From NCBI GenBank assembly GCA_903915625.1, contig CAIWTN010000087.1:1-49615 (forward strand): a stretch of DNA of 49,615 nt, read 5' to 3'. Origin of the DNA: an uncultured Pseudomonadota bacterium (lineage in GTDB: Bacteria > Bdellovibrionota_B > Oligoflexia > Oligoflexales > CAIYRB01). How positions within the stretch are numbered: position 1 is the stretch's first letter; each line of letters starts with the position of its first letter. The notes below the pieces were generated by a model, which worked only from the letters and a program-made list of their open reading frames with translations, was not told where the DNA came from and did no database searches. The position numbers were made by a program, and so were the translations under genes. Of the stretch, positions 1 to 49,615 are shown one piece after another.

Positions 1-3000
1 CGCTTTCTGGGGAAGTTTTCGTTTATCCAGGAATAACTTACCCCATCTAGCAAAAGCAGCCGCTGGAGCGGGCTCTCAAGGGCCCGGATATCCTTTTTGA
101 GCCGCAGGTCCGAACCATTCCGGAACCCTGATGCGTCGACCCAACCGATTTGGGTGCCATTGGCATAGAACTTAAAAACCGAAGCGGAATTAAACCATAA
201 GACTGAACCCGAGATGCCGAGGCCGTAACTGCTGTTGGCGTTGCCACTATCGTAAAGCATTAGTTGATAACTGCTATAACTTCCTCCGGGACCATCGCTG
301 CTGACATTGTTGGCGATTGCTAATTTGGCGTTTGGGTTGGTCGTGCCGATTCCGACGTTGCCGCCACTAACTGCCATTGGGCTATTGCCTAGATCTGTCG
401 AGCTTGTCCACTTGGGTATGTAGGAAGCAGCACCCGAGCCTCCGCTTGAAACGGTCGTCTGCACTGCTGTGGCTGTACTGATGCAGTACTTGAGAGCCAT
501 GTTGCGTGGCCGCACCTGACCAGCGTAGGCATTGGATGCCGCAGACGTAACAGTGCTCCAGCCATACGAGCCGGACAACGTGACCACCTGCTCCCAGTTT
601 AATTGCGCACTCCCACTAGTGTAAAACATGTGGTTAACAGTCGTACCATTGGTTTCTACTGCATTATTGCCAGACCCTCCAATGGCGGTTACCGATGCTG
701 CCTGCGCACTACCAAACACCCGCCCACTATCCACACCGCGGCCGTTATCGAAGCCACGAACAAACTCACCACGCAAGTCCGGCAAGTTAAATGTCGTTGA
801 ACCATTACCCGCGCCAAAGGTAGTGCCAACAACACCGAAGAGCCCGGAGTAAGTAGTACGAGACACTGCAGATCCATCAGCTTCTATCCAGCCAGTGGGA
901 CATGTCGTAGCAGAAAATGGAGATACGATCCCTGCAGGTGTCACTGTGCTACCGGCGCTTCCCAGGAGGGTCCAAGCAGACCCATTATAGAACTCATGCA
1001 AGCCAATGGTTGTATTGTAAACTACCATTCCAGGAGTCGGGAAGGCGATGGCGTCACGTTGGGCTGTGGTCAAGCGTGGAGGTAGGAATCCGGACGACGT
1101 CGAATTGATGTCCAGCGCCGCGACGGGGCTAGTTGTCCCAATACCGACGTTGCCTATGTTATCGATTGCCAAAAGCGTCGAAAGACTGCCTATCGCGGTC
1201 GATCCGGCAGGCGCACGTTTGACACGCAGGCCATCAAAACCATTTGTACCTCCAGCCCCCAAAGTCATCATCCAGGTGGGTTGGGCCGCATCGTCTTGAA
1301 ACAACGAGTTACTGGTGTTGTCTGCAAGGCCGTTCACCGATAGTACGACCTGATGGACCGGATTGGGTGTGTCCATCGACGAAAGTCGACCGAAGCTTCC
1401 CCCGGGACTCTTCACTCCGAAATAAGTACGGGCGTGACTGTTGATTCGCGCCGCGCCGCTGCTGAGCTCGAGTTTTTCTCCAGGTGATGTAGTGCCTATC
1501 CCGATATTCCCTCCCGACAGCACAAGTTGATTTGTCCCCGCAACCAAGCCATTCGCCGGAAGGTTTAACACTCCGGTCATCGTTGAGCCCGCCACAGCGA
1601 CATAGTTCGCTGGCGTAAAGGTTGTCGCAATGTTGACGCTACCAGACCCATTGGTGATGGAAATCCCACTCCCGGCCGTCAACGTAGCTAGGGAATAGTT
1701 TATACCATTGCCAATGGCGATTTGGCCGTTTGAAGGAGCCGCAGTGAGCCCAGTACCGCCGTTCGCTACCCCTAGCGTGCCAGACGTAATTAGGGCTGCG
1801 CTATGAACCGGCAAATCCGTCGCTGTCAAAGCCCGAAGCGAAGGTGCGCCAGAAGACCCGTTAGGAGTAGCAAACATCAAATTCGCCGCACCCGTCGTTA
1901 CACCCGTACCGCCGTTGGCGACGGCAAGCGTTCCAGAGACTGCAGCGGCAGCGCCGAGGTTGACTGCACTAAAAATCGGTTGATTAGATCCGTTGACGGT
2001 CATGACTTGACCGGTGGTCCCAGTAACGCCCGAGAGAGCGCCAGCACCTGCTCCAATGACCACGCCATTATTGGTGATGGTCGAGGCACCCGTACCGCCG
2101 TTAGCGACGCTGAGAATACCGGACGTGATGATCGATGCGGATAGTGAGGGGATGTCTCCTGCTACGAGTGCAGATCCGGCCGTAACGCGGCCTTTGCTGT
2201 CGGTGACCACTTTGGCGTAGGTACCGGCCGTACCCACCGCAGCTAGTGTAGGACTAGGATAGTTACCAGTAAGATCACCAGAAGCAGCTCCCGATGGAGA
2301 CAGGCCAGATAACCACGATAGTGTGCCGTCACCATTCGTTGAAAGCACCTGACCACTGGTCCCGTCATTAGCCGGTAGTACCCAGGTTGTAGAGCCGGTG
2401 AGTGTATCGGGTGCTTTGAATGCTAGATAATTCGACGTTCCCTTGTCGTTGAGCACGATCTTACTAGCGTTTGTATTGTTGCCTTGGATGGTGACGTTCC
2501 CTTGCGAAGTTACATTAGTCGCAGTCAGTGCCCCGGTATTTGCAGTGCCCGTAGTGCTGATAATCGTCGAGCCACCAACAGTTGAGGCACCATTTATCGT
2601 GGCGGCAGAAAGAGTCTTATTTGTGAGCGTATCCGTGGTACTCCGACCTACCAGAGTGTCTGTCGTTGTTGGCAAGCTCAGTGTGCCCGTATTGACGATG
2701 GTACTTATCACCGGTGCCGCGATCGTTTTGTTGGTTAAGGTCTCGACGGCATCACGGGTAGCCACTACTCCTGAAGTTGGGAAGGTCGCAGTTGAGTTAA
2801 CGCCGGTACCGCCGTTCGCCGCGCTTAGGAGACCGCTAGATATCTTGCTCGCGTCGAGATTCGGAATATCGCTTGAGCTTAGCGAGCTACCACTTATCAC
2901 CTGACCCTGCGCATTGGTCTGGACTTTCATGTATGTGCCAGCAGTACCTACTGAGCTTAAACTTACTGTCGCTGTCCCACTTGTTGTTGAGACCGACACA

Positions 3001-4790
3001 CCAGTACCCGCGGTGACACCGCTAAGTTTGCCGCTGAAACTCGTATAGTCACTGTTGGATATCACGCCCGCTGTTACCCCGGCAGCCGAGGCCACCGGAA
3101 TATTTAGCGTATGCACCGATCCCGTAGAGCTAAAGAGTGGACTGTTACCACTTGTACCCGTAGCAAAAGATTGGGTACTTACCGTCAGTCCGTTTAAGTT
3201 CGTAAGCCCTGCGCCGGAAACTCCAAGTGCCTGCGCTGTACTTCCGGTCCAGTATTTAATTTGACTCGTGGAACTATTAAACCAAGTTTTACCTTTGTCA
3301 GGAGACAAAGCTCCTGTGCTATCCAAGGAGGTAACCAATGTTGCCTCAGACGTATTGTCAAATATGCCAAGTCCTAAGGTCTTAGCTGTATTTAATGTGA
3401 CGTTGCCAGCATTGGTGATTGCCTGGCCGTTCATGTTTAGGGTTCCGGTCATCGAATCGCCTGCTCTACTGAGCGGAGTAAAACCGAGAGCGTTTTGTTT
3501 ACTGTTGAATGTCGTCCAATCTGCAGAGCTCAAATACCCATTCGACGAGCCACTAGCCCGCGCCAGCAACAGCTGGCCAGAATTAGTATCGTAGGAAAGA
3601 GGAGCGGATGCAGATACCGAAGCGCGGGCCCGCGCATCCGTGTAGTAAAGATTGGTGCCGCTCTCCGCAACAACCGCTGTGGTCAGGCTTTGCCACGCCT
3701 TGGTTCCGGATAGAAACTGGGTCGATGTCCCGCCCGTCGGCAGCGCCGGTTCTTTGCCAGCCAGATTAGAACTCAGACCCGCAATCTTACTTTCAGCGAT
3801 GGCTGCACTAGGTGAAATATCATCGTTACTGATAAGCATCGCACTTTGCGCCGCGGTGATGCGTCCCGTGGCATCTACGGTGATGTTAGCGCGGGTATAA
3901 CTGCCTGGACTTACCGAGGTATTAGCTAGGCTGATCGTTCCACCGTTAGTAATAGGTCCACCGGTTAGACCGGTTCCCACATTAAAACTTACCGACGATA
4001 GCGGCGTAAATCCTAGCGCACCTGTGACATCCGCAGCAGCAAGTGACAGCCCCTGCGTCACCCGGCCCTGAGCATCGGTGACGACTTTGACGTAGGTTCC
4101 TGCAGTGCCGACATTCGGCAAGCTACCAGATCCAGATGTGGCGATATTTTGCGGCACCCACTGGCCGCCGATAAATTGCAACACCTGGCCAGAACTCGGC
4201 TGGGTACTAGCAATGTTTTGACCCTGCAAGGAAGTGACTGCGGGACTACCCCAAGTTAGGCGACCACTCGTATCTTTTGTCAAAAACTGATTATTAGCGG
4301 GCTGCCCATTAACAGCGAGGCCAAGGTTGCCATTGCTGTCGAAAGCGAGGGTTTTGCCGTCGACTGGGACGCGCAAGGCGTAGGGTACGAAACTATACTG
4401 CTGACGTGGGTAGGTTTTACCGGCAGCAGTGATTTCGATAAATACCGGACTAACGCCGTCGCCGAAGATTTGCTGAACCTGATCGGCGCTCAGTTCGAGT
4501 GGTAAGCTAAATACGCCACTATTCAGATCCACGGCGGTGAACTCGACCGGAGCAGTGAGAGTGTTACCACTTACAGCAGCGTTCCAAAACTTTACCGAGA
4601 TATCGACTGGCCCATCGACTGGAGCACCCGTCGGCTGCGTCAGGCGGCCGCTGTATGCCACCGAAAAAGGGGCTGCGTGAGCTTGCGAAAGAGAGACCAG
4701 GCTCGCCGCAAATGCCAAACTCAGCAGGCGTGATCGGGTGCCGAGTAGGACCCCCTTCGTGTACCAAGATTTTTGTTTAGAATGGGACAT
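1..4790 (-). CDS. Giant secreted phage-fibre-like adhesin with tail-collar and S74 chaperone domains (3' end outside window)
   Basis: One uninterrupted minus-strand frame begins at ATG 4790 and runs off the left edge, so about 1596 residues are visible and no stop is seen. Residues 1-39 look like a Sec signal peptide (basic start, hydrophobic stretch, AHA before AP). Residues about 40-1210 are low-complexity G/S/T/N-rich repeats with recurring 'NGGTG' and 'GTAGTY.KV.TD..G' units typical of trimeric fibre shafts. GIGTT head-repeat motifs lie near 1096, 1213 and 1477. A phage tail-collar module (CPTGWIEADG ... FNLPDLRGEFVRG) spans about 1285-1350. From about 1561 the LRLKKDIRAL start of a peptidase S74 intramolecular chaperone appears and is cut by the window edge. 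Such proteins trimerise and the S74 domain is normally autocleaved. The signal peptide and lack of neighbouring phage genes argue for a cell-surface adhesin rather than a prophage fibre. It resembles the mosaic adhesive trimer (MAT) proteins of Bdellovibrio; that link is inference. I checked the frame at several places and found no break. Confidence 0.88.
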   Translation of the reverse strand, partial: MSHSKQKSWYTKGVLLGTRSRLLSLAFAASLVSLSQAHAAPFSVAYSGRLTQPTGAPVDGPVDISVKFWNAAVSGNTLTAPVEFTAVDLNSGVFSLPLELSADQVQQIFGDGVSPVFIEITAAGKTYPRQQYSFVPYALRVPVDGKTLAFDSNGNLGLAVNGQPANNQFLTKDTSGRLTWGSPAVTSLQGQNIASTQPSSGQVLQFIGGQWVPQNIATSGSGSLPNVGTAGTYVKVVTDAQGRVTQGLSLAAADVTGALGFTPLSSVSFNVGTGLTGGPITNGGTISLANTSVSPGSYTRANITVDATGRITAAQSAMLISNDDISPSAAIAESKIAGLSSNLAGKEPALPTGGTSTQFLSGTKAWQSLTTAVVAESGTNLYYTDARARASVSASAPLSYDTNSGQLLLARASGSSNGYLSSADWTTFNSKQNALGFTPLSRAGDSMTGTLNMNGQAITNAGNVTLNTAKTLGLGIFDNTSEATLVTSLDSTGALSPDKGKTWFNSSTSQIKYWTGSTAQALGVSGAGLTNLNGLTVSTQSFATGTSGNSPLFSSTGSVHTLNIPVASAAGVTAGVISNSDYTSFSGKLSGVTAGTGVSVSTTSGTATVSLSSVGTAGTYMKVQTNAQGQVISGSSLSSSDIPNLDASKISSGLLSAANGGTGVNSTATFPTSGVVATRDAVETLTNKTIAAPVISTIVNTGTLSLPTTTDTLVGRSTTDTLTNKTLSAATINGASTVGGSTIISTTGTANTGALTATNVTSQGNVTIQGNNTNASKIVLNDKGTSNYLAFKAPDTLTGSTTWVLPANDGTSGQVLSTNGDGTLSWLSGLSPSGAASGDLTGNYPSPTLAAVGTAGTYAKVVTDSKGRVTAGSALVAGDIPSLSASIITSGILSVANGGTGASTITNNGVVIGAGAGALSGVTGTTGQVMTVNGSNQPIFSAVNLGAAAAVSGTLAVANGGTGVTTGAANLMFATPNGSSGAPSLRALTATDLPVHSAALITSGTLGVANGGTGLTAAPSNGQIAIGNGINYSLATLTAGSGISITNGSGSVNIATTFTPANYVAVAGSTMTGVLNLPANGLVAGTNQLVLSGGNIGIGTTSPGEKLELSSGAARINSHARTYFGVKSPGGSFGRLSSMDTPNPVHQVVLSVNGLADNTSNSLFQDDAAQPTWMMTLGAGGTNGFDGLRVKRAPAGSTAIGSLSTLLAIDNIGNVGIGTTSPVAALDINSTSSGFLPPRLTTAQRDAIAFPTPGMVVYNTTIGLHEFYNGSAWTLLGSAGSTVTPAGIVSPFSATTCPTGWIEADGSAVSRTTYSGLFGVVGTTFGAGNGSTTFNLPDLRGEFVRGFDNGRGVDSGRVFGSAQAASVTAIGGSGNNAVETNGTTVNHMFYTSGSAQLNWEQVVTLSGSYGWSTVTSAASNAYAGQVRPRNMALKYCISTATAVQTTVSSGGSGAASYIPKWTSSTDLGNSPMAVSGGNVGIGTTNPNAKLAIANNVSSDGPGGSYSSYQLMLYDSGNANSSYGLGISGSVLWFNSASVFKFYANGTQIGWVDASGFRNGSDLRLKKDIRALESPLQRLLLLDGVSYSWINENFPRK

Positions 4791-5201
4791 CAGCAGACCC
4801 AAGATTTGTTAACGGGGTACCTCCCCTGTTATCTATCTTGTCTGTTCGTCAACAAGATCCTAAAACTTAAGAAAAAAAGGTAATAATCCAATATTATTGG
4901 TATTCATGAGACGGTTCTTTGTAACGGAAAAGCCGCTTCCTTAGGTAAACAAAAAATACAATCATTACGGGCACATGCGAAGCCCTGATGATGGGGATGC
5001 GGCGAGCTCGTAATTTTTTTCTCCGCTCCGCTGCGCCTTCGGCCATCCCTATTCCCACGTCCTATCGACATTTGCAAAAGCCCAGGTTTGCCTGCAAATT
5101 CAGCAACAGGCCAAAAATCTCTAAAGATTTGTTCCGAATATGCCGAATTTCCGTAAGGCACAGGAAGCGATTGCTTCTTTACTTTCGGGAGAAAGAATGT
5201 T
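4791..5201. other. Divergent intergenic region between fibre gene and desaturase gene
   Basis: About 410 bases without a supportable gene. Besides the two repeats next to the fibre gene, it holds a perfect 13-base palindrome at 4888-4900 (CCAATA-T-TATTGG) inside an A/T-rich stretch that could carry the divergent promoters. At 5070-5099 there is a nested hairpin (ATTTG/CAAAT outside CAGG-TTTG-CCTG) in what would be the desaturase leader. Short frames here have no ribosome site or recognisable sequence. Confidence 0.4.
4811..4858 (-). promoter_or_regulatory. Paired inverted repeats upstream of the fibre gene
   Basis: Two inverted repeats sit 21-68 bases upstream of the fibre start. The inner one (4811-4830) pairs AACGGGG with CCCC-T-GTT around a five-base loop. 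The outer one (4835-4841 with 4852-4858) is ATCTTGT / ACAAGAT, a perfect 7-bp pair with 10 bases between. The outer pair has the geometry of a dimeric repressor site; the inner one could be a leader hairpin. I see no confident -35/-10 pair, so the promoter is not placed. There is no good Shine-Dalgarno sequence directly before the ATG. Confidence 0.35.
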
Positions 5202-6020
5202 GTGGGACCTGCAACTTTTCAGCACAAAGTTTTAAGGCGATTTGTCGGTGGTTTCGCTTGGCAAACGATTGCACTAGCGGTGGGCACGTGGGCTGTTTTT
5301 TTGTTCGCCATGTTTGCCCTTTATCAAGGCTGGCTAAGCGGATGGGCCATGGTCGCAATCGCTGTGATTTGTAATTTTTACAGCTTCACGGTGTTGCATG
5401 AGGCGGTCCATGAAAATATCGAGGGTAAAAGTCGCGGCGGATGGTTGACCGAAGTCATGGGCTGGAGCTCAGGAGCCATGTTTATGGCGCCGTTCCGGGC
5501 ATTTAGGCGCATTCACTTAACCCACCATCAAAATACAAATAAACCTAACCTCGATCCCGATTATTGGGTGGCGAGTAAAAACTTTTTATCGACCTTGCTG
5601 CGCTGTCTGACGATTTATCCGCACTATATTTACAGTTACCTTTTTAAAATCGACAGAGAGGGCGAACCTATCACGCGCGACATCGGGGTCCTCGTGATCT
5701 ATTGGGGCGCGGCGATCGTCACTCTGTACACGCCTTATTGGGCTCTTTCTCTATTTGGCTTCATACTGCCAACTTTTATCGGCACAGGTGTGCAGGCCCT
5801 TCTTTTCGACTGGTTCCCCCATCACCCACACCAAGAAACTAGTCAAAAACTTAACACCCGCAATGTCCCGGGAAGAACATTACACATCCTCATGGCCGGA
5901 CAAAATGTCCACCAGCTTCATCACGTCAATCCGCGGGTGCCATTTTATCGCTATCATGAGGCATTCAAGGCTGCAGCACTACCGGCCGACCAAGCTGAAA
6001 AGGAAGCCGCTAGCACCTAG
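5202..6020 (+). CDS. Fatty-acid desaturase-family membrane di-iron protein
   Basis: A 272-residue integral membrane protein with the histidine boxes of the acyl-lipid desaturase/carotenoid hydroxylase superfamily: HEAVHE near residue 68, HLTHH near 103 with the following NLDPDYW, and HQLHH near 236. An extra HHPHQ lies near 207. The boxes bind a non-heme di-iron centre that uses O2 to desaturate or hydroxylate a lipid. Hydrophobic segments lie at about 20-65 and 165-200. The start chosen is GTG 5202, about eight bases after GGGAGA; an ATG five bases upstream is in another frame. The stop overlaps the convergent MotE-like gene by four bases. The substrate cannot be told: an acyl-lipid desaturase and a CrtR/CrtW-type carotenoid enzyme are both possible, and no other carotenoid gene is nearby. 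Confidence 0.8.
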   Translation: MGPATFQHKVLRRFVGGFAWQTIALAVGTWAVFLFAMFALYQGWLSGWAMVAIAVICNFYSFTVLHEAVHENIEGKSRGGWLTEVMGWSSGAMFMAPFRAFRRIHLTHHQNTNKPNLDPDYWVASKNFLSTLLRCLTIYPHYIYSYLFKIDREGEPITRDIGVLVIYWGAAIVTLYTPYWALSLFGFILPTFIGTGVQALLFDWFPHHPHQETSQKLNTRNVPGRTLHILMAGQNVHQLHHVNPRVPFYRYHEAFKAAALPADQAEKEAAST

Positions 6021-6850
6021 CCCTTGGGCATCCCCTTACAGTCGTCGAATTCCTTACGCAGCGATGCGTTCATTTCTTTAAGGATATCGTACTCTTTAGC
6101 CGAACGAATGCGGCCATAGTACTCGCTGAGAGCCACAGATTTATCTGCACTCATTACTTCGAGAATGGCCGTCACCTGTTTCTGCGGCAACTGCTTAAAC
6201 ATTTCAACGACTAAGTCTTTATCAAGCTTTTCCATCACAGGGGCGGCTTTCTTGGGCTCCATCTTTGAGTATAGCGCAACCAATTTTTCGACTCGCTCAC
6301 CTTTAAGATCTTTTTCTTTCTGGATGGTCTGGGCAAAATACCGGCGTTCTTCGTCAAGCTTCTTGAGTTTCTCGTCGATCGAACTCTCGAGACCTTTGAG
6401 CTGATCTTCTCGCCGACCTAAATTTGCTAACCTATCTTCGATCTGACGTTTCTTTCTCTCAGCAATATCAAGGTAGCGACCAACCTCTTCCTTCTTCATG
6501 GAATCGGGATTTAACTCGGGAAGTTCAAGCAGATTGGAGAGAAAACTTTTCCGAGGCTTATCAGATTTTTTCCCGTCCCCTACCGCGGAATCTTTCTTCT
6601 CCTTTTCGGAAGAAGTTTTTTTATCCGCTTTTTCTTCATCATCAGACTTCTTACCCTCGTCCTTTGATGCGTCATCATTTTCAGGATTATTCTTCGCATC
6701 TCCGCCCTTTGCATAAAGAGGAAGATCGCCAATGGTGATGCCGCCATTCATAGCAAACCACACAGCAGCGAGAAGCACCAGCTTAGCTGCAATTATAGTC
6801 TGCCATAAACGACTATAGGACGATTTTGGCTTTTCTTGCTTGCGCTTCAT
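6017..6850 (-). CDS. MotE-like flagellar protein (membrane anchor plus MgtE_N/FliG-like helical domain)
   Basis: A 277-residue protein ending the flagellar operon. One membrane segment lies near residues 19-36 (IIAAKLVLLAAVWFAM), followed by a highly charged Asp/Glu/Lys linker (about 50-110), a coiled coil (about 120-190), and a C-terminal helical region around 190-250 (SKMEPKKAAPVMEKLDKDLV, then QLPQKQVTAILEVM) typical of the MgtE N-terminal fold shared with the FliG middle domain. MotE proteins act as periplasmic chaperones for the stator protein MotB in several bacteria; here the role is inferred from architecture and position. Start ATG 6850 follows AAGGGA. It lies 8 bases after fliJ, so it is probably co-transcribed. 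It is not a replacement for FliG: the torque-generating C-terminal domain is absent. Confidence 0.72.
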   Translation of the reverse strand: MKRKQEKPKSSYSRLWQTIIAAKLVLLAAVWFAMNGGITIGDLPLYAKGGDAKNNPENDDASKDEGKKSDDEEKADKKTSSEKEKKDSAVGDGKKSDKPRKSFLSNLLELPELNPDSMKKEEVGRYLDIAERKKRQIEDRLANLGRREDQLKGLESSIDEKLKKLDEERRYFAQTIQKEKDLKGERVEKLVALYSKMEPKKAAPVMEKLDKDLVVEMFKQLPQKQVTAILEVMSADKSVALSEYYGRIRSAKEYDILKEMNASLRKEFDDCKGMPKG

Positions 6851-6858
6851 AATCCCTT

Positions 6859-7311
6859 TTAAGACCTCGTTTGACCTTGGAATTGCCGCAGGGCGATTTC
6901 ATCCAACATTTTCTGCTCACTGCGACTTATTTCTTTCCTAAAGTCCAGCTCGTAACGCTCGCGAAGGCGCTCGATTGCTTTTAGTTCACGCTCTGCCACA
7001 TTAAGACAGGCAATTTGAGCCCTCTCTCTATTTTCTAAATCCTGTACACTTTTGTACAGCCGGTACCATTTCGCTTTAACATGATCGAGACCGCTTTCAA
7101 TGACTTCGATATTTTCGCGACTACTTGATGTCCTAATGCGGTTGAGTTCATCAACACCACTCATATACTGGCGCTGACTTTCCCGCATAGCCTGTACCGC
7201 TTCAACCTTTTCTTTATTGATCCTAGCAAGCATCGCAGCCTCGGTATCAACACGTGTTTGCTTGATCTTAATGATCGGCTGCACTCGTTTAATTTTTCGC
7301 ATGCTTTGCAT
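6859..7311 (-). CDS. fliJ: FliJ-like flagellar export chaperone/stalk protein
   Basis: A 150-residue, almost entirely helical coiled-coil protein, rich in Arg, Glu and Lys, directly after fliI. Size, position and heptad pattern match FliJ, the central stalk that inserts into the FliI hexamer and couples the ATPase to the FlhA export gate. FliJ sequences diverge quickly, so the call rests mostly on position. Start ATG 7311 lies six bases after the fliI stop and lacks a clear Shine-Dalgarno sequence; a second in-frame ATG at 7302 is equally possible. Translational coupling with fliI is likely. Confidence 0.75.
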   Translation of the reverse strand: MQSMRKIKRVQPIIKIKQTRVDTEAAMLARINKEKVEAVQAMRESQRQYMSGVDELNRIRTSSSRENIEVIESGLDHVKAKWYRLYKSVQDLENRERAQIACLNVAERELKAIERLRERYELDFRKEISRSEQKMLDEIALRQFQGQTRS

Positions 7312-7317
7312 ATTTTT

Positions 7318-8655
7318 TTATTTTCCCCGCTTAAATATTTCGCGCATGCCTTGCAAGGCTTCCTGCAAGCTAGACCGCTCATCAATACCTTGGCGCAAAA
7401 ATTGTTCGATAGCCGGCATCAAAGTAATTGCTGCGTCTAGTGTTGGATTGGTGCCCTGCTGGTAGGACCCGATTTGGATATAGTCGATGTTTTCCTGATA
7501 TACACCGATCAACTGGCGAACTGTAGATGCCAACTGCCAATGCTCATCGTCAACAATGTCACGCATAACCCTACTGGTACTAGTCGCCACCTCGATAGCT
7601 GGGAAATGGCCCTTAGCCGCTAATGATCGCGATAAATTAATATGCCCGTCCAAAATCGAGCGCACCGCATCGGGGATCGGATCGTTAAAATCGTCTCCGT
7701 CGACGAGCACGGTATAAAGACCACTGATACTACCATGTCCATCTGCCTGAGGACCGCAGCGCTCCAGCAATTTTGGCAAGATCGAGAATACCGACGGCGG
7801 ATATCCTTTAGTGGTTGGCGGCTCACCGATAGCCAAACCGATTTCCCTCTGAGCCATCGCCACGCGAGTCAGACTATCCATCATCAAAAGCACTCTTTTG
7901 CCTTGTTGCGAGAATGATTCGGCAATAGCTGTCGTTGCCTTTGCCGCTCTCAGGCGCATCAGTGGCGATTGATCGCTTGTGCTACACACTACCACCGATC
8001 TAGCCAGACCCTCTGGCCCAAGATCACGCTCGATAAATTCGCGCACCTCACGGCCCCGCTCGCCGACTAGCCCGATGACGTTAACGTCTGCGGCTGAACC
8101 GCGCGCGATCATACCCATGAGCACGCTTTTACCGACACCCGAACCAGCCATGACGCCGACACGTTGGCCCTCGCCAAACGTGAGCATGCTATCGATTGCG
8201 CGAATGCCCATTTTAAACTGATCGACAACGCGGGACCGGCGTAGCGGATTCGGAGCTTCTTTTTCTAGCGGAGCCAAATGAGGGCGCTCTGGCAGATCGA
8301 GGCGACCCTCAAGAGGATTCATCAATGGGTCCACAACTTTTCCGAGGAGAAAATCGCCTACGGGAACCCGGTCCCATGTACGATTACCGCTTACGGCGCA
8401 CCCAGGAGCGATACCACTCAAGCTGGAATAGGGAATCAGCAGAGCCTTGCCACGGCTAAAACCGACTACCTCAGCAAGAACATCATTTTGACCACGCACA
8501 TTGATACTAACTACAGTACCAAGGCGGCTACCAGGTAGATGGGCCTCTACTACCGTACCCACAACATCAGTGACTTTGCCCGAGGGGTGCCAATCAATTT
8601 GATTAAACGACGCCCTAAGGTTTTCCCGGTCGAAACTGCGCAAGTTCAAATTCAA
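7318..8655 (-). CDS. fliI: Flagellar export ATPase FliI
   Basis: A 445-residue F1-beta-like ATPase of the flagellar type III export apparatus, which energises unloading of export substrates at the cytoplasmic base of the flagellum. The Walker A motif GSGVGKS is at residues 171-177. The Walker B region RVLLMMDSLTR, the family signature VGERGREVREFIE and the PPTTKGYPPSVF segment are all present, and the length is standard. The start is TTG 8655, overlapping the fliH stop (TTGA), with GGGAG about ten bases upstream; this implies translational coupling. It is followed by fliJ. Confidence 0.96.
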   Translation of the reverse strand: MNLNLRSFDRENLRASFNQIDWHPSGKVTDVVGTVVEAHLPGSRLGTVVSINVRGQNDVLAEVVGFSRGKALLIPYSSLSGIAPGCAVSGNRTWDRVPVGDFLLGKVVDPLMNPLEGRLDLPERPHLAPLEKEAPNPLRRSRVVDQFKMGIRAIDSMLTFGEGQRVGVMAGSGVGKSVLMGMIARGSAADVNVIGLVGERGREVREFIERDLGPEGLARSVVVCSTSDQSPLMRLRAAKATTAIAESFSQQGKRVLLMMDSLTRVAMAQREIGLAIGEPPTTKGYPPSVFSILPKLLERCGPQADGHGSISGLYTVLVDGDDFNDPIPDAVRSILDGHINLSRSLAAKGHFPAIEVATSTSRVMRDIVDDEHWQLASTVRQLIGVYQENIDYIQIGSYQQGTNPTLDAAITLMPAIEQFLRQGIDERSSLQEALQGMREIFKRGK

Positions 8656-9989
8656 GCTACGTTATCTCCCTGCTTGAAGAGGTCGAGATCTGCCTGGCGC
8701 AGAAGCTCACTTACAAGTTTAGTTACGTTGACATCGACTACGCTCATGCTTGATTCGATTTTGAAATCACCGACTGCGATTTCCCCATCTTTCAGCAGAG
8801 CTTCCTTCAGATCTGGGGGAGCAACAGCGGCAACACGATCGAATAGTTCAGGATGGACATGAACTCGAATCTTTCCGGGCTCGACCGACTCTGTAATGGC
8901 TCGCTGAAGTACCATCATAAAAGTTTCAGTATTAATACTAAATTCACGCTTTATCAGAGCTTCTGCCATGGCCTGGCATAATTCATAAAAATTTTCCTGA
9001 ACATTTTCTAAGATGTTTTTTTTGAGCGAACTAAATTCCTGAACTAGTTCATTAAGGTTGCCAAATATCTGTTGCGCGGTCTCGCGCATTTGCAGCTCCG
9101 CCTTCTCTTCTCCAGCACGAAAACCATCTCTATATCCCTGTGCTTTGGCAATCTCAGCGGCCTCTGCCCATTTTTTTTCCTGCTGTTTTTCTTCTTCTAA
9201 GCGATCGCGATAAGTTCTCATCGCGGCCTGTTCCGGATCAGTAACTTCATTTGATGAAGCATGTGATGGGCCCGGAGATACCGGGATGAACTCATCCTCT
9301 ATAGCGCCTGGCTCTCTGCCGGGCCTTTGCGGTGGCTGTGAGGGGGGATCTGTTGCCGTGTTTTTCAGTCCTTTAATGGCCTCACCGACTGCTTCCATGT
9401 ACTGCCACTGATGTTGACTACCAGTAACCATAGGTCCGCCGCCTGGGACAGCCTTACTGCCAGCCGCTGAGAAAATCTGAGCATCGTCGGGGACACTTTT
9501 GTAAATTACTGGAGTCTTAACTTCCTCAGCGATATTTTCAATCTCAACCGCTGCACTAGTTGGGGAATTTTTGTCCGCACCTGAAGCTTTCGCAAGAGTG
9601 CGCTTTCTTTCCTCACGTTCCTGCTCGTGTTGCTGAATTAAACGTAGCTCATACTCGTACTCGTCGTCTTCCTTTTGAAAATCACCACTTGCACGCCGCG
9701 CAGCGTCTCTGCGCCATTGTTTGGTGAAATCAATCGGCATCAGAATAGAGCGCCGTTGATCTGACGGAACTAGGTCCTGATCAAACTTATGTGGATCCGC
9801 AACCCGGTCGCTGATCTCGTCCTTTGGGTGATAATCAGCATGAATAATTGAGCGCGTCGCATTATCTTTGTGAATCACATTTGTTGTATTAATTTCCTCG
9901 AAGTTGAATTCGACCAAGGAAATCTTCTCGAGGACTTTTGCCCCTTTTTTGATGAATCTACCCTGCTTTTTCGGCCCATCAAAATTCAT
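8652..9989 (-). CDS. fliH: FliH, flagellar export ATPase regulator with long N-terminal extension
   Basis: A 445-residue protein whose last 200 residues (about 245-445) form the coiled coil and C-terminal domain of FliH, the peripheral stalk that binds FliI and the C-ring protein FliN. The segment GYRDGFRAGEEKAELQM and the end IRVHVHPELFDRV ... GDFKIESSMSVVDVNVTKLV are typical. FliH is usually near 230-260 residues; here the first 240 or so are extra, charged and Pro/Gly-rich, with no recognisable fold. Start ATG 9989 has an AGGAGG site. It lies 20 bases after fliF, with no fliG between them. The stop overlaps fliI. Confidence 0.9.
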   Translation of the reverse strand: MNFDGPKKQGRFIKKGAKVLEKISLVEFNFEEINTTNVIHKDNATRSIIHADYHPKDEISDRVADPHKFDQDLVPSDQRRSILMPIDFTKQWRRDAARRASGDFQKEDDEYEYELRLIQQHEQEREERKRTLAKASGADKNSPTSAAVEIENIAEEVKTPVIYKSVPDDAQIFSAAGSKAVPGGGPMVTGSQHQWQYMEAVGEAIKGLKNTATDPPSQPPQRPGREPGAIEDEFIPVSPGPSHASSNEVTDPEQAAMRTYRDRLEEEKQQEKKWAEAAEIAKAQGYRDGFRAGEEKAELQMRETAQQIFGNLNELVQEFSSLKKNILENVQENFYELCQAMAEALIKREFSINTETFMMVLQRAITESVEPGKIRVHVHPELFDRVAAVAPPDLKEALLKDGEIAVGDFKIESSMSVVDVNVTKLVSELLRQADLDLFKQGDNVA

Positions 9990-10009
9990 CGCTGCTCTCC
10001 TCCTCAGAC

Positions 10010-11632
10010 TTAAGTTGACTGATGCGGACTAAGCATAAGTCTGATGGCCTCAGTGGTTCGTTTTGGCTCATTTTTAGCGAGGTAGAGCACTTGCTCTTGC
10101 GGAGTCAATTTATCAAACGGGACATCCTCCTTGACCTGTACATTCTGTAATGCTCCGATATCTAAATCAGGGCGGAAGTCTTCGATAACTTGCTGATCAT
10201 GTTTGCGTTGCGGATTATAAGACAGCCAGCGGAAATAAGGTCTGACGATAAAGGCAAAGAACAGTACAAGTGCTAGTGCGGCGGCAGAAGAAAGCGCCAG
10301 AGTGCTGACATATTGGTCCGTTTCCTTCTTCTCACTCTTGATAGCTTCGACCTGCATAGGATTGAGCTGGAACATCATATTACGAACCGTGACTAAATCA
10401 CCTCGCTTGTCATCGAATCCAATGGATGACCGAACCAGCTCCTCAATTTGTTTAATTTCTTCCTCTGGACGAGCCTCAAACGGTGGTCTTGTGCCGTCCG
10501 GTGGATATTCCTGCTTGCCGTCCACCAGAACTGCCGCAGAAAGCCTCAGAATCTTTCCCAGTGGAAGCGTCTTCTGACTGACTTTCTTGGCAATTTCGAA
10601 GTTAACAATCTCTGAATCTTTTTTGTTTTGCGTACTAGACTGATTAACGTTTAGTTGTTCCTGTTCACCAGGAACGTTGGATTTGCTGCCAGGTATGCCA
10701 GTAGGATTTAGGCCCGTTCCGCTTAAGGAGAAGCCCTGTGTCTCGCGGGAAACAGGCACCACTCGATCTGGATCCACATCTGAGATGGTCTGCGACTCTT
10801 GCGTAAAGTCGACCGTTGCATCTACCTTAACCTCGACCTTCTCTGCACCTACAATACGACCAACGATACCGCGAATGTTCTCCTCATACTGCTTTTCGAT
10901 GGCCCTCTTATAACTCGTCATCTCTTTGGTCATCTTCGCGCTGGAGTCTTCACTCTCAACTTCAGTTAGCATCTTGCCTTCGCCATCTATAATCGTGACA
11001 TTGTTAGGCTTAAGACCTTCAACTGAGCGCGAGACGAGATTTACGATACCTCTGACTTGTTTCTTATCCAGTTCAAAGCCACGTCTGGTTTTCAGATAAA
11101 TGGCCGCAGTCGGCTCCAATTTATCCTCAAGAAAAAGACTGCTTTTAGGCGATACTATGTGAACTTTAGCCGCTGTTAATCCATCAATCATCATGATGGT
11201 TCGGGATAACTCGCCCTGGATCGCTCTCTGCTTATTAATACGTTGCTCAAAATCAGTCCGGGTAAAATCTTGCGCGTCGAATTTTTCCCAACCTACCACC
11301 CCATGCGCTGGCAGGCCCTCGTTTGCGAGTTTGAGCCTTGTTTCTGCTACTTGGCTCGTTGGAACTTTCACGCCTTTAGCATCAACTTGATAGTCGATGA
11401 TATTACTGCGCTTGAAGAAGCCAGTGATCTGCTGAGTATCCTCCGCAGAGAGACCGACAAATGCGTACTCATACGGGTCTTGTGGCCTCAGCATAACGCC
11501 AGCCGTAATCAGACCCGACAGAACAAGCACCGCCAAACCGGCGACAGCTGCCTTCTTTCCGCCGCTTAATTTCCCCCAGGCTTCACCTAGGCCAGAAAAA
11601 TATTTTGCTAGAAATTCGCGAAAGTTATTCAC
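10010..11632 (-). CDS. fliF: Flagellar MS-ring protein FliF
   Basis: A 540-residue MS-ring subunit, the inner-membrane foundation of the basal body. There are two membrane segments, about 27-48 (AAVAGLAVLVLSGLITAGVM) and 443-465, flanking a periplasmic region with ring-building motifs (GVVGWEKFDAQDFTRTDFEQ, then INKQRAIQGELSRTI). The end, VLYLAKNEPKRTTEAIRLML, matches the conserved C-terminal helix that docks FliG, so a FliG partner is expected although none is encoded next to it. The start is GTG 11632; fliE ends 23 bases upstream. Confidence 0.95.
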   Translation of the reverse strand: MNNFREFLAKYFSGLGEAWGKLSGGKKAAVAGLAVLVLSGLITAGVMLRPQDPYEYAFVGLSAEDTQQITGFFKRSNIIDYQVDAKGVKVPTSQVAETRLKLANEGLPAHGVVGWEKFDAQDFTRTDFEQRINKQRAIQGELSRTIMMIDGLTAAKVHIVSPKSSLFLEDKLEPTAAIYLKTRRGFELDKKQVRGIVNLVSRSVEGLKPNNVTIIDGEGKMLTEVESEDSSAKMTKEMTSYKRAIEKQYEENIRGIVGRIVGAEKVEVKVDATVDFTQESQTISDVDPDRVVPVSRETQGFSLSGTGLNPTGIPGSKSNVPGEQEQLNVNQSSTQNKKDSEIVNFEIAKKVSQKTLPLGKILRLSAAVLVDGKQEYPPDGTRPPFEARPEEEIKQIEELVRSSIGFDDKRGDLVTVRNMMFQLNPMQVEAIKSEKKETDQYVSTLALSSAAALALVLFFAFIVRPYFRWLSYNPQRKHDQQVIEDFRPDLDIGALQNVQVKEDVPFDKLTPQEQVLYLAKNEPKRTTEAIRLMLSPHQST

Positions 11633-11655
11633 TCAGCATCCCGTCAGACTAAAGT

Positions 11656-11997
11656 TTAGACTGGCATCCGCATGACTTCTGAATAGGCTTCAAGAGCTTT
11701 ATTGCGAAGCTGAACCATCAGATTGAAGGACAATTCAGCCTGTGTGGCAGCTAACATGGTTTCGTGTATGTTTTCAGCTTTTCCAGTCGCCATCTCCATA
11801 CCCATTCGGTCGGCCTTCTGGCTGCTCTGGTTGACATCTTGAATTGTCTTTTGCAGATGGTCAGCGAAGGACATGCCATCGCCTTTGCCCTTTTCTTTCG
11901 CTCCATCAGCGCCAACACTGGTTGCCTCCCGCTGGATATCGCGAAGGCTATTGAGTATTTGCTCCGAGAACTTACTGGTAGCGGCGATTTGACTCAC
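11656..11997 (-). CDS. fliE: Flagellar hook-basal body junction protein FliE
   Basis: A 113-residue protein joining the MS ring to the rod. The C-terminal half (MSFADHLQKTIQDVNQSSQK and NIHETMLAATQAELSFNLMV, then QLRNKALEAYSEVMRMPV) carries the conserved FliE pattern, ending in the usual EVMRM(P/Q)V motif. Start GTG 11997 follows GAGG at a five-base spacing. It sits between flgC and fliF, the standard order. Confidence 0.94.
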   Translation of the reverse strand: MSQIAATSKFSEQILNSLRDIQREATSVGADGAKEKGKGDGMSFADHLQKTIQDVNQSSQKADRMGMEMATGKAENIHETMLAATQAELSFNLMVQLRNKALEAYSEVMRMPV

Positions 11998-12022
11998 GGG
12001 AACCTCTAATCATTTTGAGGAA

Positions 12023-12466
12023 TTAGCGACCGATCTCGAGCGCCTTCATGGCCATTTGCTTAGCGTCGTTTAGAGCCGTAGCATTCGCTTCAAAGGCTCG
12101 TGTCGCAGAAATCATATTCACCATTTCGCTCATCACTTGCACGTTAGGTAGGTCAACGTATCCAGTCGCGTCAGCGTCAGGATTGCTTGGATCAAACACG
12201 TGCCGCGGTGCCTTGGTATCTTTATGGATGTCGACTACCTGAACTTTACGAAGCTCGGTACCGTGTCCGCTGGTGTCATTAAGATAATCTTCAAACTGGT
12301 TACCCGTAGGTACCGCTGAGACTACAACATCGCGACGACGATAAGGTCCGCCCTCGTCGCCTCTTGTAGTCTGGGCGTTGGCCAGGTTGGCACTTAAAAC
12401 GTTCATTCGAACGCGTTGCGCTGCAAGACCGGATGAACTTATGTCCATTGCCTTAAAGAAACTCAT
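12023..12466 (-). CDS. flgC: Flagellar proximal rod protein FlgC
   Basis: A 147-residue rod subunit. The N-terminal rod signature (SSGLAAQRVRMNVLSANLAN) and the C-terminal helix (MVNMISATRAFEANATALND) are characteristic of FlgC, as is the YVDLPNVQVMSEM segment. It is exported through the flagellar type III system, with no cleaved signal peptide. Its ATG overlaps the flgB stop by four bases (ATGA), implying coupled translation. Confidence 0.96.
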   Translation of the reverse strand: MSFFKAMDISSSGLAAQRVRMNVLSANLANAQTTRGDEGGPYRRRDVVVSAVPTGNQFEDYLNDTSGHGTELRKVQVVDIHKDTKAPRHVFDPSNPDADATGYVDLPNVQVMSEMVNMISATRAFEANATALNDAKQMAMKALEIGR

Positions 12467-12891
12467 CCGCGACCTCCGTTAATTGCGTACTTCAGCATGC
12501 CCACCTTGCGATTGATGACCTCAACAGCAGAACGGTAAAGCATCTGGTTCTGTGCCATCCGCACCATTTCGTCGTCGACATCAACTGTGTTTCCGTCTTC
12601 GCCGACGCTCTCTGTAGGCTTGATATAAACATCAGCACGCATTTTCCCGTTCGCCTGGGTGAAGGCATTACGAAAATGCTTTTCGTTACTGACCTTAATT
12701 GGCACCTTGCCATCAAGTTTTGCCATGCTACCCAACTGATCTTCGAAATCGTAACCTAGAGCGCGAAAACCAGGTGTTTCTGCATTGGCAATGTTGCCAG
12801 AGATCACTTCACTGCGCTTCAAACGCTGGTCTAGTGAAGCCATCTGAAGTCTGTCAGCGAAGTTAAAAACTCCGCCCATCATACCTTTCAT
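12463..12891 (-). CDS. flgB: Flagellar proximal rod protein FlgB
   Basis: A 142-residue rod subunit with the conserved [19 protein letters not shown] stretch near residues 24-42 and a C-terminal rod helix ([20 protein letters not shown]). It starts at ATG 12891 behind GGGAG and overlaps the stop of the sigma-54 activator by four bases. This is the first structural gene of the operon. Confidence 0.96.
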
Positions 12892-13976
12892 GATGCTCTC
12901 CCAGTCGTCGGCGCCATGACATCGATGCCTTCCGCCGTAAATTCGTTAATCTTGTTGCGAAGAGTCCTAAGGCTGATGCCCAATGTCTTAGCAGCGTGGG
13001 TACGGTTACCCTGATGGTGTTTTAGGGTTTCGAGGATAAAGTGGGTCTCAAGGTCCTTCAGTGGTTTTCCTATAGGCAAAAAGGTCACCCACTCTGAGTT
13101 GATCCCTGTGACGTCGCTGTCGATGGGTAGGCCGGCATCAGAAATTTCACGGCCGTTGGAGAGTAGTACGGCTCTTTGAATCACATTCTGTAATTCACGA
13201 ACATTTCCCGGCCAGGGGTGAGATTTAAGCTTAGCTTTTGCAGATGGCGAGATCTCAAGAATTTCTTTGCCAAACTGATCACAATATTGACGTAAGAAAT
13301 ACCTTGCCAGCACTTCGATATCATTCGGTCTATCACGCAGTGCTGGAACTTCTAGCTGAATGACATGCAAGCGGTAGTAAAGATCCTGGCGGAAGTGACC
13401 TTGCGCTACAGCTTGGGTCAAATCCCGGTTAGTAGTGGCGATAATTCGGGTTTTGATTGGGATCGGGCCGCTACCGCCCACTCGCTCAATTTCTTTCTCT
13501 TGTAAGGCACGTAACAACTTAGCCTGCAATGCAGGATCCATCTCGGTTACTTCGTCTAACAGCAAAGTACCGTTAGTAGCCAACTCGAACTTGCCAATAT
13601 GACGCTGATGGGCACCGGTGAAGGCACCTTTTTCGTGACCAAACAATTCACTTTCTAGTAGGTTCGATGGAAGTGCAGCGCAATTAACCGCAACAAATGG
13701 CTCATCGCGACGATTGGAATGAGCATGAACTTGCCTTGCAATGACCTCTTTACCAGTGCCCGACTCACCAGTAATCAACACCGGCACAGCAGTGTCTTTG
13801 ATCTGCTCAACAATCTCTTTGATCCTGAGCATTTTTTCGTCAGCAGCAAGAAACACGTTACAATTTTGGCTACGCTCCTGGGCATACTGCAAGTAGTCTG
13901 TGGCTGTCGGTTTATCGCTAGGTATGCTGGATGGTGTTGAGTTGGGCGTCGCGGTCGTTGCGGTCGTTGCGTTCAT
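12888..13976 (-). CDS. Receiver-less sigma-54-dependent activator of flagellar genes (FlgR/FleQ-type)
   Basis: A 362-residue AAA+ enhancer-binding protein. Residues 1-30 are a Thr/Pro/Ser-rich tail without receiver, GAF or PAS domain. The AAA+ domain has Walker A GESGTGKE at 70-77, the sigma-54-contacting GAFTGA loop at 117-122, and a Walker B region LLLDEV. The C-terminus has a Fis-type helix-turn-helix ([20 protein letters not shown]). Such proteins drive sigma-54 promoters of class II flagellar genes. With no regulatory domain, activity may be set by expression level or a partner protein. Start ATG 13976 follows AAGGGG. It sits second in an operon that itself has a consensus sigma-54 promoter, suggesting positive autoregulation (inference). 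Confidence 0.93.
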
Positions 13977-14004
13977 GAAATCCCCTTCCCGGTTTTATAG
14001 AGAT

Positions 14005-16416
14005 CTACTGAAGCTGGCTGAGGCGTTCCTTGGCCAGATTCGAGTAAAAAAGATTGTTGCCGTCCTCACTCGCTTTCTTGAAAGATTCGATCGCTTCAGC
14101 ACGGCGGCCGGCGCGGTAAAGCAGAAGGCCACCTTTGTACAAAGCCTCGGCGCGGCCTTCCCAATTTTCGGCATCAGCACCCACCTGCGCCAGAAGGCGA
14201 CCAGCGTCTAAATACTGATTGGCTTTGCGGTAATCTTCAGCGAGGCTCGTGAGTTCAGATGCCCAGACTTTCTTGGCTGCCGCATCGTCGGCAAACTCTT
14301 TAGGCGTCATATATTTGAGTAGACTGATGGCCTGCTTACGCTCACTTGCCATGCCTAATTGGCCAAAACGTTTACCAAGATCTGTCAGCATTAAGACAGC
14401 GCTACCTGACGGGCTGAAATTACGCGTCCAGTCGGTGTTTTCACCGCCATTCTGGGTCGACTTTTTCGTCGTTAGGGCATCGGTCCAGTTACTGAGCACG
14501 ATCCTCGGACCAATGCGAATTTTGGCGGGGCTTTTAATCGTCTGCTCAAATGGCTCTTTATAGGCGACTGTGAGCTTAGCTTTTTCCTCTACACTTAGTC
14601 GGTCCCACGCCTGTTCCGCCGATTTGTCAGCATTACGACTTAGTGCTGCAAGAGTGCTAATGCGGCTCGGGTCGGCACCATTCTGCTTCGCTTCCTCTGC
14701 TCCCTCACCGGCAGTGACTGCCAGCCAAAAAGAGGCTTTAAAGCGGTCCGGACCTTCAGTGCTAGATTTTGCCGCTGCTGCGTATAGATCGATCGCTTTT
14801 GAACTCTGACCAAGCTTTCGGTACGCTTCGGCTAAAGACCAAGCAATTTTCGTCGATTGCTTTACCTTTTGCCGGGACTTTGGCAGTGACTCGAAGTCGT
14901 CTATAGCTTCGACCAATTTGCCAGACTCAATTTTTGACTGAAGATTCGCGTTAAGCTTAGCATCGAATCTTTGTTCCAGGTCGCTCTTATAGGGTTCAGC
15001 GCCACTACCGGTAAACCGCTTAAAATAGCCCTCAGCAAATTGTCCCGTTGAACGCTGCCATGCCGTATTTGGATTCAGCATGTCGCTCAGAAGCAAACTG
15101 GCCGTCAGAAAGGCCGTCCGCGAGCTTTCTACCACGGGGTAAGACGATACTAGTGCAGCATGAACTGGCCCGGTAAGTGCCGGCAATGCTTTTGCATCCG
15201 AACCCTTAGCAGTCGCTGTGGCAGCGCCCCACCAGGCCTGGCGCAGAGCAATTTGAGCTGCCAGCTCCCCGTTCTGACGTGGTTTGATCGTCGCAAGCGG
15301 CACTAAAAGTTTATTCAGTGCACCAACGTTTTCCGACTCAAGATTGCGAATAGCTGCAATGTCCAGCTTCCGAAGTTTAGCGAAGTCAGCTAGAGGGCTC
15401 TCAGGGTGCTTTTGCACTAAAGCGGCAAAATATCCGTCAGCCAGCGTCAGATTACCTTGACCGAGCTGCGCTTCCGCGAAACGCCATAAATGAAGAGCAT
15501 CGCGGTCGAATACACTATGGTCACGACGCAAAACCTGTTCGTAGGCGACGAGCGCTTTCGCTTCGTGACCCATATTAAATAGTTTTCCCGCATAGTCTGC
15601 CATGGCCTCGGCGGAGCTAAGGACCTGAGGTTGTGCCGTAGGTAGCTTGGGCCTTCGACTTAGACCTTCTTCGTAGGCAGCTGTCTTCAAGGCGTAAATA
15701 TAAGGAGGAAAGTCGCGCCATGCTTTGCCCGTTCCATCTTGGGCTTGCCGCATACCAGCACTTAGCTGTTCAGGAGTCACGAAGAGCTGGGAGGGTGGCG
15801 CCACCAGTAATTTGCGGCCAGAGGGATTTGGAGTTGGCGCAGTGGTTGACACAAAAGGGTCGGTCGATCCCGGGGCTACGAGCTTAAATTTGCTAGGCTC
15901 ATTTTGCTCAGGGCGAACCGCATTTGATTCGCTCCTGCTGCTATTAGTGCTCTCGGGGCTTGCGTTGCTACCACTTTCGGAGGCAATAGGCATCCCGGTG
16001 CTCGGGTCGCGTTCTTCGGTAAAATCAGCATCGTAAATATCTACCGCAACCCGAAATGGCTCTTTAAAAGTACTGACCAAGGCACGCACATCGCGGTCAC
16101 GCAGGATGAATTTAACCTCGGTACCGTAGGGACCCAGTTCTTTTATAATCGTTCTCTTAATCAATCGTTCATCGTACTGATCTAAAGCAGGCAGTTCGTT
16201 TGGGGCGGTCTTGTGGAAGGTCAATACCAAAGCATGGGCGCTCTTATCATAGCGCTGAGTCACTTCACGCTCAGTGGTGAATGGCAGAACTAGTTGCGTA
16301 TAGATTCCTGCAGCTAGGCCTTGAGTGGCGCTCATGACAGTCATCATGATGCCTACGGCAACCAGCGCAGCTCTGAAAATTTGAAGTGGCAGGGGCGATC
16401 GACGCATGGGCAGCAT
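14005..16416 (-). CDS. Secreted AMIN-like/TPR protein, first gene of the flagellar operon
   Basis: An 803-residue protein with a probable signal peptide (hydrophobic residues about 13-36, ending LAAG). Residues about 37-130 form a beta-rich region (VTQRYDKSAHALVLTFHKTA ... PFRVAVDIYDADF) resembling AMIN domains, which target peptidoglycan or secretin complexes. Next comes a Ser/Asn/Pro linker (about 135-200), then many TPR-like helix pairs up to the end (for example ALVAYEQVLRRDHSVFDRDA and YKGGLLLYRAGRRAEAIESF). It is probably periplasmic, so a role in anchoring or placing the flagellum in the wall is plausible, but nothing here proves it. It starts 34 bases after the expected start point of the sigma-54 promoter and ends 28 bases before the activator gene. 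The ribosome site is poor. Confidence 0.75.
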   Translation of the reverse strand: MLPMRRSPLPLQIFRAALVAVGIMMTVMSATQGLAAGIYTQLVLPFTTEREVTQRYDKSAHALVLTFHKTAPNELPALDQYDERLIKRTIIKELGPYGTEVKFILRDRDVRALVSTFKEPFRVAVDIYDADFTEERDPSTGMPIASESGSNASPESTNSSRSESNAVRPEQNEPSKFKLVAPGSTDPFVSTTAPTPNPSGRKLLVAPPSQLFVTPEQLSAGMRQAQDGTGKAWRDFPPYIYALKTAAYEEGLSRRPKLPTAQPQVLSSAEAMADYAGKLFNMGHEAKALVAYEQVLRRDHSVFDRDALHLWRFAEAQLGQGNLTLADGYFAALVQKHPESPLADFAKLRKLDIAAIRNLESENVGALNKLLVPLATIKPRQNGELAAQIALRQAWWGAATATAKGSDAKALPALTGPVHAALVSSYPVVESSRTAFLTASLLLSDMLNPNTAWQRSTGQFAEGYFKRFTGSGAEPYKSDLEQRFDAKLNANLQSKIESGKLVEAIDDFESLPKSRQKVKQSTKIAWSLAEAYRKLGQSSKAIDLYAAAAKSSTEGPDRFKASFWLAVTAGEGAEEAKQNGADPSRISTLAALSRNADKSAEQAWDRLSVEEKAKLTVAYKEPFEQTIKSPAKIRIGPRIVLSNWTDALTTKKSTQNGGENTDWTRNFSPSGSAVLMLTDLGKRFGQLGMASERKQAISLLKYMTPKEFADDAAAKKVWASELTSLAEDYRKANQYLDAGRLLAQVGADAENWEGRAEALYKGGLLLYRAGRRAEAIESFKKASEDGNNLFYSNLAKERLSQLQ

Positions 16417-16689
16417 TTGCTCGGTGAAAGGGGGAAATTGGGGAGGGGTCCCCTATATCAAGCAATTTATGTGCCAGGTTTGCCCACCGCCGGAAATCCG
16501 CCTGGGACGGGATTGCCGCTCTCACGACTGCCAAATAACCGCCACTATTAGGCGTCAAACTAGTGACAGCAACCGCCTTTTCTTGTCAGTATTTTGGCGG
16601 CTGTGGTACGACTTTTGGTACGGTGATGACAATCCACAGATAGCTTCAGTTGCCCAGGCAAGGGTCGCGATTAAAAAGGCGGCAAGATT
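16417..16689. other. Divergent promoter region, flagellar operon / hldE
   Basis: 273 bases. The left part holds the sigma-54 promoter of the flagellar operon. I see no convincing sigma-70 promoter for hldE in the right part. A TGGTACG-N4-TTGG string on the plus strand lacks the essential GC of a -12 element. Confidence 0.5.
16461..16476 (-). promoter_or_regulatory. Sigma-54 (-24/-12) promoter of the flagellar operon
   Basis: Read on the minus strand the site is TGGCACATAAATTGCT, matching the sigma-54 consensus TGGCAC-N5-TTGC with exact GG-N10-GC spacing and a preceding pyrimidine. The expected start point is near 16450, giving a leader of about 34 bases before ATG 16416. Placement directly ahead of an operon that encodes a sigma-54 activator strengthens the call. 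Confidence 0.88.
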
Positions 16690-18216
16690 ATGGATTCTAA
16701 GACTAACCCAGCGCCATCTATCCCTTGGCTAGTCGGCTCACGCCCGCCACGCATCGCCGTTGTGGGAGATGTCATTTTAGACGAATATCTTGACGGTCAA
16801 GTCAATCGCATCTCACCTGAAGCGCCAGTACCCGTACACCTAGTGACAAAAACCCTACACGGCGCCGGTGGCGCCGCCAATGCCGCGCGCAACATCAAAC
16901 TTGCCGGTGGCGATGTCATGCTACTCAGCGTCATAGGTACTGACGAGGCCGGCCGCAATTTACGTAATCTCCTGCAGCGAGATCAGATTGACACCTCTTA
17001 CCTGCAAGCCGTCAACGATCGACCAACGATCCGCAAAACGAGGATTACCTCCAGCAGCCACCAGCTAGTGCGTGTCGACTGGGAGCGCGTTCATCCGATC
17101 AGCCAAGACGTGCAGGATTGGATCATGAACGGCCTCAAATCTATTGAATTCGACGCCCTACTGATTAGCGACTATGGCAAAGGCACACTTCCGATCAGCC
17201 TGCTCAGCAATCTGCTAAATCTAGCCGTACAGCGTAAAGTACCGGCAGTAGTAGATCCAAAGGGCAGAGATTTCAGCAAGTACCTGCATGCTTCGCTAAT
17301 CACGCCCAATCGCAAGGAAGCATGCGATGCTCTCGGCTTAGATCCGGCAGAAGATCACTCCGGTGAAGAGTTAGGGAGGCGCCTGCAGAGTACCTTCGGC
17401 CTGCAAAATGTACTGGTGACTATGGGCCCTAAGGGAATGGTTCTGGTTCCCCAAGCTGGCAGCAAAGACACCAAAAATCCCATCGAATTGCCTGCTGTAG
17501 CGCGTGAAGTCTACGACGTTTCGGGAGCCGGTGATACCGTAGTGGCTGTTATGACCTTATGCCTGGCAGCGCGTGCCCCGATGATTGATGCCATGCACAT
17601 CGCCAACACAGCGGCGGCATTGGTGGTGGCTAAATGGGGGACCCAACCCATCCGTCTCGATGAATTAACCGAGGCACTACATCGGCATCCCGACGCCCCG
17701 ATCACCAAACCAGTCTTCAGCACACAAAATAAAATCTCAACTCGAGAAGCTGTTCGGCATCAGATCAGTGATCCTAGCCTTCGCCATAAAAAAGTTGTTT
17801 TCACCAATGGTTGTTTCGACATCCTGCACGGTGGCCACGTGGCTTATCTCGAGAAGGCACGTTCGCTGGGCGATCTGCTCGTAGTCGGTGTGAATACCGA
17901 CGAGTCGGTACGCGCTCTGAAAGGAGCCCCAAGGCCTTACGTTACAGCAAGCGACCGCATGCGCCTTCTCGCGGCCCTAGCCTGCGTCGACTTTGTGGTT
18001 CCATTTGGTGAAAGCACCCCGCTAGACCTCATTACAGCTTTGGCTCCCGATGTCCTAGTGAAAGGAGCTGACTACGATAAAGACGCTCCCGCCACGTCGG
18101 CAAAAGCCATAGTCGGAGCCGATGTCGTTCGCGCGCACGGCGGTACGGTTGAAGCAATTGAGCTTGTCCCCGGCCTATCGACCACAGCTTTGGTAGATCG
18201 CATCAGAGGGCATTAG
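16690..18216 (+). CDS. hldE: Bifunctional heptose 7-phosphate kinase / heptose 1-phosphate adenylyltransferase HldE
   Basis: A 508-residue cytoplasmic fusion enzyme of ADP-heptose synthesis for the lipopolysaccharide inner core. The N-terminal ribokinase-like domain (about 15-330) has GDVILDEYLDGQVNRISPEA, a Gly-rich GAGGAANAARN and the catalytic DVSGAGDT motif. The C-terminal nucleotidyltransferase domain (about 360-508) has FTNGCFDILHGGHV with its HxGH-type active site (HGGH) and GVNTDESVRALKG. Both halves look intact and the length is usual. The start is ATG 16690 with a weak AAGGCGG site. It implies a heptose-containing outer membrane. Confidence 0.96.
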   Translation: MDSKTNPAPSIPWLVGSRPPRIAVVGDVILDEYLDGQVNRISPEAPVPVHLVTKTLHGAGGAANAARNIKLAGGDVMLLSVIGTDEAGRNLRNLLQRDQIDTSYLQAVNDRPTIRKTRITSSSHQLVRVDWERVHPISQDVQDWIMNGLKSIEFDALLISDYGKGTLPISLLSNLLNLAVQRKVPAVVDPKGRDFSKYLHASLITPNRKEACDALGLDPAEDHSGEELGRRLQSTFGLQNVLVTMGPKGMVLVPQAGSKDTKNPIELPAVAREVYDVSGAGDTVVAVMTLCLAARAPMIDAMHIANTAAALVVAKWGTQPIRLDELTEALHRHPDAPITKPVFSTQNKISTREAVRHQISDPSLRHKKVVFTNGCFDILHGGHVAYLEKARSLGDLLVVGVNTDESVRALKGAPRPYVTASDRMRLLAALACVDFVVPFGESTPLDLITALAPDVLVKGADYDKDAPATSAKAIVGADVVRAHGGTVEAIELVPGLSTTALVDRIRGH

Positions 18217-18315
18217 TACCTGTAATCAAAGAAAAAATACTGAATCGTTAGTTTTTCCCTAAAGAATTTCGCCAAGATGTCGACGAGGTTCTTAGTTGGG
18301 GGAGGGCTAACGCCT

Positions 18316-18699
18316 ATGACAAAGGCAAAAAATTTAGATCAGAGGGTAGACGAACGCGATGGCCGGTTCACCGCCGAGTTTTCGCTGAAGTTATTGCCAC
18401 TAGATCAAACCGGCAAAGTTATCCCCGTCCGGCCCATGGACGTGTCGCTAAGGGGCCTGGGCTTTTTGGCGCGTGAGGCGATCAAAATCGGCAGTATCCA
18501 CACTCTGCTGATTGGAGAACGGCGATTCCGCGTTGAACTCGCGTACTGCAGCTCTCATTTAGGTATCGAGGGCCTATTTCGCTGCGGGCTATTTTTGCGC
18601 GAAGCGGATGGCAATTTACAGTTAGCGTGCGAGGAAATTGGCCTTCTTCAGGACAATCATAGCTACCGTTCCGTGTACACAAAAAGACAAGTTTCCTGA
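18316..18699 (+). CDS. PilZ-domain protein
   Basis: A 127-residue cytoplasmic protein with the two PilZ signatures: RVDER (RxxxR) at residues 10-14 and DVSLRGLGF (DxSxxG) about 34 residues later, followed by beta strands. PilZ domains bind cyclic di-GMP. The start chosen is ATG 18316 because GGGGGAGGG lies eight or so bases upstream; an earlier in-frame ATG at 18277 lacks this. The gene lies 99 bases after hldE and 16 bases before the MBOAT gene, so it is likely co-transcribed with the latter. Confidence 0.78.
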   Translation: MTKAKNLDQRVDERDGRFTAEFSLKLLPLDQTGKVIPVRPMDVSLRGLGFLAREAIKIGSIHTLLIGERRFRVELAYCSSHLGIEGLFRCGLFLREADGNLQLACEEIGLLQDNHSYRSVYTKRQVS

Positions 18700-18714
18700 C
18701 GGGGCAGCAGCTAG

Positions 18715-20130
18715 ATGCTTTTTCCTACCGTTGAATTCGCCATCTTCTTCGGACTAGTGTTCGCACTTAGCTGGGCATGTGCTGGCTGGCCACTAGTGCG
18801 GAAGTCGGTGCTTGTGGTGGCAAGTTTTATCTTTTACGGCTGGTGGGATTATCGTTTCGCCTTCCTGTTATTCAACTGCACCATGGCTAACTATATTTTC
18901 GGTCTGATTTTGGATCGCTACGACCACGACAAACAGCGCCGACTCATTGCAACGATAGCAGTGATTTTCAACTTAGGGATCCTGGCTTACTTCAAATACA
19001 CGGGCTTTTTTCTCAGTTCACTCAACGACCTATTGAACACACTGGGACTGGATCAGGCTGTGAAAGTGGCAGAAGTCATCCTTCCTGTTGGCGTTTCTTT
19101 TTATACTTTTCAAGGCATCAGCTACGTTGTGGATATATATCAGCGTCGCATGCAGGCCGTAGAAAGTCCGCTCGACATGCTTTTATTTAAATCATTCTTC
19201 CCGCAATTGGTGGCAGGTCCGATTGTGCGAGCGAGTGATTTTCTACCGCAATTATCGAAAACACCAAGCCAACTTCGCGCCACGCGCGCTCTTCTACTCA
19301 TTGCGTTTGGGCTGTTAAAAAAAGTGGTATTGGCAAACTATCTTGCCACAGATCTGGTAAATCCAGTATTTTCATCGCCAAAAACACATAGCACGATTGA
19401 CTTGATTTTGGCTGCTTATGGCTATGCTGTTCAGATTTACTGCGACTTCAGTGCTTATACAGATATGGCCATAGGCGTAGCTTTACTTTTCGGCTACGAG
19501 TTTCCGACCAACTTCAACCAGCCCTATAGGGCTGCATCGTTGCAGGACTTTTGGCGGCGCTGGCATATGTCATTGTCGGCTTTTTTAAAAGACTATCTCT
19601 ATATTCCTCTCGGAGGGTCTCGGGGCAGTAGCTCAAAAACCTATCGCAATCTGATGCTGACCATGATCCTCGGAGGACTATGGCACGGAGCAGCATGGAC
19701 CTTTGTTATTTGGGGCACGCTACACGGCGCTGGCCTTTGTGTGGAAAGGGCATTGCAACACAGCAAAGCTAGCACCCGTCAGACTCGGCAGACCGTTTGG
19801 TTCAAACCGTTTCAAATTGTATTTACATTTCATTATGTGTGTTTAGCGTGGATCTTTTTCAATGCGGAGTCGCTTAGCTCAGCTCTGAGTTACTTAAGGT
19901 CACTAGGCAACACTGAGATACAGGCTAAGTACCTCACGCCATTTTCCGTATTTCTAATCGGTTGCGGCTTAATGACACAATTTGTGAAAAGCGATTTACT
20001 GGACAAAATTGAAGCCAGGGCAATGCAGATACCACTACCCTTGCAAGCCACTGCTATGGCTTTTGTAGTAGTCGTTGTCACCGCGCTAAGCCCTGGTTCG
20101 CTAGCGCCTTTCATTTATTTTCGATTCTAA
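18715..20130 (+). CDS. MBOAT-family membrane O-acyltransferase (AlgI-like)
   Basis: A 471-residue multi-pass membrane protein of the AlgI/DltB type. It has the invariant catalytic histidine in GGLWHGAAWTFVIWG near residue 325 and the upstream FWRRWHMSLS motif near 279, with hydrophobic segments throughout. Family members move acetyl or other acyl groups across the membrane onto alginate, cellulose, peptidoglycan or teichoic acids. The usual periplasmic partner is an SGNH-fold protein, and one is encoded convergently at 20160-20951. The polysaccharide acceptor is unknown; no polymerase gene is visible. Confidence 0.9.
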   Translation: MLFPTVEFAIFFGLVFALSWACAGWPLVRKSVLVVASFIFYGWWDYRFAFLLFNCTMANYIFGLILDRYDHDKQRRLIATIAVIFNLGILAYFKYTGFFLSSLNDLLNTLGLDQAVKVAEVILPVGVSFYTFQGISYVVDIYQRRMQAVESPLDMLLFKSFFPQLVAGPIVRASDFLPQLSKTPSQLRATRALLLIAFGLLKKVVLANYLATDLVNPVFSSPKTHSTIDLILAAYGYAVQIYCDFSAYTDMAIGVALLFGYEFPTNFNQPYRAASLQDFWRRWHMSLSAFLKDYLYIPLGGSRGSSSKTYRNLMLTMILGGLWHGAAWTFVIWGTLHGAGLCVERALQHSKASTRQTRQTVWFKPFQIVFTFHYVCLAWIFFNAESLSSALSYLRSLGNTEIQAKYLTPFSVFLIGCGLMTQFVKSDLLDKIEARAMQIPLPLQATAMAFVVVVVTALSPGSLAPFIYFRF

Positions 20131-20159
20131 AGAGCTGTTGGTGCATTGCACGCCTGAAC

Positions 20160-20951
20160 CTAACTACGATTGATCTTCTTCAGTGGTTGTCGGAGTGCTG
20201 TTGCCCAAATAGTATAACCCTCACGGGTCAGATGAACTCCATCAAATGACACGGCTTTAGTCAATGTCCCGTCCGGAGCAAGAAATAACGACCCAGCATC
20301 GAGGTATTGCACTTCATGTTGAGCAGCCATATCAGCAACCATTGCATTTACCGCGCGAATTTTTCCACGCCGCGGGTTATGGGCTTCTTCACCACTAGGT
20401 AAAATACCCATCAGTAAAACGCGAGTTGCCGGCGAGGCACGGTGAATTTCATCAATGATCTGGGCCAGACCACCAGTAATTTGCTCGGGTGTTGAGATCG
20501 CAAGATTGTTAATTCCGGCCATTAACACAACTATTTTGGGTCTAGCCTTTGTAAACAATCCATTCTGAACCCGCCAAAGTATATGTTCGACCCTGTCTGA
20601 TGCAATACCGGCATTTAGCACGCGATTAAACTTAATTTTTTGCGCCCAAATCTTGTGATTCAATTCCCAACCCTGAGTAATAGAATCACCAAGTAACATC
20701 ACCTCAGGTGACTGACTGGCGGCTTTGGCCACAATGTCTTGATGTCGCTTTAGCCAGGCCGCATTACTAGCTCTAGACTTGGCCTCCACAGTTTCCCACA
20801 AAGTTGAATGAGCCCCCTCAGTAACCGTAGAGGAGCCTCCTACATAAGACTGAGCGTTGGCAGTGGCACCCCAGATCAAGCTTCCAAGCGTTAGCAGTAG
20901 CCGTAGCCGTAGCCGTAGTCCGCATGAGTTGTGACCTAAGATCTGACGCAT
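20160..20951 (-). CDS. Secreted SGNH/GDSL-family esterase
   Basis: A 263-residue hydrolase with all four SGNH blocks: LLGDSITQG (Ser), LNAGIASD (Gly), AGINNL (Asn) and SFDGVHLT (Asp-His), as in platelet-activating-factor acetylhydrolase-like and acyl-ester hydrolases. A signal peptide (about 1-34, ending ANAQS) directs it to the periplasm or outside. Its basic region is encoded by a hexanucleotide repeat. Start ATG 20951 follows GAGGG. It is convergent with the AlgI-like gene, 29 bases apart, so the two are not in one transcript; cooperation in O-acylation is inference. Loss of surface acyl groups or lipid hydrolysis are alternatives. Confidence 0.85.
   Translation of the reverse strand: MRQILGHNSCGLRLRLRLLLTLGSLIWGATANAQSYVGGSSTVTEGAHSTLWETVEAKSRASNAAWLKRHQDIVAKAASQSPEVMLLGDSITQGWELNHKIWAQKIKFNRVLNAGIASDRVEHILWRVQNGLFTKARPKIVVLMAGINNLAISTPEQITGGLAQIIDEIHRASPATRVLLMGILPSGEEAHNPRRGKIRAVNAMVADMAAQHEVQYLDAGSLFLAPDGTLTKAVSFDGVHLTREGYTIWATALRQPLKKINRS
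20897..20920. repeat. Hexanucleotide tandem repeat in signal-peptide coding region
   Basis: Three perfect GTAGCC units (20897-20914) and a fourth with one change (GTAGTC) read on the minus strand as alternating Arg-Leu codons in the n-region of the SGNH esterase. Unit gain or loss would stay in frame and change the basic/hydrophobic balance of the signal peptide. Confidence 0.8.
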
Positions 20952-21197
20952 AAATAGTACCCTCTAAATCTACTGACGAGCTTTACAGCTCCTTATGACC
21001 GCAGCACCTATCCCAGACACTTACCTTATTGCAATTTCAATGCCTCATTTATTAGCGTAAATTCAAGCACTTATCACAATACTGGTTAGCAAAACCAACA
21101 CTACTGGCGAAGATATAGACAAAGTCGCCTTGACACCGTAAATCCAAGCATCAAGTTTGGCTTGAGAGTGAGCTCGCTGGAGAATGAAGGCCTAGTC

Positions 21198-21650
21198 ATG
21201 ACAGATATGCGCAGACGGACAAAACTTGTCATGGAGGATGATGAGGTGCCAACGACTAGGAGAGCCGGCGCCCGCTCAGCAGGCGCCCCAAACTATCTGG
21301 TGGTGACCAGCGATCCTAGCCTAGGATTTGCACTTGGACGCTTGGCTCAGGCGCAGCATCTTTCTGTGATGATCTATTGGTCTATCGGCAGCCTAATGGA
21401 AGCTCCACTTCTTCATGCTGATGCCTTAATCGTCGATCAAGACCTATGGCACGAGCTTCACATACACGCAAATGCTAGAATCAAGAATGCTCTCTCCGGA
21501 ATCCCGGTGATCATCACTACCGATATTAATCATCCGACCATTGCAATCGCTGCCGATGATCAAGTACGGGCAGTGATGCCACAGCGCTGTGGTGCAGCCA
21601 CCATACTGCAGGCCGCCGTTAAAGCAGCACGGCACGAGCCAGAGCTCTAG
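21198..21650 (+). CDS. Degenerate receiver-like protein
   Basis: A protein of about 150 residues with a disordered basic N-terminus (about 1-30) and a CheY-like alternating beta/alpha core: YLVVTSDPSLGFALGRLAQ, then ALIVDQDLWHE (possible phosphoacceptor Asp on strand 3), then IPVIITTDINHP. The usual strand-5 Lys-Pro is missing; AVMPQRC stands there, so normal phosphorylation signalling is doubtful. No output domain. The start chosen is ATG 21198 behind GAAGG; a TTG at 21162 would add 12 residues. It is isolated, so no partner is suggested. Confidence 0.6.
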   Translation: MTDMRRRTKLVMEDDEVPTTRRAGARSAGAPNYLVVTSDPSLGFALGRLAQAQHLSVMIYWSIGSLMEAPLLHADALIVDQDLWHELHIHANARIKNALSGIPVIITTDINHPTIAIAADDQVRAVMPQRCGAATILQAAVKAARHEPEL

Positions 21651-21664
21651 TTAGAGGCTGATCG

Positions 21665-22363
21665 TCACACCTCAAAGACAAATAAATTTTTGTCGAATCG
21701 GATCTGTGGCCCGTAATACCCCTTAGGATCAGGCTTACCAAATGCAACACCCATTACCACATGGGCGTTTCGACCAAGGCCAAGAATTTTTTTGATACGA
21801 GCCTCGTCATAGCCCTCCATAGGGCAACAAGCGTATCCTTGCGCAACCACCGCAAGCATGAAGTTTTGGGCAGCTAAAGCAGCTGATTTGGTCACCATCT
21901 CAAATAATGCAGCTCTAGATGTTGGTCCACGCGGCACCGGTCTAGTCAACCCAGCAGCAGAAATTGCCACCTTCTTAACTATGCCAGTTACTCCAACTGG
22001 ATCTTGAAAATATACCGCTGGCATGGCCTTTTGATAATAATCGAGCGCCGACTGCTTCACGTCCGGTGACTTCTTTAATTCGGCGATCATGAGATCACGA
22101 TTGCGCCGCCAAGTATCTACACGTGACACAATAAAAACTAGCTCGGCAGCGGTAGCTGCAGCCGGCTGAGAAAAACAAGCTTTAACAGCTGCCGCTTTTT
22201 TCTCAGGCGACCTTACCCAGTAAAACTCCCACATCTGCATATTAGATGAGTTAGGAGCCAATATTGCAGCATCCAACGCTTTGCGGACTACTGCCTCCGG
22301 CACCGGCTCAGAGGTGAATTTCCGCACGCTTCGTCTAGTAGTTACGACGTCAAAGAATTCCAC
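21665..22363 (-). CDS. Nitroreductase-family flavoprotein
   Basis: About 232 residues with nitroreductase features: the FMN-phosphate-binding TTRRSVRKF start, LAPNSSNMQMWEF near residues 35-50, and a late GVAFGKPDPKGYYGP segment. Family enzymes use NAD(P)H and FMN to reduce nitroaromatics, quinones or enones; the physiological substrate is unknown. The start chosen is GTG 22363 because GGAGG lies eight bases upstream; a longer version starting at 22408 would overlap the phosphatase gene much more. It overlaps the upstream phosphatase gene by 14 bases, indicating one transcript. Confidence 0.85.
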   Translation of the reverse strand: MEFFDVVTTRRSVRKFTSEPVPEAVVRKALDAAILAPNSSNMQMWEFYWVRSPEKKAAAVKACFSQPAAATAAELVFIVSRVDTWRRNRDLMIAELKKSPDVKQSALDYYQKAMPAVYFQDPVGVTGIVKKVAISAAGLTRPVPRGPTSRAALFEMVTKSAALAAQNFMLAVVAQGYACCPMEGYDEARIKKILGLGRNAHVVMGVAFGKPDPKGYYGPQIRFDKNLFVFEV

Positions 22364-22880
22364 GGCCAAGACCTCCAAGTCTTTCAGATACGAGCTTAAG
22401 AAGGCCACGACAGCCGTCTTCTAAGATATCAATCACGAGAGAAAAATCATCCAAAGATCCGTGATAGGGATCGGGAACTTCCTGGTAGTCTAGTTTTGTG
22501 TTGAATTGAGTAAAACGTTGCAACTTAACGAGATCCGTCTTGCTTGGCGCCAATTCACTCACATTCCTAAAATTAGACTCGTCCATGGTGAGAATAAAGT
22601 CAAACGCTGCAAAGTCCGCAACTTTGATCTGGCGTGCCCGATGAAGTAATTCATAACCGCGCTTAGCAGCTACCTGTCGCATACGCACATCTGCCAACTC
22701 ACCGAGGTGCCAATCGCCAGTGCCGGCTGAATCCACCACGACGTGTTTAGCAAGATCGGCATCTGCGATAAATTTACGAAAAACACCCTCGGCGGCTGGA
22801 GAGCGACAGATGTTGCCTAGACAGACAAATAAAACGCTACAAGTGGCCCCTTGACCCATGGGCTCTGTATTCTTACTCAT
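22350..22880 (-). CDS. Low-molecular-weight protein-tyrosine phosphatase
   Basis: About 176 residues with the signature loop CLGNICRSPAAEG near the N-terminus and the general-acid DPYHG near residue 130, both diagnostic of LMW-PTPs. It dephosphorylates phosphotyrosine proteins in the cytoplasm; related enzymes regulate exopolysaccharide kinases, but no such kinase is nearby. The start is uncertain: ATG 22880 has GGAGG very close (four bases), ATG 22910 and ATG 22859 are alternatives. The 3' end overlaps the nitroreductase gene. Confidence 0.88.
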   Translation of the reverse strand: MSKNTEPMGQGATCSVLFVCLGNICRSPAAEGVFRKFIADADLAKHVVVDSAGTGDWHLGELADVRMRQVAAKRGYELLHRARQIKVADFAAFDFILTMDESNFRNVSELAPSKTDLVKLQRFTQFNTKLDYQEVPDPYHGSLDDFSLVIDILEDGCRGLLKLVSERLGGLGRGIL

Positions 22881-22931
22881 TCCACCTCCACTTTCCAATA
22901 GCCTTACCATGTGGGCGATGAGCCGACAATT

Positions 22932-22943
22932 GCTTGTACAAGC
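22932..22943. promoter_or_regulatory. 12-bp perfect palindrome in divergent promoter region
   Basis: GCTTGTACAAGC is a perfect 12-base palindrome lying between the divergent phosphatase and oligoendopeptidase genes. It could be a dimeric regulator site; no regulator gene is adjacent. Confidence 0.3.
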
Positions 22944-22968
22944 CAGCTCGCTTGAGGTTTAATTAACT

Positions 22969-22988
22969 CAGCAAAACTGCTGTTTTTT
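22969..22988 (+). terminator. Small terminator-like hairpin in pepF leader
   Basis: CAGCA-AAAC-TGCTG followed by six T residues, ending 20 bases before the pepF ATG. The stem is only 5 bp. It could be an attenuator or the end of a short transcript, or chance. Confidence 0.3.
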
Positions 22989-23007
22989 CAACTTTTGAGG
23001 ACCAGTT

Positions 23008-24858
23008 ATGACTTTACCTCGCTCAACCCCTCCTAGCTGGGACAATACTCAAGAGTACCCATCTGCTGCGTCCAGTCTACTGACAGCCGATCTAGACCAT
23101 GCAAATAACCTGCGCCTCAAGGTGGCTGAGTTAGCAGAGCACTTAGCACCCTATGTTCCACGAGCAGAAACATTTACGGAGGAAGAACGCAGAACCGCAG
23201 TGGATAAAGCTCAGGAGGCGACTCTTCACTACGAACAGGCCGGTATACTCCTACAAAATGTACTTACTTTTCTCAGTTGCGAACTCAGCGTTGACGCGCG
23301 CCAGGCTGCAGCTAAAACTCTCTATGGCAAGACTCAGACTCTACAGGCTGACTTGGACAGAGCCTTTAATCCTATCGAACTACTGTTGAAACTGACTGAC
23401 GAGCGATTTGTTGCTGCCTATCTCCAGCATCCGCAGATCAAGCCTCGCACTTTCCAAGTCCAAAAGAATCGTGAGCTAAGGGACCAAACCTTACCACTAG
23501 GCGAAGAGGACTTATTGATCGGACTTGGGGTCAATGGTCCTTTATCATGGGGCAATCTCTACGATAGTCTGGCGGGAAGTATTAGTTGTAAATTGGACCT
23601 ACCGGAGGGAGCCCGTCAGGTAGGTCTCGCTGAAGCAGCAAGCCTGAGCCAAGATCCGCGCGAGTCTGTCCGCGAAACAGCCCACCGCGCTATAGGAAAT
23701 GCATGGCGCAACCATGAAGAGTCTGCCTCTGCCATTCTTAATTCTCTCGCCGGCTGGCGGCTTGAAGAATACCAACGGCGGTCTTATAAACGCCCAGTAC
23801 ATTTTCTCGCAGCTCCACTGCACCAGAATCGAATCTCCCGCGCAACCCTCGATGCAATGATGACTGCGGTCCGAGAACACGTCGACCTAGGTCGACGCGT
23901 TCTGCGGCAGCAAGCACGAATCCTGGGCAAGCCTAAGTTAGCTCCCTGGGATCTCTTTGCTCCGTGTCCTGCATCGGCCAAGGGTAGCTGGCAACCACCT
24001 TCGTTTGCGGATGCGATTAAGTTGATTGCTGACGCATACTCCGAAATTCATCCGGATATGGGGGATTTCGTCCGGATGATGGATGCAAATCGCTGGATTG
24101 AAGCTACAGTCGGGCCCAACAAACGCCCCGGCGCTTACTGCACTCAATTTGTTAAATCTCGCACGCCGCGCGTCTACATGACCTACTCAGGCGGTATGCG
24201 CGAGCTTAAGACCTTAGCGCATGAGCTGGGACACGCCTTTCATAGCTGGGTCATGCGCGACATGCCTCTGCCTGCTACGCACTACCCAATGACCTTGGCA
24301 GAGACTGCAAGTATCTTCGGAGAGACCGTCGTAAACAATGTCCTTTTAAAGCATGCCCAGACAGACGCTGATCGCCTTCAGTTCACTTGGGCGCAAGCCC
24401 GTGAGGTGGAATCTTTCATATTGAACATTCCTGCCCGATATCAGTTTGAAAAGACATTTTATGAACGTCGGCAGGAAAGCACACTCACCCCCTCAGACCT
24501 AAGACATCTGATGACTGAGAGCTGGCAAGCCTGGTACGGAGATGCACTGAGTGAAATGGATTCCATGTTTTGGGCCACTAAACTTCACTTCTCTATATCA
24601 GAATTAAGCTTTTACAATTTTCCATACACTTTTGGTTACCTATTTTCACTTGGAGTCTATGCGCAGCGCGAGCGACTTGCAGAGCGCTTTTATCCAGCGT
24701 ATGTCGCACTACTAAGAGACACCGGAACCATGACAGCCGAAGACGTCGCGAGCAAACATCTAGGAGCGGATCTGACCCAACCAGATTTCTGGCGACAAAG
24801 CTTGGCTATAGCCGGCGACAGCGTCGCTCAATTTGAGGCGGCTGCCAGACAATCTTAA
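23008..24858 (+). CDS. pepF: Oligoendopeptidase F-type M3 metallopeptidase
   Basis: A 616-residue cytoplasmic zinc peptidase. The HELGHAFH motif (HExxH) near residue 408 and the downstream Glu in MTLAETASIFGE supply the zinc ligands of family M3. The all-helical N-terminal half and the overall length fit the M3B/PepF subfamily, which degrades peptides of roughly 7-17 residues. Start ATG 23008 has TGAGGA at good spacing. Monocistronic as far as visible. Confidence 0.92.
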   Translation: MTLPRSTPPSWDNTQEYPSAASSLLTADLDHANNLRLKVAELAEHLAPYVPRAETFTEEERRTAVDKAQEATLHYEQAGILLQNVLTFLSCELSVDARQAAAKTLYGKTQTLQADLDRAFNPIELLLKLTDERFVAAYLQHPQIKPRTFQVQKNRELRDQTLPLGEEDLLIGLGVNGPLSWGNLYDSLAGSISCKLDLPEGARQVGLAEAASLSQDPRESVRETAHRAIGNAWRNHEESASAILNSLAGWRLEEYQRRSYKRPVHFLAAPLHQNRISRATLDAMMTAVREHVDLGRRVLRQQARILGKPKLAPWDLFAPCPASAKGSWQPPSFADAIKLIADAYSEIHPDMGDFVRMMDANRWIEATVGPNKRPGAYCTQFVKSRTPRVYMTYSGGMRELKTLAHELGHAFHSWVMRDMPLPATHYPMTLAETASIFGETVVNNVLLKHAQTDADRLQFTWAQAREVESFILNIPARYQFEKTFYERRQESTLTPSDLRHLMTESWQAWYGDALSEMDSMFWATKLHFSISELSFYNFPYTFGYLFSLGVYAQRERLAERFYPAYVALLRDTGTMTAEDVASKHLGADLTQPDFWRQSLAIAGDSVAQFEAAARQS

Positions 24859-24887
24859 TCGTAAAAAATAGGTTATGGAGAGAAAAG

Positions 24888-24918
24888 AGCGTCAGAGCCC
24901 AACTAAGATTTTGACGCT
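24888..24918 (+). promoter_or_regulatory. Inverted repeat overlapping a possible -35 element
   Basis: AGCGTCA (24888-24894) and TGACGCT (24912-24918) form a perfect 7-bp inverted repeat. The right arm overlaps TTGACG (24911-24916), which could be a -35 box for the small secreted protein gene; the -10 region 17 bases on (TTATCG) is weak. It could equally be the terminator stem of pepF, but there is no T-run. Confidence 0.35.
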
Positions 24919-24985
24919 ATTGTGTACGTGTAGTTATCGGGATAAAATTTCGTTAGATTTAAACCTAATCCAGGAGATAATTACG

Positions 24986-25240
24986 ATGCGCAAATCAATC
25001 GCCGCTCTATTTGCCGTTGGATCAATGGTGGCTCCAGTTGCCCTGAATGTGGCACTCGCTAGCGAAGCCAAATGGGCCTGCACCAAAGATGGCGCTGACC
25101 TTACAGTTTCAGGCGCTAAAGCCAAAGACAAAAAGAAAGACTGTGAGAAGCAAGGCGGCACATGGGAAAAGGCAAAAGCCAAAACTGACGGTGGCGATGC
25201 TGCTGCTAAACAGAGCTCGGGTGGCGGCGGTTCTTGGTAA
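24986..25240 (+). CDS. Small secreted protein, unknown function
   Basis: An 84-residue protein starting at ATG 24986 behind AGGAGA (eight-base spacing); an upstream in-frame extension is unlikely because of that ribosome site. Residues 1-25 are a clear signal peptide (MRKSIAALFAVG ... ALASEA). The mature part of about 60 residues has two Cys (in KWACTKDG and KKDCEKQGG), which could form one disulfide, a Lys-rich middle and a C-terminal Ser/Gly tail ending GGGGSW. I do not recognise the family. Its last 35 bases overlap the 3' end of the opposing sterol-desaturase-family gene. Confidence 0.78.
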   Translation: MRKSIAALFAVGSMVAPVALNVALASEAKWACTKDGADLTVSGAKAKDKKKDCEKQGGTWEKAKAKTDGGDAAAKQSSGGGGSW

Positions 25241-26177
25241 TCAGCCTTTGACTATGCTCCAGGGCAGTGAATGGCCTCAATAATGAGGCCCGCAACGAGT
25301 GTGATTCGACGCAGCGCGGTCCGTAGGGTTCCCCAGAGTTGTCTGCGTCGACACCAAAGCTTAATTCACCAAGCCCTGGCTTCTGATCCAGGTAAGTACC
25401 AAATATCCGGTCCCAAATCGAGAACACCACACCAAAATTGCGGCCGTGATGACTCACATCAGAACTATGATGTATCTGGTGAATGTGAGGGCTGACGACG
25501 CCGTATCTAAGACACCGCGGGTAACGCACCGGCACAGTGCAGTGATGCAAATTTGTGGTGAACATATAAATGAAAAATCCCGCGCCCAGTCCATAAACAG
25601 TAATGACCGGAGTTGCGTTAACAAATACAGCGTGAAAAAAGGACAACCCAATCGCCGCAGCAAATCCACGACACGCGTTTAAAAACAGAGGTTCGATTGG
25701 ATGTTGCCGATAAGTAGTCAGAGGAGTTAGGTGCTGAGCCGAGTGGTGGACAGAGTGCACATTCCACAGAAATGGTACGCAGTGCATCGCACGGTGTGCC
25801 CAATATGAGCTAAAATCAATCGACAACATTGTCACGATGGTAGCCATTAATGCCTCAAAGTGGGGCGAAACGGTAAGTGTCCATTCCTCAGGCATCACCA
25901 TAGGAAGCACTTGCCCCATATACTTAAGACAAGGGAAAAAAACTGCAGATTCGACCGCAGCTATTGGCACGCCCATGACGAACAAATAGCCGAGGCTATA
26001 GATTGCATCCAGACGGGTCGATTGACTAAGCCAAACCTCTCTCGAACCGAGAACTGATACCGCCTCTCGCCAAGTCTTATGCTCGAATCTCAGCAACCAG
26101 ACAAAGGCAATGATTGAGGCAACGACTAGGTACGGCGCAAAAAAAATTGTGCGCGGATCCTGAAGTCTATTGAGCAA
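25206..26177 (-). CDS. Sterol-desaturase/fatty acid hydroxylase superfamily membrane protein
   Basis: A 323-residue membrane protein with the histidine clusters of the family: HRAMH (near 130), HSVHHSAQH (near 142-150), a later NLHHC (near 211) and HIHQIHHSSDVSHHG (near 233-246). These bind a di-iron centre that hydroxylates or desaturates lipids using O2. Membrane segments are at about 15-30, 60-85 and 105-130. It is divergent from the Tat/GMC oxidoreductase pair, so a shared lipid or alcohol oxidation pathway is possible but unproven. Its 3' end overlaps that of the small secreted protein gene by 35 bases. Confidence 0.87.
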   Translation of the reverse strand: MLNRLQDPRTIFFAPYLVVASIIAFVWLLRFEHKTWREAVSVLGSREVWLSQSTRLDAIYSLGYLFVMGVPIAAVESAVFFPCLKYMGQVLPMVMPEEWTLTVSPHFEALMATIVTMLSIDFSSYWAHRAMHCVPFLWNVHSVHHSAQHLTPLTTYRQHPIEPLFLNACRGFAAAIGLSFFHAVFVNATPVITVYGLGAGFFIYMFTTNLHHCTVPVRYPRCLRYGVVSPHIHQIHHSSDVSHHGRNFGVVFSIWDRIFGTYLDQKPGLGELSFGVDADNSGEPYGPRCVESHSLRASLLRPFTALEHSQRLITKNRRHPSSV

Positions 26178-26474
26178 TGTCGCTATCAGTGCAGTGGCTC
26201 ACTCAAATTCTCGATTGGCACTTTTAATTATACTTCAGTGGGTATCCGTCAGCAAAGACACTGGCCGATTCGGGGACTGGCTGAGATTATCGATATGCCT
26301 AATACTTCGAATACCTAAACATATTGAATTCAAAATCGACACTTATCCCAACTATAGCCAAGTCAGAGCGAAGGGACTAAAATTTAAAGACACCGCCTAT
26401 TTTCTGATCTTCGCTCCCAGCATCTCCGCAAATCTACATTTCTTGATTCACAAAAAATCTTAAAGCACCCCCGG
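26178..26474. other. Divergent intergenic region, hydroxylase / Tat-GMC pair
   Basis: 297 bases without a convincing gene. It holds an 8-bp inverted repeat, GAGCGAAG (26366-26373) and CTTCGCTC (26409-26416), separated by 35 bases. No clear promoter boxes seen. Confidence 0.35.
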
Positions 26475-27077
26475 ATGGCCATCATGCGCATCAATCGCAG
26501 GCGTTTGCTTCAAAATGGCTTAGACCAAACACTACGACTTGGGCTTGTCGGCCGCGGACTCGCCGTCACAACCGCCCCGCTGCTGGCCGTAAACCATTGG
26601 CTTACACCTTCTGCCTTCGCTGCGGAAGCGACACTGAATCTCAAATATCTCAAGCCAGCAAACTTCAAAATTATTTATGCAATACTCGGCGCAAGCCTCG
26701 ACCTTCGGCGAGAGGAGCTTACAGAAAAAGCCAAATTAGACACGCTTTTAGCCCTGGATAATCATTTAGAAAAAATGGCCGCCACCACACGCAAAGATCT
26801 AAAAATGTTTCTCGATCTGCTCGACTTCCCGATAGGCCGCATGTTTTTCGGATTAAGCTCAACTTGGGAAGAAGCCACTCCAGATGAAATGGAAAAATTC
26901 ATCGAAGGCCTTGATCACAGCTCAATCAGCATAAAAAGATATGCATATCAAGGTTTGCTCACGCTGCTACAAGTCGCCTGGTATTCAAGTGAATCAGCCG
27001 CTCGCAGTGTGGGATATCCCGGACCACCCGATTCCATAAAGCCCTACATAGAATCAGTTCGGGAGACAAAACCATGA
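26475..27077 (+). CDS. Tat-signal small protein paired with GMC oxidoreductase
   Basis: A 200-residue protein whose start carries a twin-arginine-like signal (NRRRLLQNG, then a hydrophobic stretch ending in SAFAAEA near residue 50). The rest is helical with no cofactor motif. Small Tat proteins beside GMC dehydrogenases, such as the gamma subunit of gluconate 2-dehydrogenase, often carry the catalytic subunit across the membrane as a folded pair; I infer the same here, because the GMC protein has no signal of its own. The stop overlaps the GMC start by four bases (ATGA). Start ATG 26475 or ATG 26484; neither has a strong ribosome site. Confidence 0.7.
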   Translation: MAIMRINRRRLLQNGLDQTLRLGLVGRGLAVTTAPLLAVNHWLTPSAFAAEATLNLKYLKPANFKIIYAILGASLDLRREELTEKAKLDTLLALDNHLEKMAATTRKDLKMFLDLLDFPIGRMFFGLSSTWEEATPDEMEKFIEGLDHSSISIKRYAYQGLLTLLQVAWYSSESAARSVGYPGPPDSIKPYIESVRETKP

Positions 27078-28705
27078 AACTACCCGACCCCTATAAGAGT
27101 GAAAAGGCCGTTAAATGGAAGATAATCGACGGAAATGACATTCGAGAGGACCGGCAACTAGCCGCCGACGTATTGATCATCGGCAGTGGGGCAGGCGGAG
27201 GACTCGCTGCAGAGATATTTAGCCGTGCAGGCCGTCGCGTGATCCTAATTGAAGAGGGGGGATTACGCACATCCAGTAGCTTTAATTTAAACGAGATCGA
27301 TGCCTATAAGGAACTTTATCAAGAAGGCATGACTCGAGTCACAAAAGACGGATCGATTTCTATCCTACAAGGGCGCACGGTAGGTGGATCAACTACGGTA
27401 AACTGGACATCAAGCTTCCGCACTCCACACCAGACACTAGAATATTGGAATGCAAACTGGGGAACGAAAAGCCTCACGGTGGAGAGCCTGAAACCATGGT
27501 TTGAGATAATGGAAAGGCGCCTCTCCATCCAGGAATGGCCCTCAGCTAACGCCAATAACGACGTCATCAGAAGGGGATGCGAAGCCTTAGCACTTAGTTG
27601 GCATCACATTAAGCGAAATGTAAATGGCTGCTGGAATCTTGGGTATTGCGGTCTCGGTTGCCCGACCAATGCTAAGCAATCGATGCTTGTCACGACTATA
27701 CCATCCGCATTAGAACACGGTGCTATTCTTATCCATCGTCTACATGCTCGCAGACTTATCGTGGAAAAAAATCGTGCGACTGGAGTTGAGGCTAATGTAA
27801 CGAACGGATCTGGAGCTATAGTCCGAATAAAGGCTCCGATTGTCATTTTGTCTGCCGGCGCTATAGGGAGCCCAAGCCTCTTACTTCGATCGGAGCAAAT
27901 CCCGAACCCATATCAAAGGACGGGAAAGCGCACCTTTCTCCATCCCTCGGTTTTCTCCTTTGGACAAATGCCTACGGAAGTCGCCGGGTATCATGGTGCG
28001 CCCCAATCCATATACTCAGATCACTTCTTGTGGGAAGGCGGCACAAGTGGCCCGATGGGGTACAAAATTGAAACGGTACCGATGCATCCCGCATTTGCAT
28101 CAGGCGTAATCAGGGGGCGAAGCCAAAACTACCGCCAGAAAATGAAACACCTCGCCAGCACCAATGGCATCCTTTTGTTGCTGCGAGATGGCTTTCATGA
28201 GGATAGCCCAGGCGGCAGCATTGAACTTCGTGATGACGGGACTCCAACGGTGAATTATCCCATCACGCCCTACTTAATGGATGGCGCAAAACGCGCTTAC
28301 CTTACGGCAGCAGAAATTATGTTTGCAGCAGGAGCCCAGGGCATCCATGTGGGCCACTTTGACTCCCCCGTTTATAAGTCATGGAATGAGGCCAAAAGGG
28401 GCATCAGCGAGCTGGAATATAAACCGCTAATGCTACGCATCGGCAGTGCCCATGTGATGGGGGGCTGCGCTATGGGGTCAGATCCTGAGAATTCTGTAGT
28501 GAACGAGAACGGTCAACACCATCAGATCGAAAATCTCTACGTCTGCGATGGGTCACTATTTCCCACAAGTTTAGGCGCCAATCCTCAGCTTTCAATTTAT
28601 GGATTAGTAGCCAGAATCACTCACAAAATCATCGGCGGTGATGAGCTATACTTTGATCGCGAATATTTACCGGGCACGACACAAACCAAGGATGATATCA
28701 AATAA
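27074..28705 (+). CDS. GMC-family FAD-dependent oxidoreductase (long-chain alcohol oxidase-like)
   Basis: A 543-residue flavoprotein. The FAD-binding motif LIIGSGAGGGLAAEIFSRAG lies near residues 34-53 with the acidic end of the fold at LIEEGG. GRTVGGSTTVNWTSSFRTP is the second GMC signature, and the C-terminal domain has HVMGGCAMG (active-site His) and SLGANPQLSIYG. The Cys-rich segment NLGYCGLGCPTNAKQS resembles that in long-chain fatty alcohol oxidases and some bacterial alcohol dehydrogenases. It probably oxidises an alcohol or sterol-like substrate in the periplasm if co-exported with its Tat partner. The stop is only two bases from the end of the convergent cheR. Confidence 0.88.
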   Translation: MKLPDPYKSEKAVKWKIIDGNDIREDRQLAADVLIIGSGAGGGLAAEIFSRAGRRVILIEEGGLRTSSSFNLNEIDAYKELYQEGMTRVTKDGSISILQGRTVGGSTTVNWTSSFRTPHQTLEYWNANWGTKSLTVESLKPWFEIMERRLSIQEWPSANANNDVIRRGCEALALSWHHIKRNVNGCWNLGYCGLGCPTNAKQSMLVTTIPSALEHGAILIHRLHARRLIVEKNRATGVEANVTNGSGAIVRIKAPIVILSAGAIGSPSLLLRSEQIPNPYQRTGKRTFLHPSVFSFGQMPTEVAGYHGAPQSIYSDHFLWEGGTSGPMGYKIETVPMHPAFASGVIRGRSQNYRQKMKHLASTNGILLLLRDGFHEDSPGGSIELRDDGTPTVNYPITPYLMDGAKRAYLTAAEIMFAAGAQGIHVGHFDSPVYKSWNEAKRGISELEYKPLMLRIGSAHVMGGCAMGSDPENSVVNENGQHHQIENLYVCDGSLFPTSLGANPQLSIYGLVARITHKIIGGDELYFDREYLPGTTQTKDDIK

Positions 28706-28707
28706 TA

Positions 28708-29517
28708 CTATTTCTTCTTTCTATATAAAATTGATCCGTCTATGAGACACTGCTCGAAATCCGTAGACAGACCTAAAAGACTTTCACCCGCCCCCAAGAC
28801 TAGATAGCCACCGGGAGCCAAAACTTTTCCGATCCTGTTCAATATATCCATCTTTCCCTCTAAGTTTTGATAGATCAGGATGTTCCTACAAAGCACAAGA
28901 TGGAATTGCTCGCGGATTCCAAACTCACCTCTTAAATTGATCTTTTTGAACTCAATGTGAGAAAGTAGCTCGGAAGATGCCGTCCACTTGTCCTGATCAT
29001 CTTTTTTAAAGTATTTGATCAAGTATGGGGCAGGCATGCCTCTCTGAACTTCCAGCTGCGTATATGAACCGCTTTTTGCGCGGGCGAGGACCCGTTCAGA
29101 GATATCTGAAGCCAGTATCGAAAAACCGATATGTTGCTTATCCTTAAGATTAAACTCTTTAATCATCATAGTCAGAGACAGGGCTTCCTGACCAGTTGAG
29201 CTTGCTGCCGACCAGATCCTCAGCTTTTCTCCCGGCGATAGAAATGAGGACACTGATTTCAGAATCGTGTTTTCTATTGCCTTGAAAACTTTGGGATCTC
29301 TGAAAAATGACGTCTCATTATTTGTCGCGACATCGAGCAGCATCTGCTTAAACTGTCCGGAAATACCGGATTTAGCCTGCTCATAAAGCGTCTGAATACA
29401 TGGGACCCCAACCAGCTTTGCAATCTCCTCTAGTCGGTTTTCTAATTGAAAATAGTTATGCTCCGCATAAACTATGCCCAGTTCTGACTCAATGTATTTT
29501 GCAAAAAATTTTAACAT
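28708..29517 (-). CDS. cheR: Chemotaxis protein methyltransferase CheR
   Basis: About 269 residues; uses S-adenosylmethionine to methylate glutamates of methyl-accepting proteins. The N-terminal helical domain has NNETSFFRDP, the SAM site follows (IWSAASSTGQEALSLTM), and the RNILIYQNLEGKMDIL and PGGYLVLGAGESL segments complete the family pattern. The start chosen is ATG 29517 because GGAGG in the last cheY codons lies eight bases upstream; a GTG at 29532 would add five residues. Last gene of the chemotaxis operon, overlapping neither terminator nor intergenic space: the convergent GMC gene ends two bases away. Confidence 0.95.
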   Translation of the reverse strand: MLKFFAKYIESELGIVYAEHNYFQLENRLEEIAKLVGVPCIQTLYEQAKSGISGQFKQMLLDVATNNETSFFRDPKVFKAIENTILKSVSSFLSPGEKLRIWSAASSTGQEALSLTMMIKEFNLKDKQHIGFSILASDISERVLARAKSGSYTQLEVQRGMPAPYLIKYFKKDDQDKWTASSELLSHIEFKKINLRGEFGIREQFHLVLCRNILIYQNLEGKMDILNRIGKVLAPGGYLVLGAGESLLGLSTDFEQCLIDGSILYRKKK

Positions 29518-29521
29518 GTCA

Positions 29522-29905
29522 TCATCCTCCACGATTTATTGTGTTTCCTGTGGCGAATTCTATTTTTTCGAACAGAATGTCCACCGTAAAGGGTTTCATC
29601 ATGTATTCGCTTACCCCTGCGGTAAGCATACGCGCGATATCATCGGGATTATTTTTCGTCGTCATCATAATTACCGGAGTCCTAACATCCATTGCTTTAA
29701 ACTGATCAAAGGTATCGGGCCCATTTAGTACAGGCATTTCCCAATCGAGCAAAATTAGATCAAAGTGCTTTTTGGCCTTCAGAAGATCAACTGCTTCGGC
29801 TCCGTTCATAACATCAGTGATATGAATGCCCTCGGCCTTAGCCAAAATAGATTTCAAAAAGGAATGAACGGACTTTGTATCGTCCACTACAAGCATCTCA
29901 AACAC
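29522..29905 (-). CDS. cheY: CheY-like single-domain response regulator
   Basis: About 127 residues with the full receiver set: acidic pair D8-D9, phosphoacceptor D54 (LILLDWEMP), T82-T83 (MMTTK) and K104 (KPF). No output domain. It should carry the phosphoryl signal from CheA to the flagellar switch. The start chosen is GTG 29905, six bases after GGAGGT; it overlaps the cheB stop. ATG 29896 is an alternative that would remove the first three residues. CheA carries its own receiver as well, so one of the two may serve as phosphate sink. Confidence 0.9.
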   Translation of the reverse strand: MFEMLVVDDTKSVHSFLKSILAKAEGIHITDVMNGAEAVDLLKAKKHFDLILLDWEMPVLNGPDTFDQFKAMDVRTPVIMMTTKNNPDDIARMLTAGVSEYMMKPFTVDILFEKIEFATGNTINRGG

Positions 29906-31007
29906 GATTACCTCCACTCATTAACGAGGATTTTTGCACCCGCATTCCCAAACCGATCTTCTCGTTCATCATTTTGATAATGCCCTCCGGATTCGCAATT
30001 TGATCGTAGGAACCGGCAGCATAGACGGCTCCCGGCATCCCAAAGACTACGCACGATTCTTCGCTTTGAATTACTACCGCGCCACCGCTCTGCTTGACCG
30101 ATCCCGCTCCAATTTTACCGTCGGCACCCATCCCAGTTAAAACGAAAGCAAGACAACCTGACTTATAAATCTCAGCGGCTGAGGAAAAGAGTGGATCTAC
30201 CGCTGGTCTCACAGAATTAAGCTTGGGACCTTGATCTAGTCTAATCTCAGCTCGCTGCGCAGTGCCCGCTAGCCGAAGATGATAGTCACCGGGTGCGACG
30301 TAGATACAGTTGTCCTGCAAAACGTCGCCGTGCCGCGCCTCCATCGCAGTCAGGCCACTAATCCGCCCAAGTCTTTCCGCAAAGGTCGTTGTAAAAATTG
30401 GTGGCATATGTTGTGCGATCACGATGGGACAGGATACAGGGCCATTCACTTCAGCGAAAATCCTCTCCAGGACGGTTGGGCCACCAGTCGACGACCCAAT
30501 TACAACAATGCTTGGCTTAAAAATGTCCCAAATCAGTTTGGGGTACACGCCTTCCCGCTTGTCGTTCACCGGAGTGAGCACAGCCTTTTGATCCGGCAGA
30601 AATGGCAGTATCTTTGGCATTAAGAGACCCCGAATCTTCTCAGTCGGGCTCTCAGTTGAGGCGGGATCAGAACTGGCACCTGGCTTAGTAATGAAATCGC
30701 TGGCACCAAGCGTCAAAGCCTCAAGAGTGATTTCGCTACCGCGCTTAGAAACCGAGGAGAAGACGATGATTTTACATTTGAGATCCCGGCGCCTAATCTC
30801 CCGGATGGTGGCTATTCCATCAAGTTCTGGCATTTCCAGGTCGAGAATCACTAAATCCGGCTTTAGCTGAGCAATTCGCTCCAGAGCAATGTGCCCATTT
30901 GAGGCGGTGCCCACCACGTCCACCGAAGTCAGACCTTCGAGAGCGGAGCGGATTTGCGTCCGGTATACCACTGAATCATCAGCAATTAGCACCTTCAGCT
31001 TATCCAT
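29898..31007 (-). CDS. cheB: Chemotaxis protein-glutamate methylesterase CheB
   Basis: A 369-residue two-domain protein. The receiver (1-120) has D10-D11, D56 and K108. The methylesterase domain (about 165-355) has the catalytic triad Ser173 (GSSTGGPT), His200 (AQHMPP) and Asp296 (GMGADG). It removes methyl groups added by CheR, or deamidates receptors, resetting sensitivity. Start ATG 31007 has GAGGT. A GC-rich hairpin lies between it and the upstream receptor gene. Confidence 0.96.
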   Translation of the reverse strand: MDKLKVLIADDSVVYRTQIRSALEGLTSVDVVGTASNGHIALERIAQLKPDLVILDLEMPELDGIATIREIRRRDLKCKIIVFSSVSKRGSEITLEALTLGASDFITKPGASSDPASTESPTEKIRGLLMPKILPFLPDQKAVLTPVNDKREGVYPKLIWDIFKPSIVVIGSSTGGPTVLERIFAEVNGPVSCPIVIAQHMPPIFTTTFAERLGRISGLTAMEARHGDVLQDNCIYVAPGDYHLRLAGTAQRAEIRLDQGPKLNSVRPAVDPLFSSAAEIYKSGCLAFVLTGMGADGKIGAGSVKQSGGAVVIQSEESCVVFGMPGAVYAAGSYDQIANPEGIIKMMNEKIGLGMRVQKSSLMSGGNRV

Positions 31008-31033
31008 GTTGACCTCTATGTTACTTAAATCAG

Positions 31034-31050
31034 GGGGCGCAAAGCGCCCC
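31034..31050 (-). terminator. GC-rich hairpin between receptor gene and cheB
   Basis: GGGGCGC-AAA-GCGCCCC is a perfect 7-bp stem with a three-base loop, extendable by a G-T pair. On the minus strand it is followed by CTGATTTAAG rather than a T-run, so it is a poor intrinsic terminator. It may stabilise the cheA-cheW-receptor part of the message or lower expression of cheB-cheY-cheR. Confidence 0.55.
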
Positions 31051-31066
31051 TAGGATTCAAGTCAGC

Positions 31067-33022
31067 TCAAATCGCCTTCTGAGACCGCTTCACTAAGGAG
31101 GACAGCTTATCAGCCAGTTGAGACAGCTCTCGTGATGCACTTAAAGTCTGAGTAGAACTTGCAGTGCTTTCGTTCGCAGCCATAGACACTGTCTTAACTG
31201 TGCTCGCAATACTTTCCACTCCCTTCCTCGACTCGATAACAACCCGAGAAATCTCGTTCGTGGTGGCGGTCTGTTCTTCTATCGCTGCCGCCACTACGCC
31301 CGACAAACCGTTCAACCGCTCTACCGCTAGAGAGATGCCTGAAATCGCTTCGACCGCTGATTTTGTATCAGTTTGAATCGCGCCGATCTTATGGGTGATA
31401 TCATCCGTCGCTTTCGCAGTCTGTTTTGCTAGTTCCTTAACCTCGTTAGCTACGACCGCAAACCCTTTGCCGGCCTCTCCGGCGCGAGCCGCCTCGATTG
31501 TAGCATTCAGAGCCAACAAGTTTGTCTGCTGAGCTATCGAACTAATCACCTTAATGACGTCACCAATCTCCTGACTGCTGGCTCCCAATTTGGTGATAAT
31601 GGCATTGGACTCCTGAACTTTAGCTGTCGTTACTTTAGCCATTTGCGCAGACTCACTGGTCGAGCGTCCGATCTCTTTGATCGACGCGACCATTTCTTCC
31701 ATACTTGTCGCTACAGTCTGTACACCCGCTGCTACTTCCTCAGAGGCCACAGCTGCTGACTGCGATTCCTGGCTGGTTCGGCCGGCAATTTTTGACATTT
31801 CCGTTGCCGTAGCAGTGAGCTCGGACGACGCACTAGAAAGTGTGGCAGCAGTTTCATTAATCGCGCCGATCATGTTCTGCTGCTCAGTAACGTCCGTAGC
31901 TATCTTAATGACCTTAACTACTCTACCCACTTCATCGGAGACAGGAGCATACACAGCCTGAAGCCACACTTCTTTACCGGCTTTGGTAACACGTTTGAAG
32001 ATGCCACTCTTGGTTTTACCAGCCTTCAATTCAGGCCAAAATTGGCTATATTCAGTGCTATTTGCATATACTGATTCGCACAGATATCGGTGGTGCCGAC
32101 CAACGAATTCCTCTTGCGCGTAGCCCATGACATCTTGGAAGTTCTTATTGAATGACAGCACGCTACCACTTGTGTCGAACTCAATATATGCGTAGGACGA
32201 GTCAATTGCTTTGATTACTCCCTTCATATTTTGGCGCTCAATCTCCGTCGCCGTAATATCATAGCGTACACCCAAGTACTTCTTTGGACGTCCGCGCTCA
32301 TTCAAAATCGGCGCGATCACTGCGTCTACATAATATGGAGTACCATCTTTTGCTCTATTCTTGATAATGCCCCTGAACATGTTACCGCGACCGATAGTAG
32401 CCCACATCTCCTTGAAGACTTCTTTGGGCATATCTGGGTGGCGCGTTGTATTATGCGGCTTACCAATCAGCTCTTCTTTACTATATTTCGAGACTTCGAT
32501 GAATTTTTCGTTAATACTGAGAATGTCGCCACGAAGGTTAGCCTCCGACACGATACTAGTCATGTTCATAATATCTGTGCGCGCTTGCAGCTCCGCTCTG
32601 GATTCCGTCACGTTAGTAGCAAACTTGATTACTTTGTAGGGCTTACCGTTTTGGTCCATAACTGGATTGTAAGAAGCAACTATATAGACGTCGCGACCAC
32701 CTTTTCCGATGCGGCGGTACTCACCTGCATCGTATTCTCCACGCCGAAGCTTGGCCCAAAATTGCTTATATTCCTCGCTCTCGACATAAATCGGGTCACA
32801 AAACATACTATGATAGTGACCTCTGATATCTGTAATGTCATAACCTAAAGTCTTTAAGAAATTTTCGTTTGCATCGAGAACAACGCCATCCATGGTGAAT
32901 TCAATGACGGCTTGCGACCGCTTGATTGCCGCAACATAAGCGGCAGAATCTTCCTGCTCCTTACTTGCTACAGCCTTGCTAATCTCGTAAACTTGATCTT
33001 CTGCAACTTTTGCGGCGCTCAT
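31067..33022 (-). CDS. Soluble triple-PAS methyl-accepting chemotaxis protein
   Basis: A 651-residue receptor with no membrane segment. Three PAS domains lie at about 25-145, 150-265 and 270-390. The first and third are near duplicates, with HSMFCDPIY and HRYLCESVY at the same place and matching [12 protein letters not shown] / [12 protein letters not shown] ends; the second is Aer-like ([17 protein letters not shown]). The signalling domain (about 400-640) has the conserved hairpin tip [20 protein letters not shown]. It probably senses redox, oxygen or a small ligand inside the cell, as in BdlA- and Aer-like receptors; the cofactor cannot be told. It is embedded between cheW and cheB. Start ATG 33022 follows AGGAGAG. 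Confidence 0.93.
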
Positions 33023-33070
33023 AGTTCTCTCCTCTAAAAAATTAAATCGATGTTAAATTTATCCAGTTAA

Positions 33071-33562
33071 TTAATTGATTCTTCCGCTCGCAGGATCAAC
33101 AGACGGCGCAAACTCTTTCCCGATCGAGTCCAGATCTATGACGCTCATAAAAGAGCCGTTCATTTTATAGATACCCTTTATAAATCTTCTTATCTCGCCG
33201 GGAATAGTATCGGGTGGAGGCTCAAAAAAAGACCGCTCAATCTCCACAACATCACCAATGGAATCCACTACTAATGCGACTAAGTTGCCATCCAGCTTGC
33301 AGACCACTGACATCTTTTCCTTCTCAAGATTGGTGCTCTTCATGAAGAGCTCCCGAAGACCAAGTGCAGTGGCAATTTGGCCTCTAAGATTCACTAAACC
33401 GCGGACGAATCCAGGCGCCCGTGGAACCTCAAATACTTTGTGCTTTCCCGTCACTTCCTCGATCTTCAAGACATCGATACCAAAGAGGTCGCCATCAATG
33501 TAAAACGTTGTAATCTGCTCGACAGCCTTGCTGTTGGCCTGATGCATTTCCGCAGTATTCAT
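33071..33562 (-). CDS. cheW: Chemotaxis adaptor protein CheW
   Basis: A 163-residue CheW with the expected beta-rich pattern (FYIDGDLFGIDVLKIEEV, VRGLVNLRGQIATALGLREL, VALVVDSIGDVVEI). It couples receptors to the CheA kinase in signalling arrays. Start ATG 33562 has GGAGGAGGG and overlaps the cheA stop by four bases. Confidence 0.95.
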   Translation of the reverse strand: MNTAEMHQANSKAVEQITTFYIDGDLFGIDVLKIEEVTGKHKVFEVPRAPGFVRGLVNLRGQIATALGLRELFMKSTNLEKEKMSVVCKLDGNLVALVVDSIGDVVEIERSFFEPPPDTIPGEIRRFIKGIYKMNGSFMSVIDLDSIGKEFAPSVDPASGRIN

Positions 33563-36500
33563 GCAGCCCTCCTCCCCTTTTCAAATAGTTCCGAGACCGC
33601 ATTTAATAAAATGGCTGGCTTTAGTTTCTCAAGATACAAGTCAAAGCCAGCTTTTATTCCATCTTCCATCGACTTCGTGTCTGCACGCGAACTTACTGCG
33701 AGCATCGGTAGTGCGGAATGCGTTGGATGCTTCCTCACTGCCTCAGCAAGCTGAAATCCATTAACTCGCGGCATCTCGATGTCCGAGACGATCAGATCGA
33801 AGGTGTATTTAGGATCATTGAGAAGGTCGATCGCCTCTTTCCCATCATTCGCGCACATCACCTTGTATCCAGCCTTTTCCAGCAGGGTCTTAACAGCCTT
33901 GCGGAAGAACGCAGTATCCTCGGCTAACAAAATATTGCGAAGATGGGGATGCTTAGGTGGTGCCACCGGCGCTACTGAACTAGCAGCAGATCTGACCGGC
34001 GCTGGGTTGGAATTTTTAACTGATTCTGGATAGCATTTTTCGATGATATCGAATGGATCGACCACAACGATAAGTTCAGTCGGAGTATTCAGACTACCAA
34101 AAATTCCGTTCTGCGTGCTCACCTTCGCGTCGAGATCAGCTGCAGTAGCCAAAGTATCGACTATTTCATCGACGATGAGCCCGAACATTGCTTCGGCCTT
34201 TTTGACGACGATGACTGACATAGTCTTAGATTCATCAATCACAGACTTGTAGCCGAGCTGCTCGTTAACCGACACTAAGGGCAGGATCACATCTCGGTAC
34301 CGAACGACGGGAACCGATCCGGAGTACTCCACAGCACTGCGCTTGAACTCCTCAAGTCGGTGCACAAAGCCGAGTACGAATGCATGCTTCGTTGGGGACT
34401 GAAGTCTCACCAAAAGATAGTCTTGCATATCCGCTGACGTTTTAGGCTTATCTGCGTTAGTTTGAGCGTTTTCGTGATTTCTTGTCCCTGAGCTCCCTAG
34501 TCGAGCTACTTTCGCAATTCCAGGCACGTCTAAAATTAACGCCACCGAACCATCACCTAACACGGTCGCACCAGAATAAATCTGCAAAGATTTAATTAGT
34601 CTATTGAGTGGCTTCACCACGATGTCGACTGTGTCTTGAATTCTATCAATGATAAGTCCGAAAGATATTTGCTCTGCATTTAGCACAGCGATGTTCAAGG
34701 TGCCGTCGCGGTAATCTGAGGTCGATTCTGGATTCAAAATCTTATTCAAATCAACGAGTGGCAAAATGTTTCCCCGCAACCGGAAAACAGGGGCTCCGTG
34801 TAGAATTTCAATTTTATTAGCGACAGACGATTGCTCCACGCGAACAAGTTCATCAAGACGAACCTGGGGAATGGCGTATGTTCCTGTGCCACTATTTACG
34901 ATTAGTGCAGGTATAATTGCCAGAGTGAGCGGGATCTTGAATTTCGTCGTTGTGCCGACTCCAGGAACACTCGATAACTCAACCGTTCCGCCAATGCGTT
35001 CGATATTAGTTCTCACAACATCCATACCGACGCCACGGCCGGAGACATTAGTAATCTGAGCTGCAGTAGAAAATCCGGGTTCAAAAATCAGATTAAAAAC
35101 CTGCTTTTCGGTCATTTGCCCGGCATCCGCCTGCGCTACAAGACCTTTTTCAATTGCCTTTTTTAAGATGACGTCCCGATGTAGGCCTTTACCGTCATCC
35201 TGAATTTCAATGATAACCTGCCCACCCTCGTGGTAGGCCTTGATGCTAATATTTCCTGCTTCGGTCTTGCCATTTTTCCTGCGCAAATCAGGGGTTTCAA
35301 TACCGTGATCACAAGAATTACGAACAATGTGCGTCAGAGGGTCTTTGATCGTCTCAAGCAGTGACTTATCCAGCTCAGTCTCAGATCCAGACAACGTGAG
35401 ATTAATATTTTTCCGTAATTCTTGCGAAAGGTCGCGCACTACGCGGTTAAATTTTCCAAGAATGTTCCCGATGGGCTGCATCCGGGTTTTCATCATTTCG
35501 CCGTGAATTTCACTAGTCACGACATTCAGTCTTTTACTCATGCTGATGAATTCAAGATCCTCTGATTTATTTGAAAACTGCAGAACCTGATTCCTCACCA
35601 GGACCATCTCACCCATCAGAGTCATCAGATTATCAAGCAGCGCAACATGAACTCGAATTGACGATGCGCCCTCGGATTCTTTCTCTTTAACATTACCGGT
35701 GTTCTGGACCTCTTTTAGTAATGGTTGGGAAACGGTTTCATCGATATGTGTTTCAGGCTGAATCACTTGTATTTTCACCTCTTCGACTACCTCCGGGGCT
35801 TCTTTTTTTTCAATCTCAGCCACTTGCGTGAACAAAGGCAAATCCTCAGATGCCCAGGTCAACATCTTCTCGATGCCCGGAATCAACAGATCTAGAGTTG
35901 GATTCATCGCACCGCTGCGTGTAAGTGCGACATATTTTTCAACGAGTTCCAAGCTGCGAAACATTGCGTTAATCAATGCTTTGGATGGTGAGTGAGTGCC
36001 ATTCCGAACTTTTTCTAGGCTGGATTCCATGTAGTGAGCCAGGTCACCCATTTTCTTATAAGAAAATAAGTAAGCTGAGCCTTTGAGCGAATGTATATCT
36101 CGGTAAATTTCGTCGACCGACGTCTTCTTGTAATTACCGGATTCAACAATCTGAAGATTATTTGATATACGCTCAATAATTTCGTCACACTCTGATAAAA
36201 ACTCTTCAATTGCCTCTTTTGGAAGCTCTGATTTAGGCGGCCTCTGTTCCTCAACCTGCACTTTTATTGGGGGATTGGTCGATTTTATTGGGTCTGAGGC
36301 TGGCACATTTGCTGCTGCGGCAGAGACATTAAAATCGAAATCAACATCAACACCGTCAATCAGAGCTCTCGATGCATCGATTCCGCGCAAGAACAGATTG
36401 ATGTGCGGCTTAGGGATCTCCGTCCCATCCTTGAAGCCCATCAAGATTTCTTCGAGCTTATGAGTGTGGGACTGGAGCTTTAAAAGCTCCATCATGCCGG

Positions 36501-36657
36501 CTGCGCCCTTTAGATTGTGGAAGCAGCGGAAAAGGGAGTCAAACGCAGTGCGGAAATCTCCCCCGTTATCCATAGAAAGGAGGTTTTTCTCTGCATTCTC
36601 GAGCAGCTCGAGCGACTCCGCTTTGAACTCCTCCATTTCCTCGGCTGAATAAGTCAT
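33559..36657 (-). CDS. cheA: Hybrid chemotaxis histidine kinase CheA (two Hpt, two CheW-like, receiver)
   Basis: About 1032 residues. In order: Hpt1 with His47 (FHNLKGAAGM), Hpt2 with His189 (IHSLKGSAYLF), dimerisation and HATPase region (about 335-585: IVRNSCDHGIE N-box, DDGKG, GRGVGMDVV), two CheW-like domains (about 590-720 and 745-880), and a C-terminal receiver (about 910-1030: LLAEDTAFF, IVSDIEMP, LEKLKP). Typical CheA has about 650-700 residues with one Hpt, one CheW-like domain and no receiver, so this is an expanded hybrid. It may phosphorylate its own receiver, CheY and CheB. The start chosen is ATG 36657 because GGAGGAGG lies just upstream; an ATG at 36672 would sit over that site. 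First gene of the operon, behind a sigma-28-like promoter. Confidence 0.95.
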   Translation of the reverse strand: MTYSAEEMEEFKAESLELLENAEKNLLSMDNGGDFRTAFDSLFRCFHNLKGAAGMMELLKLQSHTHKLEEILMGFKDGTEIPKPHINLFLRGIDASRALIDGVDVDFDFNVSAAAANVPASDPIKSTNPPIKVQVEEQRPPKSELPKEAIEEFLSECDEIIERISNNLQIVESGNYKKTSVDEIYRDIHSLKGSAYLFSYKKMGDLAHYMESSLEKVRNGTHSPSKALINAMFRSLELVEKYVALTRSGAMNPTLDLLIPGIEKMLTWASEDLPLFTQVAEIEKKEAPEVVEEVKIQVIQPETHIDETVSQPLLKEVQNTGNVKEKESEGASSIRVHVALLDNLMTLMGEMVLVRNQVLQFSNKSEDLEFISMSKRLNVVTSEIHGEMMKTRMQPIGNILGKFNRVVRDLSQELRKNINLTLSGSETELDKSLLETIKDPLTHIVRNSCDHGIETPDLRRKNGKTEAGNISIKAYHEGGQVIIEIQDDGKGLHRDVILKKAIEKGLVAQADAGQMTEKQVFNLIFEPGFSTAAQITNVSGRGVGMDVVRTNIERIGGTVELSSVPGVGTTTKFKIPLTLAIIPALIVNSGTGTYAIPQVRLDELVRVEQSSVANKIEILHGAPVFRLRGNILPLVDLNKILNPESTSDYRDGTLNIAVLNAEQISFGLIIDRIQDTVDIVVKPLNRLIKSLQIYSGATVLGDGSVALILDVPGIAKVARLGSSGTRNHENAQTNADKPKTSADMQDYLLVRLQSPTKHAFVLGFVHRLEEFKRSAVEYSGSVPVVRYRDVILPLVSVNEQLGYKSVIDESKTMSVIVVKKAEAMFGLIVDEIVDTLATAADLDAKVSTQNGIFGSLNTPTELIVVVDPFDIIEKCYPESVKNSNPAPVRSAASSVAPVAPPKHPHLRNILLAEDTAFFRKAVKTLLEKAGYKVMCANDGKEAIDLLNDPKYTFDLIVSDIEMPRVNGFQLAEAVRKHPTHSALPMLAVSSRADTKSMEDGIKAGFDLYLEKLKPAILLNAVSELFEKGRRAA

Positions 36658-36680
36658 GCACCCCTCCTCCATGGGCCTTG

Positions 36681-36707
36681 CTATCGGCCGATTGTCGGAA
36701 TTCTTGA
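36681..36707 (-). promoter_or_regulatory. Sigma-28-like promoter of the chemotaxis operon
   Basis: On the minus strand the -35 is TCAAGAAT and the -10 is GCCGATAG, separated by exactly 11 bases; the sigma-28 (FliA) consensus is TAAAGTTT-N11-GCCGATAA. The -10 matches 7 of 8 and the -35 core 3 of 4. The predicted start point near 36674 gives an 18-base leader that still includes the GGAGGAGG ribosome site of cheA. An inverted repeat AATTCT-TGAG-AGAATT (36699-36714) overlaps the -35. Confidence 0.6.
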
Positions 36708-37147
36708 GAGAATTAGGGGGCAGTATCGAGCAGGCGAAATTTTATTCAATGAAAATAAGATCTTACGATCGCGCTTTTGAGGTTGAACGAATGCTGATTA
36801 AAGGAAGCTTAGGTCTCCCAGATGCATCCATGACTTATTTCGATTTGTGCTAAGTGTGCCTCTTATTACCAGGTAACAGAACTTTATTTGGATTCTTTAC
36901 TAAATGCCGATTAACTGATGTCGCACAAAACCTACGCAAGTGTTGTCGGATCTTTAGCAAAAATCTTTAGCTGGAAAAGCAAAGAAAAAAATATGCGCTC
37001 TTTCGGCGGATATTTCGGACTGTTGGTAGATTCACTGAAACTTCGACGAGAGAACGTCACTAGGTCACTTCACTCGCCTATTAAAAGGTCCAACATTTAA
37101 TTAATTCTCCAATGTGGCGATACCTAAGTACCTACGAGGTTTATGAC
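36708..37147. other. Divergent intergenic region, cheA / tolC-like gene
   Basis: About 440 bases with no supportable gene. Short plus-strand frames here lack ribosome sites and recognisable sequence. An 11-base palindrome TTACC-A-GGTAA at 36866-36876 could be a regulator site for the efflux genes. No TetR or MarR gene is adjacent. Confidence 0.4.
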
Positions 37148-38572
37148 ATGAGAACATTCGCTCTACTGATAGTGACTGTGTCCACCCCACTTGCTCTGGC
37201 TAACACTAACCTGAGTGTCGAAGCTTATACCGCTTCTGTGCTTGGCGCGCAGCCCATGCTCGACGCACAGAGAGATCAGATCAAAGCAGCCGAACTTGAC
37301 GAACGAAATGTCGACGTCATGACGTCGACCCAACTGAATACCACGGTCAGCAGCATCAATGACCGAAGACCGCCTTTATCACTTGCGCCCGGATACTCCT
37401 CCCTAACCGGTACTTCAATCAAGACCGACGTATCGAGGCAATTTAATACCGGAACGACAGCCAAAGTAGCGGTCGATTTACAAAGCATTACATTTAACGG
37501 ATTCCGACTTTCTCCCCAAGAAGCTGGGCGCAAGCAAGAGATCAACACTTTGCTGCCAAGCATCGAAATCAGTCAGCCACTCTGGAAAGGTGCCGGTGGA
37601 CGCTCTATTAAGCAACAGCGCGATGTCCTGTCTCTACAAACTTTGGCTCAGGGCGAAACATTTAAAGTCCGGACCAAGGAGATCGTACTAGACGCTGAGT
37701 TAACATATTTCCGACTTGCGTTTGCTCGGGATCGCGTCGAAATCGCAAAAACTACTCTTGCTACCGCCGAAAAAATACTCGATTTCGTCAAGTCTAAACA
37801 AAGCCAAAATCTCTACGAGAAAGGTGACTTTCTCCAGGCAAAAGCGCTAGTAGAAGCTCGACGTTTGGAACTTCAGGAAGCTCGATCCGAACAGCGTTCT
37901 GCGTCCCTCACATTTAACAGTGCGCGCTCAGTACTATCTGACGTTGTCAGCGAGGACCTAGCTTCTTTACGCAACTCTGTGATCGCTGAGGAAACTCCAG
38001 CTATCGATACCAACAAACAACCAGAGCTGCATGTTTTGCGCAATCAAGTTGAATTATCCCAAGTGGCGATCTCATCTTCGGAAGAGAGTACCCTACCTCA
38101 GATAAATGCCTTCGCAAATTTTGGTCTGCAGTCGAGGTATGACAACCTGTCACAAACCATGCGCAGCGTGGTGGATCCGTACCATCCCGTCCTGACTGTA
38201 GGCCTGACTCTACAGATGACTTTAGATCGGGAACTAATTAAGAGCCAAACTGATGCTGCTCGCCTTAGACGCAGTGCGGCGCAGAGCCAATACGATGACT
38301 TAGATCGACGACTGAAGCGCGCAGCTCAGGATCTAGCGGTGCACCGTTCAGAGGCCGTCAACATCTATAAAATGTCAAAGTCGCTAGAGGAAGTACAGGC
38401 GGAAAAGCTGAAAAATGAGCAAAATCAGTATCGCAATGGGCGCTCCACTACATACCAACTGCTGATGTTCTCGCAGGATTTAGCGCAGGCTGAATTAGGA
38501 CGGGTAAAGGCAGCCTACTCTGTACACATGATTGACGCCCAACTACGTCAGTTTCGCGGGGAAACGAAATGA
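37148..38572 (+). CDS. TolC-family outer-membrane efflux protein
   Basis: About 474 residues. A signal peptide (residues 1-19, ending LALAN) is followed by two repeated helical-barrel halves typical of outer-membrane efflux proteins: long amphipathic helices rich in Ala, Gln and Arg, and repeated patterns around AELTYFRLAFARDRVEIAK and RRSAAQSQYDDLDRRLKRAA. It forms the outer-membrane channel of a tripartite pump. The start chosen is ATG 37148 behind GAGGT; the longer start at 37112 would place extra polar residues before the signal peptide. It overlaps the RND gene by four bases. Confidence 0.85.
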   Translation: MRTFALLIVTVSTPLALANTNLSVEAYTASVLGAQPMLDAQRDQIKAAELDERNVDVMTSTQLNTTVSSINDRRPPLSLAPGYSSLTGTSIKTDVSRQFNTGTTAKVAVDLQSITFNGFRLSPQEAGRKQEINTLLPSIEISQPLWKGAGGRSIKQQRDVLSLQTLAQGETFKVRTKEIVLDAELTYFRLAFARDRVEIAKTTLATAEKILDFVKSKQSQNLYEKGDFLQAKALVEARRLELQEARSEQRSASLTFNSARSVLSDVVSEDLASLRNSVIAEETPAIDTNKQPELHVLRNQVELSQVAISSSEESTLPQINAFANFGLQSRYDNLSQTMRSVVDPYHPVLTVGLTLQMTLDRELIKSQTDAARLRRSAAQSQYDDLDRRLKRAAQDLAVHRSEAVNIYKMSKSLEEVQAEKLKNEQNQYRNGRSTTYQLLMFSQDLAQAELGRVKAAYSVHMIDAQLRQFRGETK

Positions 38573-41500
38573 ATATTGCGGAAATTTCCATTAAACGCCC
38601 AATCTTTGTCGCTTGCCTAATCATTGTGATGGTGGTCGTTGGTTACATCTCGATGACCAAGCTCAGCGTTGAGCTCTTTCCTGATGTAGCACCTCCGGTA
38701 GTAAGCGTGATCACAGCTTATTCCGGCACCGGCCCTAGAGAAATTGAGACGCTGGTGACTAAGCCAGTCGAGGACTCCGTTAGCACTATCGCAGGAGTAA
38801 AGCGCGTAACCTCACAAAGTATCGAAGGTGTGAGCCAGGTTGTTGTTGAATTTTTCATGGACCAAGATGTTAAGCAATCGGAGCAGCGGGTCCGTGACAA
38901 AGTCAGTCAGGCCAAAGTTAAGTTCCCTGAGGGGGCAAAAGAGCCAATTATTCAGGCCTTTGATTTTTCCGAGCAGCCGATACTCACTATCGGCGTCCAG
39001 AGCACCATCGGAGCTGCGGCTCTCTTCGACCTCGCAGATCAGACCATCAAACCGCGGTTACAGCAGATCCGAGACGTTGGTAATGTGACGATCTTAGGTG
39101 GTCGCAAACGTGAAATTCAAGTGCTCCTTGATCGCGAGAAGTTAAAAGAGAGAGGCTTCTCTGCACGCTATGTGGCCGGTCGCCTTGCTGATACAGGCGC
39201 CAATATTCCCGCGGGAAAAGTCAACGAAGGCACAGAAGAAAGTGTCTTTCGTAGTCGGGGTGAGTTCGCATCGGTAAAGGAGATTCAAGCTACTGTGCTG
39301 AGTCTCTTTGGCAACGACAATCCAACTCGCATTCGTGATGTAGGTAAGGTTGTTGATACACTCGAAGAAGAGAAAAATCGTGTCTACGTGGACGGCAAAA
39401 GTGCGATCTTAGTGCAAGTTTTTAAACAATCTAAGACCAACACAGTTGCCCTGGCCAAGAGAGTACGTGCCGACCTTCCGAAACTGGAAGAATCCCTCAG
39501 GGCGACTGATCCCTCACTTAACCTTACCCTGATAAGGGACGGTAGTCGTGAGATCAGTCTCAATATCGAGGATGTCAAGGAGAGCATATTTTTCGGCATC
39601 ATGCTTACTATTCTTGTTGTATTTCTGTTTCTGGGAAACATGCGATCCACCATTATCACCGGACTGGCCCTACCCAATTCTTTGCTTGGCTCATTTATCC
39701 TCATGCAGGTGTTTGGTCTCAGCATAAATATCGTTACACTTTTGGGACTCAGCTTAGTCGTTGGCTTGCTAATCGATGACGCCATCGTAGTACGAGAAAA
39801 CATCTTTCGCTATATCGAAGGCGGAATGAAGCCACGTGAGGCCGCCAAAAAAGGTACGGCAGAGGTTACTCTCGCAGTTGTTGCAACCACTCTTGTTGTA
39901 ATATCAGTATTCGGCCCGATTGCTTTGACTAAGGGCCTAGTCGGAAAAATCCTCGCAAATTTCGGATTAACTATCTGCTTCGCGATGATTATTAGCTTAT
40001 TTGATGCACTCACCATCGCGCCCATGCTTTCGGCATACTTCGCAGGAAACATGCACGGTGGCAGCACAGCATCGAAAAAGATCTTTCAGTATACGCTAGG
40101 TGTCCCCCTCAAGGCCTTCGATAAACTCCAGACGAAGCTGGAGCTGATTTATGAAAAAACCATCCATGTGGTCCTTAGGTTCCCCATATCAACGGTCTTG
40201 CTTACGTTGGGACTTTGCTTCGTCTGCTTTAGCACTGTCGGATCAATTTCCAAGACATTTTTGCCAGCGCAAGATGCGGGCGAATTCACCGTCGATTTAG
40301 AACTACCGCAGGGAACAAATCTCGTTCGTTCTAACCAAGTAGCAAAAGAAGTTGAATCGGTGATCCGTGGATTTCCCGAGGTGAACACCGTGTCCCTCAC
40401 GGTAGGCGGCCGTAATGGCGAGCCCAACAAATCAGAATTTTATGTCCGGCTTAAATCAGCGAAGGAACGCTCGCGTGGCCTCAGCGTGATAAAAGAGGAT
40501 CTCCGCGGCAAACTGGTGCCGTTTGCCTTTGCTAAGCCAAAAGTTCAGGACTTTGACTTCTCAGGGGGCGGCCAAGGTAGGCCCATCACACTCAATCTGC
40601 TATCCGACGACACTGAGACGCTTAAAGCGTATGCCGCCAAGTTACTTGTCAATTTAAAGCAAGACAGGCGCTTGAAAGACTTGGACTCCACCGACAGGGA
40701 GGGCAAACGCGAGTTTAGCTTTGAGCTCAAACCAGACCGGGCACAGATATACGGCATGAACACGGCTTTACTTGGCCAAGAATTGAGAGCTCAGGTGCAG
40801 GGCATTCCCGCGACGGTCTACCGCGAAAGCGGTAAAGAATATGACGTGCGCGTGATGATGGAAGAAGCGGATCGCAATGTAAAAGCCGACTTCAATAAGA
40901 TTAATTTAATGAACCTGAACAACAAACTGATTCGCCTTGCTGATGTAGCGGCAGTCAAGGAAACACGAGCGCAGGCGTCAATCGACCGGCAAAATCGCAG
41001 CAGATACATCCAAATATCCGCCGACCTTGCTCCAGACGCTGGAATTGGTGATGTCGTTACAGACTTAGAAAAGAAACTGCAGCATGGTGAGTTCAAACTC
41101 CCGCCGGGAGCCAATTATGCCTTCATCGGTGAAAGTGAAAATTTCGCTGAATTAGCAGAATCCATGGTCTTTGTACTGATCCTCGCGATCACCTTCATTT
41201 ATCTGGTGTTATCTAGCCTATACGAATCATTTATTACACCACTCACGATCATCTTCACTCTTCCCCTGGCTTTATGCGGCGCTTTTATTGCGCTACTGAT
41301 CAGTCATCAGTCCATCAACCTTTTCAGTGGCCTCGGGATGCTCATGTTACTTGGCGTGTCCTGCAAAAACTCGATTTTGCTCGTCGACTTTACCAATCAA
41401 AAGCGCGCAGAGGGCATGCCTCTAAGGGAGGCTATCCAATTAGCAGGCAAGACAAGGCTGAGACCTATTTTAATGACCTCTCTGGCATTGATTGCAGGCA

Positions 41501-41727
41501 CTATTCCCATCGCTATCGGCTTGAACGAAGCTAGCAGTCAGCGAGTTAGTATGGGCATCGCAATCATTGGCGGTGTCATAAGTTCTACTGTTTTAAGTTT
41601 GATTGTGGTGCCAGCTATCTTGCCATTCTTCTACTGGTTGTCTGGATTAGCAGCCAAATTGATGGAATTGATTGGTGGCGAATCGCATAATACTGAGCAA
41701 GTGGAAGAGTTAAGACCAGAGGAGTAA
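38569..41727 (+). CDS. RND-family (HAE-1 type) efflux pump
   Basis: A 1052-residue inner-membrane proton antiporter of AcrB type: N-terminal segment IKRPIFVACLIIVMVVVGYI, porter domain start SVELFPDVAPPVVSV, and two sets of membrane segments. The paired aspartates of the proton relay are in GLLIDDAIVVREN and the partner lysine in GVSCKNSILLVDF. Length is normal. It exports hydrophobic or amphiphilic compounds together with the TolC-like protein encoded just upstream, whose stop overlaps its ATG. No adaptor (membrane fusion protein) gene is found upstream, downstream or fused, which is unusual for this family. Confidence 0.94.
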   Translation: MNIAEISIKRPIFVACLIIVMVVVGYISMTKLSVELFPDVAPPVVSVITAYSGTGPREIETLVTKPVEDSVSTIAGVKRVTSQSIEGVSQVVVEFFMDQDVKQSEQRVRDKVSQAKVKFPEGAKEPIIQAFDFSEQPILTIGVQSTIGAAALFDLADQTIKPRLQQIRDVGNVTILGGRKREIQVLLDREKLKERGFSARYVAGRLADTGANIPAGKVNEGTEESVFRSRGEFASVKEIQATVLSLFGNDNPTRIRDVGKVVDTLEEEKNRVYVDGKSAILVQVFKQSKTNTVALAKRVRADLPKLEESLRATDPSLNLTLIRDGSREISLNIEDVKESIFFGIMLTILVVFLFLGNMRSTIITGLALPNSLLGSFILMQVFGLSINIVTLLGLSLVVGLLIDDAIVVRENIFRYIEGGMKPREAAKKGTAEVTLAVVATTLVVISVFGPIALTKGLVGKILANFGLTICFAMIISLFDALTIAPMLSAYFAGNMHGGSTASKKIFQYTLGVPLKAFDKLQTKLELIYEKTIHVVLRFPISTVLLTLGLCFVCFSTVGSISKTFLPAQDAGEFTVDLELPQGTNLVRSNQVAKEVESVIRGFPEVNTVSLTVGGRNGEPNKSEFYVRLKSAKERSRGLSVIKEDLRGKLVPFAFAKPKVQDFDFSGGGQGRPITLNLLSDDTETLKAYAAKLLVNLKQDRRLKDLDSTDREGKREFSFELKPDRAQIYGMNTALLGQELRAQVQGIPATVYRESGKEYDVRVMMEEADRNVKADFNKINLMNLNNKLIRLADVAAVKETRAQASIDRQNRSRYIQISADLAPDAGIGDVVTDLEKKLQHGEFKLPPGANYAFIGESENFAELAESMVFVLILAITFIYLVLSSLYESFITPLTIIFTLPLALCGAFIALLISHQSINLFSGLGMLMLLGVSCKNSILLVDFTNQKRAEGMPLREAIQLAGKTRLRPILMTSLALIAGTIPIAIGLNEASSQRVSMGIAIIGGVISSTVLSLIVVPAILPFFYWLSGLAAKLMELIGGESHNTEQVEELRPEE

Positions 41728-41802
41728 CACCTTAAACTTGCACTCAGCAACAGGACTGCTTTAATAAGCACTGATCATTTCGATTTGTGGAGTTAGTCGA
41801 AG

Positions 41803-42861
41803 ATGAGTGGCCGATCATTAGCACCAGAGAAACGAAGGTTGTCATTCTTAGATCGCTATTTGACCTTTTGGATCTTCTTGGCGATGGGTGGAGGTATTGG
41901 CATTGGCTTTCTCCTCCCCGGGCTAGTTCCTCGCCTCGAGTCGATGAGCTTCGGCACCACGTCGATTCCAATAGCAATCGGCTTGATTCTTATGATGTAC
42001 CCACCATTAGCGAAGGTGAAGTACGAACAACTAGGTCAAGTATTCCGAAACAAAAAGGTCCTAGGCTTATCGCTAATCCAGAATTGGATCTTAGGTCCTT
42101 TGCTGATGTTTGGTCTGGCCGTTTTATTTCTCTCCGACAAGCCTGAATACATGACTGGCTTGATTCTCATCGGACTTGCCCGCTGCATAGCCATGGTGAT
42201 TGTCTGGAATGATTTGGCAGAGGGGAGCACGGAATATTGCGCGGGACTTGTAGCCCTGAACTCGATCTTCCAGATTTTTTTATTTCCTGTTTACGCGTAC
42301 GTATTCCTAACGCTGCTACCACGTGCTCTTGGTATCCAGGCCATCGAAGTTAATCTAACGATGAACCAAGTAGCTGAATCTGTAGCCATTTACCTCGGAA
42401 TCCCATTTTGCGCGGGGCTACTTTCGCGCCTGATACTAAGAAAATTAAAAGGTGAAGAGTGGTATGATACGAAATTTATTCCGCGCATAAGCCCGATTAC
42501 TTTGATAGCGCTGCTATTTACGATCGTACTGATGTTCTCACTTAAAGGTGAAAAGATAATTTCAGTACCTATGGATGTTTTGCGAGTAGCGTTACCTCTA
42601 CTGATTTATTTCTTAATTATGTTCTTTCTGTCCTTCTTCCTTAGCCGCAAGGCAGGTGCACCTTATGACCAGTCAGCGACATTGTCATTTACTGCAGCAT
42701 CGAACAACTTCGAATTGGCGATCGCTGTTTCTATAGCAACGTTCGGAATGAATCATGGTGCGGCATTTGCTGCTGTAATTGGCCCATTAGTCGAAGTTCC
42801 AGTGTTAATAGGCCTCGTGACTGTTTCGCTCTGGATGCGCAAACGAGTGTTCGCCGCATAG
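41803..42861 (+). CDS. acr3: Arsenite efflux transporter Acr3
   Basis: A 352-residue, ten-segment membrane protein of the Acr3 (BART superfamily) type. The signature [18 protein letters not shown] near residues 123-140 includes the conserved Cys needed for arsenite transport, and [12 protein letters not shown] and [10 protein letters not shown] are also typical. It extrudes As(III) from the cytoplasm. Start ATG 41803, 75 bases after the RND gene; GAAG precedes it. With arsC and arsA it forms an arsenic operon, without an arsR gene in view. Confidence 0.94.
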
Positions 42862-42893
42862 ATCCTCATTATTTGCCGAAAGACAGCTTTATT

Positions 42894-43376
42894 ATGAACG
42901 TCTTATTTTTATGCACAGGCAACTCATGCCGCTCGATACTTGGCGAAGCTATCTTCAATCATCTAGCGCCCAAAGGCTGGAAAGCGATGAGTGCTGGCAG
43001 CAAGCCCACGGGCGCGATTCATCCACGATCTCTAGCATTGCTCGCCGGCGAGGGGATATCTACAGCTGGCTACTATAGTAAGTCATGGGAAAGCCTTCCA
43101 GCAATACCAGATATCGTCATCACGGTTTGTGCCAGCGCAGCTGGAGAAGCCTGTCCCACCTACCTTGGCCCGGTTCTTCGCTGTCATTGGGGCGTCGAGG
43201 ATCCAGCCCATGCGACTGGCACCGATGCTGAGATTGATGCGGCTTTCATGAAAGCATACCGCATCCTGCGCTCTCGCATAGAGGCGTTCTTTGCGTTGTC
43301 AATTGATTCACTCAAAAATGACAAAATAGCTTTAAAAGGCGCACTAGACAAAATTGGATATATTGGTGTCTCTTAG
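42894..43376 (+). CDS. arsC: Arsenate reductase, LMW-phosphatase (thioredoxin-coupled) type
   Basis: About 160 residues with the phosphatase-like loop CTGNSCRS (Cys7, Cys12) and later Cys79 and Cys87 (CASAAGEACP), the set needed for the cysteine relay in thioredoxin-linked ArsC. It reduces arsenate to arsenite for Acr3 export. The C-terminal extension after about residue 140 (KNDKIALKGALDKIGYI) is common in this subgroup. Start ATG 42894; TTG 42873 would add seven residues. It lies 33 bases after acr3. Confidence 0.93.
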   Translation: MNVLFLCTGNSCRSILGEAIFNHLAPKGWKAMSAGSKPTGAIHPRSLALLAGEGISTAGYYSKSWESLPAIPDIVITVCASAAGEACPTYLGPVLRCHWGVEDPAHATGTDAEIDAAFMKAYRILRSRIEAFFALSIDSLKNDKIALKGALDKIGYIGVS

Positions 43377-43417
43377 CGAGGTAAAGCTATATTCTGAGGA
43401 CAGGAGGTCTGCCTGTC

Positions 43418-45232
43418 ATGACCGATTCAGCACTCCAAAGCTCAATGCTTAACATTTCAAAACTACCAGAAACTTTTGGCACCAAGTATTTATTCTTTAC
43501 GGGTAAAGGCGGCGTTGGCAAAACATCAATTGCCTCTGCCACCGCAGTAGCACTCGCTGATCTTGGGAAAAGAGTCCTCCTCGTCAGCACTGATCCGGCA
43601 TCTAATTTAGACGAAACTTTTAATATTAAATTGAGCAATCATCCGACGTCCGTACCAAATGTACCGAGACTGATGGCTGTAAATATCAATCCGGATATTG
43701 CAGCAGAAGAATATAGGCAGCGCGTGCTCGCGCCACTCGCCGGTAAAGCAACAAAAGAGGAACTTAGCGGTTTAAGAGAGCAGCTATCTGGTGCCTGTAC
43801 CATCGAGATTGCAGCGTTTGACGAATTCACAGCACTAATCTCAGACTCAGAAGTGGCACATCAATTTGACACGATTATTTTTGATACAGCACCCACTGGC
43901 CACACTCTGCGCCTTCTAAGTTTACCAAAGGCGTGGACAGAATTTTTTGATCTGAATGAAAGGGGAGCAAGCTGCCTCGGCCCCCATTCAGCACTAAAAA
44001 GCCAGGAGTCTCGTTTTGCCACAGCGTTCAATGCGCTAAAGGACCCCACAAAGACTACTGTGGTTTTGGTCGCTCGCCCCGAGAAAAGCGCGCTTAGCGA
44101 AGCCGCGAGGGCAAGCGCAGAACTGCGAGAACTTGAACTTAAAAATCAGATCCTGGTGATCAATGGCGTGTTTTTCGCCTCACAGAAAGAGGATGCACTA
44201 GCCAAATCTTTGGAAGCCAGGGCGGCTTCAGAGATGCGAAATATCCCCAAAGGCATTGAGCAGCTACCTAGATTCATCGTGCCGCTCGTGCCGTTTAACA
44301 CAGTAGGACTACCTGCGTTACGCGCCCTGCTGGCGGAAAACCCGACGTTGTCCGCGCACTTGGCTGAACTGGATACAGCGCCCCATTTACCTGTCAAACC
44401 AAATCTTTCGTTAGTAAATCTGGCGCATGAATTGGCCCAAATGGAGCATGGACTCGTCCTCGTCATGGGCAAAGGAGGAGTCGGCAAAACGACAGTTGCT
44501 GCAGCACTTGCTGTCGTTATTGCCAAGCTTGGCAAGCAGGTTCATTTAACGACTACTGACCCGGCTGCTCATCTAGCGCAAACAATAGTAGGTTCACTGG
44601 CTAATCTGACAGTGAGTAAGCTTGATCCAAAAGAAGAAACCAAGGCTTACACAGAAAAAATTCTGCTCGCCAAAGCCAAGAATCTTGATGCTGACGGCCT
44701 ATCCTTACTTCGCGAAGATCTGGCGTCCCCTTGCACAGAGGAGGTTGCCGTATTTCATGCTTTTTCCAAAGTCGTCTTTGAAGGTAGGCGCGGCATCGTC
44801 ATTCTCGACACAGCGCCGACTGGGCACACACTTCTACTTCTGGACGCTGCTGGGTCTTATCACCGCGAGATGCTAAAAAAGTTCGAGGACTCTGCCCCTG
44901 GCAAGCTCACGACCCCGCTCATGATGCTGCAGGATCCGAATCAATCAAAGGTGCTCCTTGTCACCCTGGCAGAAACCACCCCTGTCAGCGAAGCAGCGGC
45001 ATTGCAGGAAGATCTGCGCAGGGCATCAATTGAGCCGTACGGCTGGGTGGTCAATCGCAGCTTAGCCGCCACGCGAACAACAGACCCTGTGCTTCGGCAG
45101 CGCGCAGCTAATGAGCAGATTCAGCTGCATAGAATTAGCGACGGTTTGGCGAAGCGCCTGGCGATTTTGCCGCTAATGCCTGATGATCCCGTGGGAGTAG
45201 CGCATCTGCTGCAACTCTTGAATCATCCTTAG
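43418..45232 (+). CDS. arsA: Arsenical pump-driving ATPase ArsA (two-domain)
   Basis: A 604-residue protein made of two homologous halves, each with a P-loop GKGGVGKT (29-36 and 351-358) and a DTAPTGHT switch motif. The three metalloid-binding cysteines are conserved: Cys127 (GACTIEIAAF), Cys186 (ASCLGP) and Cys439 (SPCTEEVAVF). ArsA hydrolyses ATP to drive arsenite extrusion. Its best-known partner is ArsB; pairing with Acr3 occurs but is less common. Start ATG 43418 follows AGGAGG. No ArsD chaperone gene is present. Confidence 0.96.
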   Translation: MTDSALQSSMLNISKLPETFGTKYLFFTGKGGVGKTSIASATAVALADLGKRVLLVSTDPASNLDETFNIKLSNHPTSVPNVPRLMAVNINPDIAAEEYRQRVLAPLAGKATKEELSGLREQLSGACTIEIAAFDEFTALISDSEVAHQFDTIIFDTAPTGHTLRLLSLPKAWTEFFDLNERGASCLGPHSALKSQESRFATAFNALKDPTKTTVVLVARPEKSALSEAARASAELRELELKNQILVINGVFFASQKEDALAKSLEARAASEMRNIPKGIEQLPRFIVPLVPFNTVGLPALRALLAENPTLSAHLAELDTAPHLPVKPNLSLVNLAHELAQMEHGLVLVMGKGGVGKTTVAAALAVVIAKLGKQVHLTTTDPAAHLAQTIVGSLANLTVSKLDPKEETKAYTEKILLAKAKNLDADGLSLLREDLASPCTEEVAVFHAFSKVVFEGRRGIVILDTAPTGHTLLLLDAAGSYHREMLKKFEDSAPGKLTTPLMMLQDPNQSKVLLVTLAETTPVSEAAALQEDLRRASIEPYGWVVNRSLAATRTTDPVLRQRAANEQIQLHRISDGLAKRLAILPLMPDDPVGVAHLLQLLNHP

Positions 45233-45274
45233 GGCTCACTCCAGGGCTTGATAAATGCGTAAAGCCATGGTGGA

Positions 45275-46564
45275 GTGAAATCTTACAGAATTTCAGCCAC
45301 GGCGGGCCATGATTTGAAGCATTTTTGGGATCTACCACGTCGCACATGGGGCGTCGGGCTAACCATGGCCTCGGCAGCAGCATTAACCTTAGCCGGTTAC
45401 GAACTGGTCAGAAGCCCGAGCAATTCGATGTTCGCCAGCGTATATGGCAAGGGGCAACTGCCCCTGGTGACTGCACTGATCCCATTGATGGTGGTAGCGG
45501 TCGCCTTTTTTTATGCACGCACCCTTACCGCTCTTGGCCCAAGGCGAACTCTTCTAGCTTCGACACTAGGTACTGGTGTCCTGTTAGTGATCTCGTCACT
45601 GGCGGTCAGATATAAAGTAAATAGCGTCCTCTGGTTTCTTTATCTTTTCAAAGAAGCTTACATTGTGCTGCTGATTGAGCAGTACTGGTCATTCATCAAT
45701 AGCTCTATTAGCCAGCAGGAGTCTCGGCGCATCAACGGTATCGTCTGCGGCGTTGCGTCACTTGGTTCCATCCTTGCTGGAGTCATTGGTAGCCGATTAG
45801 CCGAAAGTGCCGGGACTACCAACCTAATTTTAGTCGCCGGATTAGTCACGATTCCCGCTGCTCTTATCGCCGATAGGGCATTTGCTCTATTTGGCGAACC
45901 GCAAGACAAAGATAAGGAGAAGAGCAACAGTGAGGGCAATGCACTGTTAGCTAAAGATGTGGGAGTCACCGCATTCCGAAAAGAACGAGTGCTTGTCATT
46001 ATCATGGCTTTGGTAGTGATCGGCCAATTGGTGGGAACTCTCCTTGGGCTTGGATTTCAAGGGTCTTTATATGACGCGATGCCGGACGCCGCGAAACAGT
46101 CGGCTTATTCCTATGTATTTTATGCTTGGGTTAACAGCTTGGCTGCCGTCTTCCAATTTTTTGTCGCTCCCATAGCGCTCGCTTTCCTGGGACCAAGACG
46201 CGTACTGATAGCAGTCCCGTGTATCCACATTTTAGCTACAGGTCTCTGCCTTTGGCATCCAGAGCTGAACAGTTGGGCCGTCGCGTTTGCAGCGTTCAAA
46301 TGCATTGACTACTCGATCTTTCGTGCGGCAAAGGAAGCTCTCTATGTTCCGTTATCATTCGCTGCGCGTTACAGAGCCAAGGAGCTCATTGACGTAGTCG
46401 GCTACCGTTTCAGCAAGGGACTGACTTCCGGATTGATCACCCTAGTACAGATGACGGGTGTGATTATTGCCGAAGGTGCCTTTGCCATCGGAGCATTTGG
46501 CTTTATTGGCTTTTGGCTCTGGCTTAGTTTTTTATTACCAAAATCTGAAGGTGCTGCAGCTTGA
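45275..46564 (+). CDS. NTP/NDP-translocase-like major facilitator transporter
   Basis: A 429-residue protein with about twelve hydrophobic segments. The segment IFRAAKEALYVPLSFAARYR and the following AKELIDVVGYR closely resemble the conserved KE-x-LY-x-P ... AK-x-xID-x-x-GYR region of ADP/ATP and nucleotide translocases (Npt/TLC family) found in intracellular bacteria, plastids and also free-living bacteria. The substrate is unknown; arsenic or general solute transport cannot be excluded. Start GTG 45275, 42 bases after arsA, has only a weak GGTGG ribosome site; the first in-frame ATG lies about 30 residues later. Its co-orientation with the ars genes suggests a shared transcript. Confidence 0.72.
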   Translation: MKSYRISATAGHDLKHFWDLPRRTWGVGLTMASAAALTLAGYELVRSPSNSMFASVYGKGQLPLVTALIPLMVVAVAFFYARTLTALGPRRTLLASTLGTGVLLVISSLAVRYKVNSVLWFLYLFKEAYIVLLIEQYWSFINSSISQQESRRINGIVCGVASLGSILAGVIGSRLAESAGTTNLILVAGLVTIPAALIADRAFALFGEPQDKDKEKSNSEGNALLAKDVGVTAFRKERVLVIIMALVVIGQLVGTLLGLGFQGSLYDAMPDAAKQSAYSYVFYAWVNSLAAVFQFFVAPIALAFLGPRRVLIAVPCIHILATGLCLWHPELNSWAVAFAAFKCIDYSIFRAAKEALYVPLSFAARYRAKELIDVVGYRFSKGLTSGLITLVQMTGVIIAEGAFAIGAFGFIGFWLWLSFLLPKSEGAAA

Positions 46565-46599
46565 TGTTATAAGAGGAGCAAGGCAGTTGATTGGTGCGT

Positions 46600-47211
46600 C
46601 TAGATCTTTCGCACCTTAGGATTAAGAACCTGTCTAAATGTTAAGTTAATCCTCAGATCAACCTGCCGTTTAGTTTTCGCGAGCGCGTGGCGGTAATGAT
46701 GCTGAAAACTGCCAGCCATGATCAGGAGGCTACAGTCCTCTAAATCCTGGGCGAAACGCTCACGCCCATCACATGACTTGACAAGAAATCGGCGCGTCGC
46801 ACCAAAGCTTAGCGAAGCAATCAAAGGGCTGAGTCCAAGCTCGGCTTCATCATCAGCATGGTATCCCATGTGATGGGATCCATCAGCATAGCGGTTGACT
46901 AGAACAGCATTGAAATCTGCCCCTAAAGCATCCGACAAGGACAGACGCAATGCACTTAGAGTCGGCGTCCAGACCTGCGGGTCATTGACGATACCCGAGT
47001 AGACGTAAGATGCACCCTTGTCACCATAGTATGCAGTCTGGCGCGGCAACAGATTAGTTTTGCCAAAGATCTTTATAGTGTCCTGGCGCCAGGCAATCTC
47101 GTCATCTAATTCACGAATCATTGATTTTACGTAGAAATTTGGCAAATAGATGAAGTGGGCATCTTCGCGCAGCAGTGATATCCCAAGCACTTCCTTTCGA
47201 TTTATCAGCAT
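46600..47211 (-). CDS. AlkB-like 2-oxoglutarate/Fe(II) dioxygenase
   Basis: A 203-residue protein with the double-stranded beta-helix motifs: the HxD ligand pair in MGYHADDEAELG, the distal His in SFQHHYRHAL, and the 2-oxoglutarate-binding arginines in RINLTFR. The NRYADGSHHMGYH approach and PRQTAYYGD substrate-lid region resemble the ALKBH2/3-like group, which repairs N1-methyladenine and N3-methylcytosine in DNA or RNA. Start ATG 47211 has GAGGT. It is convergent with the transporter gene, 35 bases away. Confidence 0.92.
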   Translation of the reverse strand: MLINRKEVLGISLLREDAHFIYLPNFYVKSMIRELDDEIAWRQDTIKIFGKTNLLPRQTAYYGDKGASYVYSGIVNDPQVWTPTLSALRLSLSDALGADFNAVLVNRYADGSHHMGYHADDEAELGLSPLIASLSFGATRRFLVKSCDGRERFAQDLEDCSLLIMAGSFQHHYRHALAKTKRQVDLRINLTFRQVLNPKVRKI

Positions 47212-47323
47212 AACTGGACCTCTACGTAACGACTAACGGCAAAATGATGCCTCACATACATACTGCTTCAAGAACTTTGTTCTAGCTTGACAGATTACAA
47301 GTATCCATAAAAATTGGTTTATT

Positions 47324-47335
47324 ATCAAATTTGAT
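47324..47335. promoter_or_regulatory. 12-bp perfect palindrome upstream of secreted hydrolase
   Basis: ATCAAATTTGAT is a perfect palindrome in the divergent region between the AlkB-like and hydrolase genes. A TTGACA box lies at 47287-47292, but no good -10 stands at 16-18 bases, so the promoter is unsure. Confidence 0.35.
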
Positions 47336-47388
47336 GAAATATTCTGCCCTCAGAGATACTAGCGAGTCGACTTTCTACCGAGGATGAT

Positions 47389-48876
47389 ATGCGTCCAATT
47401 TTGATGTTTAGTCTACTTTGGCTGTTATTCGGTCAGCAAGTTCATGCGGCGCCGTCTTTAGTCGAACTGGCGCCGATAACGGCCGCGACCGAGCATCTAA
47501 TCCTTATCTTTCCAGGCGGAAAGGTCACGCCCGAGCAGTATAGGGCACTTGCAGCAACAATTGATGCAAGGTCGCAAGGACGTATCGCAATCTTTGCCGC
47601 GAGATTTAGCGGCAATTTACCAAATCCACTGCAGACAGATGATAGAATCAGGGCGACGATTCAGTTGATGACAGCGGCTGGATTGTCCAATCCAAAGTCG
47701 CGACTATATTTGGTGGGCCACTCAGACGGTGGGATTATGGGTCATGCTCCGGCAGCAAAACATAGGCTTGGCGGACTGATATTATTAGGTAGCTATATTC
47801 CTCACGCCGTTATTTTTGGCGGATCTCTTGCTGAATACCCTCTACCAACCCTGATGATGATAGGCGACCGCGATGGCCACACGGGCGTCAATTTTCTTGC
47901 AAGAGAGCTATTGCGTCTGCCGGTCAGCACTGTCGCTTGGACGAAGCCAGTGCTTCTGGTTAATGGTGCCAATCACATGCAGATGGCTGATGGTTCATCA
48001 GTGGCAGAGGATTTAGTTGCTACTACTGAGTTACCTGCTGTGCATCTGCAGGTTGCTAGAAACATCATCGACTTCATCGATGCTCAAGTTGACGCGCAGG
48101 ATGGGCGCGCCACCAGTGCTCGTGTGAGGCTGATCGAGCGGCAAGAGGTGACGAAAGTGGCACTGCTACCTTTTGTAGAAACCTGGGCCCGTCACGATAC
48201 CCTGTGTACAGAAAACATTGATAATTCGGCGGAGAGTCTTGGTGGTTTGCATCCGCTATTATTCAAAGGTCAGACGGAATTTCTAGCGTTCCTCGCGGCT
48301 AAGCCCGAGCTGCAATACGCCAATGGTATAGGAGCGCTTGATACAGTGCCAACCTATGTGGAGCAAACTCCAGATCCGTTTGACATCTCCCTCAACCGCT
48401 ATGTCGCACCACCGGCAATTGCCTGCAAATATCGCCACTCACCAGAACGCACCGTTGAATCCGGCGATAAAGGCCAGGAAGACAGCAGCTGTGCTGCCCT
48501 AAACATGAAGGCAGTGTCTGAGGCACTGGATTCATTGAAAACATCTGAATTAGGTGGCGACTATCAGAGATTAAAAAAGGAATTTAGGAACTGGTCGTGG
48601 ACAGAGGTGTCCACCGATGGTGACACGACTAATCAGAGCATTGGCCCGATCACGCTAGTAGCTCGTGAGACGAAAAACTTGGCGCATTGGCTGATGTCTC
48701 CAGTTAAGCTAGAGAGGATCGGTACAAAGGAGTGGCGAGTAGAGGTCAGTCACTGGACATCATCTGACGGGGTGACTCACTGTAAATTGATTGCACCGTT
48801 AAAAATTGTCGAGTGGGCTACCACGTTGTTACCCAAGGAACAGGATCTCAGTCGTCGCGCAGCGGCGACGAATTGA
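47389..48876 (+). CDS. Secreted alpha/beta hydrolase-like protein with C-terminal domain of unknown function
   Basis: A 495-residue protein with signal peptide (1-20, ending VHAA). Residues about 30-240 look like an alpha/beta hydrolase: nucleophile elbow GHSDGG with Ser112, possible acid in MIGDRDGHTG, and a His in NGANHMQMADG. Residues about 250-495 have no fold I recognise and include four Cys that could form disulfides in the periplasm (TLCTEN, IACKYR, SSCAAL, THCKLI). Start ATG 47389 follows GAGGATGAT. Substrate unknown. Confidence 0.72.
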   Translation: MRPILMFSLLWLLFGQQVHAAPSLVELAPITAATEHLILIFPGGKVTPEQYRALAATIDARSQGRIAIFAARFSGNLPNPLQTDDRIRATIQLMTAAGLSNPKSRLYLVGHSDGGIMGHAPAAKHRLGGLILLGSYIPHAVIFGGSLAEYPLPTLMMIGDRDGHTGVNFLARELLRLPVSTVAWTKPVLLVNGANHMQMADGSSVAEDLVATTELPAVHLQVARNIIDFIDAQVDAQDGRATSARVRLIERQEVTKVALLPFVETWARHDTLCTENIDNSAESLGGLHPLLFKGQTEFLAFLAAKPELQYANGIGALDTVPTYVEQTPDPFDISLNRYVAPPAIACKYRHSPERTVESGDKGQEDSSCAALNMKAVSEALDSLKTSELGGDYQRLKKEFRNWSWTEVSTDGDTTNQSIGPITLVARETKNLAHWLMSPVKLERIGTKEWRVEVSHWTSSDGVTHCKLIAPLKIVEWATTLLPKEQDLSRRAAATN

Positions 48877-48915
48877 CAATTGCACGGTGAATTTCACCTT
48901 TAGGTGGTCTTTAGC

Positions 48916-49368
48916 ATGAAGAAAACATGGCTGCTCCGCCTGATTAACTTTTGGCCACCGTACCTTGGCTCCGGCGTCAAAGTGATCCACATCAGTCCGG
49001 ATGTCCGGTCCATTGAAGTCAGGATGGATCTGAAGTTCTGGAACCGTAATTATGTCGGCGTTCACTTTGGTGGGTCTCTTTACGCGATGACGGACCCGTT
49101 CTTCATGCTGATGATGATGGAGAACCTAGGGTCTGAATATATCGTCTGGGACAAGGCGGCGGCCATCCGCTTCCGGAAACCAGGCAAGGGTCGCGTTTAC
49201 GCCAAGTTTAGCTTAGCGCAAGAGGACATCGACTCCGTCAAAGCTGCAGCTGACAATGGGCCCAAGGCAGAACCCATATTCACCGTCTGCGTGCTGGACG
49301 GAGCTGGCGACGTGGTCGCTGAGGTCGAAAAGACGCTCTATGTTCGTCGCAAGGATCGTAAGAAGTAG
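48916..49368 (+). CDS. DUF4442-like (hotdog-fold) protein
   Basis: A 150-residue protein resembling the DUF4442 family of presumed hotdog-fold thioesterase-like proteins: NFWPPYLGSGVKV near the start, VHFGGSLYAMTDPFFMLMMM near residues 45-65, and the strand IVWDKAAAIRFRKPGKG. No enzymatic activity is established for the family as far as I know. Start ATG 48916 is chosen because AGGTGG lies nine bases upstream. It is convergent with ssrA, sharing the intervening hairpin. Confidence 0.78.
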   Translation: MKKTWLLRLINFWPPYLGSGVKVIHISPDVRSIEVRMDLKFWNRNYVGVHFGGSLYAMTDPFFMLMMMENLGSEYIVWDKAAAIRFRKPGKGRVYAKFSLAQEDIDSVKAAADNGPKAEPIFTVCVLDGAGDVVAEVEKTLYVRRKDRKK

Positions 49369-49372
49369 GAAT

Positions 49373-49415
49373 AAAAAAACGAACCCCAACTTTTTTTTTA
49401 AAAAATCGGGGTTCG
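49373..49415 (-). terminator. Rho-independent terminator of ssrA
   Basis: CGAACCCC (49380-49387) pairs with GGGGTTCG (49408-49415), and the loop contains a T-run facing an A-run that extends the stem. On the minus strand the stem is followed by seven T residues (49379-49373), the classic form for a transcript arriving from ssrA. On the plus strand there is no adjacent T-run, so it would be a weaker stop for the DUF4442 gene. Confidence 0.85.
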
Positions 49416-49429
49416 ACTACTTGCTTTTT

Positions 49430-49615
49430 TGGCGGAGGCGGCGGGAGTCGAACCCGCGTCCGAATACGAGACGTAAAGAGCGACTACATGCTTATTCCGT
49501 TAATTGTCCTCTTACGAAGTGAGCCAACGGACAGGCTTACTTCATCGCAGCCTGATTGTCGTCATGCCGTGGTCTCCAGACGTAAGACCCTGACACCAAG
49601 TCGGATTTATTGCGC
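49430..49615 (-). ncRNA. ssrA: Transfer-messenger RNA (ssrA), 3' part
   Basis: The minus strand shows the conserved tmRNA 3' end: an AAGCATGTAGT motif, then GGACGCGGGTTCGACTCCCG forming the T arm, the 3' acceptor strand CGCCTCC and an encoded CCA at 49432-49430. U70 of the G3-U70 alanine identity pair is present. Upstream, complementary stretches fit pseudoknot 4. The resume codon, tag frame and 5' acceptor half lie beyond the window, since a normal tag stop is about 240 bases from the 3' end and only 186 are visible. tmRNA rescues stalled ribosomes and tags the unfinished protein. Confidence 0.94.

Follow-up and report, generated by a model that had tools for sequence, protein, structure and literature searches.

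THE FIBRE GENE AND ITS NEIGHBOURS

The window analysed here, a stretch of 49,615 nucleotides, spans contig C87 from end to end, in a 4.42-Mb genome assembled in 252 contigs. Its first 5 kb hold a single long gene for a fibre protein, read on the minus strand, followed by a desaturase gene and a run of flagellar genes. The features assigned in this part of the window are as follows.

3..4790, minus strand: fibre gene, a single open frame (1596 codons if started at the ATG) which the contig end cuts off at the 3′ side
4674..4790, minus strand: signal peptide (MSHSKQ...SQAHA↓AP), with n-, h-, and c-regions and an AXA-like cleavage site, read from the sequence
4317..4673, minus strand: N-terminal base domain of 119 aa, MAT-like, with 36 copies in the genome, assigned by an hhalign match with the MAT N-terminal domain of HD100 type
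939..4316, minus strand: shaft of low-complexity Thr/Ser/Gly/Ala repeats (GGTG, TLTNKT, VGTAGTY, and two GIGTT units), assigned by motif positions
489..938, minus strand: phage-type collar/receptor-binding tip module, assigned by Pfam Collar, PHROG, and PDB profile matches
3..113, minus strand: start of an S74 intramolecular chaperone (SDLRLKKDI..., with the SDxxxK motif), assigned by Pfam and cut by the contig end
5202..11632: neighbours outside the system, a fatty-acid desaturase (plus strand), and an MgtE_N-domain (MotE-like) protein, fliJ, fliI, fliH, and fliF (minus strand), assigned by Pfam

The fibre frame may start at the ATG at 4790, or at a TTG at 4802 (window 3-4802, minus strand), which gives 1600 codons. 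Residue numbers used here refer to the 1600-codon frame, and 4 has to be subtracted for the ATG start. No internal stop codon is present over the whole 1596 or 1600 codons, and when the bases of the gene were shuffled 200 times, no frame exceeded 252 codons, vs the actual 1596. The preliminary description, which had reported one frame of at least 1596 codons with these coordinates and features, is correct within the limit that the contig ends inside the S74 domain. Since the window is the entire contig, the end of the S74 domain and the stop codon of the fibre are absent from the assembly. An end-overlap search found no full copy of the last 400 bases elsewhere in the genome, so the left edge could not be extended in this way, and the same locus of a sister genome (L074/G027) was used instead. 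Reading past the left edge, as had been proposed, thus gave no overlap within the genome, while the sister genome continues there, with two genes that lack a PHROG match.

The nearest FliI among the named genomes scanned is that of a sediment MAG from Lac Pavin (98% identity), followed by Pseudobacteriovorax and Oligoflexales MAGs. On this sequence evidence the host is an uncultured Oligoflexales bacterium, represented by a MAG, of the class Oligoflexia, phylum Bdellovibrionota, and the earlier supposition that it is a relative of Bdellovibrio holds. Members of Oligoflexia may be predatory; for Oligoflexus itself this is unconfirmed (2023 review, PMC10385382).

Beyond fliF, the window contains metabolic and chemotaxis genes. 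The sister genome has the six neighbour genes in identical order, with proteins 87–98.5% identical. At the right contig end, positions 49480-49615 read like a minus-strand tmRNA of which only the 3′ part is left; ARAGORN reported no tmRNA at these positions, as expected for a cut gene.

A phage-like fibre in a bacterial contig may be the tail-fibre gene of a prophage or of a prophage remnant. Collar and shaft do match phage tail-fibre families, and the tips look phage-derived. This origin is nevertheless very improbable and was rejected: the protein has a signal peptide, dozens of genes carry the same base domain, and no phage structural genes occur among the scanned window proteins, which are flagellar, chemotaxis, and metabolic, or in the left flank of the sister genome, where the two genes lying beyond the fibre have no PHROG match. 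The view that the fibre is chromosomal and has no phage gene nearby, put forward in the preliminary description, therefore stands as far as the DNA can be read.

DOMAINS OF THE FIBRE

The N-terminus has, by eye, the typical appearance of a Sec signal peptide, as first described, with a basic KQKSWYTKGVLLGTRSR, a hydrophobic LLSLAFAASLVSLSQ, and the cleavage site AHA↓AP. In the paralogue N-termini compared, the hydrophobic leader is kept and its sequence is variable, as judged by eye. The base domain that follows is predicted by AlphaFold to be beta-rich (pLDDT 75). Its model has no solved fold in PDB at E ≤ 0.001, in agreement with the MAT paper (PMC10769870).

The shaft is common to the paralogues at approximately 40–80% aa identity. 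The GIGTT motif occurs three times in the fibre, at residues 1101, 1220, and 1484. GC content is even along the gene. A search of the protein in NCBIfam gave 0 matches, and PHROG matches are to tail and collar fibre families, reaching E 2e-41 for the collar module. Pfam Collar (PF07484) is found at residues 1291-1348 over profile positions 1-57 of 57 (E 1e-20, 73.8 bits vs a cut-off of 24). In PDB, the collar profile matches gp12 of T4 and other short tail fibres (E 9e-16 to 2e-9). The AlphaFold monomer model of the collar tip is poor (pLDDT 60) and unfit for structure search.

C-terminal to the collar, SDLRLK is found at residue 1564. Pfam Peptidase_S74 matches residues 1564-1596 with 24.1 bits (cut-off 22), over profile positions 1-34 of 58 only. 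This start aligns with the S74 domains of HD100 MATs and of six paralogues. Shaft repeats, GIGTT repeats, collar, and S74 start, all named in the preliminary description, agree in motif positions and Pfam. An absent or disrupted S74 domain was to speak against that description; the first 34 of 58 positions, with SDxxxK, are present, and the remainder lies beyond the contig end.

Two groups of known proteins are similar to this C-terminal part. Phage short tail fibres such as T4 gp12 share the collar domain family and a probable trimeric receptor-binding role, whereas the window fibre is predicted to be exported from the cell, and is fused to a bacterial base and an S74 end, outside any virion. 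Endosialidase-type S74 chaperones (K1F endosialidase, the T5 L-shaped fibre, and Bd3182) share the domain start and the catalytic Ser-Asp...Lys motif, but the window S74 lacks the distal part because of the contig end.

THE BASE-DOMAIN FAMILY

The base domain has 36 matches in the window's genome, and 47, 24, 20, 11, and 6 matches in five congeners. In the rest of the same GTDB phylum it was found in only 2 of the 34 other genomes searched. Further matches come from the Sulfidibacter phylum (Acidobacteriota; 36 of 297 genomes) and the Geobacter phylum (8 of 297 genomes), and some Acidobacteriota score better than HD100. Given this distribution, the domain does not mark predators. The window's genome and its congeners are MAGs assembled in many pieces, in which contig ends truncate a large part of the paralogues. 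For example, three ORFs of about 167 aa might be taken for small proteins that consist of the base alone; this was rejected, as all three run into contig ends.

Some fibre ORFs with the same base domain are giant: 12,484 aa on G026:C20 (L289-L290), at least 15,051 aa on G026:C18 (L291-L293), and at least 9,464 aa on G027:C24 (L294-L295). If the assemblies are right, these are among the longest bacterial frames.

Base-domain matches were found also in IMG/VR contigs (L330-L336), with 45–47% identity in the base. In three of these loci, inspected by eye, the fibre lies amid toxin-antitoxin-like and integrase-like ORFs, and no phage structural genes were obvious; a viral origin was set aside on this ground. 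The contigs look like mis-binned cellular or mobile DNA that was called viral because of the fibre.

RELATION TO THE MAT FIBRES OF BDELLOVIBRIO

Mosaic adhesive trimers (MATs) are a recent answer to the question of how Bdellovibrio recognises varied prey. Genome G111 was taken as the reference for B. bacteriovorus HD100. Profile A2, made of Bdellovibrio-type N-terminal domains, finds 20 confident base-domain copies in it (21 MATs are published, PMC10769870), and two solved MAT tips, 8OML and 8OKS, form the exact ends of two of its ORFs; both findings verify the choice of the reference.

The window base family aligns by hhalign with the HD100-type MAT N-terminal domain over the first half (prob. 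91.7, E 8e-7), with 27% identity over the aligned half. A bridge profile, built from an intermediate set of base domains from other Bdellovibrionota genomes, gives links of prob. 99.5 (E 1e-22) and 97.3 (E 2e-11), whereas column-shuffled controls (30 per pair) stay at prob. ≤6.6. The window-family profile A1 itself matches HD100 at E about 0.01. On the hhalign and bridge links, and on the S74 alignment with HD100 MATs, the window fibre is called a distant homologue in a wider MAT-like family, and the designation as a MAT-like mosaic surface fibre is supported. The relation to MATs suggested in the preliminary description is thus borne out for the N-terminal domain by hhalign, bridge, and shuffles.

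Like the HD100 MATs (PMC10769870), the window fibre has a signal peptide (by inspection), followed directly by a homologous beta-rich N-terminal domain (about 130 aa in MATs), which is distant in sequence and not exclusive to MATs, and then by a long shaft. Both are members of multigene families with a conserved end and a diversified end with swapped tips. In HD100, some members end in S74 with SDxxxK and the rest in other adhesive tips; in the window, the C-terminus has the collar and the S74 start, cut by the contig. The two families differ in that the base of the window family is only distantly related, and in that the window family includes members of more than 12,000 aa in a congener, and DGRs on some members. 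The window fibre has a collar tip, and the word "collar" is absent from the MAT paper (PMC10769870). The families also differ in size, with about 36 members in the window's genome vs 21 MATs in HD100. A MAT-like architecture with a homologous base is thereby placed in an Oligoflexales genus, where it is expanded to up to 47 copies and coupled in some members to DGRs.

MOSAIC TIPS

The diversity of the family lies in its C-termini. BLAST clustering was applied to 41 fibres whose 3′ end is closed, taken from three genomes: all N-termini fell into a single cluster, but the last 150 residues were split among 22, mostly singletons, so the family is mosaic. Pfam tips were surveyed in 44 fibre ends (alignment A3), a set which partly overlaps the former. 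S74 was found in 6 of these, Collar in 2, FGE-sulfatase in 2, and Shufflon_N in 2, and Fibrinogen_C, Gp34_trimer, CTHRC1_C, a glycine-rich tip, and a weak H-type lectin (H_lectin) were found once each, with the same kind of base under all of them. Shufflon_N is the constant region of PilV shufflon adhesins, and its two occurrences suggest another switching-type adhesin module. The variable element had been expected to be the collar, beside a conserved S74 domain. Fibre ends are indeed variable, but the whole tip is exchanged across the family.

The same locus in the sister genome offers a direct comparison. The flanks are kept, the base is 72% identical (aa) over 260 residues and the proximal shaft 58% over 620, and collar and S74 are absent from the same-locus fibre. 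After 1173 codons the frame of this fibre reaches a stop, beyond which other frames encode a different end that includes a short direct duplication. Either the tip has been exchanged, or the end is damaged or misassembled; since the ORF is interrupted near its end, faulty assembly could account for some of the tip difference. By eye the sister tip looked TNF/C1q-like, which is not claimed, as Pfam gave no match. Frame-shifted short tails were also seen after GNVG or Gly-rich repeats in other family members (L297:58-, L267:137+, L263:8512+, and L284:132+), and could be due to slippage or phase variation in the repeats, or to assembly error.

The same doubt can be raised for the window gene, which could be an assembly chimera of two paralogues with an artificial join between base and collar. 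There are 36 similar genes in MAG data, and an exact stretch of 68 nt (fibre nt 2098-2165) is common to the window fibre and a paralogue on contig C49. This stretch is, however, the sole exact match longer than 45 nt among the paralogue loci compared, and C49 continues unbroken through it and then diverges, which implies that the assembler kept the two apart. With the even GC along the gene, a chimera is improbable.

DIVERSITY-GENERATING RETROELEMENTS ON PARALOGUES

No DGR is associated with the window fibre, whose tip is a collar. Family fibres with a C-type-lectin-like (FGE-sulfatase) tip adjoin reverse transcriptases, and one of them is in the window's genome. The DGR loci are as follows.

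G000:C113:14287-17001 (L325, L051), minus strand: DGR of the window's genome, with TR 14287-14398, RT 14459-15433, Avd 15393-15893, HTH 15811-16536, and VR 16890-17001
G000:C113:16879-20013, minus strand: fibre of this DGR, with FGE-sulfatase tip and 5′ end cut by the contig end
G027:C25:4000-11558 (L300, L327): orthologous DGR of the sister genome, with a fibre having a complete MAT-like base domain
G026:C41:18630-26078 (L323, L272): DGR in inverted orientation, with a fibre having a full MAT-like N-terminal domain

On G000:C113, the gene order on the minus strand is fibre, HTH protein, Avd, RT, and TR. VR and TR are 112 bp long and have 11 mismatches, 11 of 11 at template adenines (chance 8e-9). 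The RT has the motifs IPIGNLSSQ (SQ motif) and YMDD, and the accessory protein matches Avd in PHROG (E 1.5e-13). This paralogue thus combines a VR in a C-type-lectin-type tip, a TR, Avd, an RT with SQ motif, and adenine-only mismatches. The same pattern is found on G027:C25 (10 of 10 mismatches at template adenines, chance 6e-8) and on G026:C41 (16 of 16, chance 3e-13). Two distinct types of IMG/VR contigs, with a base 46–47% identical, have an equivalent VR/TR pattern, with one non-adenine mismatch each at the edge of the match.

Among DGR targets that have a C-type lectin fold, Mtd is the phage archetype. Cellular DGR targets with this fold are known (Roux et al., 2021, PMC8144416), and the paralogues resemble them in the CLec/FGE-type tip with VR, and in TR, Avd, and RT; they are unlike the known C-type-lectin targets in that the variable domain sits at the tip of a MAT-like fibre. 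In the MAT paper, DGRs appear in a reference title only (PMC10769870). In a search that left subscription papers and preprints aside, no literature link of DGRs with Bdellovibrio or Oligoflexia fibres was found, and no report of DGR-diversified MAT-like fibres.

PROPOSED FUNCTION

The window gene very probably encodes a Sec-exported surface fibre, likely trimeric and with a glycan-type ligand, which is one of a repertoire of about 36 members; this reading is derived from domain content and known families. The signal peptide would direct Sec export, as in known families. Together with the signal peptide, the conserved base domain suggests that the N-terminus holds the fibre at the cell surface, from which the repetitive shaft would project it outward. 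The phage-type collar tip may bind a ligand, probably a surface glycan, as is expected of the collar family. The C-terminal S74 domain, a chaperone used once, would bring about trimerisation and afterwards cleave itself off at the Ser-Asp motif. Since about 36 paralogues combine one base with different tips, the cell would display a repertoire, which has probably become diverse through the swapping of C-terminal tips among fibre genes and, where the tip is C-type-lectin-like, through DGR mutagenesis as well. A surface adhesin repertoire is the best reading of the overall function. The incomplete S74 domain of the window, the only distant relation of the base to MATs, and the poor monomer model of the collar count against it, as do the interrupted fibre frame of the sister genome and the fragmentation of the MAGs.

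Within this reading, the targets of the repertoire may differ. The fibre might be a general environmental adhesin for particles, algae, or biofilm, unlinked to predation, for which the chance is just short of even. In its favour, the base domain extends to phyla that are not known to be predatory, and the nearest MAG is from freshwater sediment. The size of the repertoire, its divergence, and the DGRs, on the other hand, suggest varied biological targets and not one substrate. In a narrower version of the adhesin reading, the fibre would be a prey-recognition fibre of a predatory bacterium, used in attachment or invasion as Bdellovibrio MATs are. The phylum, the base-domain homology to MATs, and the close resemblance of the S74 domain to that of HD100 MATs point in this direction, as does the large repertoire of tips, which is expected for diverse prey. 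Against it, predation by Oligoflexia is unconfirmed (PMC10385382), the base domain reaches into Acidobacteriota and a small number of Geobacter-phylum genomes, and the same protein would be needed for adhesion to surfaces, algae, kin, or particles. Prey recognition is a tenable reading that falls somewhat below an even chance, and prey as the target is a guess. An easy inference is corrected here: as phyla without known predation have the base domain too, its presence identifies no predator.

A surface adhesin repertoire of this kind might go further, in that the lineage would run adaptive recognition, with tens of MAT-like fibres, some of more than 12,000 residues, continually re-tooled by tip swapping and by retroelement hypermutation of lectin-like tips and tracking changing prey surfaces; this is a tentative and rather unlikely extension. 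In the DGR shared by the sister genomes, the templates differ at 1 base and the VRs at 13, 12 of which are template adenines, which makes targeted diversification of MAT-like fibres directly testable.
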